A stretch of DNA of 64,000 bases. Origin: a virus. Where the stretch lies: the IMG/VR virus record IMGVR_UViG_3300009126_000404, positions 119,843 to 183,842 of that record; one strand, given 5' to 3'. The stretch's first letter is position 1. Each line of letters opens with the position of its first letter. The notes under the pieces are model-generated. The model saw only the letters and a list, made by a program, of their open reading frames with translations. It did no database searches and had not been told where the DNA came from. The position numbers and the translations under genes were made by a program. This document shows, one piece after another, positions 1-64,000 of the stretch.

Positions 1-748
1 TCTCATTTTTAAGTTTAGAAGTCATATCTTCAGGCCTATGTTTAAATAATATTTCTACATACTCGTCAATTGTGTTTAAGTATCCTTCCATGTTACCCTT
101 TGGTCCTTCTGTTACTTTTTCTCTAATGCCTCCAGTACCTATTTCATCTCTACAATCAGAACAAAGAAAATTATAAGGTTCTTCTGAGGCATGATCTGTT
201 GAAGCTGGAATATCTTTACCACATTCTAAACATTTTACAACTTTTTCTTCTTTTACTTTTTCTGCACTTTCAGTACGATGTCGCCCAATTACAAGTTTGT
301 CAAAAGCACTTTCCATATTGTCAACCATCGTCTCATAGCCACCAAGCATATTTCTAATGTCATTAACCATATCGGAACTGTTATCTTTGCCTTCAATGTC
401 TTGTAAGTTAAGAAGTATTTTTCTTACTCGCTTTAATTCTTTTCTTAAATTATGGATTTGAATACCTTTATAATCATTATAATCTTTACCTGATTTAACA
501 TTGTCATGATAAAGATCACTTGCTTCGTCCTCTTTAACACTTTCAAGCATTTTCCAGTATTTGTTTACAATACCTCTACGTGCTTCAATTTCGTCTGGAA
601 GAATATGCCCACGAGCATAATGATCTCCTTGAATTTGTAACATTAATTTTAGTTCTTCTTCTGTACCAAAGGCTCTGGCCATTTCCACACCATTTTCTGT
701 GTGATAATTTTTATCTTCGTTATCTAAAAACTGAGCCTTTGTAAACAT
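1..748 (-). CDS. Partial zinc-ribbon phage protein, function unknown
   Basis: The reading frame is open from the ATG at 748 to the left window edge, giving 249 codons without a stop, so the C-terminus lies outside the window. Two Cys pairs (CLECG and CSDC, about residues 175-200) look like a single zinc ribbon. The rest is charged and probably helical, with a Lys/Arg-rich stretch near residue 100. Its ATG overlaps the stop of the upstream gene (TAATG), so it is the next cistron of the same late operon. I do not recognise the family. Confidence 0.75.
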   Translation of the reverse strand, partial: MFTKAQFLDNEDKNYHTENGVEMARAFGTEEELKLMLQIQGDHYARGHILPDEIEARRGIVNKYWKMLESVKEDEASDLYHDNVKSGKDYNDYKGIQIHNLRKELKRVRKILLNLQDIEGKDNSSDMVNDIRNMLGGYETMVDNMESAFDKLVIGRHRTESAEKVKEEKVVKCLECGKDIPASTDHASEEPYNFLCSDCRDEIGTGGIREKVTEGPKGNMEGYLNTIDEYVEILFKHRPEDMTSKLKNE

Positions 749-1761
749 TATGCTTTCGCCTCTTCTGGAATACCCATTTTAGCAGCGTCACCATATTTCT
801 TCATAGTCTTTCTTACAATCTTTCCCATTTCCTTACCCACCACTGTTCTATTTGGATGTACACCTTTTGGTTTCTTTGGCTTTTTGGGCTTTTTTGCAGG
901 TGTAGGAACAGGCTCAACATCTTTAGTTGGAATAAATGTTGTTGTTTGATCTTTGTGTGGATTACCACTAGTCGGTATAGCACCTGATATAGTAACACCT
1001 TCTGCTACTTTTGACTCTTTATGCTTTTTCTTAGCGTTTGCTAACGCATGTTTAAACATATCTTTTGCTATTACTTGTAGACTATCATCACGTTTATCAT
1101 CAAAATCCATACCTTCTGCTACTTCTTCTTTAGGTGTATCTGTTTTTAATTCTTTAACTGACTTACTGGAACCAGTATCGCCAGTCTCTTGTAAGTCCAA
1201 GTCTTCAGTTTCCTCGGGATGTGAATGTGTGTTTAGTTCCATTCCTTCAGGCTCAATTTGTGCTTTCATGGCATTATATTCAGTGTAACGACGTACTGCA
1301 TCCATGTCTTTGCTAGATTGAGCAATTTTACTTTGAACCCAAGGTTCTAAATCATCTTGGTCTTGAATAACACTATGCAATTTAATTGCATCACGTGCCA
1401 TAAAGTAAAGTTGACTACGAGCCATAAAGCCGTCTTCATCATCACTATCTAATACACCTTCTTTAATTGTTTTTTTATTCTCTTGAACTGATTCTTGATG
1501 AGCTGGGTGAACGTCATCTTTAGCACCTCGATCATCTACTACGTGACCTATTGTACCAAAGTGTGCGTCTTCTAAAGCATCATAAAGACCTGCTAATGCT
1601 TCTGCTACATCTTTTAAATAAGATGGGTCTCCATCTATTTCCATTACAGCCATCTCTAGTTGGCCGCCTTGTTTAAAAACTTTTTCAAATTTGTCTATTT
1701 CATTCATAATACGATTAAACGTATTATCAATTTTATTATATGTTGGGTGGTTTGTATCCAT
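748..1761 (-). CDS. Acidic/Lys-rich phage protein, unknown function
   Basis: This is a 337-residue protein if it starts at the ATG at 1761, which has an AGAGG ribosome-binding site just upstream; a longer frame begins at 1785 but runs into the upstream gene. The N-terminal half is acidic and helical. A Pro/Lys linker (PAKKPKKPKKPKG, about residue 290) precedes a basic C-terminus. No catalytic motif is visible. It lies in an operon with the neighbouring zinc-binding proteins and is most likely a virion or virion-assembly protein, but that is inference from context only. Confidence 0.7.
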   Translation of the reverse strand: MDTNHPTYNKIDNTFNRIMNEIDKFEKVFKQGGQLEMAVMEIDGDPSYLKDVAEALAGLYDALEDAHFGTIGHVVDDRGAKDDVHPAHQESVQENKKTIKEGVLDSDDEDGFMARSQLYFMARDAIKLHSVIQDQDDLEPWVQSKIAQSSKDMDAVRRYTEYNAMKAQIEPEGMELNTHSHPEETEDLDLQETGDTGSSKSVKELKTDTPKEEVAEGMDFDDKRDDSLQVIAKDMFKHALANAKKKHKESKVAEGVTISGAIPTSGNPHKDQTTTFIPTKDVEPVPTPAKKPKKPKKPKGVHPNRTVVGKEMGKIVRKTMKKYGDAAKMGIPEEAKA

Positions 1762-1765
1762 GTCG

Positions 1766-2596
1766 TTACCTCTGTTTAATGCCACGACTGTTCATACCGC
1801 CGCGTCTTCTAATTTCTTCTAATTCGTTGTACGTATCTGTTATTGCTTTTATGAATGCTTGTATTACACCAGTTTTATTAAGTTGATAATCTATATTATC
1901 CCAATCTTTTTTCGTTGCCATATCTTTAAGTGCATTAAATTTACGAACAAGATCATCTTCTATTTGATTAAGCATAAGTCTTCCATATCCTTGGATTAAT
2001 ACTTCTGGATTCATTGGGTCTTCTTTATTTTTTGCCCAAATGCTTTCGTTTTGTTCTTCTTTATATTGGCCGAAATCAACTGAGCCTTTAAAATCTTTAT
2101 CTTTAGCCATCTTTTTACGGAAGTCTGTTACAAAATTATTAATAGTATCAGCATCTAAATAACGAACTAAATCTTGAAATATAGGATTTTGTGCTAATTT
2201 AATTTCACCTGCACCTAATGAACCAACTAAATCATAAATTGGCTTGGCTTCACCATGTGTTGCTTCTTTAACCCAATTATCACCACTTGCATCATGTGAA
2301 TCATATTTACAATCACAACCTGTATCTGGATTATCAATTTGACAACCACAATATTTACATTTACCTACTGCTTCAATGAAATATGGAACCATGTCTTTTG
2401 CTTCAGCATTCATAGTTCTTCTAAAACTTTTTTCATTATCCGTAAAACGTTTTCCTGATTCTGGAGTTCTACGATGCTCATCTTCACAATCTGCTTTCCA
2501 TTTTGAATATTTTGCATATTCGTCCGCAGTCATATGACTAATATCATCTTTTGTTGCTACGTCACATGGACCTTCGTTTAATTGTGATAATCTCAT
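1766..2596 (-). CDS. Leader-bearing phage protein with Cys cluster
   Basis: The protein is 276 residues long and begins MRLSQLNEG, matching the short leader shared by about ten proteins in this window, including an L-x-E triplet at residues 6-8. Around residues 79-96 there is a Cys cluster (CKYCGCQI followed by CDC) that could bind zinc. The remainder is hydrophilic and unrecognised. Its start overlaps the stop of the upstream 65-residue gene, and its stop lies 4 bases before the next ATG. A packaged internal protein is possible. Confidence 0.7.
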   Translation of the reverse strand: MRLSQLNEGPCDVATKDDISHMTADEYAKYSKWKADCEDEHRRTPESGKRFTDNEKSFRRTMNAEAKDMVPYFIEAVGKCKYCGCQIDNPDTGCDCKYDSHDASGDNWVKEATHGEAKPIYDLVGSLGAGEIKLAQNPIFQDLVRYLDADTINNFVTDFRKKMAKDKDFKGSVDFGQYKEEQNESIWAKNKEDPMNPEVLIQGYGRLMLNQIEDDLVRKFNALKDMATKKDWDNIDYQLNKTGVIQAFIKAITDTYNELEEIRRRGGMNSRGIKQR

Positions 2597-2787
2597 TTTA
2601 ATTTCACCTCTTCAGTATAACCTACACTAGATTTTTTACGTTTGCCGCTAGTTAAATACCCTTTAGGGTCTACTGCTCTACGTATCATCTTCTTTTTACC
2701 AAATAAAGGAAAAGTTACACTAGCAATATTACCTGCCGCTGTAGTTCCTGCATCTGCATTTTCAGTTATAATGTCTGTAATCTTCAT
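2593..2787 (-). CDS. Small leader-bearing basic protein
   Basis: The ATG at 2787 (MKITDIITENAD) is preferred over an upstream start at 2808 because it carries the shared leader and lies exactly 5 nt downstream of a late-promoter octamer. The product is 64 residues. After an I-T-E triplet at residues 7-9 comes a small hydrophobic stretch and then a strongly basic part (KKKMIRR, SGKRKKSS). This layout resembles a capsid-targeting leader followed by a small basic internal protein. It is the first gene of the operon running to the left edge. Confidence 0.65.
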   Translation of the reverse strand: MKITDIITENADAGTTAAGNIASVTFPLFGKKKMIRRAVDPKGYLTSGKRKKSSVGYTEEVKLK

Positions 2788-2792
2788 ACAAG

Positions 2793-2800
2793 TATTTATC
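2793..2800 (-). promoter_or_regulatory. Late promoter GATAAATA, 5 nt before ATG
   Basis: The minus strand reads GATAAATA-CTTGT-ATG. This matches the T4 late-promoter consensus TATAAATA in seven of eight bases. With T4 geometry, transcription would begin at or next to the A of the start codon at 2787. Confidence 0.65.
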
Positions 2801-2818
2801 AAATTCAAGAATTATTGG

Positions 2819-3580
2819 CTAGTAATTAAGGGTGACACTTAATAACTTCATAACATTTTCCCATGTTTTGGGTATATTCATAACTAAATGCATACTATCA
2901 TTCTTCCAACTATGGGTTCTATGCGTCTTACGAGTATCTATATAGTATACTCCACCTGCTTTAACAGGCCAAGTATGTCCGTCTGACACCCATTCATATG
3001 CATCATGCCCAACATTTTTCGATACAAATGCACATACTCTAAACGTATCTCTTGTTAATATTGGTTGATCTTTATGTGGTGGGAACCATCCGCCAGCACC
3101 ACTATTAACAATCATTGTACGTCCTAGTGGTTTCCAATAGTCTAACAAAGGATGTAAACTTTTACAATCTTTATATAATTGTGTAGGTTCATTAAAATCA
3201 CATTCACTAAGTTGACGTCCTGTACGTCTCATTGCTTCTGGCATACTTAAACTGTCCCAAGGTTCATCACCTGGTAGTCCTACTAAACATAGTCCAGTTC
3301 TATTGTTTACTACACCTTCTCTACGTAAATATGGGACCCACTTATCGTCATATGCTTTAATTTCTTTGTTAAACCACCCTAAATCAATTTCCCATTTTAA
3401 TGGTTCTACTGTACTCATTGCAGATAATTGTAATTCACATTTAATATCTTCTGCAGTTGGTTCATAAAATTCTGGATGATCTACCCACCATTCATAATGT
3501 CCTGCTTGTACTTTTTGATTTGCAGGAGGTGAAATTGATTCTAATTTTTTGCCATCTTTATCTACTTTTGAAAAATCCAT
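2819..3580 (-). CDS. 2OG-Fe(II) oxygenase, aspartyl/asparaginyl hydroxylase-like
   Basis: The protein has 253 residues. An H-x-D iron-binding motif is visible in PPHKDQP (about residue 167), and a second histidine lies in the segment RTHSW followed by a basic and hydrophobic strand typical of the distal His and 2-oxoglutarate site of the cupin fold. The middle contains GLPGDEPWDSL. This arrangement suits the aspartyl/asparaginyl beta-hydroxylase-like branch of 2-oxoglutarate oxygenases, which hydroxylate protein side chains or small molecules; the substrate is unknown. It is one of four putative oxygenases in the window. Confidence 0.65.
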   Translation of the reverse strand: MDFSKVDKDGKKLESISPPANQKVQAGHYEWWVDHPEFYEPTAEDIKCELQLSAMSTVEPLKWEIDLGWFNKEIKAYDDKWVPYLRREGVVNNRTGLCLVGLPGDEPWDSLSMPEAMRRTGRQLSECDFNEPTQLYKDCKSLHPLLDYWKPLGRTMIVNSGAGGWFPPHKDQPILTRDTFRVCAFVSKNVGHDAYEWVSDGHTWPVKAGGVYYIDTRKTHRTHSWKNDSMHLVMNIPKTWENVMKLLSVTLNY

Positions 3581-3583
3581 ATT

Positions 3584-3976
3584 CTATTCCTTATCTGAGC
3601 TAATAAAACTTACTCTTAAATTTGCATTATTAGCTACTTTTAAACTTGCATTATTAGCAGGATTAATAACACACCAAAGTTGTTTATCTGCAAGTTCTTC
3701 CTTACATAATAACACTGCTTGTGTTGCTATTCCTAGATTTCTATACTTTTCATTTACAAAGTATGCTGTTTCGAAATCTTCTTTTACTTCAACAGCACCT
3801 ACAAGAATTCCGTTATTAATCCATATACCCCATGTATTATAATTGGAAATGAAAGATTCTGCAACCTTTTTTGTGAATGGCCACTCTAAATAACTTAATA
3901 ATGCGGTTTCTTTTGTTAGTATACTTCTTAACTGAAAAATATGTTTTAGCTCGAGTCGCCTCAACTCTATCTTCAT
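3584..3976 (-). CDS. GNAT-family acetyltransferase
   Basis: At 130 residues this is a compact GNAT fold. Motif A is seen as YFVNEKYRNLGIATQAV, where the R/Q-x-x-G-x-A/G loop binds acetyl-CoA pyrophosphate (R-N-L-G-I-A). A following strand and the segment INPANNASLKVANNANL match the end of RimJ/RimL-type domains. The length is slightly short for the family, so the C-terminal strand may be reduced. It lies 3 bases upstream of the oxygenase gene in the same operon. The substrate is unknown. Confidence 0.6.
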   Translation of the reverse strand: MKIELRRLELKHIFQLRSILTKETALLSYLEWPFTKKVAESFISNYNTWGIWINNGILVGAVEVKEDFETAYFVNEKYRNLGIATQAVLLCKEELADKQLWCVINPANNASLKVANNANLRVSFISSDKE

Positions 3977-3977
3977 T

Positions 3978-4169
3978 TTACTTATCCATCAATTTAACTA
4001 TTCGAGGTTTGAATAGTTTTTGAGGCCCTTTAGTAGTTTTTAATACTGGTTGGTTATGATCATCAATAGTAAATCCTGTTACTACTGCTTTACGATTTTT
4101 AAATCTACCTACTAAAACTTCATCGCCGATTTGGATGTTAGGTAGCTGTAATATGTCTTTTATTTTCAT
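3978..4169 (-). CDS. Small SH3/KOW-like phage protein
   Basis: This 63-residue protein begins MKIKDILQL and contains GDEVLVGRFKNRKAVVTGF, a pattern of short beta strands like a small SH3-type or KOW-type barrel. It is basic at the C-terminus. It resembles small proteins of T4-like marine phages, by memory only. The start shares the MKI-x-DI leader beginning but lacks a nearby L/I-x-E triplet. Confidence 0.6.
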   Translation of the reverse strand: MKIKDILQLPNIQIGDEVLVGRFKNRKAVVTGFTIDDHNQPVLKTTKGPQKLFKPRIVKLMDK

Positions 4170-4176
4170 TGGAAAT

Positions 4177-4320
4177 TTATTTATTTTCGTTAGTTACTTT
4201 AGCTAGTAATTTTTTTAATTCAAGTAATTCTTTTCGTAACTCTTTTATTTCTGCTTGAGCTTTTTTTAATTCTTCTAAGCCTCGATACCCATACTCTGTA
4301 TATTCTGCTCGATCATTCAT
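4177..4320 (-). CDS. Small coiled-coil protein (47 aa)
   Basis: The frame begins with ATG at 4320 (MNDRAEYTEYGYRGLEELKK) and ends at TAA 4177-4179. A heptad pattern of Leu/Ile and many Lys/Glu residues from residue 15 onward predicts one coiled coil. The start overlaps the preceding stop as TAATG, which supports translation by coupling. Function unknown. Confidence 0.6.
   Translation of the reverse strand: MNDRAEYTEYGYRGLEELKKAQAEIKELRKELLELKKLLAKVTNENK
4178..4185 (-). promoter_or_regulatory. Possible late promoter AATAAATA
   Basis: AATAAATA lies 8 nt before the ATG at 4169, but it also forms the last codons of the upstream coiled-coil gene, so it may be coincidental. Confidence 0.3.
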
Positions 4321-4622
4321 TACAAGCCTTTCACAGCACTTTTAATATTAATAATTTGAAAATCAGGGGATAGTTCTCCTGACTTGTTACCTTCATTTAT
4401 TTCATATAATAACTTATCATTATTAATATGATCTAATACAAAATCATGTAAATGGAATTCATATTCTCCATGTCGCCATTTTACTTCTGCGGCGCCGGCC
4501 TCTCGTGCTTTTTTAATATCCGCATAAACTCCAGCCACATATCTGTGTGGATCTAAACATTGAGTTGGTCCTGCGTGATGGGCAGGATCTTTTTTTTCCA
4601 TTTGTACGATATATACTATCAC
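4320..4622 (-). CDS. Unknown 100-aa phage protein
   Basis: A GTG start at 4622 overlaps the stop of the preceding gene (GTGA). An internal ATG at 4601 would give a 93-residue form beginning MEKKDPAHHAG. The protein is His-rich and acidic. No family recognised. Confidence 0.55.
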   Translation of the reverse strand: MIVYIVQMEKKDPAHHAGPTQCLDPHRYVAGVYADIKKAREAGAAEVKWRHGEYEFHLHDFVLDHINNDKLLYEINEGNKSGELSPDFQIINIKSAVKGL

Positions 4623-6640
4623 CTAAATACCCTTATGTAATCTTTTATGATTTGTTCTCTATCTTTAATATTTTCAGTAAGTTTATTCTTTTTAATAACA
4701 TTTATTAATCTTTTCTCAATTGCATCAAGATTTTTTTCATGTACCTTATCTTGTTCGTCTCTTTTCTTATCACCTGCATATTGCTGATTTAAAGTCTTCT
4801 CTGTTTGTGCCATTAATGCCGACATTAAATTATCTGCATGTGGATACTTTGCTTGAAGAGCCTTTAATTGATATTGAGTTCTTGCATCAAATCCTTTTAA
4901 ATCTTCTTTGCCATCTCCATCTACATCTGCTTCCATGATTTCTGGGTTAGTATCAAACCCTTTATGTGTAAAACCAGTATAATTAGAAAGAAAATTACTT
5001 ATAAATTCTTCTGTGTCTTCATATGAACCTAAATGCTTACCTGGTACATTAACTATAACAGATTTAGGTAAGTCAAGTCCTTCAGGACCTTCACCTGTTG
5101 CAGAGTCTGTATCCCATTTAATATTTCTAACCTTAAATACCTTATCTTCGGATAATAAAGTATATAATAAATGTGGTTTTGATTCTTTAACAATTTTATA
5201 ATGTCTGTCAATGAAATGTGATACTCTAGATGGATGTACTTTTACAATTTTCCCATCCTTCTGAAGTGTAACAAAATCTTCCTTAGATTCTTTATAATTA
5301 GCCATGCCATATGTTGTATTAGTAGTAGCATTTCCTTGATCATCAAATGATGAAGATGTGTGTTTACTTCCTATCTTACTCAATTTTTTCAAACCTTTCT
5401 TAATTCCTCTGCCCACAGTTCTCTTCAATGATTTATGTTTAACATATGCACTAATAATCTTATCATCCATATCGTGTAACTTCTTCCACCATGGATTATC
5501 AAGATGAGGTATTGCTATAGGATTTCTTTTATCTGCTTCTATATCACCTTCGCCAACAATTGCTCTACCAATAGCCTGCCCAGCTAATCTTCCTTTTTGT
5601 TTATGTTTAATGTATGCATCAATAATTTCATCACCCATAAAATGTAAATCCTTCCACTCTTGAGTGTCAAGATATGGTATAGCATGAGGATTTTTCTTAT
5701 CTTTTTCCATGTTACCTTCTACTAATCCTAAATTAAACAATTTGTGCGGGTTACTATTCTTACGTGCTTTAGGCATTAAGGGTTTTATTTTACCATTGCC
5801 AAACTTAGCCGCTTCTTTTTCTGTTTGTCCTGGCTTAACATCAACTGTAGTATTAACGCCTGGAACTATAACACCATCTTCATTAATACCAACTTTTTTC
5901 AAATCACTTCTAGTAATATTTCCACCATTTTCGTGGTTTATCTTTTGAAGTTTATGAAATTGTTCTCTTGTAGGTTTAATTCCCATTCCTTTTAAATCTG
6001 AAATAGTAAATTCTTTTAAGTTTTCTAAAACTGGATCACCATTAACTTTATTAGTTAAATCTACATTTTCATCAATTCCTGACTTATTAGCAGTAATAAC
6101 CCAATCATCATAATAGCCTTCACCATGTTCATCTACAAATGCTTGTAAGATGTCATCATAAAGGATTAGGTCAATACTTGCAAAATCTAATGCTACTCTA
6201 GTGTCTGCTTGAGATATATCATAATTCATATCATCTTCTTTAACTTCTTGTACTTTTAATGCTTTGTTTATATGGTCATGAATAATGTCTTGAACTTGAA
6301 ATTCAGTTTGATTATCTGTATCCATATCATTAGGAATAAGTCCTTGAGCCACCATTTCATCAACACAACGAATAGCAATATCACGTGTGTCATCGTTTGT
6401 GATTTTACCTTCGCCTAATTCTTTTTTAAATGCGTCTAAGGCTTTTTTCTTTTTATTTTTGTTCTTTGCTATATGATGAGCGGCTTGATTTGCTAACCCA
6501 TCACCTGGTATTAAGTCAGGTGAAACAGTTTTAACTTCTGGCTTAGAAGTTATTTTAGTAGTTGCTTTTGGTTTCTTTTGAAACCAAGTAAGTGGGTTAT
6601 ACCACTCTTCATCAATTTTTGATATGTCGTCTATTCTCAT
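4619..6640 (-). CDS. Large leader-bearing virion-type protein with internal repeat
   Basis: The ATG at 6640 follows a GGAG site and begins MRIDDISKIDEE, the shared leader with I-D-E at residues 9-11; an upstream in-frame start at 6691 overlaps the previous gene and is less likely. The product is 673 residues. Two copies of a module of about 45 residues occur in the middle (K-x-NP-x-AIPYLD with WKDLHFMGDEIIDAYIKHK, then NPIAIPHLD with WKKLHDMDDKIISAYVKHK), showing an internal duplication. Near the C-terminus DVDGDGKEDL resembles an EF-hand loop and is followed by a helical region. Function unknown; an internal or structural virion role is inferred from leader and operon. Confidence 0.65.
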   Translation of the reverse strand: MRIDDISKIDEEWYNPLTWFQKKPKATTKITSKPEVKTVSPDLIPGDGLANQAAHHIAKNKNKKKKALDAFKKELGEGKITNDDTRDIAIRCVDEMVAQGLIPNDMDTDNQTEFQVQDIIHDHINKALKVQEVKEDDMNYDISQADTRVALDFASIDLILYDDILQAFVDEHGEGYYDDWVITANKSGIDENVDLTNKVNGDPVLENLKEFTISDLKGMGIKPTREQFHKLQKINHENGGNITRSDLKKVGINEDGVIVPGVNTTVDVKPGQTEKEAAKFGNGKIKPLMPKARKNSNPHKLFNLGLVEGNMEKDKKNPHAIPYLDTQEWKDLHFMGDEIIDAYIKHKQKGRLAGQAIGRAIVGEGDIEADKRNPIAIPHLDNPWWKKLHDMDDKIISAYVKHKSLKRTVGRGIKKGLKKLSKIGSKHTSSSFDDQGNATTNTTYGMANYKESKEDFVTLQKDGKIVKVHPSRVSHFIDRHYKIVKESKPHLLYTLLSEDKVFKVRNIKWDTDSATGEGPEGLDLPKSVIVNVPGKHLGSYEDTEEFISNFLSNYTGFTHKGFDTNPEIMEADVDGDGKEDLKGFDARTQYQLKALQAKYPHADNLMSALMAQTEKTLNQQYAGDKKRDEQDKVHEKNLDAIEKRLINVIKKNKLTENIKDREQIIKDYIRVFR

Positions 6641-6641
6641 A

Positions 6642-7082
6642 TTATAACTCCAATGCCGTTTTAACTGCTGGTGAGGCGATATCCATCGCATATAATCCTG
6701 CTAATGCACCACCAAGTATCGTATCTAGACTTAATCCTGCTATTGCTATTGATGGCAACATAGGAGATATTAGCATTAACAAAACAACCCCCAATCCTAT
6801 CATTCTTGGATGGGCACGAAAGAATCCAAAGAATTTTTTTAATGTTGATTTTTCAACTTTTTCATTGCCGAGCTTCGTTTCTAAGTTTGCCATGTACTCT
6901 TGCATCTCTTTAGTCTTTGCCTTGTCAGGCTCTGGCTGTCCTTTAAACTTATGTACGGCTTTTTGTAAAATTGTTTTACTAAGTGTTTCGGCATCCATAC
7001 TACCATCTTCAAGCAATGGTGCTTGTTTCTTAGCCCATTGTTCTAGTTCTAATAGTGTGTTTGTTACTTCATTAATCTTCAT
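6642..7082 (-). CDS. Leader-bearing membrane protein
   Basis: This 146-residue protein begins MKINEVTNTLLELEQW (shared leader). A hydrophilic helical half is followed by two hydrophobic segments near residues 95-115 and 118-135 (MIGLGVVLLMLISPMLPS and a second Gly/Ala-rich one), predicting a helical hairpin in the membrane. It is preceded by a late promoter with an AAGGAAC site. Function unknown. Confidence 0.65.
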   Translation of the reverse strand: MKINEVTNTLLELEQWAKKQAPLLEDGSMDAETLSKTILQKAVHKFKGQPEPDKAKTKEMQEYMANLETKLGNEKVEKSTLKKFFGFFRAHPRMIGLGVVLLMLISPMLPSIAIAGLSLDTILGGALAGLYAMDIASPAVKTALEL

Positions 7083-7096
7083 TACAGTTCCTTGTT

Positions 7097-8329
7097 TTAA
7101 CTATTTATCGATTTATGCAATTCAATGAACGTTTCTTTCCAATTTGTTCCTCTTATTTCATCAAGTTTTTCTAAAAAATCTGTACAATTATAAGAATTAC
7201 CGTCATAATCTATATTATTGTGTAAATAATTTACTAATTGACGTATACAAAGTTTATCTATGTGTATTGAGTTAGTATACATATTTATAATATCTAATTT
7301 AGCTTGTTTAGGAAGGTGTTTTGCATCTAGCATATCAGGGTTTGATAGTATTCTTATATTAACGTGGTAATTATTAAAGTGATCTAATAAGTTTAATATT
7401 GTAAATGCATTAAGCATTTGCCAAGTAATACTTATTTCTATCTCTGTATTTGGTAATAATTTATTAATACGCTCTATATTTTCATTTAACTTATGCCATT
7501 TACTAGGAAAACGTATATAATCATTTTGCTCACCGTAATCATCTATACTACATCTAAGCATTAACTTTTTAAAGTGTTTCCATTGATCAATTGCACGTTG
7601 ATGTACATTTGTAATATTTGTGTCGTACTCTAGCACTACATTGTTACTTACACCACTGTCTATTAGATTTTGCAAAAATTTGTAGTGTGGCTCAACTAAC
7701 ATAGGCTCACCGCCTACTAGATATACATGTTCTAATTGATCTTTATGTTTATCTAACTGTTCCCAAAAGTGTTCACTTTCCCACCAATCATAATCCGATG
7801 CACGGTCTTTCTTTTGTTGTTTGTTTCCGTCCGAGATGTTTATTTTGGTACCGCTGTCGTAAAAATGATCAGTGGAGTGAACTTTTGCCCAGTCTTTATA
7901 CCACATACTACTACTTTGAGGTCCGCACATTACACATTTTAAATTGCATAAATTACCAAACCTTAAATCCCAATAGATAGGCATTTGTGTTGTGCTACCA
8001 TTAAGTGCTGTTACTTTTACTGCTTTATCGTAATCAAATACATCTTTGTACATTTCGTTTGTAAATGTACGTCTGCTTTTACCACCGTTATCTTCTTTAA
8101 CCCAACATGTATTACATTCTACAGGTTTTTCTCCTGCTAAGAATTGCTTACGAATCTTGCGAGTAAATTCGCTATTATGTATTTCTTCTATTGTATGATC
8201 TTTAAAGTTATGTCCAGTGAGTCCACCATTTACGTGGTTGCTCATTAAGCAACATACTCTACTAGTTCCGTTTGTTTTAGTAGCGGCATGTATCCAAGGA
8301 ATTGAACAAAAATTATTCTTCTGCATCAT
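7097..8329 (-). CDS. Radical SAM protein (phage twitch type) 1
   Basis: The 410-residue product carries the radical SAM [4Fe-4S] motif as CNLKCVMC (C-x3-C-x2-C, about residue 130) after DLRFGNLCN, followed by a YLVGGEPML strand typical of the partial TIM barrel. The N-terminus has FCSIPW and CC pairs, and CNTC near residue 75, so an extra Cys-rich domain of SPASM/twitch type precedes the barrel. Such proteins recur in T4-like marine phages with unknown substrate. Its start overlaps the next radical SAM gene, so the two are translationally coupled. It would need Fe-S clusters, which the phage ISC-like genes could supply. Confidence 0.85.
   Translation of the reverse strand: MMQKNNFCSIPWIHAATKTNGTSRVCCLMSNHVNGGLTGHNFKDHTIEEIHNSEFTRKIRKQFLAGEKPVECNTCWVKEDNGGKSRRTFTNEMYKDVFDYDKAVKVTALNGSTTQMPIYWDLRFGNLCNLKCVMCGPQSSSMWYKDWAKVHSTDHFYDSGTKINISDGNKQQKKDRASDYDWWESEHFWEQLDKHKDQLEHVYLVGGEPMLVEPHYKFLQNLIDSGVSNNVVLEYDTNITNVHQRAIDQWKHFKKLMLRCSIDDYGEQNDYIRFPSKWHKLNENIERINKLLPNTEIEISITWQMLNAFTILNLLDHFNNYHVNIRILSNPDMLDAKHLPKQAKLDIINMYTNSIHIDKLCIRQLVNYLHNNIDYDGNSYNCTDFLEKLDEIRGTNWKETFIELHKSINS
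7102..7109 (-). promoter_or_regulatory. Late promoter GATAAATA
   Basis: GATAAATAG lies 19 nt upstream of the ATG at 7082, with a ribosome-binding site between them. It overlaps the end of the upstream radical SAM gene. Confidence 0.6.
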
Positions 8330-9491
8330 TATTAATCCATTCTGATAGTTCTAAATCAAAACTTTCTAATGTAAGTGCACCATGTGTATCATAGTAATCT
8401 ACAAAATGCCTTACTGTTTCTTTACGTTTTGTAGTATTGTTAAATGGCTTACGCATCTCATTTATAACATGATCAACACCTTCTAGTCTACTTTTATGCT
8501 TTTCAAAAAATGCTAAACTTTCTTTTTTAAATCTATCAGGAATGTTTTCCATTAGTACTTCTGTCTTATTAACAACAGGTCGTATTTGTACTTTTGCATC
8601 TGGATAGTTATTCCATAAATATGTAATAAGTTTAGGTATGTGTCTTACACTTAAACTATTTGCTGTTATATCCCATACCGCCAATCTAAAGTTTTTGTAA
8701 TACTGATCCATTACTTGTAATTTTTCTTCCCATACTGTATCTTGCCTAGTCCACTCATCAGCTGCACCCCAACCATCTACACTAAATCTTATGAATACAT
8801 TTTCAACAGTTTTAAATTGCTTTAAATCTTTTTCTCTTAATAACCTTGTACCATTTGTATTAATTACAAAATTTGCTCTTGGAGCAAGTTTACCTAGTCT
8901 TTCTACAGTAGTAGGAAAGTTTTTAAGATAAAAAGGCTCACCGCCTGCTAAGTATACGTGCTTTAAATTTTTATCAACGCTTGAAATGATATTCTCCCAC
9001 GCTTGTGGATCATCACTCCAATCATAATTGCTTCTATGATATTTTTTTGCTTCTTTTTCTAAACGGCCTTCTTTCCAATTAAAATGCTTTGCCATTGATT
9101 TATGATTATGTAATATTTTATTACTGTTACCTGCGAAACACATAACACATGCTAAGTTACATACGTTACCTAATCTTAAATCTAATGCATGTATTTTATT
9201 ATCTTTAAATGGAACACCTTGGTTAATCATGCCCAACGCTTTTTGCCTAAAACTACGCACACCTTCGCGTTCTGGATCATAACATTTAAAACAACCCGCA
9301 GGTTCGCCACCGTTAGCAATTTCTGTTCTAACCTCATGCATTTCTGGGCTATTCCAAATATCACTTAATTTATAATCTTTAATATGATATTGTGAAAGTT
9401 TATTCTTTAGGTTTTTACAGCACAATGCTACATATCCATCATTATCGATGAATGTAAAATTGTTCGTATATATACAATATTTTTCTGTCAT
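8313..9491 (-). CDS. Radical SAM protein (phage twitch type) 2
   Basis: A 392-residue relative of the adjacent protein. It has the same layout: N-terminal cysteines (YCIY, ALCCKN), CFKC near residue 90, then the radical SAM motif CNLACVMC and the GGEPFYL strand. The two genes overlap by 17 bases and probably arose by duplication, though sequence identity is modest. Substrate unknown. Confidence 0.85.
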   Translation of the reverse strand: MTEKYCIYTNNFTFIDNDGYVALCCKNLKNKLSQYHIKDYKLSDIWNSPEMHEVRTEIANGGEPAGCFKCYDPEREGVRSFRQKALGMINQGVPFKDNKIHALDLRLGNVCNLACVMCFAGNSNKILHNHKSMAKHFNWKEGRLEKEAKKYHRSNYDWSDDPQAWENIISSVDKNLKHVYLAGGEPFYLKNFPTTVERLGKLAPRANFVINTNGTRLLREKDLKQFKTVENVFIRFSVDGWGAADEWTRQDTVWEEKLQVMDQYYKNFRLAVWDITANSLSVRHIPKLITYLWNNYPDAKVQIRPVVNKTEVLMENIPDRFKKESLAFFEKHKSRLEGVDHVINEMRKPFNNTTKRKETVRHFVDYYDTHGALTLESFDLELSEWINNDAEE

Positions 9492-9532
9492 AGGTTGGAG
9501 TTATTTTGTCGTACATCCAAGTTTGTGGACTT

Positions 9533-12052
9533 TTATTGTAACTCTTCTGGTATACCAATATCTTGCACTACTTTATTATCTTTAAATCCGTCAATAACAT
9601 ATTTCTGTGCTTCTTTAGTCCAATTCTTTTGCATTGCTTTTAATAGTGATTCAAAACTATTTAAATCTTTACCACTATCAAGTCCTAATTGTTGTGCTAT
9701 TTCATCTGGTTGTTTCCAAGGACCATCTATTGTTTCGTTTTTATTTTTCTTAGTATAGCCTGTGCCTGCTTTATTAGGAACAGGTGTACGTTTAACACGC
9801 AATAACCCTTCTGTTGGGCTCCACATTAAACGTCTAGTTTCCATTGCACGACCGTCTTCTAACTTAGCATCACTTTCATCTCTATTGTGAACTGCGGCCA
9901 ATGTTGCAATCATAATGTTACGATAAACACCTTTGTATTTTGAATCATCTTCATGTGGTGTATGATAATATGTTTTTAGCCAACCTGGATCTCCTGGCAT
10001 AAAGTCAACCTGTACAAATCCTGTACGTGGTCTACCTTCAGGATCTACTTTGCTTTTATCAAAGTTTTGTATTTTTACTTTTGTCATAACAACACTAGTT
10101 TTTCTAATATCACTGACAAGTGGATTTTTATTAAGAGCTTCAATAAACGCTGGAATCTCTTCTGGTGCTATTTTCAACGCTACATCAATATCACCACTAA
10201 ATTGTTTTTTGCCTACACTGCCTAATGTATTATTTTGTAAATCAATACCTAACGACTTTTCTAATTGTTCTAATGTTGGTTTAATCTCATCAATATGTAC
10301 TGTTCCAACACCTGGCATTGCTCCGCCCTCGTTTAATACAAAGTATTTTGTAATTAAATTTTCATTTTCAAATGTACCATATTTTTCTACCCATTTGTAT
10401 AAATTTGTTTTCCAGTATGGACTTTGACTTCCGTAATCCCAATGTTTCTTTTTCTTCTTATTTTTATTATTCTTGCCCGTTGGCGGTGGTGGGCCACCTG
10501 CGGCGCCACCTGGTGGTGCTAATGGTGATATCTCTGGATGTATATCTGGTCTATAAGTTGGTACGAATTTTGGACCGGTCTGAGGAATTTCTTTAGTCGT
10601 AATATCTGGATGTCTACCTGGTGTTTCAGGTGGAATATATGGCTTCGCATCTGGTTCTACTTTAGTTGGTTCCTTTTTAGGCTCTACCTTAGGTTCCTTT
10701 TTAGGTTCTATTTTTGGTTCCTTCTTAGGCTCTAATTTTGGTTCCTTCTTAGGTTCTATTTTTGGTTCCTTTTTAGGTTCTATTTTTGGTTCCGTCGCTG
10801 GTGGTTCTACTGGCATTCCTGGTTTTCCAGGCTCAACAGGTGGTTTTCCTGGATCATTCCAACCTGGTTTAATTCGAGTTGGAATAGAGTTAGGGTTCTG
10901 TCCTGGCTTCCATTTTATAGGATCAGGTACTTCAACAGGTGGCTCAATTGCTGGTGGTACAAATGGAATAACTTTTGGATCACTGCCAGGTTCTGGTATT
11001 GGGCCTTTTCCTGGTTCATGTGGAGTAATTTCTGGATCATTTGCTGGTTCTGGTTGTCCTATGCCTGGAGGAAAAATTGGTACAATTTTCGGTTGTGGTA
11101 CTAATTTGGGTAATGGATCAGCTTCAGGTTCAGGTTGTGTTATTGGTCCTACTCCTGGTTCATGTGGAGTAATTGGAACGGGTGCTGTACTTGCTATTAT
11201 TTTATCTATTTGCTGAGTTTGTGTAGCTACTTCTGTTGTAGTTGCAGGACTTTTAACTATTTGTGTTACTAATTCGTAAAGCAAATAAGCATCTAAGGCA
11301 AGTAATCCAGCATTTGCTACAATCATACCTGGACCTGTAATTGCGGTTGCACCTGTTACTGTAGCATGTCTTAATCCTAGTTTTACTAAAAATCTTGAAA
11401 TTAAACTCTTTGCAGTTTTCTTTTCTGTTTGAGTTGCTATTTTTTTCGCTAACTCTTTTGCAACTTTTTCATCAATTTCTGTTTGAGTTAATACTTTTTT
11501 AGTGTTAAAATCAATTACAACTGCTGGTTTTACAATTTTATGTGTTACAACACGTGGTTTAAAATTAGGTGTATCAGGTAATTTAAGTGCTGGATCGGCT
11601 TCTGCTAATAATTTAATAGACTCAAATACTAACTTACCTTGCGTACTGTCTAATGAATAATCATGTGATTGAATTTCAAATTCTTTATTTGATGTCTTAA
11701 AATTTTTCTTACGCATTACTGTTTTAGCAACAAGATCAAGTTCGTTATTAACTGAATCCCAACGTAAAGCAAAAGGTACATTGACATCTGTAGCTAGGTC
11801 TTTTAGAACTGCTTCTGTATTTGGTCCTAATTCTGCTATAGGTTTGCCCCATTTTTTGTATTCTTGCTTGAATAAACGAGTAAGCTCACTCGCTGTAATT
11901 TGTTTTACATTACGCTCATCATTTACTCTGCTTAGAAAATGACGGGTGAATTCTACATCAATTCCGACTTTTGCAAATAATCTGTCTGCAAAAACCTCTA
12001 ATTGATCTAATTCTGTCTGTGATAAGGGTTTGTCTACTTCGTTTATTCTCAT
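9533..12052 (-). CDS. Leader-bearing nucleotidyltransferase with Pro/Lys repeat linker
   Basis: The 839-residue protein begins MRINEVDKPLSQ (shared leader). Residues 1-170 form an alpha/beta region; a hydrophobic segment follows near 250; then a very long Pro-rich linker contains tandem KKEPK-[IVL]-EP units. Near residue 620 the pattern GSVGKKQFSGDIDVAL, followed by VQVDFMPG, matches the nucleotidyltransferase superfamily active site (GS, D-x-D, later D). The acceptor could be RNA, a sugar or protein. A late promoter sits 5 nt before the ATG. The combination of leader and linker suggests a virion-packaged enzyme; this is inference. Confidence 0.7.
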   Translation of the reverse strand: MRINEVDKPLSQTELDQLEVFADRLFAKVGIDVEFTRHFLSRVNDERNVKQITASELTRLFKQEYKKWGKPIAELGPNTEAVLKDLATDVNVPFALRWDSVNNELDLVAKTVMRKKNFKTSNKEFEIQSHDYSLDSTQGKLVFESIKLLAEADPALKLPDTPNFKPRVVTHKIVKPAVVIDFNTKKVLTQTEIDEKVAKELAKKIATQTEKKTAKSLISRFLVKLGLRHATVTGATAITGPGMIVANAGLLALDAYLLYELVTQIVKSPATTTEVATQTQQIDKIIASTAPVPITPHEPGVGPITQPEPEADPLPKLVPQPKIVPIFPPGIGQPEPANDPEITPHEPGKGPIPEPGSDPKVIPFVPPAIEPPVEVPDPIKWKPGQNPNSIPTRIKPGWNDPGKPPVEPGKPGMPVEPPATEPKIEPKKEPKIEPKKEPKLEPKKEPKIEPKKEPKVEPKKEPTKVEPDAKPYIPPETPGRHPDITTKEIPQTGPKFVPTYRPDIHPEISPLAPPGGAAGGPPPPTGKNNKNKKKKKHWDYGSQSPYWKTNLYKWVEKYGTFENENLITKYFVLNEGGAMPGVGTVHIDEIKPTLEQLEKSLGIDLQNNTLGSVGKKQFSGDIDVALKIAPEEIPAFIEALNKNPLVSDIRKTSVVMTKVKIQNFDKSKVDPEGRPRTGFVQVDFMPGDPGWLKTYYHTPHEDDSKYKGVYRNIMIATLAAVHNRDESDAKLEDGRAMETRRLMWSPTEGLLRVKRTPVPNKAGTGYTKKNKNETIDGPWKQPDEIAQQLGLDSGKDLNSFESLLKAMQKNWTKEAQKYVIDGFKDNKVVQDIGIPEELQ
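10671..10793 (-). repeat. Tandem KKEPKxEP-coding repeat
   Basis: About five to six units of 24 bases encode the Lys-Glu-Pro linker of the nucleotidyltransferase gene. Units differ by a few bases, so the array is old enough to have diverged but still repetitive enough for slippage. Confidence 0.7.
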
Positions 12053-12057
12053 ACAAC

Positions 12058-12065
12058 TATTTATG
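12058..12065 (-). promoter_or_regulatory. Late promoter CATAAATA, 5 nt before ATG
   Basis: The minus strand reads CATAAATA-GTTGT-ATG with no Shine-Dalgarno sequence, predicting a leaderless message for the gene ending at 9533. Confidence 0.65.
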
Positions 12066-12083
12066 CCAAAACGTATATTGATA

Positions 12084-12467
12084 TTACCAATAGAATACAG
12101 CTTGGTAGGTTATTAAATAAGTTATTAATGTATATGTAGCATAATGAGCTATTTGATCAAATGTTTGTACTCTCCAAAATGCAGGAGTAAGTCTTTTTAT
12201 ATTAAATTTATGATTAAAATTTGCTTTGCCACAATCTATATGCCAGTGAGCTACATAATCTAACATTGCATAACCTAGTGCTAATATTGGACTGACCCAA
12301 AATAATAATACTATAAATGTTAAAATTCCATGGTCTAATGAATGTAAATGTAATCCTTTATTAAAATATTGTCGTTTACCTGATGGTTTTCTAAAAGATT
12401 GAATGGCTAAGTCAGCTACTGCATGTTTACACATTAATACAAACAGTAATAAAAGTTGGTCTTCCAT
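12084..12467 (-). CDS. DUF3307-like membrane protein
   Basis: This 127-residue protein is hydrophobic with three to four membrane segments. Conserved-looking polar positions inside the membrane region (KHAVADLAIQS, HLHSLDHG, LDYVAHWHIDCGK, FDQIAHYATY) resemble the His/Asp pattern of DUF3307 proteins found in phages and bacteria. Function of that family is unknown. Confidence 0.5.
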   Translation of the reverse strand: MEDQLLLLFVLMCKHAVADLAIQSFRKPSGKRQYFNKGLHLHSLDHGILTFIVLLFWVSPILALGYAMLDYVAHWHIDCGKANFNHKFNIKRLTPAFWRVQTFDQIAHYATYTLITYLITYQAVFYW

Positions 12468-12689
12468 TTATTCTATTGGCTTTTCACCTGTTAGGCGAGG
12501 TCTTGCAAACCATAATTTAAACCAGGCTTCTGTACCTGGCTGTATATTTCTATCTCTTTGAATTTTACCTTTAGCAGAACCGATAATACTAATATTACTA
12601 CCCTCAGGAGCTTTCTCTCCTAGTTTATTTCCTTGCTTATCAGTTATTCCTGCTAAGTATTTTAATCTGTAAACTTCATCTTGTGTCAT
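12468..12689 (-). CDS. Small phage protein, unknown
   Basis: 73 residues beginning MTQDEVYRLKYLAGITDKQG. The R-L-x-x-LAGI pattern is often seen near the N-terminus of T4-like marine virion proteins, from memory. It lies directly after, and overlaps by one base, the zinc-rich gene upstream. Confidence 0.55.
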   Translation of the reverse strand: MTQDEVYRLKYLAGITDKQGNKLGEKAPEGSNISIIGSAKGKIQRDRNIQPGTEAWFKLWFARPRLTGEKPIE

Positions 12690-13027
12690 TAATGTGCTCC
12701 TAGAAATCTTTTATTACATCCACACTTGCAACCTGCTTTGCAATCACAGTCTATAACTTTGTGCCCACATGAACATATTTCTTTTTGAAAACTATCTAAT
12801 GCTCTAGCATAAGATGAAGTCCCAAGTCTAACGTGTGCTTTATTTTTAACTGGCTCATAATCATTATCAGATACCCATTCAATTTGCTCTGGATCATGTG
12901 TTCGTTTTGAGCCACAATGAGTACAGAATAATTCTGTTGGAATCCATTTGTCTGATGCCGCTACTGACCAAAATCCATTACATGATTGACAAGTAAAATG
13001 CCATATTGTTTCTTTATAAACTTGCAT
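12689..13027 (-). CDS. Multi-zinc-ribbon phage protein
   Basis: 112 residues with at least three Cys clusters: CQSCNGFW near residue 14, CTHCGSKR near 35 and CSCGHKVIDCDCKAGCKCGC at the C-terminus. The first two could form one zinc ribbon and the last a compact Cys-rich knot. No enzymatic motif is seen. It may be a nucleic-acid or protein adaptor. Confidence 0.6.
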   Translation of the reverse strand: MQVYKETIWHFTCQSCNGFWSVAASDKWIPTELFCTHCGSKRTHDPEQIEWVSDNDYEPVKNKAHVRLGTSSYARALDSFQKEICSCGHKVIDCDCKAGCKCGCNKRFLGAH

Positions 13028-13139
13028 TATCTAATTCTTCTTCTAATTCAGCAATTAACTTAGCAAATCTTTGTTTCTCAACACAATTAATTTTATGTGC
13101 TTCGTATATATTTTTATAATTTACTAACAAAAGTTCCAT
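13014..13139 (-). CDS. Small coiled-coil protein (41 aa)
   Basis: ATG at 13139 opens MELLLVNYKNIYEAHK and the frame ends at TAA 13014-13016, overlapping the next gene by 14 bases. The C-terminal half has an acidic leucine heptad pattern. Its upstream region is A-rich with only a weak ribosome-binding site, so confidence is moderate. Confidence 0.45.
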   Translation of the reverse strand: MELLLVNYKNIYEAHKINCVEKQRFAKLIAELEEELDNASL

Positions 13140-13146
13140 GGTTTTT

Positions 13147-13761
13147 TTACTTAATTGCACTGTCCTTCTCAAATATCTTTTCTTCTCGTTCACAAGTATT
13201 TGATTCTTGTGTTACTTGGCCTGCTTTAAACTGTTCTAACCCTTGTTGTACTTTTGATAATGGGTCTTCGTCTGCTTGATACTTAATTCCAATTCCACCA
13301 CTACTTTGCCAACGTTGAATATTTTTACCTAAATCGTCAATTAATATGTTTGGTGTCCCGTCTGCTTGTTTAGCATATGAAGTTTTATCACCAACTATAT
13401 GAATATCAGTTGGTTTAATTTTTAATTTTCTTCCAATCCAATCTATCTTATGCATTTTACTATTAGCATGATCATTTCTTAAAGGTGAACTTAATATTTT
13501 ATATGAGCCAAAGAAATTTATAACCATTTGAATTAATTTATCTGCTGTAGGAAATTTTGGTAATTGAGCGAAGAAGTCTGTGCCTATCATTTTATCTAAT
13601 GTTGGGTCAATATCTGCTGGTGGAATATCTTTATAGTTTCCTGTTTTAATACCTGCTAGTTTAGCCCATTCTTCAAAGAAGTTTGCTAATACGCCATCCA
13701 TGTCAATATAAACAATTGGTTCGCTTTTTGGCTCTTCATTTATTATATCATTAATTAGCAT
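13147..13761 (-). CDS. HAD phosphatase, 5'(3')-deoxyribonucleotidase-like, with leader
   Basis: 204 residues. After the leader MLINDIINE comes the HAD motif I DMDGVLANF, with Asp nucleophile and Asp acid/base, then ILSSPLRND (motif II) and a DDLGKN metal-binding motif IV. This order matches the NT5C-like deoxyribonucleotidases often found in T4-like phages, which dephosphorylate dNMPs. The leader is identical to that of the next upstream gene over nine residues, as if acquired by domain shuffling. It may be packaged, or the leader may serve another role. Confidence 0.7.
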   Translation of the reverse strand: MLINDIINEEPKSEPIVYIDMDGVLANFFEEWAKLAGIKTGNYKDIPPADIDPTLDKMIGTDFFAQLPKFPTADKLIQMVINFFGSYKILSSPLRNDHANSKMHKIDWIGRKLKIKPTDIHIVGDKTSYAKQADGTPNILIDDLGKNIQRWQSSGGIGIKYQADEDPLSKVQQGLEQFKAGQVTQESNTCEREEKIFEKDSAIK

Positions 13762-14476
13762 ATACTTCTCCAGTTTCTATATAAGACCATATCTTCTTAA
13801 GTAATTTTTTTATAACAGGGTGACTACTGTCAAACCCAAATACTGAGAAATAAGCAAATAAATTAGGAGACAATAAATTCTCTTTCTCTCTGTATTGTGC
13901 AGTTTTTCCTGCCATACGTAATAATGTAAGAGCAGTTTCTTTATCTGTTTTACGTACTAATTCACTAGCGATGTTTTTAGCATACGCCTCTATTTCATCA
14001 TCGTTTCCTAAATATTCTCTAGATTTTTTTATTTTATCTGATAATCCTTTTACAGGTCTAAACTCACGTTGCTTTTTAAACCCTCTTTGTCGATATTGAT
14101 TTTTATGAATTAATTCATGTTCTAATACATCAATAAGTCTATTCTTAATATTGTTTACTCCTTCTGTACTAAAAGCAATTGTTTTATCTTTGTCAGAAAA
14201 TAATAAATCAATTTCAAAATGATCAAATCCTTCTTCATCTTCAACAGGATCATAAGAGGCATTCATATTCATATCGCCTTCTCCTACATTTTTAGATTGT
14301 GCAAATCCTACTTCATCAACACCTATTGAATTTAACTCAACTTGTAATTTTTTAGCAATATTTTTAAAGGAAATTTCTTTACCTGATCCAATAAAGGTTA
14401 AAAAAGGTGACAAGGCTGATTCAATATCTTGTCTAGTAATTAATTCGTTTTCATTTATTATATCATTAATTAACAT
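13751..14476 (-). CDS. Putative zinc metallopeptidase (HExxH) with leader
   Basis: 241 residues beginning MLINDIINENELI, the same nine-residue leader as the HAD gene next to it. Near residue 120 LEHELIHKNQYR gives the zincin motif H-E-x-x-H; a later acidic helix (DDEIEAYAKNIA) could provide the third zinc ligand. The family is not one I can name. A packaged peptidase acting early on host proteins is possible but speculative. Confidence 0.6.
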   Translation of the reverse strand: MLINDIINENELITRQDIESALSPFLTFIGSGKEISFKNIAKKLQVELNSIGVDEVGFAQSKNVGEGDMNMNASYDPVEDEEGFDHFEIDLLFSDKDKTIAFSTEGVNNIKNRLIDVLEHELIHKNQYRQRGFKKQREFRPVKGLSDKIKKSREYLGNDDEIEAYAKNIASELVRKTDKETALTLLRMAGKTAQYREKENLLSPNLFAYFSVFGFDSSHPVIKKLLKKIWSYIETGEVYAN

Positions 14477-16185
14477 TTTTTTAAATCCTGGTTTTCATCT
14501 AAAGATAATTTAGCCGCAATTGCCATTTGTCTTTTCTTTGCTTTGCTTTTACCTTTGAATTGTGGTGCATCACTTTTATAAAAGTCTTTAATAACATCAC
14601 TCATTGAAGTGTTTTTTGTTATTTTTTCATTAGTAACACTTGGTATTAGTACTTCTGGCATTTTTATATTAGAAATATCTTTGCCCATACTGTCTTTGTA
14701 TGCGTTAGCAAGTCTACTACGTTCGTTAGGATCATCTGTTCTATAGAATTGATTTGCAATGGCCATATCAGCAACTATCATGTCTGCTGGTGCTTCTATT
14801 ATTATTGGCTTGTAATAACCTATCTTTTTAAAATCTTTGTTTGTTAAACTATAAAATGTACTTTCCCATTTATCAGGATGTAATGCAAATCCTCCATTAC
14901 GTTCTGGAACTATCTCTGCTAATGGATCTGCTCCTTGATGGAACTTTCCTAATTTATATAAACGAACTAACATTCCTTCTGCAATAGGCTTTTTTAAATA
15001 ATATTCTAATCTACCTCGTTCTGTAGACAAGTCTGAATCTTCTTTTAATAAATCATCTTTTGTAGCAGTAAAATTACTTTGCTTCCATTGTTGTTTTAAT
15101 TTATTAAGTGTTGCACCCATTTCTGGACCTGGCTTCATACCTTTAGCAATTAAGTCTGCACCTGTTATAGGAAAGTCTGGAACATTGGCAGTAACCGCAT
15201 GATCAGCCATTTTACTTTGTCCTTGTAACTCTGCTAATGCTTGAATTTTTTCTTTTTCTACTCCATCAGCAATCATGTGTTCTACTTTAGTTTTATCAAG
15301 TGTATTGTTTTTATTCTTAACTAAAAAGTCTAATAGTACTGCTTCATTATTGCTTAACTTCCAACGCTTTGCTATATCTACACTATTACCTAATTGTGCT
15401 AATGCTACAATAGGATTACCTCTGTCTTTTACTTTAGTTAAGTCATTTGTTGCCAATCCTATGATTTTACTTACACCTGCTTTTTCCATCATTGCTAATA
15501 CACTTGCAACATTTTGTCCTGCAAGTAATTTACTCATTTCTTGCCAAACACGTTCAGCACTTATTTGTGTTAATCCTTTTGCATGTGTACTAATTGAATT
15601 TAATGTATCTCCATCCCATGTAGGCGTTGATAATCTACCTTGGAAACGAAAGTAACGTAATATTCGTAAATAATCTTCTGTAATTCTTTCTTCTGGATCG
15701 CCTACAAATTTACTTACTTTATCTTGTAAATCATCCATACCATTAAAGTAATCATATACATTACCATCAATATCCATACTCATAGCATTGTATGTTAGGT
15801 CTCTGCGTTTAGCATCTTCTTCCCAACTACGCACAAATTCAACTTCAGCATGTCTGCCGTCAGTTTCTTTGTCTGCTCTTAGTGTTGTTATCTCAAATGG
15901 TTTGCTGTCTATGATTGCTGTAATAGTACCATGTTCTAAACCTGTTGGTTTATATGATATACCTGCTTTATCAAGTATAGCAATCATTTCATCTGGTGTG
16001 GCGTCTGTAGCGAAGTCAATATCTTTAGGTGATTTTCCTAGTGCAATATCTCGTACTGCACCACCTACTATTCGCATTTCGTGATTGTTGTCTTTAAATA
16101 CTTTGTCAAGAGTTTGTATAGGCGTAGATATAATAGGTTTTATATTTAATCTTTCCTCGTATATAAGTAATTCACCGATACGCAT
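14470..16185 (-). CDS. cca: CCA-adding tRNA nucleotidyltransferase (class II) with leader
   Basis: 571 residues beginning MRIGELLIYEERL (shared leader). Class II CCA-adding/poly(A) polymerase motifs appear in order: GGAVRD, DIDFATDA (metal-binding Asp pair), the RRDLTYNAM motif, DYFNGMDDL, and EDYLRILRYFRF. A C-terminal region after residue 400 is phage-specific and ends in a Lys-rich tail. The enzyme adds or repairs 3' CCA; in this genome the tRNA-Thr gene lacks an encoded CCA, giving it a plausible native substrate. Poly(A) addition cannot be excluded from motifs. Confidence 0.85.
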   Translation of the reverse strand: MRIGELLIYEERLNIKPIISTPIQTLDKVFKDNNHEMRIVGGAVRDIALGKSPKDIDFATDATPDEMIAILDKAGISYKPTGLEHGTITAIIDSKPFEITTLRADKETDGRHAEVEFVRSWEEDAKRRDLTYNAMSMDIDGNVYDYFNGMDDLQDKVSKFVGDPEERITEDYLRILRYFRFQGRLSTPTWDGDTLNSISTHAKGLTQISAERVWQEMSKLLAGQNVASVLAMMEKAGVSKIIGLATNDLTKVKDRGNPIVALAQLGNSVDIAKRWKLSNNEAVLLDFLVKNKNNTLDKTKVEHMIADGVEKEKIQALAELQGQSKMADHAVTANVPDFPITGADLIAKGMKPGPEMGATLNKLKQQWKQSNFTATKDDLLKEDSDLSTERGRLEYYLKKPIAEGMLVRLYKLGKFHQGADPLAEIVPERNGGFALHPDKWESTFYSLTNKDFKKIGYYKPIIIEAPADMIVADMAIANQFYRTDDPNERSRLANAYKDSMGKDISNIKMPEVLIPSVTNEKITKNTSMSDVIKDFYKSDAPQFKGKSKAKKRQMAIAAKLSLDENQDLKKC

Positions 16186-16194
16186 ATTAAGTCC

Positions 16195-17490
16195 TTATTT
16201 AAAGCCATACTTTTGAGCTACACCCAGTAAATTTGAATCCCAATAATTACCTTTGTTTAAGTTACTCCAATAACTTTTAAGTTTACCACCCTTTTTCTTA
16301 TCTTTCTTCTTAGGTTTTTCTTTTGGTTTTATTTTTTTGTTTGCTACTTTTTTAGCTACTACTTTAGAACTAGTGGCACCTGCTGCCGGAGCTATATCTG
16401 TCTTTTTAGCAGTTTGTTTAGAAGTTTGTTTAGCGGTTACTTTAGCGGCTGTTGAAGTTGCCGCCGGTGTTGTACTAATTTTAACTTTTTTAGCCTTAGC
16501 CGCATCATCTGCCGCCTTTTGTAACTTATCATCTACTTTGCCTTTTAACTTATCAACTGCTTTAGTTGTTGCTTTAGTTGCCGTTGAAGTTGCCGCCGGT
16601 GCTGTTGAGTGTGGCATTACATCTTTTACTTTTTTAGATGTTGTTTTAGTTGTTACTTTAGCGGCTGTTGAAGTTGCCGCTGGTGTTGTATCAACTTTAA
16701 CTTTTTGTGCTTTTTTTATTAAAGCATCATCTGCTTTCTTATTGATTTGTTTAGCTGTTGCATCACTGGCTGCTTTTGCTAATTTTGGATCTACTTTACC
16801 TTTTAATTTATCAACTGCTTTAGTTGTTGTTTTAGCAACTGCTGTTGATACTGGAGCAGTAGTCGTTTTATTAATTGCTGTAGCTATTGAAGAAGAAGGC
16901 GAAGATAAATCTAAAATTTTCTGTTTAATCTTAGCGGCATGTGGTGAATCAATTCTAGTTACTGTTGCTTTACCATCTACACCTGCAATGAATTTACCTT
17001 TTGATGTTGTTATAGTATCGCCTGGCTTTGCTGTTTGTACAACTTTTTTAGATGTTGTAGTTGTTGCTGTACTTCCCACTGATGCATTAGAAACTTTATT
17101 AATACCTTTAGGAACTTCTACATTTTTTGGAGTTGGAATATCTGCTGTTTTCTTTTGAGCTATTTTAGCTGCCTTTTTGGATTTATAAATTTTCTTACCT
17201 ACTTTATAACCTTTACCTATTACCTTACCAAGTACTCCGCCTGCTATTGTTATTGCTACGTCGGTTCCTACTCGAGTGGCTAATTCTGCTTTAGTAATTT
17301 CACCTCTCTCATATTGCTTTTTTGCTTGATATGTATCGTATGCAGTCCACGCCGCACCACCTGCCCATAATGCAACAGGTATTAATGGTAAAAACTCAAG
17401 AATAACTTGTCGTTCATCTTTATTAACACCTCGTTCTTTTAAAATTGTATCTGCGGGTAGGTCTTTTTCTACCAAATTGGCTATTCTCAT
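16195..17490 (-). CDS. Leader-bearing Ala/Thr/Lys repeat protein
   Basis: The ATG at 17490 (MRIANLVEKDLP, with L-V-E at residues 6-8) follows an AGGAG site; a TTG at 17523 is less likely. The 431-residue product has a hydrophobic segment near residue 35-50 and another Gly-rich one near 80-95, then a long low-complexity region with repeats of the type TTPAATSTAAKVT and AVDKLKGKVD, and a Lys-rich C-terminus. It resembles histone H1-like or structural internal proteins in composition only. Function unknown. Confidence 0.65.
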   Translation of the reverse strand: MRIANLVEKDLPADTILKERGVNKDERQVILEFLPLIPVALWAGGAAWTAYDTYQAKKQYERGEITKAELATRVGTDVAITIAGGVLGKVIGKGYKVGKKIYKSKKAAKIAQKKTADIPTPKNVEVPKGINKVSNASVGSTATTTTSKKVVQTAKPGDTITTSKGKFIAGVDGKATVTRIDSPHAAKIKQKILDLSSPSSSIATAINKTTTAPVSTAVAKTTTKAVDKLKGKVDPKLAKAASDATAKQINKKADDALIKKAQKVKVDTTPAATSTAAKVTTKTTSKKVKDVMPHSTAPAATSTATKATTKAVDKLKGKVDDKLQKAADDAAKAKKVKISTTPAATSTAAKVTAKQTSKQTAKKTDIAPAAGATSSKVVAKKVANKKIKPKEKPKKKDKKKGGKLKSYWSNLNKGNYWDSNLLGVAQKYGFK

Positions 17491-17513
17491 AACTGATAAG
17501 TCTCCTATGTAAC

Positions 17514-17521
17514 TATTTATC
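17514..17521 (-). promoter_or_regulatory. Late promoter GATAAATA
   Basis: GATAAATAGTTAC lies 23 nt upstream of the ATG at 17490, with an AGGAG ribosome-binding site between them. Confidence 0.6.
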
Positions 17522-17538
17522 AATTAATGATATTATGT

Positions 17539-17823
17539 TTATAATATAAACAGTTGTATGAATGCCCAGGTGTTCATAATTGTAAACCATGAAACTAATA
17601 ATATCGCTGTACTTCCACGTCTGTATGTACTAATAAGTGCTAACATACTTCCGAAAAGATATAATGGAACAAATATTCTGGTTGCTGGGTCTAAGATTGT
17701 AAAGGCTAGTACTGCACTTCCTGTTACTAATAGTATGGTTTCTGCTAATTCAGCATAGAATGCTAATTTATCTTCGTAACTCTTTTTAAAAAATCGATAT
17801 ATATTTTTAAGAATTTCTACCAT
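17539..17823 (-). CDS. Small membrane protein (94 aa)
   Basis: Three hydrophobic segments follow a basic N-terminus (MVEILKNIYRFFKK), predicting a three-pass inner-membrane protein. A GAGG site and a late-type promoter precede it. Function unknown; a holin-like role cannot be excluded. Confidence 0.6.
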   Translation of the reverse strand: MVEILKNIYRFFKKSYEDKLAFYAELAETILLVTGSAVLAFTILDPATRIFVPLYLFGSMLALISTYRRGSTAILLVSWFTIMNTWAFIQLFIL

Positions 17824-17840
17824 ACACTGTTACCTCTCAG

Positions 17841-17848
17841 TATTTACC
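17841..17848 (-). promoter_or_regulatory. Late promoter-like GGTAAATA
   Basis: GGTAAATAC is 17 nt before the ATG at 17823 and is followed by a GAGG site. It differs from the consensus at two bases. Confidence 0.45.
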
Positions 17849-17892
17849 GTCACTGCATGATAGTGCAACAACTACTATTATTATTTTGAAAC

Positions 17893-18447
17893 TTAGGAGA
17901 CGCCGTTCTTACGTAGCCATTCAAATATTTCTTTATTACTAAATTGTGGGCTACGTCTGTGACTTTCTGGAAGAGAGTCCCAATCTCTAAGTGCTGGATG
18001 CGTTTTTTTGCTTTCACTAAAAAATAATCCATAATGCCATCCTTCTTGGATCATTTCGTCACGCCATCTATTATGATGCCATTTGTTTAAATCAAATGTA
18101 GCACTTTCTACTACTTCAGGATCAATATCAAGTTCAACATCTTGCATTATATCATATTGATTTGATATTTCTATATTAAAATCTGGAACAAATTTATAAT
18201 CCCAAGCGGCTACAATAATTGCGGCCTCTTCTTGTGTTAAATCTCTTATTAATGGTATCGTATATGTATGTGGAAATTCTGGGCAATTTGGGTCTTCGCC
18301 GTATTCCATTGCTACTTCGTGATCACCTTGTTGATATGAAAAAACAATGCCCTCTGGACCGAAACGTTTACAAATTCCTAACCAGTCCTTTGCAGTTTCA
18401 CTGTCCAGCGGGTTTGCCGTTTTTAACATTGCGTGATGTTGATACAT
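17893..18447 (-). CDS. RyR-domain protein
   Basis: 184 residues. The C-terminal 60 residues (NKWHHNRWRDEMIQEGWHYG, then KKTHPALRDWDSLPESHRR) match the RyR domain pattern: a W before the basic helix, W-x-x-G, K-THP-x-L-x-x-W-x-x-LPE. RyR domains occur in phages and are thought to be involved in ligand sensing, with no firm role known. The N-terminal 110 residues are unrecognised. It overlaps the next gene by one base. Confidence 0.65.
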   Translation of the reverse strand: MYQHHAMLKTANPLDSETAKDWLGICKRFGPEGIVFSYQQGDHEVAMEYGEDPNCPEFPHTYTIPLIRDLTQEEAAIIVAAWDYKFVPDFNIEISNQYDIMQDVELDIDPEVVESATFDLNKWHHNRWRDEMIQEGWHYGLFFSESKKTHPALRDWDSLPESHRRSPQFSNKEIFEWLRKNGVS

Positions 18448-18812
18448 TAAAATTTCTTCTTTTTAGGTTTACTTTCTGCGTAGTCGGCTTCTGCAGATGC
18501 AGAGCCTGAATAACTACCACGTGTTCCTGTATGTGATGTATCTGTTTGCACTACAATTTTATCAGGATTTTCGCTTGTACTATTGACGTAAAGTCCGAAC
18601 CACGCCGCACCAGCACCCGTAATCACACTAACTAGTCCTGCTTGAGCCATGTTAGGATCTTCGAGTAACATAAACCAATCTACAACATTGTAGAACATGT
18701 AAATGTATACTGCTATAAATGCACGTGGAAACAAACGTAACCTATCTATCCAATAGGGAAGTGCTTCAAATGAACTAATATTACCATCTTGGTTTAGATC
18801 TGTGTTTGCCAT
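18447..18812 (-). CDS. Membrane protein with EF-hand-like N-terminus
   Basis: 121 residues. The N-terminus MANTDLNQDGNISSFE fits a calcium-binding EF-hand loop (D-x-N-x-D-G-x-I-x-x-x-E). Two hydrophobic segments follow near residues 30-48 and 60-80 (VSVITGAGAAWFGLYV), then a Ser/Gly-rich tail ending in Lys residues. Similar small proteins are found in T4-like cyanophages from memory. A late promoter and AGGAG site precede it. Confidence 0.6.
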   Translation of the reverse strand: MANTDLNQDGNISSFEALPYWIDRLRLFPRAFIAVYIYMFYNVVDWFMLLEDPNMAQAGLVSVITGAGAAWFGLYVNSTSENPDKIVVQTDTSHTGTRGSYSGSASAEADYAESKPKKKKF

Positions 18813-18833
18813 ATGTATCTCCTGTTATTTTTG

Positions 18834-18841
18834 TATTTATC
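18834..18841 (-). promoter_or_regulatory. Late promoter GATAAATA
   Basis: GATAAATAC sits 21 nt upstream of the ATG at 18812, followed by AGGAG. Confidence 0.6.
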
Positions 18842-18866
18842 TTACTTAATTATTAGGGGGTACTAA

Positions 18867-18959
18867 TTACGCCGCTACTGGGCCTAACCAATTCCATAGT
18901 ATGATTGCAACTACAACCGCACCAATTACCCACATTTTGTTTGCTTTTAACCATTCCAT
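18867..18959 (-). CDS. Tiny single-span membrane protein (30 aa)
   Basis: ATG at 18959, with AAGGAG 8 nt upstream, encodes MEWLKANKMWVIGAVVVAII and ten more residues (LWNWLGPVAA). One hydrophobic helix spans most of the peptide. A late promoter and a hairpin-bearing leader precede it, so the gene has its own expression signals despite its size. Confidence 0.65.
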   Translation of the reverse strand: MEWLKANKMWVIGAVVVAIILWNWLGPVAA

Positions 18960-19000
18960 AATGTGTCTCCTTAACTATAGTATTTCAAAATACTACATAG

Positions 19001-19008
19001 TATTTATC
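19001..19008 (-). promoter_or_regulatory. Late promoter GATAAATA with hairpin leader
   Basis: GATAAATACT is followed by a leader holding the inverted repeat AGTATT-TGAA-AATACT and then the ribosome-binding site of the 30-residue gene. Confidence 0.55.
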
Positions 19009-19012
19009 TTAT

Positions 19013-19489
19013 TCAGCCTTGATTCCACCTATTCCAGTTCGCCTTACGGGCATCAATAGATTCATCTATTGTTTTATTGGCTATTGTAATGCCATAACGA
19101 CGCCCTGTAATACCTGTTACATTATGATATAAGTTAACTTGAATTTCGTGCCACTGTTGAGCTGGAAACTTAGCATCTTGTGTAGGTGTGATACGATCTT
19201 CTTCATACCAAACTGTATGTACATTATCTCCACCTGGATCAATAATATAATTTATAGCAAAATCTCTTGAATTGTCTACATGTACTGGTATATCGGCAGT
19301 CATTGTTTGGTATCTAAATTTTCTATAATTAGGAAACAATGGTTGTAAATACTCCTTTAATTCTTTTTGAACATCGTGTACAGTATAATTATTGCTATCC
19401 CCTTTAAATACATTTTCAAGTTCTAGTATTTCTTCTAAAGGTAGTATTAAATGCTCTGGAATTTTTGGTATATTTAAAATCCAAAACAT
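19013..19489 (-). CDS. Putative 2OG-Fe(II) oxygenase
   Basis: The ATG at 19489 overlaps the preceding stop (TAATG), giving 158 residues. VHVD near residue 75 gives an H-x-D motif, and FPAQQWHEIQVN with a downstream R-R-Y-G-ITI strand suits the distal His and 2-oxoglutarate-binding Arg. The protein is shorter than typical prolyl hydroxylases. Substrate unknown. Confidence 0.55.
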   Translation of the reverse strand: MFWILNIPKIPEHLILPLEEILELENVFKGDSNNYTVHDVQKELKEYLQPLFPNYRKFRYQTMTADIPVHVDNSRDFAINYIIDPGGDNVHTVWYEEDRITPTQDAKFPAQQWHEIQVNLYHNVTGITGRRYGITIANKTIDESIDARKANWNRWNQG

Positions 19490-20172
19490 TATATTTTTTT
19501 CCAAATTTGGTGACTATCATAGTTTTCAACATATTCTATTATTTTATCTGCTATAATTATATTACCTTCTTTATTAATGCCATTAGCACTATTTTGATAG
19601 CCAATGAAATAAGGTGTTAAATGATTGTGTGTAATATCCATTTTATAAATTTCATTATCCACTATACCAGATGTAAACTTAATCCAGTCTGGAATTCTAT
19701 TATGTGTGAAATGTATAACTGGTATTTGTTTAGCAGTGCAATATTGATCTATTTGAATCATTGCTCCAGTAAACCTATTCATTTGTAAATCTTGATGATA
19801 AAAGTATTGCCTATTATCTGTTACTATATCATTTGCTTTATCTAATGTTAAATCTTCTGCTAGAATTTTATTTGACTTTTTAAAATAATCCATTTCATCT
19901 TTGGTAATTGTACCCTTTGAAATATCTTGTACAAAACCAGGTACAAATACATAAGTAGGTATTGCATGGAATATAATCGCCATACTAATATCTTTTTGCT
20001 TTTTTAAATAAAATAATATTCGTTCTTCACTACATGCTCCTATTCCATAATATGAATTATTAGCATCATAACACTGATATTTTTCTTGTATAATATTTAC
20101 AAATGTATCTATTGAATTATCTTTTTTAGTTTTGTACTTAGTCATGCTATGACCGAAAAATCGTATATTCAT
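19489..20172 (-). CDS. SGNH hydrolase-like protein, uncertain
   Basis: 227 residues. The N-terminus MNIRFFGHSMT could be block I of an SGNH/GDSL hydrolase (G-x-S variant), and the C-terminal segment ITHNHLTPYFIGYQNSANG followed by a helix (NIIIADKIIEYV) is reminiscent of the block V region. The match is weak. It is coupled to the oxygenase gene downstream. Confidence 0.4.
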   Translation of the reverse strand: MNIRFFGHSMTKYKTKKDNSIDTFVNIIQEKYQCYDANNSYYGIGACSEERILFYLKKQKDISMAIIFHAIPTYVFVPGFVQDISKGTITKDEMDYFKKSNKILAEDLTLDKANDIVTDNRQYFYHQDLQMNRFTGAMIQIDQYCTAKQIPVIHFTHNRIPDWIKFTSGIVDNEIYKMDITHNHLTPYFIGYQNSANGINKEGNIIIADKIIEYVENYDSHQIWKKI

Positions 20173-20186
20173 TTAAGTTCCTTTAA

Positions 20187-20261
20187 TGGAGCGGACAGCT
20201 AAGAATCGAACCTGCGACTTTGGGCTGGAAACCCATTATGATACCACTTCACCATGTCCGC
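20187..20261 (-). tRNA. tRNA-Gly (UCC)
   Basis: The minus strand folds as a cloverleaf with acceptor stem GCGGACA/TGTCCGC, T-loop TTCGATT, and anticodon loop TTTCCAG, giving anticodon TCC. The 3' CCA is encoded. The anticodon stem has one mismatch at the base. Confidence 0.85.
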
Positions 20262-20298
20262 AACCGACATGGGTCAAAGACTCCTACGCCGGCATAAC

Positions 20299-20306
20299 TA
20301 TTTATC
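20299..20306 (-). promoter_or_regulatory. Late promoter GATAAATA upstream of tRNA-Gly
   Basis: GATAAATAGTTAT lies 38 nt upstream of the tRNA-Gly 5' end in a gene-free stretch, so its likely product is the tRNA precursor. Confidence 0.5.
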
Positions 20307-20324
20307 TGAGTGTTTAATGGCCAT

Positions 20325-20360
20325 AAAAAAACCCGATATACAATTAAGTATACCGGGTTT
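20325..20360 (-). terminator. Intrinsic terminator
   Basis: On the minus strand AAACCCGGTATAC and GTATATCGGGTTT form a hairpin with a short TTAATT loop, followed by a T run. It ends the 20387-20692 transcript. Confidence 0.8.
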
Positions 20361-20386
20361 AGAGTTTCTTTATAATAACGTAATAA

Positions 20387-20692
20387 TTACGCTACTGTTA
20401 TTGCGCCTGCAGTTGAAAGCGAAAGAGCTTGTAGAGCAGTTTGTACTGCCGCTGCATCTGCCCAAGAACTGTTTTCCATTGTTACTGTGAAAACTGTTCC
20501 GCCTGAAGCGTGAGCTGAAAGACCCATAACTGTTCCATGCTGTGCCATACATTCAAGGATTTGACCCACTTCTTCACCGGGGTTAACTTCACCTGAAACG
20601 TCTGCCGCACATGTAAGTGTGAATGAAGTCATAGTTGCACCATAATTGTGCTTTCCGAACTCAATTGCGTTTGCTGGATTTGCTGTTGCCAT
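20387..20692 (-). CDS. Small late structural-type protein, monocistronic
   Basis: 101 residues (MATANPANAIEFGKHNYG) rich in Ala, Thr, Ser and Gly, with alternating hydrophobic strands and no catalytic motif. It has its own late promoter, a 64-nt leader with small inverted repeats, an AGGAG site and a strong terminator. That isolated, well-equipped unit suggests an abundant virion protein such as a decoration or tail component; this is inference from context and composition. Confidence 0.65.
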   Translation of the reverse strand: MATANPANAIEFGKHNYGATMTSFTLTCAADVSGEVNPGEEVGQILECMAQHGTVMGLSAHASGGTVFTVTMENSSWADAAAVQTALQALSLSTAGAITVA

Positions 20693-20756
20693 TTTATATT
20701 TCTCCTAAAATTACAAATTAATGTAATTTAAAAATTCTGTGCTGTTGCACTACTTT

Positions 20757-20764
20757 TATTTATG
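20757..20764 (-). promoter_or_regulatory. Late promoter CATAAATA
   Basis: CATAAATAAAAGT is 64 nt upstream of the ATG at 20692. The leader between them contains TTACATTAATTTGTAA, which can form a small hairpin. Confidence 0.6.
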
Positions 20765-20791
20765 ACATCTTGGTGAAAATTAACTAATAAT

Positions 20792-22687
20792 TTATCGTTT
20801 GACCGCGTTTAATTCAACAAATATCGTCCAAATAATGGTTTTTGCCGCTTCTCCAGTGACTAAAACCTTTAAACTACTATTAGAACTGTCTGCTGAAACC
20901 GCACTTGTAGAGGCACTTAGGCTATCTACTAGTGTTTCTGTACTTTGACCACCTATTAAAGTTAATGTTCCACTCGTTTGATTTATAAGTCCTTGTACTC
21001 TAATACCATAGTGATCAGTACCATCACTTGCGACAATGTGTACTTTATACATAACTGTACTATCATCATCTATTATTACTCTGTTTCCTGTAGTTAGTAA
21101 TGCTTCTGTAGGGGTTGCGTCTGTTGTAGTAATAGACATAACAAAGTTTTCATGTGTTGCTACTACCACATTTGATACTTTTGCTACTTGTGTTATGCTA
21201 TCTGTAAATGATTTATCACCTATTATGGTTGCTTCTGCATGTTTAGTATCAACATAGTTAGTAGATGCCAATCCTGCAATACTTGGTATATATGGTTGAT
21301 TTGCTAATGAATTATAATCACCATCAAACAATGAAGGTAAATTAGTTAACGCATTATAATCACCACTAAATGATCCAGCACTAGTAAAACTAAAGTTTCC
21401 TGCACCATCTGTTGTTAAAACTTGTCCATTAGTACCATCTGATATACCTAAATCTGTAAGTGCATCAGGTGAATCTGTAATTCCATATCCTGCTATTGTT
21501 GTTGGTCTGTTACTTAAATCTGCCCATGAACCACTAAACAATGTAGGTAAATTTGTTAAATCATTATAATCACTACTAAAGTGAGCTCCAACTTCAATTA
21601 TTTTTTGGTCTACATATGCTTCTGTTGCAAAATTACTACCACCTGATCCTGTTGTTGCATCTGTAGCTGGTGCCCATTCTGATCCATCCCATTTTAAAAC
21701 TTGTCCTGATGTTGCGCCAGTTGTACTTACATCTGTTAATGCACCTAGTGTAGTTGCACCGCCACCACCGCCTGTATTAGTAATCCATGCATAATCTGTT
21801 CCTGTCCAACTTAGAATTTGGTTTGCTGTTGCACTACCTACATTTAAGTGTGTGTTTACTTCTGAATTTCCGTAACTGCTTAATAAGTTTGTTGTATCTG
21901 TTAAGTCCGATACATCTGCTGGTATAGTTGGAGCACCTGTTAATGAAGAATATGCTCCATCAAATAATGTTGGTGTGTTAGTAAAGTTCGTGTAATCTAA
22001 ATAGTAAGTACCATCTTGACTATCCAGTGTATCTGCATTACTTCCGCCACCACCTGATGTATTATCTGTAGCTGGTGCCCATGCACTACCATTCCATTTT
22101 AAGACTTCACCTGAACTTGGTGCAGTGCTACTTACGTCAGTTAATGAACCAAGTGTCGTGTTTGCTATTTGATTCTGTACCCAAGTCTGTGTTGCATATC
22201 CTGTTAAATCTGGAATTACTGGAGTATTGGTAAGATTGTTATAATCGCCATCAAAAAATGAAGCGTTTGCAATTGCAGTATTAATTTTACTTGTTACTTC
22301 TGTAGATAAATCGTAATTTGCAATTGTACCCGCCAAAGATGCTGTAGTAACATAAAGACTAAGATCTGGTGGCGAATGTATAGCCGCTATTTGAGCGTCT
22401 ACATAAGTAGTATCTGCTTTGGTTGCTATTGATGTATTAAGTGTTGCTACTTCTGTTGCTAATGCTGTAGTTGTAGCATAGTTACTTAAATCAATACTTC
22501 CACCTGAACTAATATTAGCTATTAAGGCATTAACTTGTGCTAATGTTGTAAAGTTACCTACTGTATTTTCAAACGATTTGGTCGCAGTTTTATATACTAG
22601 AATATCGCCTTCAGCAATATTATCTGCTAAGTTAAAATCTGGTGTAGGTAGTTGTTGAATACCACCGCTAAATGCTTGAATCGCCAA
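20792..22687 (-). CDS. Tail fibre-like repeat protein
   Basis: 631 residues. The body repeats degenerate modules of the type S-x-DYNDLTNLPTLF and G-AL-TDVS-T-x-A-T-SGQVLKW-G-S-x-WAPATD, characteristic of phage tail fibres and short tail fibres. The N-terminus (MAIQAFSGGIQQLPTPDFN) could be the baseplate-attachment part, and the C-terminal 130 residues form a distinct beta-rich tip. Adhesin role follows from the repeat type. It is co-transcribed with the 123-residue protein upstream. Confidence 0.8.
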   Translation of the reverse strand: MAIQAFSGGIQQLPTPDFNLADNIAEGDILVYKTATKSFENTVGNFTTLAQVNALIANISSGGSIDLSNYATTTALATEVATLNTSIATKADTTYVDAQIAAIHSPPDLSLYVTTASLAGTIANYDLSTEVTSKINTAIANASFFDGDYNNLTNTPVIPDLTGYATQTWVQNQIANTTLGSLTDVSSTAPSSGEVLKWNGSAWAPATDNTSGGGGSNADTLDSQDGTYYLDYTNFTNTPTLFDGAYSSLTGAPTIPADVSDLTDTTNLLSSYGNSEVNTHLNVGSATANQILSWTGTDYAWITNTGGGGGATTLGALTDVSTTGATSGQVLKWDGSEWAPATDATTGSGGSNFATEAYVDQKIIEVGAHFSSDYNDLTNLPTLFSGSWADLSNRPTTIAGYGITDSPDALTDLGISDGTNGQVLTTDGAGNFSFTSAGSFSGDYNALTNLPSLFDGDYNSLANQPYIPSIAGLASTNYVDTKHAEATIIGDKSFTDSITQVAKVSNVVVATHENFVMSITTTDATPTEALLTTGNRVIIDDDSTVMYKVHIVASDGTDHYGIRVQGLINQTSGTLTLIGGQSTETLVDSLSASTSAVSADSSNSSLKVLVTGEAAKTIIWTIFVELNAVKR

Positions 22688-22700
22688 GTGTAATTCTCCC

Positions 22701-23072
22701 TTAAATTAATATAACAACTTTGTCAATAGAACCATGTAATGCAGGGTCGTATGATCCAGCACCTAAATATGCTCTGTCAACTTTAACACGCAAATAAACA
22801 AAGTTACCTTCAAAACTTGTACCTTTAGTAATAGTTTGGGCAGTAAATTGTAAATATGCTGTTAGGTTGTCCAGATCAATAGGAAACCAATCAGTTTCTG
22901 CTGGATTCTCAACAATAGTAGCTTCTAAGTGTATTCTACCTGTAAAATTGTTCACATGGAAACTCATGGTATGTAAACCATCAGCAAAACCATAGTAACC
23001 GTCGCCTTTTACTTTATCACTTGTGTAAGTAAGTTCGTTTTTGTTTGTTAGAACTATGTTAGAACTAGCCAT
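22701..23072 (-). CDS. Beta-rich virion protein next to tail fibre
   Basis: 123 residues with many predicted beta strands and no cysteine; the sequence LTAYLQFTAQTITKG and the end VDKVVILI-like strand suggest a jelly-roll or Ig-like fold. It has a strong AAAGGAG site and a late promoter, and is followed after 13 bases by the fibre gene. Likely a tail or fibre accessory protein. Confidence 0.6.
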   Translation of the reverse strand: MASSNIVLTNKNELTYTSDKVKGDGYYGFADGLHTMSFHVNNFTGRIHLEATIVENPAETDWFPIDLDNLTAYLQFTAQTITKGTSFEGNFVYLRVKVDRAYLGAGSYDPALHGSIDKVVILI

Positions 23073-23097
23073 TAATAATCTCCTTTAATCTTACAAG

Positions 23098-23105
23098 TAT
23101 TTATC
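23098..23105 (-). promoter_or_regulatory. Late promoter GATAAATA
   Basis: GATAAATACTTGT lies 25 nt upstream of the ATG at 23072 and overlaps the stop of the upstream gene. Confidence 0.6.
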
Positions 23106-23721
23106 AATTATCAAGTTCTTGAAGGGTTATACAGGTTTCCATAGTTAAACGAAGCATGTCGCTATATGCTAATTTGAATAACATCATAGTTTCTTCGCTG
23201 TTTGTAAATATTGTTGGTGGTTGTGCTAAACGACCAGGTGAACCAAAATATGACCCATATGCAGTTGATACAACTCTGTTATCACCTTTAGGAAAATGTT
23301 CATATATCCATTCTACCATACGCCTGCTTTCTTGGGGTGAAGTAGTTCTATCCCAATTATGCCATGATGATACTTTATGTTTATACCTATTGAACCATAA
23401 CTTATCACGTATAACTACTTTCCTATCACGTTTATGTAATAATTCTCTATGTAAATCATTTAATGGTTTAGTAATTTCTATTACTTCATACTCACCATTT
23501 AAAACACTTTGTATAATTTTATCACTTGATGTATAAAGATTACAATCATATTCATGTTTACTTCTAAACATTTTTACTACTCTGTAATTTAATCTTCCGC
23601 TATCGTTAAATCTCTTATAAGTAAAATGAAAATTACGTGGAATTTTTATTATTCTTAGACGTGTATCAAATTCTCTGTAAAATACAGATTCTGTTGGCAA
23701 TATTTGTGGATTATTCTCCAT
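23104..23721 (-). CDS. Unknown 205-aa phage protein
   Basis: A basic, aromatic-rich protein with RLRIIKIPRNFHFTYKRF near the N-terminus and SSWHNWDRTTSPQESRRMV in the middle. Its start lies inside the last codons of clpA, so translation is coupled. It resembles uncharacterised T4-like marine phage proteins by style only. No function assigned. Confidence 0.55.
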   Translation of the reverse strand: MENNPQILPTESVFYREFDTRLRIIKIPRNFHFTYKRFNDSGRLNYRVVKMFRSKHEYDCNLYTSSDKIIQSVLNGEYEVIEITKPLNDLHRELLHKRDRKVVIRDKLWFNRYKHKVSSWHNWDRTTSPQESRRMVEWIYEHFPKGDNRVVSTAYGSYFGSPGRLAQPPTIFTNSEETMMLFKLAYSDMLRLTMETCITLQELDN

Positions 23722-25966
23722 TGATTGTTAATCTATCTTGTTTCCAATCAAGATCTAATGTATAATCTTTAGGATGATCCAGTAAATATTTTGCTAATGG
23801 AAGTTTTACAGATTCGTTAATTAATCTTGCACATGGCCTTGCACCCATTTTAGGATCATATCCTTTATCTTCTAGCATTGCTAATAGTTCTGGACCCCAC
23901 TTAAGAACAATATGTCTACCTTCTACATAAGTCTCAAGTTCGCCTAAAAACTTAACAACAATACGTTTCATATCATTTCTTGTTAGTGAATTAAACTTAA
24001 CTACACCATCTAATCTATTACGAAATTCAGGAGCAAAATAATTCTTAACAGCATCGTCTACTGCTTTTGCGTTATAAGTTTCTTCGTTAAATCCGATGCT
24101 CGTAATTGCGGCATCTCTAGCACCTAAGTTACTAGTCATAATAACAATTGAATTCTTAGCACTCACTATTTTACCTGTGCTACTTGTAAGTGTTCCTTCA
24201 TCAAGTAAATTTAGTAATACACCCATTAAATCTGGATGTGCTTTTTCTACTTCGTCTAATAATAGTACACAATTTGGATTATCTTCTAATTGATTAATAA
24301 GTAAACCATCGCCCGCTTTACCATCACCATGTCCAACATAACCTGGTGGACTACCAATTAGTTTTGAAACTGTATGACGTTCTTGGTATTCTGCCATATC
24401 GTATCTACACAACTTCATACTCATTGCTTGTGATAAACGTTTAGCAAGTTCTGTTTTACCTACACCAGTTGGTCCTGTGAACAAATAACTAGCAATAGGC
24501 TTTATAGGATCTTTAAGTCCTGCCATACTAACTGTAATACTGTCTACTACAGAATCAATTGCTACTTGTTGTCCAAATACTGTACTTTCTAAAAATTCTC
24601 TTACTTCTGCATGTTTAGTAGATGTTTCTTTATCTTCTACTTTTCCTAAATGTTCTTTTGGAATACCAGTTAGCCTTGCAACCTCTGCCTTAATTTCATC
24701 ATCACTTAAAATATCTAAACGCTCTTCTGCTGGTAATATTCTATTATATGCACATGCTCTATCAATAATATCAAATGCTTTGTCTGGAAGTTTTTTATTA
24801 AAAAGATATTGATTACTTAAATCAACAGCAAGATCTCCTGCCTCTGGTCTAATAGTGACATCATGGTATGCTTCATATCCTACTAATGTATTGGCAATAA
24901 CTTCTTTGGCGTCTTTTGTGTTGGGCTCATCTATTACAATCTTAGTAAATCTACGTGTCAGAGCCGCTTCTTTCTCAAATACTTTTCTATATTCTTCATC
25001 AGTTGTAGCTCCAATGACTTTTAACTTACCATCATTTAATGCTGGTTTTAACATATTACCTGCATCCATAGTACCATTTGTACTACCTGCTCCAATAATT
25101 TGGTGAATTTCATCTATAAACAAAATAATATTAGGTTCCTTTATTAATGCATCACTTAACACTTTCATGCGTTCTTCAAAATCACCTCTGTATTTTGTAC
25201 CAGCAACTAACTTAGTCATATCTAATTCCCATATAACCTTATTTTTAATTAAATCTGGTACATGTCCTTCTACAATAAGTTTTGCTAATCCTTGTACAAT
25301 AGCTGTCTTACCAACACCACTTCCACCTGTTAATATGCAATTGGACTTTTTCTTACGTGCTACTGTTTGTACTAAGTCTTTTAATTCTTTTCTACGACCA
25401 ACTACATCATCATAATCATTATATGATTCATTCATATTTGTACAAAACTGTTTTAGTACATCTCTAGGTCTAATCCTATTTTGTTGTCTACGTGGATCAA
25501 CCTCAGGGCCCATAGGACCAAATATTTGTTCATGCTCTTGTTGATTTGTTTCTTGCATCCATTTTATAACTTTATCTTTATTAAGACCCATTTGTTGAGC
25601 ATACTGTGCCGCTATACTATTTTCTTCACCTAATATGCTTAATACTAAGTCTAATTGATTAAGATGCTTTTTACCTTGAAACAATGCTTGTGTTAATGCT
25701 CTGTTAAAAACTCTTTCTAACATTTGTGTTTTAAATGGATTGGGTTCTTCTTTGGTATTTTTAATTAATTCTTTACATTCTTTTTCTAAATATTCAACAA
25801 GTGCAATTTGTAAATTATCAGAATCTGCACCGACCTCAAAACACATTGCAATAACATGCGGATCATCTAACATAACTGCCGCTAGATGTTCAATAGTTAC
25901 ATATTCATGTTTTAATTTTTTTGCTAAATTTATAGCAGTTATTACAATTTTCTCAATTTCAGTCAT
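23711..25966 (-). CDS. clpA: ClpA-type AAA+ unfoldase
   Basis: 751 residues, the usual ClpA length. The N-domain (residues 1-145) with double helical repeat is present, followed by AAA-1 (Walker A GGSGVGKTAI, Walker B LFIDEIHQI) and AAA-2 (Walker A GPTGVGKTEL, Walker B VLLLDEVEKAHPD, arginine finger region FAPEFRNRLDG). No ClpB-type middle coiled coil is seen between the two, so it is ClpA rather than ClpB. SIGF near residue 620 matches the IGL/IGF loop that docks on ClpP. ATG at 25966 is preferred over a GTG one codon earlier. It follows the J-domain gene in the same late operon. Confidence 0.93.
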   Translation of the reverse strand: MTEIEKIVITAINLAKKLKHEYVTIEHLAAVMLDDPHVIAMCFEVGADSDNLQIALVEYLEKECKELIKNTKEEPNPFKTQMLERVFNRALTQALFQGKKHLNQLDLVLSILGEENSIAAQYAQQMGLNKDKVIKWMQETNQQEHEQIFGPMGPEVDPRRQQNRIRPRDVLKQFCTNMNESYNDYDDVVGRRKELKDLVQTVARKKKSNCILTGGSGVGKTAIVQGLAKLIVEGHVPDLIKNKVIWELDMTKLVAGTKYRGDFEERMKVLSDALIKEPNIILFIDEIHQIIGAGSTNGTMDAGNMLKPALNDGKLKVIGATTDEEYRKVFEKEAALTRRFTKIVIDEPNTKDAKEVIANTLVGYEAYHDVTIRPEAGDLAVDLSNQYLFNKKLPDKAFDIIDRACAYNRILPAEERLDILSDDEIKAEVARLTGIPKEHLGKVEDKETSTKHAEVREFLESTVFGQQVAIDSVVDSITVSMAGLKDPIKPIASYLFTGPTGVGKTELAKRLSQAMSMKLCRYDMAEYQERHTVSKLIGSPPGYVGHGDGKAGDGLLINQLEDNPNCVLLLDEVEKAHPDLMGVLLNLLDEGTLTSSTGKIVSAKNSIVIMTSNLGARDAAITSIGFNEETYNAKAVDDAVKNYFAPEFRNRLDGVVKFNSLTRNDMKRIVVKFLGELETYVEGRHIVLKWGPELLAMLEDKGYDPKMGARPCARLINESVKLPLAKYLLDHPKDYTLDLDWKQDRLTINGE

Positions 25967-26639
25967 CACTTTTTAATCTCTTTATAAAGTCTTCCACATC
26001 ATTGTTATTATTTAAATGTGGTATATCTATCTTTAAATTTATCCTTAAATTGCCTTTTCTTTTTGTTTTTCTATTATATAATCCGTGGCCTTTAAGTACT
26101 ACTATAGTACCTGTTTGTGCATCCACAGGAATATCTAATTCACAATGTTCACCTGTTGGTGTCATTATCATAAATGGAACACGTTTCATTACATCAATAA
26201 CATTTAATGTTTTATACATTATAATATTATTTCCTTGTCTTGTAAAGACTTTATTCGCCTTTTCTTTGACATTTATTATATATTTCTTTCCCTTATCAGT
26301 TACTTTAAACTTGTCACCTAATAAGACACCTGCTGGAATATTTACTTTTAAATATAAATCTTCACCTTCAATTGCTATATAATCATTAACACCATTTATC
26401 TGTTGTTCAATAGTTAGAGCTACATCTATCATTTTAGTGTTTGTTGTTTTAACTATAGGAATGAGTTTCTTTTTAGTTATTGCTTCATATGCATCACTAA
26501 TCGCTAACCACTCAGCAATAGTTCCACCTTTGTCAGGGTGGTTTTTTAAAGCTAACCTTTTGTATGCTAATTTGGTCTCTTTTAATGTAGCACCTGGTTT
26601 TAGACCAAGGATAAACCAAGGGTTATTTAACTTCTTCAT
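25959..26639 (-). CDS. J-domain co-chaperone, DnaJ/CbpA-like
   Basis: The ATG at 26639 gives 226 residues. A J-domain occupies residues 1-60 with the HPD tripeptide in KNHPDKGGT. There is no Gly/Phe zinc-finger part; instead two DnaJ C-terminal-like beta domains follow (GEDLYLKVNIPAGVLLGDKF, then DIPVDAQTGTIVVLKGHG). This suits a type II J protein acting with host DnaK. The gene directly precedes clpA and starts 5 nt after a late promoter. Confidence 0.85.
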   Translation of the reverse strand: MKKLNNPWFILGLKPGATLKETKLAYKRLALKNHPDKGGTIAEWLAISDAYEAITKKKLIPIVKTTNTKMIDVALTIEQQINGVNDYIAIEGEDLYLKVNIPAGVLLGDKFKVTDKGKKYIINVKEKANKVFTRQGNNIIMYKTLNVIDVMKRVPFMIMTPTGEHCELDIPVDAQTGTIVVLKGHGLYNRKTKRKGNLRINLKIDIPHLNNNNDVEDFIKRLKSDD

Positions 26640-26644
26640 CGTAG

Positions 26645-26652
26645 TATTTATT
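26645..26652 (-). promoter_or_regulatory. Late promoter AATAAATA, 5 nt before ATG
   Basis: AATAAATA-CTACG-ATG, with no Shine-Dalgarno sequence; predicted leaderless start of the J-protein/clpA message. Confidence 0.6.
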
Positions 26653-26684
26653 GGCATGACGAAGTGGGTTAAACGCTAGTGTTT

Positions 26685-27155
26685 TTAAAATAAGGTTGTT
26701 TTTTTAGTCTTGTTATCATCAGAAGACTTATTATCATTTAACCATTTATTAAAGAATCCATCTTTTTTAATTTCCATTTTCTTTTCAGTTTTATTATAAT
26801 CGTCAATGCTTTTTTCTGTTTGCTCGTAGTATTCTTTGTATGCTTCAATTACGGCTTTTTGTTGTGATAATAATTTTATTACATCCGCCATATTTAATGA
26901 AAGGGCTTCATACCCTTCTGTGGTTAATGCATATATAACAATAGGCTCGCCTGTTTCTTCTAATTGTTTCCACAAAACTTCTACGTTATCTTCTGTAATG
27001 ATTTCCCAATCAGCATTTCTTAGTTCTAATTCACTTGTATCAGGTAATACTAATGCTGGTCGTTCTACTGGTTCTGATTTGTATGTTACTACGTCTGGCA
27101 TAGATGCACATCCAGTTAAGGCTAATACACCTATTAATAATGTTTCTTTAATCAT
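26685..27155 (-). CDS. Lipoprotein, o-spanin (Rz1-like) candidate
   Basis: 156 residues with a signal peptide ending in lipobox LTGC (MIKETLLIGVLALTGCAS), so the mature protein starts at Cys16 and is attached to the outer membrane. A helical, charged mid-region follows. Its start overlaps the stop of the candidate i-spanin gene. Pairing of a short lipoprotein with a signal-anchored coiled-coil protein suits the Rz/Rz1 system that fuses the membranes at lysis. It is longer than typical Rz1. Confidence 0.65.
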   Translation of the reverse strand: MIKETLLIGVLALTGCASMPDVVTYKSEPVERPALVLPDTSELELRNADWEIITEDNVEVLWKQLEETGEPIVIYALTTEGYEALSLNMADVIKLLSQQKAVIEAYKEYYEQTEKSIDDYNKTEKKMEIKKDGFFNKWLNDNKSSDDNKTKKTTLF

Positions 27156-27601
27156 GGCTTGTAATTTGGGTTAGCAAGTCCAGGACATTCGTTGTTGGCT
27201 TTTGATTTCTTTGTGACATTTAATTCTTCCTCCGTTAATTCAGCTCCACTTAGTATCTCTATACATCTCATTACATTTGCACCGGCTTTGTCAATTATTT
27301 TTTCAACTAATCCAGGCTTTGCTTGTGCAAGTTGTCCTAAGTCATGTTTGCTTAACTTCTTCTCTAACGTATCAACACGTGATTGAGCTTCGGCAAACTC
27401 TTTGCTTACTTCATTAAATTGTTTTTGTACTTGTTCTAAATCCTGCTTTATGGCTTCCATTGCGGCATCGCTTTCTTTAGCCGCTTGTTCTGCCTGTGCC
27501 GCATTTGTTGCGTATATAAGAATTTGTTGTTGTGTGTATTGGTAATATTTCCATGCACCAAATCCTAGAACGCCAAATATGACGGTCATGATTAGAAGCA
27601 T
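27152..27601 (-). CDS. Signal-anchored coiled-coil protein, i-spanin (Rz-like) candidate
   Basis: 149 residues from the ATG at 27601, which has TTAGGA upstream; another ATG at 27625 adds eight residues. One N-terminal membrane helix (MLLIMTVIFGVLGFGAWKYY) is followed by a long heptad coiled coil (residues 35-90) and a Cys-containing C-terminus, expected in the periplasm. This is the typical i-spanin layout and it is directly upstream of the lipoprotein. Confidence 0.65.
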   Translation of the reverse strand: MLLIMTVIFGVLGFGAWKYYQYTQQQILIYATNAAQAEQAAKESDAAMEAIKQDLEQVQKQFNEVSKEFAEAQSRVDTLEKKLSKHDLGQLAQAKPGLVEKIIDKAGANVMRCIEILSGAELTEEELNVTKKSKANNECPGLANPNYKP

Positions 27602-27629
27602 TTTGATTTTTCCTAATAAAAACATTTTA

Positions 27630-28097
27630 TTAATATTTGTTTAAAAATTTGATTCTTTCTGTTATTGCGTGGGCTTCGGGATTAGTAGCAATTGTATAAT
27701 CGTAACTACTAGAATGTACACTTGCTTCAAAGTTTTCTTTATTCCACTCTGTTGGCATATCACTCTTGTATGCATTAAATTTAAAACTTTTTGCTGATTC
27801 GTCTACACGAGTTATATCATTTAATATGCTATCGATAGCTTCAAATAATTTACTATTTCTTTCTAACTCGACATATACTTTATAATTTCCGTTTTTATCT
27901 GGCCCAGGAGATACATCTACGTCTATAGTATCGTGGCCTGTTTCTATAAATTGGCTTAGGTCTTTTGCTGGATCAACATCTTTAACATCAAAAGCAACAA
28001 CGACAATATTTTTATCATCGCCTATTTTACTTTTGTATTGATCCACACTAAATGTTGTTTCTATTAAATTTATTAAATCGTTATTTTGTATACTCAT
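27630..28097 (-). CDS. Unknown acidic virion-type protein
   Basis: 155 residues (MSIQNNDLINLIETTFSVDQ), acidic, mixed alpha/beta. The gene sits between the spanin pair and another virion-type protein and shares their operon. It recalls T4-like marine phage proteins but I cannot name a family. Confidence 0.55.
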   Translation of the reverse strand: MSIQNNDLINLIETTFSVDQYKSKIGDDKNIVVVAFDVKDVDPAKDLSQFIETGHDTIDVDVSPGPDKNGNYKVYVELERNSKLFEAIDSILNDITRVDESAKSFKFNAYKSDMPTEWNKENFEASVHSSSYDYTIATNPEAHAITERIKFLNKY

Positions 28098-28098
28098 A

Positions 28099-28638
28099 TT
28101 ATTCTAGTCCTAATGTATCGGCTGGTGCATTATCAGATGCTATCTCATCCGTATATGCTTGTTCTACAGCATCACTATTAATATCTTGATCATCAACACG
28201 TAATTTACTAGACTCTACATCATCTAAGTATTTTCTAGGCATTACCAATGTTACTAACCATACAGGCTTAATAACCTTCTTAGCACGTGTTTGCCCTGGT
28301 CGCCTACCATCTGCATTATCTTGTCCTTCACTATCATCTGGACTTCTTAATTTAGCGGCTGTAACATAATCATCTTCTGCAAAATATACTTTACAACCAT
28401 GTTTTGTTAATCTCATTGCACCTTCTGGATCTGGCATTAATTTTTTAGGATACATTAATGTAACAGTAACCCAATATCTATCAATCTTAGGTCCTTCTAC
28501 TATTTCACCTTCTATCCAATTCTTATATGCATATATATTAGCCGTATCCAAAACACGTTCTATATCCATAAGAGTTTCTAATGCACTATCTCTATTAGTA
28601 TTTGCTTTTAAATTATCTAAAATGTTAAGTTGATCCAT
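28099..28638 (-). CDS. Unknown virion-type protein (179 aa)
   Basis: The sequence has beta-strand segments RYWVTVTLMYPKKLMPDPEG and RLTKHGCKVYF, then a Gly/Arg linker and VIKPVWLVTLVMPRKYLDD. Acidic C-terminus. The layout is reminiscent of conserved T4-like marine phage structural proteins. Function unknown. Confidence 0.55.
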   Translation of the reverse strand: MDQLNILDNLKANTNRDSALETLMDIERVLDTANIYAYKNWIEGEIVEGPKIDRYWVTVTLMYPKKLMPDPEGAMRLTKHGCKVYFAEDDYVTAAKLRSPDDSEGQDNADGRRPGQTRAKKVIKPVWLVTLVMPRKYLDDVESSKLRVDDQDINSDAVEQAYTDEIASDNAPADTLGLE

Positions 28639-28649
28639 TGTATATTCCT

Positions 28650-28904
28650 TTAATAATTATATCCTGATGATGAATTGTTATTTCTTAGTTGTTCAAATAA
28701 ATCTTCATGCTGTTCGATAATCTCTTCATCTTTATCTTGCATATTGTCTATTTGGTCTTGTATTTTTTCAACGGCTCTTTCTAATTTATCAACTTTATCA
28801 TCAATAACTGCTTGAGTAGTTGATAAACTAAAGGTTTGAGTTAGATTCCAACCGCCTAACGCAATTAAAATACCTATCAATAACATTATTATCTGGTCTT
28901 TCAT
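28650..28904 (-). CDS. Small membrane-anchored coiled-coil protein
   Basis: The ATG at 28904 (MKDQIIMLLIGILIALGGW) gives 84 residues; an upstream in-frame start at 28997 lies in the ferredoxin gene and is rejected because a late promoter sits exactly 5 nt before 28904. One membrane helix is followed by an acidic heptad coiled coil and an Asn/Ser tail. Confidence 0.65.
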   Translation of the reverse strand: MKDQIIMLLIGILIALGGWNLTQTFSLSTTQAVIDDKVDKLERAVEKIQDQIDNMQDKDEEIIEQHEDLFEQLRNNNSSSGYNY

Positions 28905-28909
28905 ATACT

Positions 28910-28917
28910 TATTTATG
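28910..28917 (-). promoter_or_regulatory. Late promoter CATAAATA, 5 nt before ATG
   Basis: CATAAATA-AGTAT-ATG in the gap after the ferredoxin gene; predicted leaderless transcript. Confidence 0.6.
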
Positions 28918-28947
28918 ACATTTAGTATAACTGTCAATAGATAAATG

Positions 28948-29289
28948 TTAGGTACTTGTTTCTGATACTTGATTAAGGGTGTATTTTGGTATCTCAATCA
29001 CTAAATCTTCATCTAATATAACAGTTTGGCAGGAAAGTCTTGAATCAGGGTCAAGCCCCCAAGCCTTGTCTAAAAGATCATCTTCAAGTTCATCTGATTC
29101 TTCAACACTATCTAAACCTTTGCGAACATAAACATGACATGTCGTACACGCACAAGCCATTTCACAAGCATGTTCGATATTAATATTATTGGCTAGTAAG
29201 GCTCTACAAACACTAGTTCCAGAATCTGCTTCAATAACTTTTCCCTCTGGACAAAACTCTATATTGGGTAAAACAGTTATTTTTGGCAT
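28948..29289 (-). CDS. fdx: [2Fe-2S] ferredoxin, ISC/adrenodoxin type
   Basis: 113 residues, the normal length. The cluster ligands appear as C-x5-C-x2-C in CEMACACTTC with the fourth Cys in RLSCQT, and the acidic patch DELEDDLLDKAWG precedes it as in ISC ferredoxins and adrenodoxin, which give electrons for cluster assembly on IscU. With the phage IscU, IscS and ferredoxin reductase it could complete an electron path. It is the last gene of an operon headed by the 146-residue gene at 30199-30639. Confidence 0.9.
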   Translation of the reverse strand: MPKITVLPNIEFCPEGKVIEADSGTSVCRALLANNINIEHACEMACACTTCHVYVRKGLDSVEESDELEDDLLDKAWGLDPDSRLSCQTVILDEDLVIEIPKYTLNQVSETST

Positions 29290-29891
29290 TTATTGTTTAC
29301 AATAATATCAACAATTCCAGACCAATCGTTTGCCCTTTGAATACCGTTAGTTAATTCTTCATTCTCATTATGATTGTGTGTTAAAAGTATAGATTTTAAT
29401 CCTATTCTTGCTCCATCTTCAGCATTTTCTAGTTTATCTTCTATCCAATATGTTTCACTACCTACATATTCTGCTAATGCCTTATCTTTATGAGAACCTG
29501 TATCTAAACAAATTATTTCTTTAAATGTACCTTTCCCAAATATATTTTCTAAATTATATCTTCTTAATCTTATTGATTTTTTATCTAAACTTAAACTAGT
29601 TATACAATGAAACCTATATCCGTGTTCATATAGTTTTGCTACACCACTTCTAGCATCTCTATATGCTTTTAAATAACCAATCCATGCACTTTCGTTAAAA
29701 ATTTTAATTAGTTCTTTACCTACAGGCTTTTCCATTCCATACTGTTCACAAATATCATACATTCCATGTGCAACAAGAACATGACCATGCGATTCCATCC
29801 ACTTGTGGAAGGCAGTTTCCCAATCAAGCAATACACCATCACAGTCTGTTAGTATTATTTTATCAGACATTTTTATCTTTTTATCTATCAT
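29277..29891 (-). CDS. HAD-family phosphatase
   Basis: 204 residues. Motif I appears as LTDCDGVLLDW, followed by a cap region and SLSLDKKSIR (motif II/III area) and ETYWIEDKLENAEDG (motif IV acidic pair). It is probably a small-molecule phosphatase, perhaps nucleotidase-like. The start overlaps the previous stop as ATGA; a second ATG at 29870 is possible. It overlaps the ferredoxin start by 13 bases. Confidence 0.65.
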   Translation of the reverse strand: MIDKKIKMSDKIILTDCDGVLLDWETAFHKWMESHGHVLVAHGMYDICEQYGMEKPVGKELIKIFNESAWIGYLKAYRDARSGVAKLYEHGYRFHCITSLSLDKKSIRLRRYNLENIFGKGTFKEIICLDTGSHKDKALAEYVGSETYWIEDKLENAEDGARIGLKSILLTHNHNENEELTNGIQRANDWSGIVDIIVNNKCQK

Positions 29892-30199
29892 AGTTTAGGC
29901 ATGTCTAGTAAATCTGCAAATTCTTTATGTTCCTTAGTGTCATACACACTCTTTCCTGGCCATCCACCAAATACACCAGTTTCCAAACTATTTTTAATCC
30001 ATTGTAAATGTATATCATTGTCTAGTGCTTCTTTTCTTTTAATTTTATGTAAATGTTCTGGTTCTATATTGTGCAGAGTAGTCATATCAAACATTTTAAT
30101 ATTAGGCATAAATTTCATTTTAACTAACATAGCTTCAGCATCATCTAATACAACGCAATCATGATAATCATTAATAATTATACTCCAAACTTTTTTCAT
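29888..30199 (-). CDS. Unknown 103-aa phage protein
   Basis: Begins MKKVWSIIINDYHDCVVLDD. Coupled to both neighbours by overlapping stop and start codons. The C-terminal half contains FGGWPGKSVYDTKEHKEF. No family recognised. Confidence 0.55.
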   Translation of the reverse strand: MKKVWSIIINDYHDCVVLDDAEAMLVKMKFMPNIKMFDMTTLHNIEPEHLHKIKRKEALDNDIHLQWIKNSLETGVFGGWPGKSVYDTKEHKEFADLLDMPKL

Positions 30200-30639
30200 T
30201 AACGTCTCATTCTTGCAATTTCTACTGCCTCTTCTTTGTTATCTTCAAAAATAGGAACCATATTACTTTTATGCATTGTAGCAATCCCAAGTAATCTACG
30301 TTTACCAGTATATTTCATAGGTTCTTTACGTGTAGCAGTTCCACTAATATTATTACTAACACTTGGATATTGCTTAGTTTCTCTTACTTTTGGGGGTTGG
30401 TATGGGTTTCTATTTACTAATTGTTTTTCTGGTGCTTTATAGTCACCATTAATGTATTCTATATAATCTTCAAACTTATCAAACTGTGCCGCGTGTATAT
30501 GACGTTTACGACAATTTTTATTATGCTGTTTCCATTGTACTCTTAATTGCTCTTGTCTCTCCACAGTCATGTGTTTTTGTTTCCTTTTACGGCTATATTG
30601 TGTTGTGGTCATCCAAGGACCTACTAGATGCATTGACAT
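30199..30639 (-). CDS. Conserved T4-like marine phage protein, basic
   Basis: 146 residues beginning MSMHLVGPWMTTTQYSRKRK. The start MSMHLxGPWxTTT and the end (KYTGKRRLLGIATMHKSNMVP) recall a conserved hypothetical protein of T4-like cyanophages and pelagiphages, from memory. It is strongly basic, hinting at nucleic-acid binding. It is driven by a sigma70-type promoter whose start point lies at the ATG. Confidence 0.6.
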   Translation of the reverse strand: MSMHLVGPWMTTTQYSRKRKQKHMTVERQEQLRVQWKQHNKNCRKRHIHAAQFDKFEDYIEYINGDYKAPEKQLVNRNPYQPPKVRETKQYPSVSNNISGTATRKEPMKYTGKRRLLGIATMHKSNMVPIFEDNKEEAVEIARMRR

Positions 30640-30645
30640 ATGTAT

Positions 30646-30674
30646 AGAATAACAGAAAATATGTTATTTGTCAA
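30646..30674 (-). promoter_or_regulatory. Sigma70-type promoter, TTGACA-N17-TATTCT
   Basis: The -35 TTGACA overlaps the last codons of the radical SAM gene; the -10 TATTCT ends only 6 nt before ATG 30639, so the transcript would start at or next to the ATG. The spacer contains the inverted repeat AATAACA/TGTTATT. Confidence 0.65.
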
Positions 30675-31902
30675 CCAAGTTAGAGCCGTAAACTAGTTCA
30701 CCTAATTTCTCATTATAGTCATACAAATACATTCCTCTAAACTTATCTTGCTCTTTAGTAATATTTTTAAAAGATTGTAAATGAGAATCCGATGCATTTA
30801 TTGCCCGTCTCATGTCCGGCAATGATTCTATAAGAAATCTAGTTTCCTTAGTTGAGGCATATTTTGCCTCAAGTTTATCACATATAGCATATGCTTCTTT
30901 TTTAAAATTATCTGGTAAGTTTCCTACTCTAAAATAACTTGGAAATACAAGCAATCGTATATTACTCTCCATTTCGTGATCAGCTATAAAGTCTACAAAG
31001 TCAAGCATATTATCATAGTTAAATATTTGATAACTACTATTAATTTGAACTTTGAACCAATCTTTGTTAATTGCTTGATATAAGTACAGCTTTTTACATG
31101 TTTCTTCCATTTGGCTCCATGTAAACACTCCATTGCTTCTCATATATTCAAACATAGAGCCAACAGCATCAATACTAATATCTAAAACAAGTCTTTTAAG
31201 TTTATTAAACTTATCTAGTTTCTCAAAATCTAATTTTGATCCATTTGTTGTGATAACTATTTTAACTTTTTCTGGATGCCCGTATTCTTCAATAAGTTCC
31301 ATTAACTTATATGGGCTGTCGTCCATAAACGGTTCGCCACCTGTCATCCATATTTGTCTTATACCATCAAGTACACTTGGATTTGCTTCTAAATATTCAT
31401 TAATATTATTAAAATTTTTCTGATGTTGCTCTGGGACTTTTTTATATTCTTCAGGAAACAATGGATACATATGTTTCGCTTCAGGAATTAGACTGTTACT
31501 GTAGTTTGCACTACACATCCTGCATTTAAAATTACATACGTTACTAAAGTTAACAAACAGATGACTTATATTATTTCCACGTAACTTTGGATTAGTATAT
31601 GGTTCTGGATGGCCTAATGTGTCCATCATACTTTGTCCTAACCAATGTATTCTTTGACTCTTAGTACCAATTTTTTCTTTTTGCAAACAATGACTACAAC
31701 CTTGTGTGTCCCATTCCCCATCAAGCATTTGCTGTCTAAGTGCGACCATTTTATCACTTTCGTGACTGGCTCCCATGTCATCATCACTCATCATACATCT
31801 GCTCACAACTCCAGATGGATGCCAACTTATTGTATTAAAAGGTATTGGGCACCAACTTTTACTGTGTAAGTTCTTCCACGTACTGTCTTCTTTGAATTTA
31901 AT
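30664..31902 (-). CDS. Radical SAM protein 3, probable ATT start
   Basis: Translated from ATT at 31902 the product is 412 residues. The frame upstream of the first GTG/ATG at 31806 encodes SWCPIPFNTISWHPSG, the same Cys-Pro/Trp N-terminal motif seen in the other two phage radical SAM proteins, so the short start would remove a conserved part. A perfect TAGGAG site lies 7 nt before ATT 31900-31902, and no ATG, GTG or TTG is in frame. The radical SAM motif is CNFKCRMC, with TGGEPFMDD following. Substrate unknown. A sequencing error or ATA start are the alternatives. Confidence 0.8.
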   Translation of the reverse strand: MKFKEDSTWKNLHSKSWCPIPFNTISWHPSGVVSRCMMSDDDMGASHESDKMVALRQQMLDGEWDTQGCSHCLQKEKIGTKSQRIHWLGQSMMDTLGHPEPYTNPKLRGNNISHLFVNFSNVCNFKCRMCSANYSNSLIPEAKHMYPLFPEEYKKVPEQHQKNFNNINEYLEANPSVLDGIRQIWMTGGEPFMDDSPYKLMELIEEYGHPEKVKIVITTNGSKLDFEKLDKFNKLKRLVLDISIDAVGSMFEYMRSNGVFTWSQMEETCKKLYLYQAINKDWFKVQINSSYQIFNYDNMLDFVDFIADHEMESNIRLLVFPSYFRVGNLPDNFKKEAYAICDKLEAKYASTKETRFLIESLPDMRRAINASDSHLQSFKNITKEQDKFRGMYLYDYNEKLGELVYGSNLVDK

Positions 31903-31912
31903 GCCTATTCTC

Positions 31913-32365
31913 CTACATTAATTCAAAGTGTGGTGCGTCTATAAAAGGCCTACGACCTTGTGATCTACGAAGATCGATATATTCATTCATGGCTTCAGCC
32001 ATAGTTCCATCAAACTCCCTAATATCACCAACACTCCAAGCCGCTCCCCATTTGACTGCAACGTCATATTCAAGAGCCGCTTTTTTTATAGAATCAGCCA
32101 CATCATCATAAAGATTTAATTCCCATGATATTGACGGGCCTACAAAAGCCACAAGATCTACAGCACGACCTTCAAGGTGTTTTGACTTTAATGTTTGAGA
32201 TTTACCTGCTTCAACATATTTCTTTTGTGTTTCTAATGTTCTTACTCCCTCAATAACACCAAAGTCAACTCGTGTAAGTTCTATTGCTTTTTTTACTACT
32301 TGAATCAAATTGGGGTCAACACCTTCCAATCTAGATTCACTTCTATTACTTAATTTAAAAGCCAT
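31913..32365 (-). CDS. Endolysin, M15-type L-alanyl-D-glutamate peptidase
   Basis: 150 residues. The zinc-binding motif S-x-H-x-x-G-x-A-x-D is seen as SKHLEGRAVD (residues 81-90), and the distal PHFEL at the C-terminus gives the third ligand. This is the VanY/T5-endolysin-like peptidase fold that cuts cross-linking peptides of murein. There is no signal peptide, so it needs a holin. Its stop overlaps the ribosome-binding site of the next gene. Confidence 0.85.
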   Translation of the reverse strand: MAFKLSNRSESRLEGVDPNLIQVVKKAIELTRVDFGVIEGVRTLETQKKYVEAGKSQTLKSKHLEGRAVDLVAFVGPSISWELNLYDDVADSIKKAALEYDVAVKWGAAWSVGDIREFDGTMAEAMNEYIDLRRSQGRRPFIDAPHFELM

Positions 32366-32370
32366 TATTT

Positions 32371-32526
32371 TTATTCACTTTTCATTAGTGTCCAGACACC
32401 GTATGCCATTAGTGCCCAAGCAATTGGGGTTACTGGTGCAATCCACATAAGTAGGCCAGCACCTATTAGTGCTACGCCATCCCATGATGTACGTTCAGTT
32501 AGTCTGTCTTTAATCCAATCAATCAT
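32371..32526 (-). CDS. Small membrane protein in lysis cassette (51 aa)
   Basis: ATG at 32526 has a strong AAAAGGAG site. MIDWIKDRLTERTSWDGVAL continues into one or two hydrophobic segments. It lies 5 bases before the endolysin gene; similar ERTSWDG proteins accompany T4-like marine phage genes, from memory. A holin or antiholin role is inferred from position. Confidence 0.65.
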   Translation of the reverse strand: MIDWIKDRLTERTSWDGVALIGAGLLMWIAPVTPIAWALMAYGVWTLMKSE

Positions 32527-32550
32527 ATTGATCTCCTTTTCTGTAATCTA

Positions 32551-32587
32551 GCGCCTTAACAATGTATATATTACAATCTTAAGGCGC
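32551..32587 (-). repeat. 9-bp inverted repeat, possible RNA hairpin
   Basis: Arms GCGCCTTAA and TTAAGGCGC flank a 19-nt loop between two lysis genes. It is not followed by a T run, so it is not an ordinary terminator; it may block or process the read-through message just upstream of the 51-residue gene's ribosome-binding site. Confidence 0.6.
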
Positions 32588-32615
32588 CAGTAATTTTAGT
32601 AAAATGGATTGTAGT

Positions 32616-32837
32616 CTACTTCTTTACAAGAAGTGCCCATAAAATGCCCACCGTGATTAGGCCGATAATGCCTTGTGATCCCAGGTCAGCAATAATAGCC
32701 GAGATGTTATTAATAACACCTAAAGATAGAAATGGCACGGTAGAACCGAATACCACTTCTAGGGCTATGCTTAGTCCGATTAGACTAATTGCAACTGTTT
32801 GTACAGAAGCAATAGTATCAGTAATAGTTTTAAACAT
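32616..32837 (-). CDS. Holin candidate, two-span membrane protein
   Basis: The ATG at 32837 follows AAAGGGA; an earlier ATG at 32861 lacks a site. The 73-residue product has two hydrophobic segments (VQTVAISLIGLSIALEVVF and QGIIGLITVGILWALLV) and a Lys-rich end, a class II holin layout. It is the first gene of the lysis unit. Confidence 0.6.
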   Translation of the reverse strand: MFKTITDTIASVQTVAISLIGLSIALEVVFGSTVPFLSLGVINNISAIIADLGSQGIIGLITVGILWALLVKK

Positions 32838-32922
32838 ATATATGTTCCCTTTCACTGTCATAGCAAAATATGAAAGTCAATCTAAAACCATTCAGATGAC
32901 TGCTACTCATTTCACTATACTG

Positions 32923-32956
32923 TATTTAGTGTATACTAGAAATTCATTTATGTCAA
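32923..32956 (-). promoter_or_regulatory. Overlapping sigma70 and late promoter of the lysis unit
   Basis: TTGACA and TACACT are 17 nt apart; the -10 runs directly into ACTAAATA, a late-type octamer with the same downstream direction. Transcription would start about 80 nt before the holin ATG. Confidence 0.5.
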
Positions 32957-32987
32957 GAATTAATTGCACCACTATATACAGTACCTT

Positions 32988-33188
32988 TTATAAAATTCCG
33001 GTAGTTTTTATATGATTTAATGGTAATGCTTTTCCGTCTTTATCCACAACCAGTACTCCATCTATGGTTCCACTCATATATTGCTTACCATTTGATGAAA
33101 CATACATACAAGGTTTTAACTCTATTCCATTAATAGTACGTTTATAGTTGTGTGGTCTCGGTGTTTTTGATGGTGCTTTGTATCCCAT
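32988..33188 (-). CDS. Small basic protein (66 aa)
   Basis: Begins MGYKAPSKTPRPHNYKRTIN, with a short beta-rich C-terminal part (GKQYMSGTIDGVLVVDKDG). It has an AAGGA site. Unknown. Confidence 0.55.
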   Translation of the reverse strand: MGYKAPSKTPRPHNYKRTINGIELKPCMYVSSNGKQYMSGTIDGVLVVDKDGKALPLNHIKTTGIL

Positions 33189-33206
33189 AGATATCCTTTT
33201 GATATC

Positions 33207-33214
33207 TATTTACC
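33207..33214 (-). promoter_or_regulatory. Late promoter-like GGTAAATA
   Basis: GGTAAATAG lies 18 nt before the ATG at 33188 with AAGGA between them. Confidence 0.4.
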
Positions 33215-33219
33215 ATCTT

Positions 33220-33543
33220 TTAGATTTGAACCGGGTCTTTTGCAGTTACAAGGAACATTTTGAGCATAATTCCATTAACATTTTCATGCGTCAGATACCC
33301 GTCTACGCAATCGCCTTCTTTTGTAATACCAGGCAGTTCTACCATTTTTTCGTCTTCAGTAGCATAATCTTGGAATACGCCAACCTCATATAGTCCTGAT
33401 TTACCACCGTATGACATTTCATTACAGATAATGCTTAGTTGATATTTGCCAAAATCAAGAATTGCTTGTTTGCCTTTATGACCTCGGCCTTGGTCTTTCA
33501 TTTTTACATCTTTAAAACGCATAATTGGACTCTCAAATTCCAT
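33220..33543 (-). CDS. Conserved marine phage protein (107 aa)
   Basis: MEFESPIMRFKDVKMKDQGRG opens a beta-rich protein; the FESPIMRF-x-DVKMKD start recalls a conserved T4-like marine phage protein from memory. It is one base downstream of the 62-residue gene and shares the sigma70 promoter cluster at 34 kb. Function unknown. Confidence 0.6.
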   Translation of the reverse strand: MEFESPIMRFKDVKMKDQGRGHKGKQAILDFGKYQLSIICNEMSYGGKSGLYEVGVFQDYATEDEKMVELPGITKEGDCVDGYLTHENVNGIMLKMFLVTAKDPVQI

Positions 33544-33732
33544 TTACTTTAGTGGTAGTTCCATTTGACTTTCTAATACAATTAGTTGTTTTTCAAGTTC
33601 TTCTATATAATTTTCTAATGTATCTATAGTAGTATAGAGGTGTCCAGTGTCATGTTCTTGAATACGACTACGAAACACCTCTGCTAATTCTCGGCACATG
33701 TCTATTGTATGTGTTATTTCACTAAACTTCAT
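33544..33732 (-). CDS. Small helical protein (62 aa)
   Basis: MKFSEITHTIDMCRELAEVF and a heptad-rich C-terminus predict two helices. The ATG overlaps the stop of the preceding gene. Unknown. Confidence 0.5.
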   Translation of the reverse strand: MKFSEITHTIDMCRELAEVFRSRIQEHDTGHLYTTIDTLENYIEELEKQLIVLESQMELPLK

Positions 33733-33959
33733 TTAAAAAATTTCTCAAACTCTTCTGTTGCTTTTTGTTTTGCCTTGCTTTGTGCTTTAACTTGTTCTTC
33801 GGTATACATAGGTGTTTTGACCGTATTTACATAGTCAATTTCTTCAAGAATCTCAATACGTTCCTTAACTTTTTTAAGTGCCATACGGATTTCTTGGCTG
33901 TTTTCTTCTTTATTCATTTCTTCTTTAATAATTTCCACAATTTGCCTACTACTAATCAT
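33729..33959 (-). CDS. Small helical protein (76 aa), first gene after promoter cluster
   Basis: MISSRQIVEIIKEEMNKEEN and further Lys/Glu-rich helices. An AGGA site lies upstream in the leader of the promoter cluster. Unknown; probably early. Confidence 0.55.
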   Translation of the reverse strand: MISSRQIVEIIKEEMNKEENSQEIRMALKKVKERIEILEEIDYVNTVKTPMYTEEQVKAQSKAKQKATEEFEKFFK

Positions 33960-33984
33960 ATCCGTTCTTCCTGTTAGTGTTACT

Positions 33985-34046
33985 ACTATAACACGATAGT
34001 TGTATTTCTGTCAACTATTTTATCTATTATTATATTGTTTAGTCAA
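33985..34046 (-). promoter_or_regulatory. Two tandem sigma70-type promoters
   Basis: TTGACA-N18-TATAGT (33985-34014) is the nearer and clearer; TTGACT-N18-TAAAAT (34017-34046) is weaker. Both point at the 76-residue gene. Confidence 0.5.
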
Positions 34047-34097
34047 TACAACAAATAGTAATCTACTTTGTTAACGAAATCCAATAACAATGTGTAC

Positions 34098-34126
34098 ATT
34101 ATACAACAAACACACATTAAAGTCAA
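34098..34126 (-). promoter_or_regulatory. Sigma70-type promoter TTGACT-N17-TATAAT
   Basis: A near-consensus promoter just after tRNA-Arg, pointing at the 33729-33959 operon. Together with the two above it makes a three-promoter array in a 180-bp gene-free stretch. Confidence 0.7.
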
Positions 34127-34145
34127 TACTTTAATTAAATTTATC

Positions 34146-34222
34146 TGGCGGGCCTGAAGAGATTCGAACTCCTGACCTCCTGTTCCGTAGACAGGCGCTC
34201 TATCCAACTGAGCTACAGGCCC
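34146..34222 (-). tRNA. tRNA-Arg (ACG)
   Basis: Cloverleaf with acceptor GGGCCTG/CAGGCCC, D-arm GCTCAGTTGGATAGAGC, T-loop TTCGAAT and anticodon loop CTACGGA (ACG). CCA is encoded. The ACG anticodon would need A34-to-I editing by host TadA. Confidence 0.95.
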
Positions 34223-34228
34223 ATTTAT

Positions 34229-34256
34229 ATATTAGCAGATAGTAGTGATATGTCAA
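34229..34256 (-). promoter_or_regulatory. Promoter for tRNA-Arg, TTGACA-N16-TAATAT
   Basis: The -35 lies next to the preceding terminator. The -10 is followed by TATAAATG, one base short of the late octamer, so the promoter may serve both periods. Confidence 0.6.
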
Positions 34257-34260
34257 CCAC

Positions 34261-34290
34261 AAAAAAAGGCCAGCATAAAGCTGACCCTTT
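34261..34290 (-). terminator. Intrinsic terminator of outer-membrane protein gene
   Basis: Minus strand GGTCAGC-TTTAT-GCTGGCC followed by seven T residues. Confidence 0.85.
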
Positions 34291-34314
34291 AATTTTTGAT
34301 CTAAATTAAATCAA

Positions 34315-34902
34315 TTAAAATTGAACTGTTATTCCAAATCCTAATTCTGTATCAGTTGATTCCCAATCATTGTTTAATGATTTAGTTAATTTTGCTGATA
34401 ATGAAGTAGATTCAGTTAACGCCAATGATGTACCAATATTAATATGTGGTGCATCTTTGCTTATATCAAAATAATCTCCTTCTGTAGATTTTAGTCTATA
34501 GCCAACTTCAGCATAAGGTTTTATAAGACCTAAGTCAATATTTGCACCTGCTGAAGGTGTCCAATGAATCTCAGATTTAGCAAATGTATCACCCCAATTA
34601 TACTCAACTTCACCGTCTACATATCCTGTAATACGACCTACTGGTATATCAAGAGTTTTACCGGCCGCAAGTCTATAATCACGGTTAGTGCCGTTATCAG
34701 TTAGTCCTGCTCCAATATCCAACACTTTGCCTATTGAATATACATCTAATGATCTAGATGTATCGTTTGTTGATAATTCATACCCAATATGAGTACTCTC
34801 AACAGCAGTTGAGATAGAAGTATTATCAAAATTTGCGGCGTTGGCCACACTAGCTAGAGCGACAGCAAATGCCGCCGAAATGATAGTCTTTAGCTTTTTC
34901 AT
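34315..34902 (-). CDS. Outer-membrane beta-barrel protein with signal peptide
   Basis: The ATG at 34902 is followed by a clear Sec signal peptide (MKKLKTIISAAFAVALASVA, cleavage after ANA), preceded by a GGA site. The 195-residue precursor then shows alternating beta strands (TGYVDGEVEYNWG, PYAEVGYRLKS) and ends GFGITVQF, with the C-terminal Phe typical of BAM substrates. It looks like an 8-10-strand porin-like barrel. A phage-coded outer-membrane protein could modify the host surface, for example against superinfection; this is inference. It follows the tmRNA and has its own terminator. Confidence 0.75.
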   Translation of the reverse strand: MKKLKTIISAAFAVALASVANAANFDNTSISTAVESTHIGYELSTNDTSRSLDVYSIGKVLDIGAGLTDNGTNRDYRLAAGKTLDIPVGRITGYVDGEVEYNWGDTFAKSEIHWTPSAGANIDLGLIKPYAEVGYRLKSTEGDYFDISKDAPHINIGTSLALTESTSLSAKLTKSLNNDWESTDTELGFGITVQF

Positions 34903-34975
34903 ATATTTTTCCTTTTTTTGAAATATCAAGTGTGTGTTTTGTGTGTGATTATATTGCTACGTGCTTTATAATATA

Positions 34976-35336
34976 GTAAGTTGATTCTGTTGCCAGGCTC
35001 AACTTACAAAACCCCTACATACCTAAATTAGGCTGCCATTGCCATTTCTGGCTCATAATTGTTATTTGCAATTATAAATTTCTTCGCGGTAACGGCGCTT
35101 AGATCCCGACAACTCCACTAAACCTATTAAATACCAGTCGAACCTATTTCAGCCCCATCAAAAACACTTTACAAGCAGTGACTTTACTTATCCTGTCTAT
35201 TACTACGGCGTTTCGCCATTTGTACATTGTAGTAACTCTGTCCTTTATGTGTTGTCTCATCTATAAAGTGTTTTTGGTGGAGCTGCTCGGTACCGCCCCG
35301 AGGTCCTGAATATCGTTGAGTTCGTTTCAACATTGC
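34976..35336 (-). ncRNA. ssrA: Permuted two-piece tmRNA
   Basis: The acceptor piece comes first (about 35336-35275) with T-arm CTCGG/CCGAG and 3' end CAGCTCCACCA. An intervening segment bounded by AAAACACTTTA and TAAAGTGTTTT, which can pair, would be removed. The coding piece begins at 35156 with GGGGCTGAAATAGGTTCGAC; GGGGCTG pairs with CAGCTCC of the acceptor piece. The tag frame (35069-35028) reads ANNNYEPEMAMAA then TAA. This is the alphaproteobacterial arrangement. The coding piece's 3' limit is set at the GTAAGTTGA/TCAACTTAC hairpin and is approximate. Its partner SmpB is not in the window. Confidence 0.9.
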
Positions 35337-35341
35337 TCTTT

Positions 35342-35374
35342 TATTTATGATAACACAAAACTAGTGTATGTCAA
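35342..35374 (-). promoter_or_regulatory. Overlapping sigma70 and late promoter of tmRNA
   Basis: TTGACA (inside the last iscU codons)-N16-TATCAT overlaps CATAAATA; both predict a start near 35336-35340, the likely 5' end of the tmRNA precursor. Confidence 0.65.
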
Positions 35375-35777
35375 CCGGTTTAGCGTTTATTTGTGCAGGT
35401 TCTAGGGTTTTTTTCTGGTAATCAGCTATTGCGGCCTTAATTGAGTCTTCCGCAAGTACACTACAATGAATTTTAACTGGTGGTAAAGCAAGTTGCTCTA
35501 CAATATCTGTATTCTTAATCTTTTTTGCTTCATCTAGTGTTTTACCTATGAGAACGGTAGTAACCATACTAGATGCCGCTATTGCTGAGCCACAACCGTA
35601 TGTTTTAAACTTTACATCTTCAATTATATCATCTTTAACTTTAATTTGTAGTTTCATAACGTCACCACAAGATGGTGCACCAACCATTCCGGTTCCTACA
35701 TCTACATCTTTAATGTCCATTTTACCTACATTTCGTGGGTTTTCGTAATGGTCTAAAACTTTCTTTGAATATGCCAT
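35361..35777 (-). CDS. iscU: IscU Fe-S cluster scaffold
   Basis: 138 residues. All three ligand cysteines are present: GAPSCGD, YGCGSAIAAS and the LPPVKIHCS motif that is bound by HscA in bacteria. Asp after the first Cys is kept. The protein assembles [2Fe-2S] clusters from sulfur given by IscS. It has a late promoter and AGGAG site, and its end holds the -35 of the tmRNA promoter. The phage IscS, ferredoxin and reductase genes are elsewhere in this window. Confidence 0.93.
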   Translation of the reverse strand: MAYSKKVLDHYENPRNVGKMDIKDVDVGTGMVGAPSCGDVMKLQIKVKDDIIEDVKFKTYGCGSAIAASSMVTTVLIGKTLDEAKKIKNTDIVEQLALPPVKIHCSVLAEDSIKAAIADYQKKTLEPAQINAKPVDIH

Positions 35778-35802
35778 ATTTTCTCCTATCCTATACGAAT
35801 AG

Positions 35803-35810
35803 TATTTATC
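35803..35810 (-). promoter_or_regulatory. Late promoter GATAAATA of iscU
   Basis: GATAAATACTATT lies 25 nt before the ATG at 35777, followed by AGGAG. Confidence 0.6.
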
Positions 35811-36343
35811 TAGATTGATGCAAAGACGTTGTCGGGTGTAGTTACAATATATGGATCTGGGTCTTTTTCTGAACTATCTGGCTCTACAAACATTTTTTCA
35901 ATTACGCCATTGTTTACAATCATTGCATAACGTCTACTACGCATATTAAAACCTACAACTGACATGTCAATTAACATACCCATTTCTTTAGTAAATTCAC
36001 CATTTCCATCTGGGATTACTTTAACATTCTTAAGTTTATTGGCATCACGCCATGTATTCATAACAAATGAGTCATTTACACTAATACAATATATGTCATT
36101 TATTCCATTAGCATAAAAATTTGGTGCTTTTGCTTCAAATCCTGGTAACTGATAAGTAGAACAAGTAGGTGTAAACGCCCCTGGTAAACTAAACACTACA
36201 ACTTTTTTATTTAAAAAAATTTCATCTGTTGTAAGATCTGCCCATGTTGATGGCAACATCTCACATGAATTAGGTTCAGCTGAATTACTTGGAACTCTAA
36301 CTTTGAATGTAACTGATGGAACAGTACTATTTTCTTTTGTCAT
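35810..36343 (-). CDS. Peroxiredoxin, Prx5/AhpE-like
   Basis: 177 residues. The peroxidatic Cys lies in PGAFTPTCS, the Prx5 signature; the Arg of the active site is in the later MRSRRYAMIV strand. Prx5-type enzymes reduce peroxides using thiols. It may protect Fe-S and radical enzymes in infection, which is inference. It has a perfect sigma70-type promoter and is divergent from the plus-strand block. Confidence 0.88.
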   Translation of the reverse strand: MTKENSTVPSVTFKVRVPSNSAEPNSCEMLPSTWADLTTDEIFLNKKVVVFSLPGAFTPTCSTYQLPGFEAKAPNFYANGINDIYCISVNDSFVMNTWRDANKLKNVKVIPDGNGEFTKEMGMLIDMSVVGFNMRSRRYAMIVNNGVIEKMFVEPDSSEKDPDPYIVTTPDNVFASI

Positions 36344-36371
36344 TACTATATCCTTTCTATTAATTATGTAT

Positions 36372-36400
36372 ATTATATGCTAAATCATCACGTTTGTCAA
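36372..36400 (-). promoter_or_regulatory. Consensus promoter TTGACA-N17-TATAAT
   Basis: Both hexamers match consensus exactly. It points at the peroxiredoxin gene, about 28 nt upstream of the ATG. Confidence 0.8.
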
Positions 36401-36408
36401 GTATTTTG

Positions 36409-36416
36409 AATAAATA
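36409..36416 (+). promoter_or_regulatory. Late promoter AATAAATA for plus-strand block
   Basis: AATAAATAGTTAT lies 8 nt before ATG 36425, divergent from the peroxiredoxin promoter. Confidence 0.5.
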
Positions 36417-36424
36417 GTTATATT

Positions 36425-36745
36425 ATGCTAGAACAACAAACACTCCAATTTCAACAATTTATAGAACCATTAATAGGTTTAGGTATTACTGCGGTAGTAG
36501 TATTGTGGCTTAAAGAAGCTGTAGGTGACATTGTAGCCAGTATACGTTGGAAAATGAAACCAGGTTTTGAACCAGGTGACGAAGTATATTTAGACAGTGA
36601 AAGAGCAACAATTATTAGTATAGGATGGAGAGAGACCATATTTGAGATAGATAATGGTAGAGGTAAAGTATGGAGATACATTTACAATAAACGAATGCCT
36701 ATACATAAACTAGAGAAAGTAATTGTTGATAAAAAGACAAAATAA
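36425..36745 (+). CDS. MscS-like mini membrane protein
   Basis: 106 residues. One hydrophobic helix (residues 13-30, LIGLGITAVVVLWLKEAVG) is followed by a small beta domain KPGFEPGDEVYLDSERATII that resembles the beta domain after the pore helix of small mechanosensitive channels. The gene opens the only plus-strand block. Whether it forms a channel is unknown. Confidence 0.55.
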   Translation: MLEQQTLQFQQFIEPLIGLGITAVVVLWLKEAVGDIVASIRWKMKPGFEPGDEVYLDSERATIISIGWRETIFEIDNGRGKVWRYIYNKRMPIHKLEKVIVDKKTK

Positions 36746-36753
36746 ACTAGTAT

Positions 36754-38151
36754 ATGAAAAAATACAATACAAAAGAACTACAACAAAAAGATTGGAATCA
36801 CAATATTCATCCTTTTACGGATTTTTCCAATCGTAACCCTGCATTAATAGTATCATCGTCAGATGGTAATTATGTATATGACAGTGATGGCAATAAGTAT
36901 TTAGACGGTGCGGCTGGACTGTGGTGTGTAAACATTGGCTATAATCATCCTGTAATGAAAAAAGCAATTGCTGATCAGCTTGATGAAATACCTTATTATT
37001 CAACATTTGGATCAACAGTTTGTCCACCATCTATAGAACTTGCCGCAAAACTTGCAGAACTAGCACCTGGGGATTTAAATCATACATTTTTTGGCACAGG
37101 TGGATCAATGGCAAATGATACAGCAATACGTATTATACATTTTTACTTTAATAAACTTGGTAAGCCAACTAAGAAAAAGATTATCTCACGTGTAGATGGA
37201 TATCATGGCAGTACATATATGGCTATGACATTAACAGGCGTAAAATTTGACCATATTGGGTTTGATCTTGCTCCTGATTTAGTACATTATATATCATGCC
37301 CTAACAGTTATAGAAGAATTGAAGGTAACAATCCAACTAATGTTCGGTTAGTAACATTTTGTAATGAATTAGTAGAAGAATTTGAGAACAAAATACTTGA
37401 ACTAGGACCTGATAATGTTGCGGCATTTATAGCTGAACCTATCATGGGTGCAGGTGGTGTTATTGTTCCTCCACCGGGCTATCATAGAAGAATGAAAGAA
37501 GTATGTGAGAAATACGATATTCTTTATATTGCAGATGAAGTAGTAACTGCATTTGGTAGACTTGGACATTGGTTTGCATCTGAATCAGTATTTGGTATGG
37601 TGCCTGATATTATTACATGTGCTAAAGGAATATCATCAGCATACATTCCACTATCAGCAACTATATTGTCAGATAAAATTTACGATGTAATTAGTGATGG
37701 ACCACAAGAAGATGGAGCATTATTTACTCATGGATTTACATATGCAGGACACCCTGTTGCGTGTGCGGCTGGACTTGCTAACATTAAAATAATGGAAGAC
37801 GAAAAAATACTAGAACATGTACGTGAAGTTGGCCCATACTTTGAAGAACAACTAAAACAAATGAGTAAACACTCTATAGTTGGTAATGTGCGTGGTAGTC
37901 ATTATATGTTATGTATGGAACTAGTTAAAACAAAAGAAACTAAAGAATCATTTGATAGTAGTATTAAAGTTTGTGATAGGGTTGCTAAACACGCCCAAAG
38001 TCATGGCTTAATGATTAGATCAGTTGGAAATCATCTTGTTTTATCACCACCATTAACACTTACTAAAGAAAATATAGATGAAATAATAACAACATTAGAT
38101 GCAAGTTTTAGTGCTACTGAAAAAGAATTAATAGACGAGAGAATAAGATGA
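36754..38151 (+). CDS. Class III PLP-dependent aminotransferase
   Basis: 465 residues, full length. Fold-type I motifs are clear: GAAGLWCVNIGYNHP, FFGTGGSMANDTAIR, VDGYHGST, IADEVVTAFGRLG with the PLP-binding Asp, and the Schiff-base Lys in TCAKGISS. The closest families are omega-amino acid:pyruvate or taurine aminotransferases, judged by eye. It overlaps the next gene by ATGA. The amine substrate cannot be fixed from sequence. Confidence 0.88.
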   Translation: MKKYNTKELQQKDWNHNIHPFTDFSNRNPALIVSSSDGNYVYDSDGNKYLDGAAGLWCVNIGYNHPVMKKAIADQLDEIPYYSTFGSTVCPPSIELAAKLAELAPGDLNHTFFGTGGSMANDTAIRIIHFYFNKLGKPTKKKIISRVDGYHGSTYMAMTLTGVKFDHIGFDLAPDLVHYISCPNSYRRIEGNNPTNVRLVTFCNELVEEFENKILELGPDNVAAFIAEPIMGAGGVIVPPPGYHRRMKEVCEKYDILYIADEVVTAFGRLGHWFASESVFGMVPDIITCAKGISSAYIPLSATILSDKIYDVISDGPQEDGALFTHGFTYAGHPVACAAGLANIKIMEDEKILEHVREVGPYFEEQLKQMSKHSIVGNVRGSHYMLCMELVKTKETKESFDSSIKVCDRVAKHAQSHGLMIRSVGNHLVLSPPLTLTKENIDEIITTLDASFSATEKELIDERIR

Positions 38152-39179
38152 CTACAAATATACAAGAATTAACTATCCCAGATTATGAACGAGTAATCCA
38201 TGCTACAAACAGTGACACTGGATTAGATTGTTTAATAGCAATTCATTCTACAAAACTAGGACCAGCTATAGGTGGTTCACGATTTTGGCAATACGAAAAA
38301 ACACATGATGCTATAGAAGATGTATTAAAACTATCAAAAGGCATGACATATAAAAATAGTCTTGCTGGATTAAACGCCGGAGGAGGCAAAGCGGTTATCA
38401 ATTTGCGTAATGCAGAAAAAACTCCTGCTCTATTAAGAAGTTTAGGAGAAGTTGTAGATGCATGTAACGGTAGATATCTTACAGCAGAAGATGTAGGAAG
38501 TTCTCCAGCTGATATGCAAATAATCAATGAAATGACTAAACATGTTTTATTAACAGACAGAGATCCAAGCCCTGCAACTGCATTCGGAGTAATAAGGGGA
38601 ATGGAAGCTTCAGTTAATTTCCTAAGACAAGAAATGGCTCCTGGGCAAAGTTTAAAAGATTTACATATTTCTATTCAAGGACTAGGCCATGTAGGAATGT
38701 CACTGGCCAGAATGTTACATGATAAAGGTGCAATACTAACAGTTACAGATATAAATAAAGACAAATGTTTGGAAGTAAAAGAAAAGTATGACGCTTCAAT
38801 TGTAGAACCCGATGATATATATGATGTTGAGTGTGATATTTTTGCTCCGTGTGCATTAGGTGGGTCAGTTAATAAGGAAACTGTTGAAAGATTACGATGT
38901 AAAATCTTGTGTGGTGCCGCTAATAATCAATTATGTGTTTCAATGGTTGGTTATGCATTAAAAGATAAAGGAATTATAAATGTTCCAGATTTTCTTGTTA
39001 ATGCAGGTGGAGTAATTGACGCATATAAAGACTTTAGTCGTCTACCTTCAGATTTTCATGTAGCAAATATGATTGATGGAATCTATGATAGAGCTTTAAT
39101 ATGTTTAAAAATTGCAGCAGACAGCGATGTTCCAACAAATTTAATAGCCGAGCAAATGGCTGAAAAACGATTAAAATAA
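38148..39179 (+). CDS. Leu/Val/Phe-type amino-acid dehydrogenase
   Basis: 343 residues. The catalytic Lys lies in GMTYKNSLAGLNAGGGKA, the Rossmann motif is GLGHVGMSLA, and FAPCALGGSVN and NAGGVID complete the leucine dehydrogenase pattern. It converts branched or aromatic amino acids to keto acids with NAD(H) and ammonium. Together with the aminotransferase it could couple amino transfer to regeneration of the keto acid or amino donor. Confidence 0.85.
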   Translation: MTTNIQELTIPDYERVIHATNSDTGLDCLIAIHSTKLGPAIGGSRFWQYEKTHDAIEDVLKLSKGMTYKNSLAGLNAGGGKAVINLRNAEKTPALLRSLGEVVDACNGRYLTAEDVGSSPADMQIINEMTKHVLLTDRDPSPATAFGVIRGMEASVNFLRQEMAPGQSLKDLHISIQGLGHVGMSLARMLHDKGAILTVTDINKDKCLEVKEKYDASIVEPDDIYDVECDIFAPCALGGSVNKETVERLRCKILCGAANNQLCVSMVGYALKDKGIINVPDFLVNAGGVIDAYKDFSRLPSDFHVANMIDGIYDRALICLKIAADSDVPTNLIAEQMAEKRLK

Positions 39180-39193
39180 ACGAACACAAATTA

Positions 39194-39201
39194 ACTAAAT
39201 A
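39194..39201 (+). promoter_or_regulatory. Late promoter-like ACTAAATA
   Basis: ACTAAATA ends 7 nt before the lipase ATG at 39209. Confidence 0.4.
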
Positions 39202-39208
39202 CATTATA

Positions 39209-39991
39209 ATGAAATACAATATAAATTGGCAATTAGCAGAACTATGTGGAAATATTTCTAAAATAGTATATAACGATCTTAATACAGTAACTGAATACTT
39301 AAAAACTAATAAAATTAAATATTCAAGTATAAAGATGTTTGATAATGATAATGCCGAAGGCTATGGAATAGTAATGCATGATTATATTATTTTAGCATTT
39401 AGAGGAACTGGTGCTAAAGATGATGGTGAATTTTCTATATCCGCGGCTTTTAAAGATTTTCTTGCTGATATTAAAGCATGGCCATCTGAAAGTGAAACAC
39501 AAGGTAATGTTCATTCTGGATTTAAAACAGAATTAGATAAACTATGGCCGCAAGTTACTAAATGGTTAGGAAAAAAATACAAAACTAAAAAAGTTGTAAT
39601 AACTGGACACAGTTTAGGTGCCGCAATGGCAACTATATGTGCTAGTAGATTACATGAACTTGATGCAGACTTAGTTTTATATACATTTGGATCTCCAAGA
39701 GTTGGAGATGGTTATTGGGCTAAACAATTTGATGATATTGAGGCTTATCGTATTGTAAATAACAATGACCTTATTTGTAGAGTACCACCATTTGGATATT
39801 ATACACATATTGGGCAACTTCATTATATAACATATGATCTTAAAATTAAAACAAATATGACACCGTGGCAACGGTTTATTGATAGAGTTAGAGGTACATT
39901 AAAGGCATTTAGTAAGTTTCAAATGTTTGATGCTATATATGACCATCCTGGAAATCAGTATGTTAAGAAAATTAAGAAAGCTCGTAAATAA
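39209..39991 (+). CDS. Class 3 lipase, alpha/beta hydrolase
   Basis: 260 residues. The nucleophile elbow is GHSLGAAMA, the oxyanion FRGTGA segment lies upstream, and the triad Asp and His lie in VNNNDLICRVPP and the THIGQLHYI region. This suits fungal-type class 3 lipases, which appear in several large phages. No signal peptide is seen, so it would act inside the cell, possibly on membrane lipids at lysis. It converges on and overlaps the minus-strand gene by 20 bases. Confidence 0.85.
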   Translation: MKYNINWQLAELCGNISKIVYNDLNTVTEYLKTNKIKYSSIKMFDNDNAEGYGIVMHDYIILAFRGTGAKDDGEFSISAAFKDFLADIKAWPSESETQGNVHSGFKTELDKLWPQVTKWLGKKYKTKKVVITGHSLGAAMATICASRLHELDADLVLYTFGSPRVGDGYWAKQFDDIEAYRIVNNNDLICRVPPFGYYTHIGQLHYITYDLKIKTNMTPWQRFIDRVRGTLKAFSKFQMFDAIYDHPGNQYVKKIKKARK

Positions 39992-40952
39992 TTTGTGTGT
40001 GGTCATTTCCACGCACCCATGTACCCTCTAAACTTTTAATAACACATTTCCCTTTAAATTTTTTAACAGTTAATTCTAACTGCTCGTCACTACCAACTAA
40101 ATCAGCTTTTAGTATATCATAACAAGGCACTTTGTTCTTATCTAATGCAAGTATAATCATATGTTCAAGTCCATTGTGACGCCAATTGTAACCTATACGT
40201 GTATCTTCACCTTTTATAAATCCATCATAACGCACTACATCCCAAAATACAAATTTAATATTTTCTGGATCGGCTTTTAGTACTTTTTCATTATCAGTTT
40301 CTACTATAGTTATTCCATTTGCCACTACAGCATGTCCATCAAATACTATGCTATTACTTTGTGCTAAATGAATAAATTGTTCGTTATATATTTCCCAACC
40401 ATTAATATCTTCACCTTGAGAATTTTTATATGTAACTATACCTTTGTGTACTATTACATTAACTCTTAATCCTCTACTAATAGGTTGTACCGCGGCCGGA
40501 TACTTACTAAATGTTTTATAATCACCTGAAGTAGGATTACTTATTGGATAAACCATTATTAATCCAGGCCACACACGATTTATTGTTTCTGGTTCCAATC
40601 CTAAATCTAATTCTTGCTTTAACAGACTAAGAAATAAGCCAGCATCACGCTCATCTATATGATTCATTGCCATATTACAAGAAAAGAGTTTTTCTTTTTC
40701 ACTATATTTTTCGTCAATTATGTCGACTAAAAGATGTAAGAACTTTGTTAAACCCATACCAAATTGTTTACCATGTCGTCTTGGAACAAAATCTTGCATT
40801 CCAAAATCAATCCATGGGTTATATGCTATAGTTATTATTCGTTTTAATATAGGTTCTTTATGATATGTGGATAAAAGCTCAAACTTCTCTTCTTGCGTCT
40901 CAAAGTGTTGCAATTTAGATATTAATTCAGATAATAGGTGTACCTTGCTCAT
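39972..40952 (-). CDS. Degenerate T4-ligase-like protein lacking catalytic Lys
   Basis: 326 residues. The N-terminal part matches T4 DNA ligase style (AYNPWIDFGMQDF; ETINRVWPGLIMVYP). At motif I, where ligases have K-x-D-G-x-R, it reads PISRGLR after AAVQ, so the adenylated Lys is Ile and the Asp is Arg. Motif III is FDGHAVV instead of DGE, and motif IV-like FVFWDVVRYDGF remains. It is therefore unlikely to seal nicks; it may bind DNA or have another role. The window also has an intact ligase at 51.3 kb. Confidence 0.65.
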   Translation of the reverse strand: MSKVHLLSELISKLQHFETQEEKFELLSTYHKEPILKRIITIAYNPWIDFGMQDFVPRRHGKQFGMGLTKFLHLLVDIIDEKYSEKEKLFSCNMAMNHIDERDAGLFLSLLKQELDLGLEPETINRVWPGLIMVYPISNPTSGDYKTFSKYPAAVQPISRGLRVNVIVHKGIVTYKNSQGEDINGWEIYNEQFIHLAQSNSIVFDGHAVVANGITIVETDNEKVLKADPENIKFVFWDVVRYDGFIKGEDTRIGYNWRHNGLEHMIILALDKNKVPCYDILKADLVGSDEQLELTVKKFKGKCVIKSLEGTWVRGNDHTQIIYELS

Positions 40953-40957
40953 ACAAC

Positions 40958-40965
40958 TATTTATC
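40958..40965 (-). promoter_or_regulatory. Late promoter GATAAATA, 5 nt before ATG
   Basis: GATAAATA-GTTGT-ATG with no Shine-Dalgarno sequence; predicted leaderless. Confidence 0.65.
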
Positions 40966-40980
40966 TAGTTAAGTATGTAG

Positions 40981-42045
40981 TTATTTTATTGTTGTTGATT
41001 CGTATGTGTGGTTATATTGATTATTAACCATTATGAATGTTGCACATCGCATTAGATGTTTAAGACGCTGTGCGCCTGCGTATGTGCATGTACTACGCAC
41101 TCCGCCTAGTATATTTTGAGTAGTTCCTTCTATTGGTCCTCTGTACGGAACAAGAACTTCTCTTCCTTCGCTACTTCTGTAGTCTTTAAGTCCACCAAAG
41201 TGTAATTTATTTGCCGCATCACTACTCATTCCGTAAAATTGTATAAATTTTTCACCATCTCTAGTAACCGGATTACCACCACCTTCATCATGTCCTGCAA
41301 ACATTCCGCCTAACATTACAAAGTCGGCTCCGCCAGCAAATGCTTTAGCCACATCACCAGGACAAGTACAACCGCCGTCAGCGATAATATGTCCACCAAG
41401 CCCGTGTGCCGCATCTGCACATTCAATAACTGCTGATAATTGTGGATATCCAACACCAGTTTGTATACGTGTTGTACATACTGATCCTGGTCCAATACCC
41501 ACTTTAACAATGTCAGCTCCATTAAGAATTAATTCCTCAGTCATTTCGCCTGTAACTACGTTACCTGCAATGATTACTACGTGTGGATATTTATTTCTAA
41601 ACTTTCTAACAAAATTACTGAACCGTTCACTATAACCATTTGCTACATCAATACAGACATACTTTAGATTATCACCAACTTGTTGATATACTCCATTAAA
41701 CTTTGCTAGGTCAGTATCAGATATACCAATACTCATTGCTACATGTTCTCGTCTGGTATTAAAATAATCAACTAACTCGCTTACTGCTAATGTTTTAACA
41801 AGGCATGTAAACATATGCTGTTCAGCAAGTTTATCAGCCATTTCCAATGTACCTACGCCATCCATATTACTTGCCATAATTGGAATACCACGATAATGCC
41901 TGTAATTGTCTACAGTTTTACCTTCATAATTACGAAATTTAAAACCACGTTCTAAATCTACATCTTTACGTGAACCTAATGTACTACGTTTTGGACGAAT
42001 TAATACATCACTATAATCATATTTTGTATCATTTTCAATTCTCAT
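40981..42045 (-). CDS. guaC: GMP reductase
   Basis: 354 residues from ATG 42045; a GTG two codons earlier is an alternative. The loop [20 protein letters not shown] holds the catalytic Cys and the GMP-reductase-type TGVG-Y-P-Q sequence, and FYGMSS follows. The CBS domains of IMP dehydrogenase are absent. GMP reductase turns GMP into IMP, so the phage may redirect guanylate toward adenylate, fitting an AT-rich genome. It is the last gene of the hsp20-clpS operon. Confidence 0.85.
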
Positions 42046-42448
42046 TTTCACACACCCTTTTTCTTAAATCTGTTGTACTAAATCTATGGTCTCTTTTATT
42101 AAAATGAATTTGTATATCCCTTGATTTACAAATTTCTTTACCAGTGAAATCTTTTGTTCTATATTCTTCACCTAATATTCTAATATTAATTGGATACATA
42201 GATATTATATCTTGTAAATCTTTTTCAGTTTGGTATGGTATTATTTCATCAACATACTTTACAGCACTTAATTGAGCATGTCTTTCTACTAAACTTTGTA
42301 TAGGCTTGTTTTTTTCTGGCCTATCAATACTTGGATCAACTTGTAATCCAACAATTAAATGATCACAAGTATTTTTTGCTTCTCTTAACATCTCAATATG
42401 CCCTGAATGAAGTAAATCAAATGTTGAACAAGTAAATCCTATTTTCAT
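42035..42448 (-). CDS. Cytidylyltransferase-like nucleotidyltransferase (TagD family)
   Basis: 137 residues. HSGH near residue 16 and [10 protein letters not shown] at the C-terminus are the HxGH and RxSTT motifs of the cytidylyltransferase superfamily, closest in length to glycerol-3-phosphate cytidylyltransferase or HldE-C-type enzymes. It could activate a sugar or polyol phosphate. It overlaps guaC. Confidence 0.8.
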
Positions 42449-43014
42449 AATCCTAATATTCCGTATGCTTCATATGGAAGCCAATGTGTTTTCATTCGTT
42501 CTGGATGCCATAATACAGTTATTATATTATCTAATTTCCAACTCTCACAATATCCATACTCATCTGTTGCTAAACATGTTGCTCCAGGTGGAATTTTACT
42601 TAGCACCTCTTCATGCCTACTGCAAACTTCAACACTACTATCCTTATAGTTTACACTATGATCATGTGCATGTCTACCATTTTTTTCTAAAGTTCCGCCA
42701 AGTGCTACCGTCAGAAATTGGCATCCTCGGCTAATACCTAATATTGGCTTATCATAGAGTTTTGCTAAATCTAACGTGTGCTTTTCTACCCGTAAACGAT
42801 TTTCATTGTATTGCCAACTATTTGGCATCATACTATTACCACCTGTAAATACCACTAAGTCACTATCAACTACTGTACTTGTTTTATAATGTTCTAAGTG
42901 ATTAGGAATGGGTTGTAACGTATGACCCGAAAACATTTCATAAAATCCATGATCAATGCTGTCATACGGTCCATTTTGAAATTCAATCACACGTTGCGTG
43001 ATTGCTATATTCAT
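42445..43014 (-). CDS. Class I glutamine amidotransferase-like, peptidase C26
   Basis: 189 residues. The nucleophile Cys is in GISRGCQFL and the His/Glu pair in WHPERM, giving the class I triad. The N-terminus NIAITQRV and the short length resemble C26 gamma-glutamyl hydrolases such as PuuD. It is coupled by ATGA to the cytidylyltransferase. Confidence 0.75.
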   Translation of the reverse strand: MNIAITQRVIEFQNGPYDSIDHGFYEMFSGHTLQPIPNHLEHYKTSTVVDSDLVVFTGGNSMMPNSWQYNENRLRVEKHTLDLAKLYDKPILGISRGCQFLTVALGGTLEKNGRHAHDHSVNYKDSSVEVCSRHEEVLSKIPPGATCLATDEYGYCESWKLDNIITVLWHPERMKTHWLPYEAYGILGL

Positions 43015-43025
43015 TATTTAATATT

Positions 43026-43328
43026 TTATTCTACTTTTTCTATTGTAACGTCTAACGGAAATTGATTCTGTCTTGCGTTAGTTATGGTTTCTACACATTT
43101 TTGTTCTGCTACTTCGTAGCTATATGTGCCTGCTATGCCGCGGCCCTTTTCGTGAACCTCAAGCATCACAGAGTTTGCTTCTTCTAAAGATCTATTAAAA
43201 ATATTCTGTAAAAGATTAACTACAAACTCCTGTGGAGTAGTATCATCATTAAGTAAAATAACATTATACCTTGACGGTAATTTTAATTTAACAATATCTG
43301 CTACGCCTTGTTCTGATGCTTGAGTCAT
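43026..43328 (-). CDS. clpS: ClpS N-degron adaptor
   Basis: 100 residues, full length. VILLNDDTTPQEFVV carries the Asp pair that binds the N-terminal residue, and EVHEKGRGIAG and EVAEQK complete the ClpS core. ClpS brings N-degron substrates to ClpA and inhibits ssrA degradation by ClpAP. The phage also has its own ClpA and ClpP. It follows hsp20 in the same operon. Confidence 0.93.
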   Translation of the reverse strand: MTQASEQGVADIVKLKLPSRYNVILLNDDTTPQEFVVNLLQNIFNRSLEEANSVMLEVHEKGRGIAGTYSYEVAEQKCVETITNARQNQFPLDVTIEKVE

Positions 43329-43337
43329 TTATTTACC

Positions 43338-43763
43338 TTAGTCTATTTTAATAGAACGTGGTTTCTTTTCATCTGGAATATTTTGTTCCAATGTGACTAC
43401 TAAGATACCATTGTCTAACTTAGACGATTTAACTTCTACATAATCAGCTAAACTAAATTCTCTTCTAAAGTTTCTAGTTCCTATGCCTTTATATAAATAT
43501 TCAATCTCTTCCTTGCTGTCTTTCTTTTCAGCATTGATTGAAAGTTGGTTACCGTCTTGTTCGACTTTTATTTCGTCTTTATCAAAGCCTGCGACTGCTA
43601 GGCTAATTGAATAACTACTGTCACTCACTTTTACAATATTGTAAGGTGGGTAACCGCCTGAAGTATTTGATGCAAACGTTGTAGTTAAGTCATCAAATAA
43701 TCTATCAAAGCCTATTGTAGCTTTATAAAAATCTGGAAGATTTAGTGTTGTTAGTCTTGTCAT
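43338..43763 (-). CDS. Hsp20/IbpA-type small heat-shock protein
   Basis: 141 residues. The alpha-crystallin core begins near NIVKVSDSSYSISLAVAGF and ends GILVVTLEQN, with the C-terminal PRSIKID holding an I-x-I-type tail. Hsp20 genes are common in T4-like marine phages. It heads the operon hsp20-clpS-amidotransferase-cytidylyltransferase-guaC. Confidence 0.92.
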   Translation of the reverse strand: MTRLTTLNLPDFYKATIGFDRLFDDLTTTFASNTSGGYPPYNIVKVSDSSYSISLAVAGFDKDEIKVEQDGNQLSINAEKKDSKEEIEYLYKGIGTRNFRREFSLADYVEVKSSKLDNGILVVTLEQNIPDEKKPRSIKID

Positions 43764-43847
43764 ATCTTTTCTCCTTTATTAAGCAAGATTTTTTAGAACC
43801 CTTTCGGCATTCTATGTATAACAGAAATCAGTTCTATTACACATTGT

Positions 43848-43855
43848 TATTTATG
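43848..43855 (-). promoter_or_regulatory. Late promoter CATAAATA of hsp20 operon
   Basis: CATAAATAACAAT is 84 nt upstream of the hsp20 ATG, in a gene-free stretch after rpsU. Confidence 0.55.
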
Positions 43856-43886
43856 CACAAATGCACATAAATTCAGTTAAAACGTA

Positions 43887-44144
43887 TTAATATAGTCTTT
43901 TTTTCTCTATAGTATCTTTCGCTATACGTCTACGATGTCTAGCACGTCCTGCGGCTTTTGCTTTAAGTCTTTTTTCTGTATTACTGATAAAGTATCTACG
44001 TTCACGTACTTCATTCATAATACCAGACTTTAAAACCATCTTTTTAAGTTTTCTAATGGCTTGTTCAACATTATTGTTTCTAACTATTACAGTTAGTCCA
44101 TCACCGGCTTGTTCGTCTCTATAGTTTTTCTTATATTTTCCCAT
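43887..44144 (-). CDS. rpsU: Ribosomal protein bS21
   Basis: 85 residues with the S21 core VIVRNNNVEQAIRKLKKMV, followed by RERRYF and a Lys/Arg-rich tail (KAAGRARHRRR). The length and extended tail suit alphaproteobacterial S21. S21 binds near the anti-Shine-Dalgarno end of 16S rRNA and affects mRNA selection; phage copies may exchange into host ribosomes. It is controlled by an operator-bearing sigma70 promoter. Confidence 0.93.
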   Translation of the reverse strand: MGKYKKNYRDEQAGDGLTVIVRNNNVEQAIRKLKKMVLKSGIMNEVRERRYFISNTEKRLKAKAAGRARHRRRIAKDTIEKKRLY

Positions 44145-44178
44145 ATTTATTCGTTTGTTTAATTATTAACTTACATAT

Positions 44179-44207
44179 AGTATAACGTAAGATTTCTTAC
44201 TTGTCAA
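44179..44207 (-). promoter_or_regulatory. Promoter-operator of rpsU
   Basis: TTGACA-N17-TATACT. The spacer holds the perfect palindrome GTAAGA-AA-TCTTAC (44187-44200), one base after the -35. Two other promoters here have the same layout. Confidence 0.8.
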
Positions 44208-44208
44208 C

Positions 44209-44236
44209 CATAAAAAACCCTTGTTATAGTGTTTTT
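44209..44236 (-). terminator. Weak terminator candidate after infC
   Basis: AAAAACAC and GGGTTTTTT form an imperfect hairpin ending in six T residues, right after the IF-3 stop. Confidence 0.35.
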
Positions 44237-44240
44237 AACA

Positions 44241-44777
44241 TTATTTTATACTTGATATTGTGCCCGATACTCTATTACTATGAGTAATAATTCTCTCATA
44301 TTCTACTTCTAAGGTATTTGCGAACAAATTTAACAATTCTTTTGCCATATTTTGTCTACCACGTTCTCTGCCACGTAAAATAACTGTGACTGTTACTTTG
44401 TTATTTTTATCCAAAAATTTACGAGCCATTTTAGCCTTAGTTTCCAAATCATGAGTATCAATGTTTATACCCATTCGTATTTCTTTAGTCTCAATAATAC
44501 TTTCACGTTGTTTCTTTTTAGCCAATTTGTCTCTTTGCTTTAACTCATATATATGTTTGTTTAATTCAGTTATTTTACAAACTGGTGGTGTTGCTCTTTC
44601 AGCAATTAACACTAAATCTAAACCTACATTTTGAGCTTCTTTTATTGCATCATTAATAGACAGTATTTGGTTGTTGCCGTCTGGAAAGGAAACTCTAACT
44701 GTGTTGTGTTTTATTCTTTCGTTAGCTATAACAAAAGGACCTTTATATCTTTTTTTAAAAGGCTTATTTCGATGCAT
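44241..44777 (-). CDS. infC: Translation initiation factor IF-3
   Basis: 178 residues, full length. The N-domain motif PFVIANERIKHNTVRV, linker with many Lys residues, and C-domain (KVTVTVILRGRER) are complete. IF-3 controls start-codon fidelity and subunit splitting. Here it starts with ATG, inside the clpX end. It is beside the phage S21 gene, so two translation factors acting at the 30S platform are neighbours. One phage gene in the window seems to use an ATT start. Confidence 0.93.
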   Translation of the reverse strand: MHRNKPFKKRYKGPFVIANERIKHNTVRVSFPDGNNQILSINDAIKEAQNVGLDLVLIAERATPPVCKITELNKHIYELKQRDKLAKKKQRESIIETKEIRMGINIDTHDLETKAKMARKFLDKNNKVTVTVILRGRERGRQNMAKELLNLFANTLEVEYERIITHSNRVSGTISSIK

Positions 44778-45981
44778 TATTAGTATTGATAAATTGTGGC
44801 TCTGCAGTTTTTAAAATCACTTGTTCATTTATAATAATTTTTCTTACACCTTGGTTATATAATTCTGGTAACTTATATTGCGTTTCAAGTAGTGCGTCAT
44901 CTAATATTTTACGTAATCCTCTTGCACCTAGTTCTTCTTTTATAGCAATATTAGCAATTTCTTCTAATGCTACTATTGTAAACTCTATTTGTATTTTGTC
45001 AAGTAAAAATAGCTCTTTTATTTGGTCTATTATAGAATCAGTGGGTTCTGTTAGTATTCTAGTTAAATCATGCTTATTTAACGAATTTAGCACGTTTACG
45101 CTAGGTAAACGCCCTACAAACTCAGGTATTAAACCGTATTTTATTAAATCTTTTGTTTGTAAATAGTCTTGCCAATTGTCTATCTTATCGTCTTTAGACT
45201 CATTAAAACCTATTCTTGACTTCCCTAATCTATTAATTACAACATCTTCTAAACCAATAAATGCACCACCAACTACAAATAGTATGTTGGTAGTATCAAT
45301 TTTTACTTTTTCTGGATTATGTTTCGGTTTGTTAGGAACATTTACTACTGTACCTTCCATGAGCTTTAAAAGGCTCTGTTGTACACCTTCACCTGAAACG
45401 TCCCTACTTAAACTAACATAGTCATTACGTTTGGCTTTTTTGTCTATTTCATCAACATATATAATTCCTTGCTCAGTTAATTGTATATTATAATCTGCGG
45501 CTTGAAATAATTTATGTATTAGTACTTCTGCATCTTCTCCTGCATACCCACTTTCAGTAATAGTTGTAGCATCTGTAATAACCATAGGCACACCTAAAAA
45601 CTTTGAAAGTGTTTGCGCCATTAATGTTTTACCAGTTCCTGTGGGTCCTGCAAGTAAAACATTACTTTTTGTTAAGTTAGTTTCTGTGTTAGATGTAATT
45701 CTTTTATAATGATTGTATATCGCTACACTTAATGTCTTTTTTGCACGGTCCTGACTAATAACATGCCTATTTAAATCATCATGTATTTCTCTAGGTGTAG
45801 GAACTTCAAATGGTTTATTAATAACAGTGGTTGTAATTACTGGTTCATTTGTAACAATGCCATGACAGAGCTTTACACATTCACTACAAATATGGGTACC
45901 ATTTTCACCTGCTAATAGTTTTTTTACTTGTGTTGCGTCTTTATTGCAGAAATTGCAAATTGTGGCAGTACTAGATTTCAT
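44764..45981 (-). CDS. clpX: ClpX AAA+ unfoldase
   Basis: 405 residues. The C4 zinc-binding domain (CNFC and CSEC, residues 9-37), Walker A AGPTGTGKTLMA, Walker B IIYVDEIDK and sensor regions are complete. SRIGFNE supplies the IGF loop for docking on ClpP. The pore-1 loop reads GYAG instead of the usual GYVG, and the RKH loop is represented by PKH. ClpX degrades ssrA-tagged proteins with ClpP. It is followed by infC and lies in the long late operon from 48.3 kb. Confidence 0.95.
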   Translation of the reverse strand: MKSSTATICNFCNKDATQVKKLLAGENGTHICSECVKLCHGIVTNEPVITTTVINKPFEVPTPREIHDDLNRHVISQDRAKKTLSVAIYNHYKRITSNTETNLTKSNVLLAGPTGTGKTLMAQTLSKFLGVPMVITDATTITESGYAGEDAEVLIHKLFQAADYNIQLTEQGIIYVDEIDKKAKRNDYVSLSRDVSGEGVQQSLLKLMEGTVVNVPNKPKHNPEKVKIDTTNILFVVGGAFIGLEDVVINRLGKSRIGFNESKDDKIDNWQDYLQTKDLIKYGLIPEFVGRLPSVNVLNSLNKHDLTRILTEPTDSIIDQIKELFLLDKIQIEFTIVALEEIANIAIKEELGARGLRKILDDALLETQYKLPELYNQGVRKIIINEQVILKTAEPQFINTNNASK

Positions 45982-46433
45982 TAAAGTTTTTCATTAATAT
46001 ATTCTGGGCTCATTTGTACTTTTATATAATTATTAATGTCAGTTAATGACCTAACAACTAAATTAGTACCTGTAGCATTAATTAATTTTACAGTTTCCCT
46101 TCTTTTATATTTATCGCTGTAAAATAGTACTGTATTTTGTGATTCTTTTGATTTTAATAAACCTGTCATGATATCTTCCCATGCACACGTATCTACATCA
46201 ATAATCATAAAATCACATGTTTTGGAATTATTCCATATCCAAGGTAATGTCCCTGAATTAGTTTTTTTATCTTGTACTAGGAAAACAATACTTGTTGCTA
46301 TAAGTTTTTCAAATAATTCTTTTATTGAAGAAATTAAATCATTGTTAGTGCTTGAAACCATAATACTTATTCCATGTTCTGTCATGTAAAGATCTGGTGG
46401 CGTTACAGTGTAACTGCTATTGTCTAATTTCAT
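45981..46433 (-). CDS. Unknown 150-aa phage protein
   Basis: Begins MKLDNSSYTVTPPDLYMTEH. The layout of alternating strands and helices (CDFMIIDVDTCAWEDIMTG) suggests a response-regulator-like or Rossmann-like fold, but no family is recognised. The TPPDLYM start recalls T4-like cyanophage proteins. It overlaps clpX by TAATG. Confidence 0.6.
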   Translation of the reverse strand: MKLDNSSYTVTPPDLYMTEHGISIMVSSTNNDLISSIKELFEKLIATSIVFLVQDKKTNSGTLPWIWNNSKTCDFMIIDVDTCAWEDIMTGLLKSKESQNTVLFYSDKYKRRETVKLINATGTNLVVRSLTDINNYIKVQMSPEYINEKL

Positions 46434-47954
46434 TTAAATCTTCTTTTGTTGTTTTAAAAGTTTATATTCGTCATTTAAATCATACTGCTTTGGGTCAATA
46501 AGATACTTTCTACTACCGTGACTGTCAATGACATACTCTCTGCCTTTTTCGTCGACATGTACTACGTCTTTATCTTCATTAGAACCTATTAATGTTTCAT
46601 GTATTTTATCTTGAACAATAGGTTTTTCGGGAGCTTCGCTGTGTTTCTTAATACCCAAATCATTTTTCTTAGTACGGGTGACATCTTTTCCACCTGTACT
46701 AGTTTTACTTTTTTTGGGGGGTTGTGGTTGGGGTTTCTGTGGTTGATATCTTTCATTTGTTTCCTTTAATTGAAGTTTTCTTAGTCCTGATACACCTCCA
46801 AGAACAAGTGCTATTGCTAATGGGTCAAATACTGCTACTAATATTAATATAACATAGCGAACTGTGTCTTCGAGAACACTTCTTGTTGCGGCTTCGCCAT
46901 ATACTAATTCTGCAATATATTTAACAGGTCCTACTTCTGCTTCTAATTGTCTACTTTCGCCTTCTAATTCATACTTTGAATTATATAGTTCATCTAACTT
47001 AATTTCAGAACTTAAAATTAAATTACGTTGTATTTCTATTAATGCTGTATTATCTTCTTGTTGTCCTTGGCCTAGTTGTGCTCTAAGTCTAGTAATTAAT
47101 GCATTAGAATCTGAAATTTGTTGTTCTGCTATCATTCTAATTCTTTTAATTTCAGCTCTAGCATTTTCTGTAACAGAATTGTCAAATTCTGACCTAACTT
47201 TATTTAACATGAAAACCGCCAAACGTCTAGCCTGAAAACTATCTTCTTTCCATATTCTTAATGCTTCTCTAGTGTTCCAACCAATACGACCGTCTTGTGT
47301 AACACCTAATAATCCTTGCATTTTTTCAACTTCGCCATTTACAGAATATTCATCTAGTAATGCTTGTTTTTTATCAATTTTGGCTATTTCGTTTTCAAAC
47401 GGTTTTATAGCATTTGCTTTGGCTTCAGCCTCTGCTATTATAATTGCATTTTGTTCATCAATTGATGGTTGTACGCCACTGTATGCTGTATTAATTCTTT
47501 CTTGCTCTATACGTATTTTTTCTTGTATTCCTTCATCTTTAGTATCATCTACTGTCTCTAGTTTGATAATTTTATCATCTGCTTTAGTAATAATTACTTT
47601 ATTTCGAACAATGCTTTCTTCTATACGTTCAATTTGAGCAACGTTCTCACTGGCCGCACTAGTTTGTTCAATATGTGCTTTACTTAAAAATCCAAAAATA
47701 CCCATGCTTGTAATAAACATAAGCAAAATTACGGCTATAGTGAGATATGACTTAATAAGAATGGGTGCTGATTTCCAGTTCAAGTGCAACCAGACAGCTG
47801 ATGTCAACTTGCCTACTTCTAGCACAGTACCCATGATAATAATCGGAATTACTGCACTGGCAAAAATAGCAACTAAGCCAACAATGCTGTAGTAGGCCGC
47901 TACTGCACTAATTATCAGAGCTACCAATACTGTCCAAATGCCAAATATCTTCAT
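46434..47954 (-). CDS. Polytopic membrane protein with long coiled coil
   Basis: ATG 47954 is chosen because it follows the previous stop and a GGAAAA site; the longer frame starts inside the nuclease gene. The 506-residue protein has three N-terminal membrane segments (ending SMGIFGFLSKAH), a coiled coil of about 250 residues, a further segment near residue 360 (YVILILVAVFDPLAIALVLG), and a Lys/Pro-rich tail. It matches a conserved T4-like marine phage membrane protein, from memory. Function unknown. Confidence 0.65.
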   Translation of the reverse strand: MKIFGIWTVLVALIISAVAAYYSIVGLVAIFASAVIPIIIMGTVLEVGKLTSAVWLHLNWKSAPILIKSYLTIAVILLMFITSMGIFGFLSKAHIEQTSAASENVAQIERIEESIVRNKVIITKADDKIIKLETVDDTKDEGIQEKIRIEQERINTAYSGVQPSIDEQNAIIIAEAEAKANAIKPFENEIAKIDKKQALLDEYSVNGEVEKMQGLLGVTQDGRIGWNTREALRIWKEDSFQARRLAVFMLNKVRSEFDNSVTENARAEIKRIRMIAEQQISDSNALITRLRAQLGQGQQEDNTALIEIQRNLILSSEIKLDELYNSKYELEGESRQLEAEVGPVKYIAELVYGEAATRSVLEDTVRYVILILVAVFDPLAIALVLGGVSGLRKLQLKETNERYQPQKPQPQPPKKSKTSTGGKDVTRTKKNDLGIKKHSEAPEKPIVQDKIHETLIGSNEDKDVVHVDEKGREYVIDSHGSRKYLIDPKQYDLNDEYKLLKQQKKI

Positions 47955-47955
47955 A

Positions 47956-48309
47956 TTATTTTCCGATGTTATAACGTGTTGCAAGTCCTTCATTGACTAG
48001 CAATTCGTTTATACAAACCTCATTGTCTTTTTCGTCGACAATATATATTTTACCAAGTATACGACCATACTTTCCTCGTTTATTAAGCATAGTTTCTACT
48101 TTAAATTCTTTTGTCAAAAGTCCTATAAGTCGTTGTTTAACGTCAAGACCCTGTTGTTTGGTTTCAACATTTTTAGACCTACTATCAGGAGTATCTATTC
48201 CGAATAGTTTTAATCGTTGTTTGATTATTATGTCAAACCCTAGATCAATATTTATGTCCAAAGTATCACCATTTATAACTCTTACAAGTTTCGCTTTATA
48301 TGTGTACAT
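47956..48309 (-). CDS. Staphylococcal nuclease-like protein, cytoplasmic
   Basis: 117 residues. RVINGDTLDINIDLG and RLKLFGIDTPDS provide the metal-binding Asp and nucleotide-binding Arg regions, and KRGKYGRILGK the second Arg. There is no signal peptide, unlike the second such gene at 60.9 kb. It may digest host nucleic acid. It heads the operon that includes clpX and infC. Confidence 0.8.
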   Translation of the reverse strand: MYTYKAKLVRVINGDTLDINIDLGFDIIIKQRLKLFGIDTPDSRSKNVETKQQGLDVKQRLIGLLTKEFKVETMLNKRGKYGRILGKIYIVDEKDNEVCINELLVNEGLATRYNIGK

Positions 48310-48352
48310 ACATTCCTTCACTTAAATAAACAGTTATATTTGAACTGCTATA

Positions 48353-48360
48353 TATTTATT
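48353..48360 (-). promoter_or_regulatory. Late promoter AATAAATA of nuclease-clpX-infC operon
   Basis: AATAAATATATAG lies 43 nt before ATG 48309. The leader holds the inverted repeat CAGTT/AACTG before an AAGGA site. Confidence 0.55.
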
Positions 48361-48383
48361 CGAAATTTGATAGAATTAATATA

Positions 48384-49073
48384 CTATGTTTTAGTATTCT
48401 TCCTTAACCATGCTTTAGCGGCTCTATTTGCTGGTGGAGTATTTAAAAATTTAAGAATTTCTTTATAAACTTTAGTAAAATTCTGTTCACGAGCAGGGTC
48501 TTCTAGCCCACCACTATTATCAATAACATAAAACCTTGAAGCTCCAAATATCTGTTGAAATTTCATAAGATTTTGTTGTACACGTTGCCACATCTTAGAT
48601 ACCATTTCTGGTGGTATTGTTCTGGCACGATCTGCGTTGCGTTGTAATGCAACTTCTTCACTTGTATTAACAAACAACATCATTGTATCGTATCCTAGAG
48701 CATCTAAATCCTTCTTAGAAGATATGACTTTAGAAATTTCTCTACCTGTACCGTCAATAATTAATCCTAAACGACCATCTAAATATAGTTCTTCTCTTTT
48801 TTTAGTAATCTCTTTTGCACGATCACGTACTTCTTGACCTTTTTCACTTCCGACTACTTCTGGATCACTTAAATCCATATTGTGTTTTTTAGCCAAAAAT
48901 TCATATGCCATATCACTATTAATCTGACTTAGGCCAAAACCTTTTAATAATTTATCAGCCGTATAGCTCTTTCCAGAGCCAGGGCCACCAGCTAAGAATA
49001 TTGCTTTAAATATATGAGGATCGTTTGGACCTTCAATAATCTGCTCTTGTTCTAAAATATCATGTATCTTCAT
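48384..49073 (-). CDS. P-loop kinase (zeta-toxin-like) with leader
   Basis: 229 residues beginning MKIHDILEQEQIIEGP, the shared leader, followed by Walker A LAGGPGSGKSYTADK. LIIDGTGRE fits the Walker B position and RNADRARTIPPEMV the lid region. Zeta-toxin-like or polynucleotide-kinase-like enzymes match this architecture. T4-like marine phages carry such kinases, from memory. Substrate unknown. The late promoter lies 5 nt before ATG. Confidence 0.7.
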   Translation of the reverse strand: MKIHDILEQEQIIEGPNDPHIFKAIFLAGGPGSGKSYTADKLLKGFGLSQINSDMAYEFLAKKHNMDLSDPEVVGSEKGQEVRDRAKEITKKREELYLDGRLGLIIDGTGREISKVISSKKDLDALGYDTMMLFVNTSEEVALQRNADRARTIPPEMVSKMWQRVQQNLMKFQQIFGASRFYVIDNSGGLEDPAREQNFTKVYKEILKFLNTPPANRAAKAWLRKNTKT

Positions 49074-49078
49074 ACTAC

Positions 49079-49086
49079 TATTTAGT
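49079..49086 (-). promoter_or_regulatory. Late promoter ACTAAATA, 5 nt before ATG
   Basis: ACTAAATA-GTAGT-ATG with no Shine-Dalgarno sequence; one more mismatch to consensus than its sisters. Confidence 0.5.
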
Positions 49087-49108
49087 ATATAATAATGATA
49101 TGATTATA

Positions 49109-49696
49109 TTATGCTTTTCGAGAGATTACTCTATCTGCGAGACCAAAATCAACGGCTTCTTGTGCTGACAAATAGTTATCACGTTCCATTGCTTCTCTTA
49201 ATTCGTCATATTTTTTGCCTGCACTATTATGCTTTTCATAGATTCTAGTGAGATTTTCTTTTATTTTAATGATTTCTGCAACTTGGATTTCCATGTCTGT
49301 AGCTTGTCCACCTGCACCACCTTTTGGTTGATGAATCATTGTACGAGCATTTGGTAATATTAAACGTTTACCAGGTTCGCCTGCCATAGCAAGGAAACTA
49401 CCCATACTACACGCCTGACCTAAAACAATTGTGCTTACTGGTGATTTAATAAACTGCATTGTATCATAAATTCCAAGTCCTGCTGTTATTCCTCCGCCTG
49501 GACTATTAATGTAAAAATTAATATCTTCTGCTGAATTTGCTGATTCTAAGAATAGCATTTGTGCAACCACTAGGTTTGCGGTATGATCTGTTACTTCTCC
49601 ATTAAGCATTACAATACGATCTTTAAGCAAACGACTGTAAATATCGTATGCACGTTCGCCTCTGCCTGTTGTCTCAATTACTGTTGGTATTAACAT
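49109..49696 (-). CDS. clpP: ClpP protease subunit
   Basis: 195 residues, full length. Catalytic Ser in [11 protein letters not shown] (usually GQAASMG), His in [15 protein letters not shown] and Asp in the C-terminal half ([15 protein letters not shown] region) fit the triad. ClpP forms the barrel protease used by ClpX and ClpA, both also encoded here. It has the only perfect TATAAATA promoter of a protein gene in the window. Confidence 0.95.
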
Positions 49697-49712
49697 ATTA
49701 TCTCCTATGTGT

Positions 49713-50561
49713 TTATTTATATTTTACTTGTAAATCCATAATTATACTATAACGATCTCCTAAATCTTCTTGTGGATTGTGCTTCGTTCCGTGATATGTT
49801 GGTATCCATCCACTTTGTTCTGCATGTTCAGAATGCATCCATAACATTTTATTCTTTGTAAGATCTGTAATCATATTTCGTTCTTTCGTTTTAGTATTTT
49901 TTGCATAAAACTCTGAATAGTTTTCACCTAAGTGTAAACCACCCAAGGTTTCATCACAATGTTCTCTTCCAAATCGTTTAGAATTATGTTTTCTATGTTC
50001 TACACGATTTTTTTCTGTAGCACTAGGAGTATTATACTTGATAATCATTAATTTGTAAAGGATTAAATCTTCCCATAATTCTGATTGATCAGAATAATTT
50101 TGATACAAGTAATGTTCTAAAACTGGCTTAAAGTCTTTATGCATTTCTATAAAATAACTAAGTTCAGCTGGTATAAGGGAATTGATTTCCTCTTCTGACC
50201 ACGAATACAAGTATATTTTACTTCTTTGTACTACATCTGGCGATTTAACATCATCATTATGTGACATCCATGAATCAGGACCAGCTATATAATCAAGATC
50301 CCATCCAAAAGCATTGCCAGAATGAAGATATGAATAAATTTTGTTTGGAATAACATCATCTTCCCATTCTTTGATTTCTTGTTTAGTATTATGTTTTTTA
50401 AAAAAATCAATATCTACAATATCATGTAATTTTTTTGCTACTTCAAACCTATCTGCATATTTTGAAGATAACAATGTAGAATCAGCAACAGGCCATGAAC
50501 CTTGTTGCTGATGGTTTTGTAATTCTTCGTATGTGAAAAGATTATGTCTTGTTTTCGACAT
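49713..50561 (-). CDS. Putative 2OG-type oxygenase, uncertain
   Basis: 282 residues. The C-terminal third has [15 protein letters not shown], where H-x-D/E could bind iron, then [17 protein letters not shown] and RYSIIMDLQ, which could hold the distal His and Arg. The N-terminal 180 residues are helical and unrecognised. The assignment rests on this pattern only. Confidence 0.45.
49714..49721 (-). promoter_or_regulatory. Consensus late promoter TATAAATA of clpP
   Basis: Exact match to the T4 late consensus, 17 nt before ATG 49696, followed by AGGAG. Confidence 0.75.
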
Positions 50562-50757
50562 CTACGACTTTAACCTTCGTTATCTTAGCATCTCCGGTAG
50601 TAGGGTTCTTCTCTACTGTAATATGTCCGGTTGCCTCGAGAAGTTTAAGAGTAGACTCCATTCCTTCTATTAATCCTTGTTTATAGCCTGATTTGTGATT
50701 AAAATATGCACAGGCAATAGTAAATCCAACAAGTAATAAAATTAGGTCGATGCTCAT
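50542..50757 (-). CDS. Small membrane protein (71 aa)
   Basis: ATG 50757 gives MSIDLILLLVGFTIACAYF, a membrane helix, then a short cytoplasmic part with two beta strands. An in-frame earlier start at 50784 would overlap the upstream gene. GGAGG lies upstream. Unknown. Confidence 0.6.
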   Translation of the reverse strand: MSIDLILLLVGFTIACAYFNHKSGYKQGLIEGMESTLKLLEATGHITVEKNPTTGDAKITKVKVVDVENKT

Positions 50758-50761
50758 ATAA

Positions 50762-51271
50762 CTATTTACCTCCAACCATACCAACCGCTATAGGATATAA
50801 AGCATGATCGTGTACTTTAGTCATTATTTTAATAAGATGTGCTTTTTCTTTTAAGAACACTTTTGCAAAACTTGGATCGTTTGCTTCGATATCATCACTG
50901 TTATCAATTAGATCTGCAAGTTTAATAATTTGTGCTTCTTTACTTACTTTACTAAGTTTTTTAGCATCTATGGCTTTACGTTTAGCACGATTTCCATCTT
51001 CTGGTTTACTTACATCTGTAAGTTCTACAACTAATTTATGAATTTTCCAGCCAAATACTTCAGCAATAAGATCACTTGTAACTTGTGTATCTTCCAATAC
51101 ATCATGCAAAAGAGCCGCGGCAATCATATCGTCAGTTCCACCGTGATCAGCAACTATCTTAGATACTCTACGTGGATGAACAATATAATCAACTTTAGTG
51201 TATTTACGTTTTTGCCCGATTGCGGCATGAGCCGTACTTGCAAAAAGATCCGCTTTTTCAATAATATTCAT
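50762..51271 (-). CDS. SpoT/MESH1-like HD hydrolase
   Basis: 169 residues from ATG 51271, directly after the ligase stop; an earlier ATG at 51298 in the ligase frame is possible. H in YIVHPRRV, HDVLEDT and KLADLIDN are the HD-domain metal and substrate motifs of small alarmone hydrolases. Such enzymes cut the 3' pyrophosphate of (p)ppGpp, or of NADPH in MESH1. A phage copy could lower host stringent response; that is inference. Confidence 0.8.
   Translation of the reverse strand: MNIIEKADLFASTAHAAIGQKRKYTKVDYIVHPRRVSKIVADHGGTDDMIAAALLHDVLEDTQVTSDLIAEVFGWKIHKLVVELTDVSKPEDGNRAKRKAIDAKKLSKVSKEAQIIKLADLIDNSDDIEANDPSFAKVFLKEKAHLIKIMTKVHDHALYPIAVGMVGGK
50763..50770 (-). promoter_or_regulatory. Possible late promoter GGTAAATA
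   Basis: GGTAAATA-GTTAT-ATG has the same 5-nt spacing as others, but it also forms the end of the upstream gene and a GGAGG site, so it may be fortuitous. Confidence 0.35.
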
Positions 51272-51272
51272 T

Positions 51273-52397
51273 TTAGTCTGTTCTAACTCCGTGTCCATAA
51301 TCAATTATTACAGGAAAACGTGGAACTCCATCTGGTGTTAAATCAAAATATCTGCAAGTAGCCCAATTTGGCATTCCTTTTGCAGTATTTTTCTGCTCCC
51401 ACAATTCTTTCAATTGTGCTTGTTGTCCTCTAACTCCACTACCAAACTCTTTACCTTCTTTATCCCTAAGAATAAATCGTTTAGCATAACCTGACCAATT
51501 ACCCTTTCCTTCTAATACTTGGATAACATCAAATTCTTCAGTTTTAAACTCTTTACGTTTTAAAAGATTTTTACTACGTTTATTGTCATATGTTGCATCA
51601 TTACGTACCATTTGACCTTCGTATCCTTGCTCCATATATTCACTATATAATGCATCTAATGAATCCTGGTCTTTACAAAAATCGGTCTTTACAATCTTTA
51701 CAAAATCATTGTTAGCCCAAAATGCTTGTTTAATACGATTAGTAAATTTCATGTCTTTTGTAACTGTATCAAACATATCATAAACGTGATATTGAACAAG
51801 TCCTTTTGCCTCTTCCATATCTTCTGGAGTGCTTTTTAACTTACGAACTAAACTTGTAATTTTATTAAAATTTGCTTTTAATTCGTGATTATAAAGTTCA
51901 CCATCTAAAATAAAATGAGGATTTTGTTCCATAAAACCTTTTAACGATTCCCAAATATGTGGGCAACTTGTAATAGGCTTACCAGCACGTGTCCACATTC
52001 CACGACTATCAACAATACAACGAATTCCATCAAGTTTAGGCTGACTCCAACCTGAACTTTGTGGTCGTTTTGTATAATCATGTGCCAACATAGGCTTAAA
52101 TCTTTCATAAGAGTCAACATCTTTTACATCTACAAAATACTCTTTTTCTGATCTTTTATCCCACAATGCTTTGGCTTCTGCTTCGGCTTGGCTTAATGCA
52201 GTTGTTTCGTTTACTTTACCAACATTTTTTGGAGTACTTGCGTTCCAGTCACTTGTTACTTTTTGTCCATCAACTAGTCCACTAATAGTTCGTGTACCTG
52301 CTACATCGCCTTCTGATCCGTATTCAACTTCCCACATACGAATTTTACCTGTTGTATCTCTTTTAAAAAGTGTTTTTAATTTCACAATATTTGTCAT
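51273..52397 (-). CDS. ATP-dependent DNA ligase, intact
   Basis: 374 residues. Motif I KLDGIR (about residue 124) carries the adenylated Lys; LDGELYN is motif III, YEGQMVR motif IV and LLKRKEF motif V; an OB domain follows (EGKGNWSGYAKRF). It has all nucleotidyl-transfer motifs. It is the functional counterpart to the degenerate ligase-like protein at 40 kb. Confidence 0.9.
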   Translation of the reverse strand: MTNIVKLKTLFKRDTTGKIRMWEVEYGSEGDVAGTRTISGLVDGQKVTSDWNASTPKNVGKVNETTALSQAEAEAKALWDKRSEKEYFVDVKDVDSYERFKPMLAHDYTKRPQSSGWSQPKLDGIRCIVDSRGMWTRAGKPITSCPHIWESLKGFMEQNPHFILDGELYNHELKANFNKITSLVRKLKSTPEDMEEAKGLVQYHVYDMFDTVTKDMKFTNRIKQAFWANNDFVKIVKTDFCKDQDSLDALYSEYMEQGYEGQMVRNDATYDNKRSKNLLKRKEFKTEEFDVIQVLEGKGNWSGYAKRFILRDKEGKEFGSGVRGQQAQLKELWEQKNTAKGMPNWATCRYFDLTPDGVPRFPVIIDYGHGVRTD

Positions 52398-52552
52398 TTT
52401 CTCATCCTATGTAATTTTTTAAGAATTGTACCTGCTGTCGTCATCCAAAATTTATGTGCCCAACTACCTTTGGTACTTAGTTTTGCGGCACGAACACAGC
52501 TCTCAAGTCTGCGTTCGTACAATAATTTTACTTGTTCGTCTACTTTTTCCAT
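52394..52552 (-). CDS. Small basic protein (52 aa)
   Basis: MEKVDEQVKLLYERRLESCV continues to RMRK and TGA, which overlaps the ligase ATG (ATGA). Basic and helical. Unknown, but the tight coupling supports it. Confidence 0.6.
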   Translation of the reverse strand: MEKVDEQVKLLYERRLESCVRAAKLSTKGSWAHKFWMTTAGTILKKLHRMRK

Positions 52553-52553
52553 A

Positions 52554-52889
52554 TTACTTCAAGTAATGAGGACCTGTCCATGCAATACTGTAATCATCAT
52601 CAAAGATATTACCCCTTGCACTATTTGTTGCAGGTGCCGCCCAACTTGCGGCTTTAAGAATATCACCTTTTTTAAACCTTGGTCCATCATCATTAACAAT
52701 GAAACCCCAAACAGAACCATCACGTATAACTTTTGTATACTTTTGACCTTTTCTGATACCTATATTTTTCTCAAAATTAGCCAGTTCGTTTGTATGATAA
52801 GTAGAAAGTTCTTTTCCGCCATGAGCGGTAGCAAACTTAACATAATCATCTTTAATTTTTTCAATTAATTTTTTTATTTCTTTATCCAT
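52554..52889 (-). CDS. Unknown marine-phage-type protein (111 aa)
   Basis: MDKEIKKLIEKIKDDYVKFA starts a helical part, followed by a beta-rich end (GSVWGFIVNDDGPRFKKGDI). In operon with neighbours under the operator-bearing promoter at 53.3 kb. Function unknown. Confidence 0.55.
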   Translation of the reverse strand: MDKEIKKLIEKIKDDYVKFATAHGGKELSTYHTNELANFEKNIGIRKGQKYTKVIRDGSVWGFIVNDDGPRFKKGDILKAASWAAPATNSARGNIFDDDYSIAWTGPHYLK

Positions 52890-52912
52890 TTTTATTCCTT
52901 TTTTAATTAAAT

Positions 52913-53248
52913 TTAGTCTAACCTTGAACCCGAATATGCTTTAAAACCGTAACTTGTAAAAACATCAGCCGCCGCACTAGCACCTGCTTCTTTTACACTA
53001 ACGTTTTGAACACTAAGACCACCTGGGTTCCAAATATTATATGCACCACTGTAATCTTTTTCAAGACCTGCGGCTTTCATAGATTTACCTAGTTTAGTAT
53101 TACCTTTAATACCAAAAATCTTAACCCAAGCAAATCCACATGGAAAATTGTCTTCTCCACCTAGTTTTTCTGTTAAATATGTTGTTGAAGCGATTTCTGC
53201 GGCTTTTTTTGCTTCAATAATGATTTCTTTTATAGTATCTGTGTTCAT
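52913..53248 (-). CDS. Conserved T4-like marine phage protein (111 aa)
   Basis: The core FPCGFAWVKIFGIKGNTKLG and end YGFKAYSGSRLD match a conserved hypothetical protein of T4-like cyanophages, from memory. First gene after a consensus promoter with operator. Function unknown. Confidence 0.65.
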   Translation of the reverse strand: MNTDTIKEIIIEAKKAAEIASTTYLTEKLGGEDNFPCGFAWVKIFGIKGNTKLGKSMKAAGLEKDYSGAYNIWNPGGLSVQNVSVKEAGASAAADVFTSYGFKAYSGSRLD

Positions 53249-53280
53249 TTTATCTCCTTTTTTATTAACTTTATACTACT

Positions 53281-53309
53281 ATTATACGGCAAGATGTCTT
53301 ACTTGTCAA
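53281..53309 (-). promoter_or_regulatory. Promoter-operator TTGACA-N17-TATAAT
   Basis: Both hexamers are perfect. The spacer carries GTAAGA-CA-TCTTGC (53289-53302), one base from the -35, nearly identical to the operators at 44.2 and 55.0 kb. Confidence 0.8.
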
Positions 53310-53343
53310 CCTATTTTAGCACTATTTTAGCACTAAATTAGCA

Positions 53344-53649
53344 CTAAATCTGCTTATTTTGTGTTGGATACCAAATACTTGCAATATGAGAACCACCAAA
53401 ACGACTTGGATCTGTGTGTTCTGGGCCTCTTATACCAAAATGTGGTTGTATATTTCCATGAAGAATTCTACGATAAACTTGCTGAGCTCTTTGTAAATTC
53501 TTAAAAGGTCCTGCAATATCTTCGGTAGAAATAAGTTTATAACCATCTCCAGGAACATCTCCCATATTCATCTCAGTTATATAAAATCCACTTTTACAAA
53601 GATATGGATTTCTTTTATTTGTTCTATTTTCTACGTGTGTTAGTTTCAT
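53344..53649 (-). CDS. Unknown 101-aa protein
   Basis: ATG 53649 follows GAGGAG and begins MKLTHVENRTNKRNPYLCKS; a longer frame from 53679 overlaps the upstream gene. Gly/Pro-rich and possibly beta-structured. Unknown. Confidence 0.55.
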   Translation of the reverse strand: MKLTHVENRTNKRNPYLCKSGFYITEMNMGDVPGDGYKLISTEDIAGPFKNLQRAQQVYRRILHGNIQPHFGIRGPEHTDPSRFGGSHIASIWYPTQNKQI

Positions 53650-53660
53650 TATTTCTCCTC

Positions 53661-53885
53661 TCATAATGGTACCGGCCATCCGTCTTTGCCGTATAAAGGT
53701 TTAAATGTTTTTGGATCTACACGAACAATAGTCGCGTAAGCCCCTTCCATATATTTTTCAACATTTGCTTTTTTCTTTAATGCATCTTTTAAAGACTTAT
53801 AATGTCCTGCACTCTTATTTGTTCTAAGAAGCCTAACTTCGTAAGTCTTATCTGGATTGCTATATATTTCTGCGTCTGTTTTCAT
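53661..53885 (-). CDS. Small basic protein (74 aa)
   Basis: MKTDAEIYSNPDKTYEVRLL, with Lys-rich helix in the middle. Overlaps the previous stop. Unknown. Confidence 0.5.
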   Translation of the reverse strand: MKTDAEIYSNPDKTYEVRLLRTNKSAGHYKSLKDALKKKANVEKYMEGAYATIVRVDPKTFKPLYGKDGWPVPL

Positions 53886-54037
53886 TTAATTTTCTTTCTT
53901 AATTTTTCAATTTTAGTTTCTGCTACTTTTTGCTTTTTCATTAAATCTATTATAGCCTGCATTATTGCATTCAGTTTACCTTGCTCATATGCTAAATCAC
54001 TATATACTGAAATATTATTATTTGCTTTGGTTTTCAT
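53882..54037 (-). CDS. Small helical protein (51 aa)
   Basis: MKTKANNNISVYSDLAYEQG leads into an amphipathic Lys-rich helix. Start and stop overlap both neighbouring genes (TAATG and ATGA). Unknown. Confidence 0.55.
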   Translation of the reverse strand: MKTKANNNISVYSDLAYEQGKLNAIMQAIIDLMKKQKVAETKIEKLRKKIK

Positions 54038-54507
54038 TAAAATGGTATCTCACTTTCCGCCACTTTCTTATCTGATGTTTCTTTTTCTTCTTCAGTCCAT
54101 CTATAAGAATCAGTAGTCCACTCTGGATCATCATAATCTAAATAATGTTCGTTAGTATCAATATCTTGATCTTCTCTTGGAACACATTCAGAAACCTTTT
54201 GAGTGCATGGTTCTCTATACTTTTCATAATCATGATCAGCATCACCATCAAAGTTATAATCTTCAGCAACTACTTCGACTGGGTCATCACCGTAATACCC
54301 ATCTTGCCATTCAATCTTTTCAATTCCACCGTGATCTCTAACTGCATCTTCGGCTTCATCTTTTGAATTGGCAACCACTTCGTATTCTACCCAAGCGGTA
54401 TAATGTCTTCTAACTTTGTATTTTGATTTTCCGATGTCCTTATGTGGATCATCTTTCTTATATGTTCCGTCTATAATTGGCGGAAATTGTTTATTATATT
54501 CTTTCAT
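54037..54507 (-). CDS. Acidic protein (156 aa)
   Basis: MKEYNKQFPPIIDGTYKKDD begins a protein with RRHYTAWVEYEVVANSKDEA, like a small ferredoxin-like strand-helix unit, then a very acidic half (DDPEWTTDSYRW). Unknown. Confidence 0.55.
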   Translation of the reverse strand: MKEYNKQFPPIIDGTYKKDDPHKDIGKSKYKVRRHYTAWVEYEVVANSKDEAEDAVRDHGGIEKIEWQDGYYGDDPVEVVAEDYNFDGDADHDYEKYREPCTQKVSECVPREDQDIDTNEHYLDYDDPEWTTDSYRWTEEEKETSDKKVAESEIPF

Positions 54508-54601
54508 TAAACACCCTCCATATTACTGCAACAATTCCAAATAAAATAATACATTGAAGTTCTGTTGGAGCATTTAAAAATATATCAAATATTTCTATCA
54601 T
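54494..54601 (-). CDS. Tiny membrane protein (35 aa)
   Basis: MIEIFDIFLNAPTELQCIIL continues through a hydrophobic helix to RVFNERI. The ATG overlaps the preceding stop (TAATG), and its end overlaps the next gene by 14 bases. Confidence 0.5.
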   Translation of the reverse strand: MIEIFDIFLNAPTELQCIILFGIVAVIWRVFNERI

Positions 54602-54774
54602 TATAATATCTCCATTTCTTTTTTAATTATAATTTTGTCTATATTTCTTCTTGTTGTATTTCCTATTTTTTTAACTTCTTTTAAATGAGCAGAAACTGCT
54701 CCTTTAGTTGAATAATTGTTTTTAGGACCGTTAAGAGGTCCTAACATTTTATCACCTTTGTTTTTAAAATTCAT
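54601..54774 (-). CDS. Small basic protein (57 aa)
   Basis: MNFKNKGDKMLGPLNGPKNN, then a helical Lys-rich part. TAATG overlaps on both sides support it. Unknown. Confidence 0.55.
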   Translation of the reverse strand: MNFKNKGDKMLGPLNGPKNNYSTKGAVSAHLKEVKKIGNTTRRNIDKIIIKKEMEIL

Positions 54775-54989
54775 TAAAGTACACTTTCTCTATATTTGCT
54801 TTGTTTTTCTTGCCATGCTTCGTAAAGAGCATCTTCAACATGATCAGCTTCACCTGAACCTGCAAGTAAATCACCATGTTCTTTCATTTTATCTGTAAAT
54901 TCTTGAAGAGTCTCGCAATCACCTATTGTCTTATCTGCAATATCCCAGAATTTGTCTACATTATCAAAAATCCAACCTGACATTCCCAT
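54774..54989 (-). CDS. Acidic small protein (71 aa), first gene of operon
   Basis: MGMSGWIFDNVDKFWDIADK, helical and acidic. First cistron after the operator-bearing promoter at 55.0 kb, with an AAAGGAG site. Probably expressed early. Unknown. Confidence 0.55.
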   Translation of the reverse strand: MGMSGWIFDNVDKFWDIADKTIGDCETLQEFTDKMKEHGDLLAGSGEADHVEDALYEAWQEKQSKYRESVL

Positions 54990-55022
54990 TTTTTTCTCCT
55001 TTGTTTAATTAACTATACTTAC

Positions 55023-55051
55023 AGTATACTGTAAGACGTCTTACTTGTCAA
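55023..55051 (-). promoter_or_regulatory. Promoter-operator TTGACA-N17-TATACT
   Basis: The spacer contains the perfect 14-bp palindrome GTAAGACGTCTTAC (55031-55044), one base from the -35. Confidence 0.85.
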
Positions 55052-55065
55052 CCATTAATAGCCAT

Positions 55066-55095
55066 AAAAAAACCCTTATTTTCCAAGGGTTTTTA
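55066..55095 (-). terminator. Bidirectional-looking intrinsic terminator
   Basis: AAAAACCCTT and AAGGGTTTTT form a hairpin with a 7-nt loop and a T tail. It closes the operon from 60.5 kb before the promoter at 55.0 kb. Confidence 0.85.
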
Positions 55096-55135
55096 ATCTT
55101 TTTCTGTATGTATGTTTTTTAAAATGATACTATAT

Positions 55136-55519
55136 CTAGTCCCAATGCATTTTATTGGATTTTTGATGGTAATAATTCTCTTTAATTCGTTCCATTTCTT
55201 GTACTGGTATTCTAAAATTATATCTGTTAAAATTAATACCTACAAAGTTAGCTGGTCTACATTCAGGACGTGGTCCAAATTTACTATGATACCACCATAT
55301 TTTACTATCATCTATATCTTTGATAGTTCCTTGAATTCCGTCTTCTGTATTCCAATTCTCTAAAATATATTCAAAATCTTCTTGTTTAAATTCTCTATTA
55401 ATAACTACATAATCGTTTATTCTAAATGATACCTTTACTCTTTGCTCATCTTTAAAAAGATATATTTTAAGTGGATCATAGAATATTACTACATCGTTAT
55501 GATCTAGTATTGTACGCAT
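55136..55519 (-). CDS. Unknown 127-aa protein
   Basis: MRTILDHNDVVIFYDPLKIY starts a beta-rich protein with WWYHSKFGPRPECRPANF in the middle. Coupled to the upstream gene. Unknown. Confidence 0.5.
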   Translation of the reverse strand: MRTILDHNDVVIFYDPLKIYLFKDEQRVKVSFRINDYVVINREFKQEDFEYILENWNTEDGIQGTIKDIDDSKIWWYHSKFGPRPECRPANFVGINFNRYNFRIPVQEMERIKENYYHQKSNKMHWD

Positions 55520-56249
55520 TTGTTAATTCCTTGGCTAATTCTTGATTTATTTCTTGGTGATTTTGAAAATCTTCATAATATTGATGTATCCAATTTTGAT
55601 CGGGTGCTTCAATTCCTACTGTACTCCATAATGTATCTAATCCTTTTAGAGTTAACCATTGACTTTGATTTAATATAATATCAGCTTCACAATCATCAAT
55701 TTCATTATTAATTTGTTTCAGAGAAGTATATTCTTTAACTACTGTATCTACACCTGGCCAAGTATGGTCATATCCACTATTATTGTTATTGTCATCATCT
55801 TCCATTAAATAATTATATTCTCTTGACGCCCAATTAACAATATTTCCATCCCATTCGTCAATTGCTGTTCTAATTAATAATACAGGTAAATTTCTACTCC
55901 ATTTCCAAATATCTTCATAATTTTGTGCATGTAGCAAAACTGCTATACTTTTACTTTCAATTAAATTTAACAATCCATCTAATTGCTCTGTTGTAATTTC
56001 CATGGTATTTCTAACATCATAATTATACCATTTCTTATTTTCATCTGAAATATTCCAGTAATCATCATGTACACGTATTTTACCCAATTCTCCAGGTTCA
56101 TGATCAACTTCTTTTCCATTTAGTACATAACTTGCCCAATGTTCACCTGCTTGACTTTCGCCATATAGCATTGGACTGTTATTAAGTAAATATGGAACTT
56201 CCATTTGACTCATGCAACTGCGACTGCATATTAAATATAATGTATTCAT
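55497..56249 (-). CDS. Unknown 250-aa protein
   Basis: MNTLYLICSRSCMSQMEVPY leads into a mixed alpha/beta protein with an acidic DDDNNNNSG loop. The end EIDDCEADIILNQSQWLTLK and Trp-rich parts recall glycosyltransferase- or sulfotransferase-like proteins only vaguely. Unknown. Confidence 0.45.
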   Translation of the reverse strand: MNTLYLICSRSCMSQMEVPYLLNNSPMLYGESQAGEHWASYVLNGKEVDHEPGELGKIRVHDDYWNISDENKKWYNYDVRNTMEITTEQLDGLLNLIESKSIAVLLHAQNYEDIWKWSRNLPVLLIRTAIDEWDGNIVNWASREYNYLMEDDDNNNNSGYDHTWPGVDTVVKEYTSLKQINNEIDDCEADIILNQSQWLTLKGLDTLWSTVGIEAPDQNWIHQYYEDFQNHQEINQELAKELTNAYNTRS

Positions 56250-56250
56250 A

Positions 56251-56346
56251 TTAATCCTTTTTAATTTCTACAAAGATGTCCGCTGGCATTGTCCTATAGG
56301 AAGACTCTGAACGACTCCTTGCGCCAAATTTCTTTGCTATAGCTAT
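56251..56346 (-). other. Open frame without normal start, possible small gene or remnant
   Basis: The gap between two genes is open in one frame from ATA to TAA, reading AKKFGARSRSESSYRTMPAD then IFVEIKKD. The first ATG would give only 12 residues (MPADIFVEIKKD). A gene tail that lost its start, or a non-standard start, are possible. Confidence 0.25.
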
Positions 56347-57038
56347 TTAGCCGTAAAAATACTGTAACCTATTTTATAGTCTATGCCATGTTCTTTAAAA
56401 TTTGTTCCAGAGTGCAATTTGCCCATATCAAATGTAATAGCATCACCTGGTTGCCATTTAACTACTTCTTCAACTGTAAATCCATGTAATGATTCATATG
56501 GAAGATGAGTTAAGTATTTTTTATACACTTTTTCATCAAAAGGTTGATCAGTAAAATTAACAATATCACTATAATCAGTTAAAGGTTTATTATAATAAGT
56601 TTCTGGTATATTAGGAAATCCTCTAAAACATTTAATAGGACCATCTAAATAATATTGATCATAAACAACAAAATTAGTTGGTTCTTTTATTTCTAATGGA
56701 ATTACTACAGTCTTAAAAATATCGTATATTTTTTCATAATAATCATCATTGTGTACAACATGTGGTATTTCCGTTTTAAATATATTACTAGCACATACTA
56801 AACTTTTGCCAATTAAATTATCAACAAATTGTTGTACAGGTTCAAACCATTCTTCATACCCATCTCTGTCTGGGCTATAATTCATAACTACCGGTCCTGT
56901 GTTCTTTTCTACTTTATATTGGTAATTATGAAATTGGTTAAGCAAGTAATCAACAAGTTCTTGATCTACAGCATCTTTATGTACTGTAGCTCTTCCGTAT
57001 CTATCCGTAATTTTTTTCTTTTGTTCTTCAGTTCTCAT
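56343..57038 (-). CDS. 2OG-Fe(II) oxygenase-like protein
   Basis: 231 residues. HVVHNDDYY holds an H-x-D motif and WQPGDAITFDMGKLHSGTNF the distal His in the typical GD-x-x-x-F-x-x-x-x-x-H context, followed by IGYSIF. This fits the phytanoyl-dioxygenase-like group. Substrate unknown. It is in the operon of radical SAM 4, IscS and the reductase, both of which also handle iron chemistry. Confidence 0.65.
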   Translation of the reverse strand: MRTEEQKKKITDRYGRATVHKDAVDQELVDYLLNQFHNYQYKVEKNTGPVVMNYSPDRDGYEEWFEPVQQFVDNLIGKSLVCASNIFKTEIPHVVHNDDYYEKIYDIFKTVVIPLEIKEPTNFVVYDQYYLDGPIKCFRGFPNIPETYYNKPLTDYSDIVNFTDQPFDEKVYKKYLTHLPYESLHGFTVEEVVKWQPGDAITFDMGKLHSGTNFKEHGIDYKIGYSIFTAK

Positions 57039-57283
57039 GGCTCGAACATTCCTTTTCCTCGTTTGACTTTCCAGTATTCAGTTAAATCAAATATTAACCA
57101 ATATACTAGTGTTGTAGTAGGTGTAAACAAGTAGCCTGTAAATGCTATTGGTAAAATAAACAATAAAAGAAAGAATCTTATAAAATATCCTCTAACATTT
57201 TCAACAGGCAAAACCCAAAAAGGCCACGACCCTAGTTCTGGTTCTTTTTTAGGTTTGCGATAATCTTCAAATTCATATCTCAT
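57035..57283 (-). CDS. Small membrane protein (82 aa)
   Basis: MRYEFEDYRKPKKEPELGSW precedes two hydrophobic segments (FIRFFLLLFILPIAFTGYLF and TTLVYWLIFDLT). It lies directly after the radical SAM gene. Function unknown. Confidence 0.6.
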   Translation of the reverse strand: MRYEFEDYRKPKKEPELGSWPFWVLPVENVRGYFIRFFLLLFILPIAFTGYLFTPTTTLVYWLIFDLTEYWKVKRGKGMFEP

Positions 57284-58348
57284 TTAAAGTTCTGTTTTTT
57301 CTGTTTGAATATCATATCTAGCTATTTTGTCTACTACTCCACACTGCTGAATGCATAAATTACATGGCTTATTATTATCTAAACCAGTTTTTAAATCTGT
57401 CCACCATTTGTGATTCATAATTTCATTTAAACTGTGTTTCTCTATCTCATTCCAGCCTTTCTCGTATGGAGTAAAATAGGCTTCTTCTAATAACTTTTGT
57501 TGGAACAGATCATATGAAGCCGCACTAAACATACAACAAGGATATATGTATCCTTCTGGCCTTACAAATATCCCTTCTTTACTAACACATTGATCATCAA
57601 TATATTTATAATTGTCAATTATTTGATTAAGTCCTTTTTCAAGTTTTGCAAATGACTTTTCTTTGAATTTATTATTATATTCTTTTGCTACAAATTCTGT
57701 CTTATGAAAATTAGTTTTAGCGTTTTTCATTAATAATTCTAGGTTCGCTGAATATATATTCTGTCTTGTACCAAAACTCTTACACCCTATTTCTTTTGCA
57801 AAAATTCTTACTTCATTAACTTGGTGTTTATTCCAAGGAAATACTACCATTTGCCATGATGGACTTCCGCCTCCTTTTACAAATGCACGTAAATTGTCAA
57901 TGACTCTAGACCATTGTACTCCAATACGATAAATGTGATTTGTATCTTCAAGCCCATCTATACTAAATTGTAAATCATAATGATTTACAGAGCTTAACAG
58001 TTTGGCTAATTTTTCATAATAATCAGGATTCCTTAAACCCCCATTAGTATGAATATTGAAACGTACACCTGGTCTTAACTTTATAGCTACTTCTAATATT
58101 TCTAACAAATTTGGATGAGCAAGTGGATCGCCAGCAGTGCCTATGAATTCTATTAACACATCATCATCAACACACGGATCAGAAAGTATTTTTGTTATAT
58201 TTTTAACACTTAAATGCTGATTAAAGTCAACTAACGGGTTTAACCATACTCCATTATCCTCAGACTGAAACCTAGCACACACAGGACAGAAACTATTGCA
58301 AGTTGTTGTAACTTCAAATTCAATTGTTCTAACCTTTTTGTAAATCAT
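57284..58348 (-). CDS. Radical SAM/SPASM protein 4
   Basis: 354 residues. The motif CNSFCPVC lies at residues 17-24, near the N-terminus as in normal SPASM enzymes, followed by GTAGDPLAHPN. A C-terminal SPASM-like domain shows YIYPCCMF and CNLCIQQC, able to hold extra clusters. Unlike the other three it lacks an N-terminal Cys-rich domain. It is next to iscS in one operon. Substrate unknown. Confidence 0.88.
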   Translation of the reverse strand: MIYKKVRTIEFEVTTTCNSFCPVCARFQSEDNGVWLNPLVDFNQHLSVKNITKILSDPCVDDDVLIEFIGTAGDPLAHPNLLEILEVAIKLRPGVRFNIHTNGGLRNPDYYEKLAKLLSSVNHYDLQFSIDGLEDTNHIYRIGVQWSRVIDNLRAFVKGGGSPSWQMVVFPWNKHQVNEVRIFAKEIGCKSFGTRQNIYSANLELLMKNAKTNFHKTEFVAKEYNNKFKEKSFAKLEKGLNQIIDNYKYIDDQCVSKEGIFVRPEGYIYPCCMFSAASYDLFQQKLLEEAYFTPYEKGWNEIEKHSLNEIMNHKWWTDLKTGLDNNKPCNLCIQQCGVVDKIARYDIQTEKTEL

Positions 58349-58357
58349 TATGTATTT

Positions 58358-59572
58358 CTAATGTGCAGACCATTCAACTTTACTAATGTCAATACCATCC
58401 TTGTACATATCCCATAACGGCGATAATTCTCTTAATTTTTCAACTTGTTCACGTACTAATTTAATTGCATCGTCTACTTCTTCTTTTGTTGTATATCTAC
58501 CTATTGTAAAACGTATGGAACTATGTGCTAATTCATCACTTAATCCTAATGCACGAAGTACATATGACGGTTCGAGACTAGCAGAAGTACATGCAGAACC
58601 AGATGATACTGCAATGTTTGACATTGCCATCATTAAAGATTCGCCTTCTACATAGTTAAAACTAATATTTAAGTTTCCTGGAATTCTTTGTTCTATATCA
58701 CCATTAATAACTACTTCTTCCATATCAGCAAAACCTTCAAGTAAATGATCTCTTAGTTGTTCAATTCTTTTATTTTCTTCTGTCATTTCAGCTTGTGCAA
58801 TAGCAAAACATTCGCCCATGCCTACAATTTGGTGTGTCGCTAATGTGCCTGAACGCATACCTCTTTCGTGTCCACCACCGTGCATTTGTGCTTGAAGACG
58901 TACACGTGGCTTACGTCTAACATACAAGGCACCCATACCTTTTGGTCCATACAATTTATGTGCAGAAAAACTCATTAAATCTACAGGCAATGACTGTAAA
59001 TTAATATCTACTTTGCCAGCTGATTGTGCCGCATCAACATGGAAAAATGTTTTGTTTGCTCTACAAATATCTCCAATTGCTTGGATATCTTGAATAACAC
59101 CAATTTCATTATTTACATGCATTATTGTAACTAAAATAGTATCTTTACGAATTTCATTCTTTAATGTATCTAAGTCTAGTAAACCATTTTTAAGTGGATC
59201 TAAATAACTAACTTCAAATCCTTCTCTTTCTAGTTGACGACAAGTATCTAAAACAGCCTTGTGTTCGGTTTTCATAGTAATAATATGCTTACCACGTTTT
59301 TGATAAAAGTGTGCAATACCTTTAATTGCTAAGTTATCTGATTCTGTTGCACCAGACGTCCAAACAATTTCTTTTGGATCTGCACCAATTAAACTTGCTA
59401 CTTGTTCTCTTGCTATGTCAACGGCTTTTTCAGCCTCCCAGCCATAGTAATGTGATCGAGACGCTGGATTACCAAAGTCTCCTTCTATAGTTAAAAATTT
59501 GGACATTTTTTCAGCAACACGCTTGTCTACAGGTGTTGTAGCAGAATAGTCCATATAAGTTGGATTTATCAT
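58358..59572 (-). CDS. iscS: IscS cysteine desulfurase
   Basis: 404 residues, full length. The PLP Lys is in [12 protein letters not shown], His and Asp in [10 protein letters not shown] and the active Cys in [16 protein letters not shown] and the length match IscS rather than SufS. It gives sulfur for Fe-S clusters and tRNA thiolation. Its ATG overlaps the 58-residue gene. The operon order is reductase, 58-aa protein, iscS, radical SAM 4. Confidence 0.95.
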
Positions 59573-59745
59573 TCTTTATTTTCCTTATTGTGATTAAACG
59601 TTCGGGCCCATTCTTGTTGTTCCTTGTCCCATTTATTTATATAAGTTCTGTTATCGTTTTTAATTACAGGCTTTTTATTACGTCCGCCTGCATTTCGTTT
59701 AATTCGTCTCGGTTTTTTATTGAACGTTCTTTTTTTAAACGACAT
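59569..59745 (-). CDS. Small basic protein (58 aa) between fpr and iscS
   Basis: [20 protein letters not shown] and a Lys/Arg-rich middle. TAATG and ATGA overlaps tie it to the reductase and iscS genes. Its charge suggests RNA binding, but it is not recognised. Confidence 0.65.
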
Positions 59746-60530
59746 TATCTAACAAAACTCTTTTCTACGACGTAAGTATTTGCATGTTTGTTAGTACCTT
59801 CTTCAAATCCTAATCCCTCTAAGTATTCTTTTAATTCTAAATTCATTTCCATAGACCCACAAATCATTACTCTATCATGTATGGGTGATAGATCAGGTAA
59901 TCCTAGTTTATCTTGTACTTTGTTTTCATACATTGCAGTTGTTACACGACCTTCATTTTCATATGGTTCACGAGTACATGTAAAATATGTTTTAAGTTTA
60001 CCGTGTGTTATTTTACTATATATTTTATCTTCATTTAACCCGTTGAGCAAATCTTTAAATACAAGTTCATTTTTAGCTCTAGTACCCCATACTACAATAA
60101 CATTATCGTAGTGTTCATACGTTTCTACACCACGTACAATACTCATAAATGGAGCAATGCCTGTTCCAGTAGCCAATAAGTATAGATTACGTGCTGGCGT
60201 TAAAATATTAGAATTTACGAGCGTCCCTACTGCTCTACTATTTACCAAAATTTCATCACCCACTTTTATATTTTGTAATCTACTTGTAAGAGGGCCATCA
60301 GGTACTTTAATGCTATAAAACTCTAACGTTTCCTGATGATTTGGACTTACCATACTATATGCTCTCATTATTGGTTTATTTTTTTGTAATTTTTCTGACC
60401 AATGATCTAAACCTATCATTATAAACTCACCGTCACGAAACCTTAGTGTTTGGTTTCTTGTAGTTTTAAAATGAAATAATGTATCTGTATAATGTGTAAC
60501 TTCTAGTACTGTTTCTTTATGAATTGGCAT
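59745..60530 (-). CDS. fpr: Ferredoxin-NADP reductase
   Basis: 261 residues. RAYSMVSPN binds FAD, LLATGTGIAPFMS is the NADP pyrophosphate motif, and the end ANTYVVEKSFVR is close to the bacterial Fpr C-terminus. It passes electrons from NADPH to ferredoxin. With the phage ferredoxin it could reduce IscU assembly or radical SAM clusters. It is the first gene of the iscS operon. Confidence 0.93.
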   Translation of the reverse strand: MPIHKETVLEVTHYTDTLFHFKTTRNQTLRFRDGEFIMIGLDHWSEKLQKNKPIMRAYSMVSPNHQETLEFYSIKVPDGPLTSRLQNIKVGDEILVNSRAVGTLVNSNILTPARNLYLLATGTGIAPFMSIVRGVETYEHYDNVIVVWGTRAKNELVFKDLLNGLNEDKIYSKITHGKLKTYFTCTREPYENEGRVTTAMYENKVQDKLGLPDLSPIHDRVMICGSMEMNLELKEYLEGLGFEEGTNKHANTYVVEKSFVR

Positions 60531-60548
60531 ATCTTGTTCCTAATACAT

Positions 60549-60556
60549 TATTTATT
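60549..60556 (-). promoter_or_regulatory. Late promoter AATAAATA of fpr-iscS operon
   Basis: AATAAATAATGTA lies 18 nt before the fpr ATG and overlaps the tail of the tRNA terminator; AGGA follows. Confidence 0.55.
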
Positions 60557-60582
60557 ATAAAAACGCCGTAGTAATCTACGGC
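60557..60582 (-). terminator. Intrinsic terminator of tRNA operon
   Basis: GCCGTAG-ATTA-CTACGGC followed by GTTTTT ends the Asp-Glu-Ser tRNA transcript. Confidence 0.85.
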
Positions 60583-60591
60583 TTAAATTAA

Positions 60592-60681
60592 TGGCGGAGA
60601 GAGTGAGATTCGAACTCACGAACGAGTCGCCCCGTTGCCGGTTTTCAAGACCGGTGCTTTCAACCGCTCAGCCATCTCTCC
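60592..60681 (-). tRNA. tRNA-Ser (UGA)
   Basis: Long variable arm typical of Ser; acceptor GGAGAGA/TCTCTCC, anticodon loop CTTGAAA (TGA), encoded CCA. Confidence 0.95.
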
Positions 60682-60689
60682 TAAATTAA

Positions 60690-60764
60690 TGGCGTTCCCT
60701 AGGAGAATCGAACTCCTCTTTCATGGATGAAAACCATGGGTCCTAACCGATAGACGAAGGGAAC
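60690..60764 (-). tRNA. tRNA-Glu (UUC)
   Basis: Acceptor GTTCCCT/AGGGAAC, T-loop TTCGATT, anticodon loop TTTTCAT (TTC), encoded CCA. Confidence 0.95.
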
Positions 60765-60767
60765 ATT

Positions 60768-60844
60768 TGGCGACCTGGAAGGGACTCGAACCCTCGACCT
60801 CCTGCGTGACAGGCAGGCGTTCTAACCAACTGAACTACCAGGCC
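60768..60844 (-). tRNA. tRNA-Asp (GUC)
   Basis: T-loop TTCGAGT, anticodon loop CTGTCAC (GTC), encoded CCA. The acceptor stem GGCCTGG/CCAGGTC has one G-T pair. Confidence 0.95.
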
Positions 60845-60852
60845 AATCATAC

Positions 60853-60881
60853 ATTATAGTTTATATCAGCTTATTTGTCAA
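60853..60881 (-). promoter_or_regulatory. Consensus promoter TTGACA-N17-TATAAT of tRNA operon
   Basis: Perfect hexamers, placed about 9 nt before the tRNA-Asp 5' end, so the precursor has almost no leader. Confidence 0.8.
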
Positions 60882-60887
60882 CTACGA

Positions 60888-61352
60888 TTAGTTGCACCAG
60901 GATTCTTTTTCGTCACCGTAATATTCTCTAGCGAATCCGTTTTCAAGAAGCATTTCTCTTAGACTTTCACCATCTATGATAATATCGCCTAATACTCGTC
61001 CACCATATTTGTCCCATTTGTAAATGGCTACTTGTATTGTAGTAGCTGAATTTAGCATATCTTTAGTAAACTGTGAGGCTTCTTCACCCAATAATGCTTC
61101 TTCATCACATTCTGCTCTCCAACTTTTTTCTGGAGTATCAACGCCGTATACACGAATGCTTAATTCTTTCTTTAATGGGTCTGGCAAAAAGTTTGCTTCA
61201 AAGGCTACAGTATCTCCATCAATGACTCTGGTTACTTCATAATCATGAATTACCATTTCTACATCTTCGGCTTCTACACTAGTAATAAATGCAAAAATAA
61301 TTACAAATGTAATCACGGTTGCAAGTAGAATATTTTTTATATTTATGTTCAT
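60888..61352 (-). CDS. Secreted staphylococcal nuclease-like protein
   Basis: 154 residues. A signal peptide or anchor (LLATVITFVIIFAFITSVEA) precedes the nuclease core: RVIDGDTVAFE, SIRVYGVDTPE and DKYGGRVLGDI. It has a pair of Cys, in AECDEE and at the end (SWCN), that could form a disulfide in the periplasm. It may degrade periplasmic or incoming DNA, which could exclude rival phages; that is inference. Confidence 0.8.
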   Translation of the reverse strand: MNINIKNILLATVITFVIIFAFITSVEAEDVEMVIHDYEVTRVIDGDTVAFEANFLPDPLKKELSIRVYGVDTPEKSWRAECDEEALLGEEASQFTKDMLNSATTIQVAIYKWDKYGGRVLGDIIIDGESLREMLLENGFAREYYGDEKESWCN

Positions 61353-62317
61353 TTATAGTATTTATTACGAATGTCTTCATATGCCTCAACAACCTCATCG
61401 TACCTTTTACTGTACAAAGATGCTGTTTCGGTTAATACATTACTGTTTTTTACGCCTAAATAATCAAATATGTCTACTTGATGTTTAAACCATTCTGCAT
61501 CAATTAACAAATGATCAACATTATTTTCTGCCATACTTTTAATACTTACATCTTGTGCTTCTATATCATCAGTGTTATGTTTCTCTTCAAATAATCTATA
61601 AAACGAATAATCTAAATTAAATTTACCATTACCATTATTCCTAAGAGAATCAAATAAATCCCAATGTGCAAAATTTAATTGCCACATATATTGCAATTTA
61701 CCGCTATGAAAATCTGCTATACATTTATTATGATATTCTTTATACCACAATTCTTTCCATCTACCAATTTCTTGTCCGCCCATTAACATATGATCTTCCC
61801 ACCATATTTTAGAATGAGCAATAATTTGATCAATACGTTGTATTTTATTAAATGCATATTGAGTCATATAGAACATTGCACTTTGTTCTACAGTAGATTT
61901 AGCAAATATAAGTTTATCACATGCTGGTACATATATTGTATGTTTTGTACAGCCAAAGTAATTACTCCAAACTGGATACTCATACCCTACTATAGGATCT
62001 TCACCATTCCCCCAAAGTCCTTTATTAGCATCAAAATAAGTAGATGTACAATCAATTCTACCATTTTCTTCATCTTTATTTTCAAGCTCTCTTAAAGATT
62101 CCTGATGAATATCATAAAGTGAAGAATCCATTATATGATCAAATCCTCCACCGTCTGGATTACGTCTTATTTCTTGTACAATTGAACCAATATCATCACC
62201 ATTATGTACAGGGTCTTGCCCATAATATAATTGTGGGCCAAATCGTTTGTCGTGTGCGAGCCACCAGTGGATAGCTGGTGCGTGTGCATTTACTGTTTGA
62301 TATATTCCTATATTCAT
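61349..62317 (-). CDS. Unknown protein, paralogue A
   Basis: ATG 62317 gives 322 residues beginning MNIGIYQTVNAHAPAIHWWL; the longer frame would run through the tRNA gene. It is clearly related to the protein at 62413-63285: both start with I-Y-Q, then APAIHWWL and a G-P-x-LY motif, and share MWQLNFAH in the middle. Acidic and helical. No function known. Confidence 0.65.
   Translation of the reverse strand: MNIGIYQTVNAHAPAIHWWLAHDKRFGPQLYYGQDPVHNGDDIGSIVQEIRRNPDGGGFDHIMDSSLYDIHQESLRELENKDEENGRIDCTSTYFDANKGLWGNGEDPIVGYEYPVWSNYFGCTKHTIYVPACDKLIFAKSTVEQSAMFYMTQYAFNKIQRIDQIIAHSKIWWEDHMLMGGQEIGRWKELWYKEYHNKCIADFHSGKLQYMWQLNFAHWDLFDSLRNNGNGKFNLDYSFYRLFEEKHNTDDIEAQDVSIKSMAENNVDHLLIDAEWFKHQVDIFDYLGVKNSNVLTETASLYSKRYDEVVEAYEDIRNKYYK
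61359..61366 (-). promoter_or_regulatory. Late promoter AATAAATA, 6 nt before ATG
   Basis: AATAAATA-CTATAA-ATG upstream of the secreted nuclease, inside the end of the upstream gene. Confidence 0.5.
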
Positions 62318-62326
62318 ATATTTGTT

Positions 62327-62402
62327 TGGCTCCTCGGGCAAGGCTCGAACTTGCGACAAATTGATTAACAGTCAACTGCTCTACCAACTGAGCTACCGAG
62401 GA
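62327..62402 (-). tRNA. tRNA-Asn (GUU)
   Basis: Acceptor TCCTCGG/CCGAGGA, anticodon loop CTGTTAA (GTT), encoded CCA. Lies between two paralogous genes. Confidence 0.95.
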
Positions 62403-62409
62403 TCAGTAT

Positions 62410-62417
62410 TATTTATA
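62410..62417 (-). promoter_or_regulatory. Consensus late promoter TATAAATA at tRNA-Asn
   Basis: Exact T4 consensus, 7 nt before the mature tRNA-Asn 5' end. Confidence 0.7.
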
Positions 62418-63285
62418 GGTATTTTGAAAATGTATCTATATATAATTGTTTTTTACGTTTATATAATTTAGTATAGTCAATTACAAATTTTTTCAATCTA
62501 AACGAACTCAATATTTCTGTATAATCAATTATTTCTTCACAATGGTTAAACCAATCGTCACCTACTACGATATGATCTACCTCATTATTTGCATATGCAA
62601 ATAATGTATCTGAAAAATCTTCTTCTTGTTTCTTTACTTCAAATAATCTTGCATGGTCATCAGCATCAACTAATTTTATATCATCCTTACCTTTTTGTAA
62701 TTGATCCATTAAATCATGATGAGCAAAATTAAGTTGCCACATATATTTCAATTTGTTATCTTTAAAGGCTTGTACAAAATCATTATGGTATTTTTCATTC
62801 CAAACTTCTTTCCAATTTTCTATATTATGATCTTTTGCCCATGCTTCTGTTTGCTCAATTATGTCTTTTATAGATTCTATCCACGCAAATGCATATTGAC
62901 TAATGTAAAAGAATAATTGTTCTTCTGCACTATTATCAACAAGAATTATCTTATTTGCTTTAATAATATTATCTGGATTAGTTAAATTACTAGTATAATT
63001 GCTCCAAACAAAATGATCAAACTCTTCCTTTACATCACTAAAAGGAGCCATAACATCAATATTAATGTTTGCTGGCTCGTCTAATAATTTAATTGATTGT
63101 TTATGTATGGAATGGTATTTTGCTTTTTCATTTTCAATAACAATACCACCTACATGATTACCACTTGGTGTACAATACCCGGTATTAAATTCATACAATT
63201 CGGGTCCTATATTAATTTCTTGTGAAAGCCACCAATGTATTGCTGGTGCACTTCCTGTATTATTTTGATATATTGCTATGTCCAT
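62413..63285 (-). CDS. Unknown protein, paralogue B
   Basis: 290 residues starting MDIAIYQNNTGSAPAIHWWL. Aligns with paralogue A through the middle (FVWSNY; AFAWIESIKDIIEQTEAWAKD; MWQLNFAHHDLMDQL) and the C-terminal EVDHIVVGDDWFNH. A tandem duplication with tRNA-Asn between them is the simplest origin. Unknown function. Confidence 0.65.
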   Translation of the reverse strand: MDIAIYQNNTGSAPAIHWWLSQEINIGPELYEFNTGYCTPSGNHVGGIVIENEKAKYHSIHKQSIKLLDEPANINIDVMAPFSDVKEEFDHFVWSNYTSNLTNPDNIIKANKIILVDNSAEEQLFFYISQYAFAWIESIKDIIEQTEAWAKDHNIENWKEVWNEKYHNDFVQAFKDNKLKYMWQLNFAHHDLMDQLQKGKDDIKLVDADDHARLFEVKKQEEDFSDTLFAYANNEVDHIVVGDDWFNHCEEIIDYTEILSSFRLKKFVIDYTKLYKRKKQLYIDTFSKYL

Positions 63286-63301
63286 GATTTACCCTAAAAT
63301 A

Positions 63302-63377
63302 TGGTGGAGGATATCAGGATCGAACTGACGACCTCCTGAATGCAAATCAGGCGCTCTCCCATCTGAGCTAATCCCCC
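63302..63377 (-). tRNA. tRNA-Ala (UGC)
   Basis: Anticodon loop TTTGCAT (TGC), T-loop TTCGATC, encoded CCA. The acceptor GGGGGAT/ATCCTCC has one G-T pair. Confidence 0.95.
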
Positions 63378-63385
63378 ATTTACGG

Positions 63386-63458
63386 AGCCGTCGGTCAGAT
63401 TTGAACTGACGACCTATGGTTTACAAAACCATTGCTCTACCAACTGAGCTACGACGGC
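63386..63458 (-). tRNA. tRNA-Thr (UGU), CCA not encoded
   Basis: Acceptor GCCGTCG/CGACGGC, anticodon loop TTTGTAA (TGT). The 3' sequence reads T-CCG, so CCA must be added by a nucleotidyltransferase; the phage has its own at 14.5 kb. Confidence 0.9.
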
Positions 63459-63472
63459 GTAAATTCTACAAG

Positions 63473-63480
63473 TATTTATC
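63473..63480 (-). promoter_or_regulatory. Late promoter GATAAATA of tRNA-Thr/Ala
   Basis: GATAAATACTTGT is 14 nt upstream of tRNA-Thr and overlaps the stop of the 54-residue gene. Confidence 0.6.
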
Positions 63481-63643
63481 AGGCCGCTAGGACTGTTTCG
63501 TGTACTCGTTCTACCGCCGATAGGACATCGGGACCTAGTGTTGATGCATCTATTACTTCAATAATATCACCAACATAGTCTTTAGCCATCTCTTTTATAT
63601 ATGAATTAAAGACTTCGTCTTTATCGTAGTATTCATGTCCCAT
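63479..63643 (-). CDS. Small acidic protein (54 aa)
   Basis: MGHEYYDKDEVFNSYIKEMA and a helical acidic remainder. The ATG overlaps the upstream stop (TAATG). Unknown. Confidence 0.6.
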   Translation of the reverse strand: MGHEYYDKDEVFNSYIKEMAKDYVGDIIEVIDASTLGPDVLSAVERVHETVLAA

Positions 63644-63924
63644 TATTGCAATTCCGGAAACATTTGTTTTATGTAATTTCTTACAATAACTTTAGTGTCA
63701 TTTTCAACTGAATCAATATTAATTGATTTTATACCATGTTCTTTTACTTCTTCTTTCGCTAATTGTAACAATTCACGTTTATTAAGTTTTTGAATTTGTG
63801 CTAAATTGACTACGTTATGTGTAAGAGCACTTAGTACATAATTGCCTACATCAAGTTCACTCATAGGAACCTCGATTTTTGCCTTTATACGCTTAATTCC
63901 ATCTTTATATTCTGTTGCTCTCAT
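63643..63924 (-). CDS. Unknown 93-aa protein
   Basis: MRATEYKDGIKRIKAKIEVP opens a charged alpha/beta protein with NIDSVENDTKVIVRNYIKQM at the end. It is the first gene of its operon in this window; no clear promoter is seen in the 76 bases to the right edge. Unknown. Confidence 0.55.
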   Translation of the reverse strand: MRATEYKDGIKRIKAKIEVPMSELDVGNYVLSALTHNVVNLAQIQKLNKRELLQLAKEEVKEHGIKSINIDSVENDTKVIVRNYIKQMFPELQ

Positions 63925-64000
63925 TTTTATACCATAATTATATAATTAATTAATTTAATAAGATTTTACTCTTATTAGTAATACTATACTACTAAGATAG

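Follow-up and report, generated by a model that had tools for sequence, protein, structure and literature searches.

Organization of the tmRNA locus

A circularly permuted, two-piece tmRNA gene of the alphaproteobacterial type is located on the minus strand of the window, a stretch of 64,000 nucleotides that corresponds to positions 119,843 to 183,842 of the IMG/VR virus record IMGVR_UViG_3300009126_000404 (G000). The record is 183,842 bp long, lacks end repeats, and encodes a T4-type DNA polymerase which is closest to those of Atu_ph07 and Phosso (48% identical), followed by those of phages of about 350 kb. The missing end repeats and the sizes of the phages with the closest polymerases (350-490 kb) make it probable that G000 is a piece of a larger genome. 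The virus record, the T4-type polymerase and the occurrence of the same locus in related phages all point to a phage-borne origin of the tmRNA gene, as had been proposed in an earlier note made from the sequence alone.

Genes encoding a peroxiredoxin, IscU and an outer-membrane-like protein surround the tmRNA gene and share its strand (Table 1), and the Pfam matches of the neighbours confirm the position between iscU and the outer-membrane-like protein that the earlier note had described. A cassette encoding ClpX, IF-3, bS21, Hsp20 and ClpS lies about 9.4 kb upstream of the tmRNA gene, with the gene for ClpP 3 kb further, and G000 possesses a second ClpP-like gene at G000:93196-93642. Genes for a class III aminotransferase and a Glu/Leu/Phe/Val dehydrogenase (window 36754-39179, plus strand) are found between the Clp cassette and the tmRNA gene. 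The window also contains eight tRNA genes and a gene for a CCA-adding enzyme (tRNA nucleotidyltransferase; 14470-16185, minus strand). Many related radical-SAM/SPASM-like proteins are present (L002-L006; window 7097-9491, 30664-31806 and 57284-58348), and about 23 ORFs of the phage genome match one region of the sibling locus L326.

Table 1. Positions of the tmRNA elements and associated genes within the window
Feature	Position	Strand	Basis or remark
tmRNA acceptor piece	35275-35340	-	RF01849 and RF04321 matches; 5' region pairs with coding piece
T-arm of acceptor piece	35302-35286	-	Sequence
Acceptor 3' strand CAGCTCC	35285-35279	-	Followed by A and the encoded CCA (35277-35275)
Intervening segment, 118 nt	35157-35274	-	Sequence; removal expected (putative); has inner hairpins
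tmRNA coding piece	34976-35156	-	RF01849, full-length; D-loop/SmpB-site consensus, PK1, tag frame
Acceptor 5' strand GGGGCTG	35156-35150	-	Start of coding piece
3' terminal hairpin of coding piece	35007-34976	-	
Tag reading frame, ANNNYEPEMAMAA-stop	35028-35069	-	ARAGORN; resume codon GCA (alanine)
Likely dedicated promoter	35347-35374	-	TTGACA, 16 nt, TATCAT, extended TG; overlaps iscU 3' end
iscU (NifU_N)	35361-35777	-	PF01592 E 5e-51, PHROG 8429; directly upstream of tmRNA
Outer-membrane beta-barrel-like protein	34315-34929	-	PF24653 Phage_OMP E 3.6e-7; directly downstream of tmRNA
Phage ClpA-like ATPase, 752 aa	23711-25969	-	PHROG 4871 E 2e-225; Clp_N, AAA_2, ClpB_D2-small
Phage ClpS	43026-43328	-	PF02617 E 7e-29
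Hsp20	43338-43763	-	PF00011
Ribosomal protein bS21	43887-44144	-	PF01165
IF-3 (translation initiation factor)	44241-44777	-	PF00707, PF05198; adjoins clpX
Phage ClpX, 405 aa	44764-45981	-	Pfam; PDB ClpX E 4e-113; zinc finger, AAA domain
150-aa protein	45981-46433	-	Receiver-like predicted fold; stop overlaps clpX start
Phage ClpP, 195 aa	49109-49696	-	PF00574 256 bits; Ser, His, Asp catalytic motifs kept relative to solved ClpP

The identity of the gene as an alphaproteobacterial-type permuted tmRNA, which the earlier note had claimed, is borne out by two Rfam models and by ARAGORN. The full RF01849 (alpha_tmRNA) model (1-355), named in that note as the check on its proposal, matches positions 34975-35378 of the minus strand with 110.4 bits (E 3e-29; gathering cut-off 50), and the whole RF04321 (tmRNA_permuted) model matches 35028-35336 of the same strand with 115.4 bits (E 8.5e-22; gathering cut-off 47). 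ARAGORN predicts a permuted tmRNA at c[34937,35367] with the tag ANNNYEPEMAMAA, in agreement with the tag frame read previously. The range given in the earlier note, 34976-35336, spans both mature pieces, and the likely promoter is located just 5' of it. That note mentioned neither this promoter nor the Clp genes, nor the precedents in the literature.

As the sequence confirms, the acceptor piece comes first and is followed by the 118-nt intervening segment and then by the coding piece. The ends of the intervening segment, AAAACACTTTA (35274-35264) and TAAAGTGTTTT (35171-35161), pair over 11 bp, and in the parsed phage relatives the segment is between 7 and 226 nt long. The pairing of GGGGCTG with CAGCTCC ahead of the CCA end, also seen previously, holds over 7 bp of acceptor stem in which the sole wobble is G3-U70, the alanine identity pair of tmRNA. 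The region from 35145 to 35285 folds with -44.8 kcal/mol (z = -6.3 versus shuffles), and the fold of the whole gene has z = -5.4.

Conservation of the promoter and RNA structure

The tmRNA gene likely has its own dedicated promoter, which matches the consensus at 11 of 12 positions. Promoter-like matches exceed chance throughout this AT-rich region (24 versus 14 in shuffles), so the evidence for the promoter is its conservation and not the match itself. TTGACA together with TATCAT or TATAAATA, 16-17 nt apart, occurs at the same place in 17 of 17 close-relative sequences, some of them near-identical, and the element is kept even in close relatives that have a different upstream gene. It was not seen at three distant phage tmRNAs (L228, L231 and L237). 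The promoter resembles a host-type (early) promoter, while the form with TATAAATA also resembles the T4 late element.

A scan of IMG/VR for the alphaproteobacterial acceptor signature yielded at least 120 stretches. Such tmRNAs are therefore common in viral contigs, although some of these contigs may belong to prophages or bacteria. Among the matches listed and the clpX relatives, 59 non-identical viral permuted tmRNAs were parsed; all of them form the seven acceptor pairs, of which pairs 1-4 were fixed by the parser, and all keep G3-U70. Because the parser demanded the first four pairs, only positions 5-7 provide a test, and about 10 distinct compensated combinations were seen there in these 59 tmRNAs. 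The T-stem is Watson-Crick throughout in 17 phage sequences, with compensatory changes at four of its five pairs. PK1, located 5' of the tag, pairs at 91% versus 72% in shuffles, a percentage biased towards the chosen structure since its helices were selected by visual inspection of these very sequences. The slid-partner control is therefore the one to weigh, and it gives PK1 a covariation score of 0.439 against 0.047 or less for slid partners, a score equalled in none of 500 shuffles. In each of the 13 aligned relatives the tag frame closes with Ala-Ala-stop and shows synonymous changes (GCA/GCG, GCC/GCT and TAA/TAG), and no broken tags were seen in sibling phages within the clade. The compensated acceptor stem, T-stem and PK1, along with the conserved promoter, indicate that the tmRNA gene is under selection and is no relic.

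The peptide tag and the origin of the phage tmRNA

Tags of the sampled alphaproteobacteria are mostly 12 amino acids long and of the type ANDNYAPVALAA, while those of the phage clade mostly have 13 amino acids with PEMA or PAMA. The length of 13 is not exclusive to phages, because one sampled bacterium has a similar tag, ANDNRAPAMAVAA. For L143, the ARAGORN tag ANYEPEMAIAA probably starts one GCA late, and the alignment fits ANANYEPEMAIAA. Permuted tmRNAs on three viral contigs (L070, L102 and L093) have predicted tags of 29-31 amino acids in which the alanine-rich tail is kept. It is conceivable that a tag so unlike the 12-residue tags of sampled hosts marks the phage tmRNA as a decoy or competitor that displaces the host tmRNA, with the tag being degraded differently or the ribosomes being freed without efficient degradation. 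Such a role is distinctly unlikely, however, as the tag, unlike that of DS6A, retains its complete frame with resume codon and AA terminus.

The earlier note held that the tmRNA indicates the host group and suggested comparing its tag with those of candidate hosts. A degenerate DNA pattern for ANxNYxPEMA matched just two loci in 85k species genomes, both on phage-like contigs inside MAGs, and host assignment from the tag was rejected on this ground. A covariance model of the phage-clade coding piece scored at most 52.6 bits on the bacterial loci of 385 alphaproteobacterial genomes and 137.5 bits on a phage-like contig inside one MAG, the second of the two matched by the pattern. In a tree constructed without the tag codons, which has moderate support and is based on short sequences and an incomplete bacterial sample, the sampled bacteria cluster and the phage tmRNAs fall outside, nested in no sampled alphaproteobacterial lineage. 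The tmRNA of phage Melnitz, moreover, is of the alphaproteobacterial type and is paired with a gammaproteobacterial host (PMC9004378). Given the host of Melnitz, the low bacterial model scores and the placement in the tree, the tag and sequence name no host, and the tmRNA is a weak guide to it. Phage-type tags are found on L238 (PBPT01000016.1) and L239 (PALK01000009.1), phage-like contigs in Neomarinimicrobiota and Rickettsiales MAGs.

Since the phage tmRNAs stand apart from the sampled bacteria in both model scores and the tree, they look like an old phage lineage rather than a recent capture. A near-identical ssrA with its flank was not found in a bacterial chromosome among the 385 alphaproteobacterial genomes. 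Phages commonly integrate at host ssrA, and captured pieces of it are known (PMC9004378), which might suggest that the phage tmRNA gene was acquired recently and by accident and has no phage role. This is highly improbable, as the position, promoter, structure and tag frame are conserved across divergent relatives and the 385 genomes hold no close bacterial source.

Comparison with known phages

A two-piece tmRNA has already been published for the Methylophilales phage Melnitz (2022), and the accompanying survey counted 402 tmRNA-bearing phages with 133 distinct tmRNAs, of which 53 were two-piece and 50 of those 53 marine or aquatic (PMC9004378). Bradyrhizobium phages with tmRNA have been reported (PMC12656738), as have phage Clp proteins (PMC6102473, PMC7824862, PMC11242549). 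No paper tying a phage tmRNA to phage ClpXP was found in the open-access literature. A phage-borne two-piece tmRNA is thus known; what goes beyond precedent at the locus described here is the conserved promoter of its own, the linkage to clpX, the separation of the phage tmRNAs and their type of tag from those of the sampled bacteria, and the fact that no SmpB gene was found.

Melnitz and the pelagimyophages are marine myophages that resemble the large, marine-type phage of G000 in having a permuted alphaproteobacterial-type tmRNA behind an early-type promoter (PMC9004378). The Melnitz tmRNA is reportedly under the control of a glutamine riboswitch, whereas no Rfam riboswitch match occurs within the window, and a glutamine riboswitch was accordingly rejected for G000. 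Clp proteins go unmentioned for Melnitz (PMC9004378), while G000 has ClpX, ClpP, ClpA and ClpS. In HTVC008M, a member of the same group, the permuted tmRNA is near a peroxiredoxin gene as in G000; it is unannotated in record KC465899 (L237), at 45103-45414. The DNA polymerase of HTVC008M is 26% identical to that of G000, versus 48% for Atu_ph07 and Phosso, and matches were limited to 13 proteins, which places HTVC008M in a different lineage and discounts close kinship.

The Sinorhizobium jumbo phages AP-J-162 (PMC11242549) and Phosso share with G000 a tmRNA and a clpX beside the IF-3 gene. Phosso also has clpP, and its permuted tmRNA (113 bits), unannotated in PV764938 at 349596-350198, is about 31 kb from clpX as opposed to 7.9-11.3 kb in the clade of G000. 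The passages found on AP-J-162 draw no connection between tmRNA and Clp genes (PMC11242549). Agrobacterium phage Atu_ph07 (PMC6102473) is like G000 in having ClpX, ClpP, ClpS, ClpA and the clpX-IF3 pair, and Pseudomonas phage PA5oct in having ClpX, ClpP and ClpS, with the order clpX-bS21-Hsp20-ClpS. Unlike in G000, a permuted tmRNA was looked for and not found in Atu_ph07 and PA5oct. The record of Acinetobacter 'phage MD-2021a' (hit H2) was rejected as a phage, as it reads as a bacterial chromosome. Alphaproteobacterial ssrA, such as that of Caulobacter (Keiler 2000, cited in PMC9004378), has the same piece order, acceptor stem, T-arm, resume codon and AA end as the phage gene, but differs from the phage clade in its usually 12-residue tags, its shorter intervening segments in the sample, and its low sequence similarity.

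Linkage to clpX and the phage Clp proteins

Proteins tagged by tmRNA are normally destroyed by a protease that includes ClpX. Among 50 viral records encoding a related ClpX, 24 have a permuted tmRNA that exceeds the cut-off. Where ClpX is at least 62% identical and enough contig is available, the tmRNA gene is 7.9-11.3 kb downstream of clpX and on the same strand in 15 of 15 records; two of these are near-copies of the phage in the window and the others are related, so the linkage reflects descent and retention and not 15 independent events. Four further records at this level of identity lack a tmRNA match and end before the expected site, one of them inside iscU. In the sibling G013, iscU (81.8% identical) is at the same distance from clpX, and the contig stops there. 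Phages with a more distant ClpX have the tmRNA elsewhere or lack it. The idea that a one-piece tmRNA takes the place of the permuted form in those clpX records that lack it was dismissed, since Bacillus phage G and a 504-kb record were the only ones with a one-piece match above cut-off. The ClpX zinc finger was found in one of 30 tmRNA-bearing viral records of at least 20 kb, most of which are fragments, and the 29 records without it suggest that a phage tmRNA needs no phage ClpX.

The phage ClpX has the IGF loop, Walker motifs and arginine finger expected of a ClpX that docks to ClpP (IGF, GPTGTGKT, GRLP and GARGLR), so that its docking and ATPase motifs are intact. In E. coli ClpX, the ssrA tag is contacted by Tyr153, Val154, Thr199, Val202, Arg228 and His230; a Thr199Ser substitution has a roughly fourfold KM cost and Arg228Ala lowers ssrA specificity (PMC7652416). 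In the ClpX of the window, Tyr153, Val202 and His230 are kept, whereas Val154, Thr199 and Arg228 are replaced by Ala, Ser and Pro, respectively. This ClpX therefore lacks the E. coli-type set of six contact residues, which bears on how the tag is read and not on its identity as ClpX. Ala154, Ser199 and an RKH loop without Arg228 are common to ClpX relatives down to about 54% identity. Among relatives L130-L206, the full RKH loop is often kept in more distant phage ClpX proteins, and Arg228 is absent throughout the close clade. Because the clade lacks Arg228 and has V154A and T199S, all at positions with which E. coli ClpX recognizes the ssrA tag, degradation of the tag by phage ClpX is doubtful. 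The specificity of the phage ClpX has probably shifted, whether by disfavoring ssrA tags or by favoring the tag of the phage.

The 150-aa protein encoded next to clpX is conserved at that place in about 30 phage loci and has a conserved Asp79 and an invariant Asp81. Its AlphaFold2 model (pLDDT 84.8) has a receiver domain as the best PDB match (E 5e-4, TM ~0.5). RssB and CpdR are receiver-fold ClpX adaptors in bacteria, and a similar function for the 150-aa protein, as suggested by its predicted fold, is a lead only. SspB was rejected as its identity, as there is no PF04386 match in G000 and the predicted fold is receiver-like. A search for SmpB in G000 and 29 further phage records, complete jumbo phages included, found no such gene, so host SmpB is expected to serve the phage tmRNA. 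Alternatively, smpB could sit in the missing part of G000, which is probably a fragment.

A dedicated pair of phage tag and phage protease is possible from these sequences. In such a private degradation pathway, a tag with an extra residue and an EM motif would be read by the phage ClpX with its altered loops, perhaps aided by the receiver-like protein. The conserved linkage of tmRNA and clpX would fit this scheme, but genes separated by 7.9-11.3 kb do not form an operon and their order may merely reflect common descent. The recognition loops of ClpX are altered alike across the clade, yet loss of Arg228 would weaken tag binding if the E. coli rules hold. In species genomes the ANxNYxPEMA tag is confined to two phage-like contigs, but the tag retains the Ala-Ala terminus that ordinary ClpX reads, and ClpX is absent from the examined contigs of other phages with similar tags. 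Further points in favor are the presence of ClpP, ClpA and ClpS in the same genome and the overlap of clpX with the gene for the receiver-like protein, given the bacterial adaptors of this fold, although the match to the receiver fold is weak. On balance, a private pathway is unlikely. The fuller proposal that the phage-type tag is degraded by the rebuilt-loop ClpX together with phage ClpP, perhaps with a receiver-fold adaptor, in preference to host substrates is quite unlikely.

A proposed role for the phage tmRNA

The preferred reading, to which a probability of about 0.8 is assigned, is that this is a genuine phage tmRNA which has its own promoter, is expressed in infection, tags chains for Clp degradation and frees ribosomes. 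Expression, processing, charging, tagging and the identity of the protease are steps that we infer. The precursor would be transcribed from its own promoter during infection, and host tRNA-processing enzymes would presumably cut it into the acceptor and coding pieces, which would stay joined by the acceptor stem. Host alanyl-tRNA synthetase would charge the tmRNA via G3-U70, and host SmpB would deliver it to ribosomes that have stalled on messages that were cut or lack a stop codon. The unfinished chain would then gain the tag (A)ANNNYEPEMAMAA and be destroyed by Clp proteases, either those of the host or phage ClpXP/ClpAP. The phage would benefit by having ribosomes and amino acids released during the breakdown of host messages. 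Tagging of the products of cut messages, the role suggested in the earlier note, would be reasonable and is near the published proposal that phage tmRNAs serve in the upkeep of hijacked machinery or in host protein recycling (PMC9004378).

The clade provides a testable setting for the question of why lytic phages keep tmRNA genes. In all relatives that can be checked, a tmRNA gene that likely has its own promoter is found near the gene for a phage ClpX, with ClpP, ClpA and ClpS encoded in the same genome and a type of tag that was not found in the sampled bacterial chromosomes.
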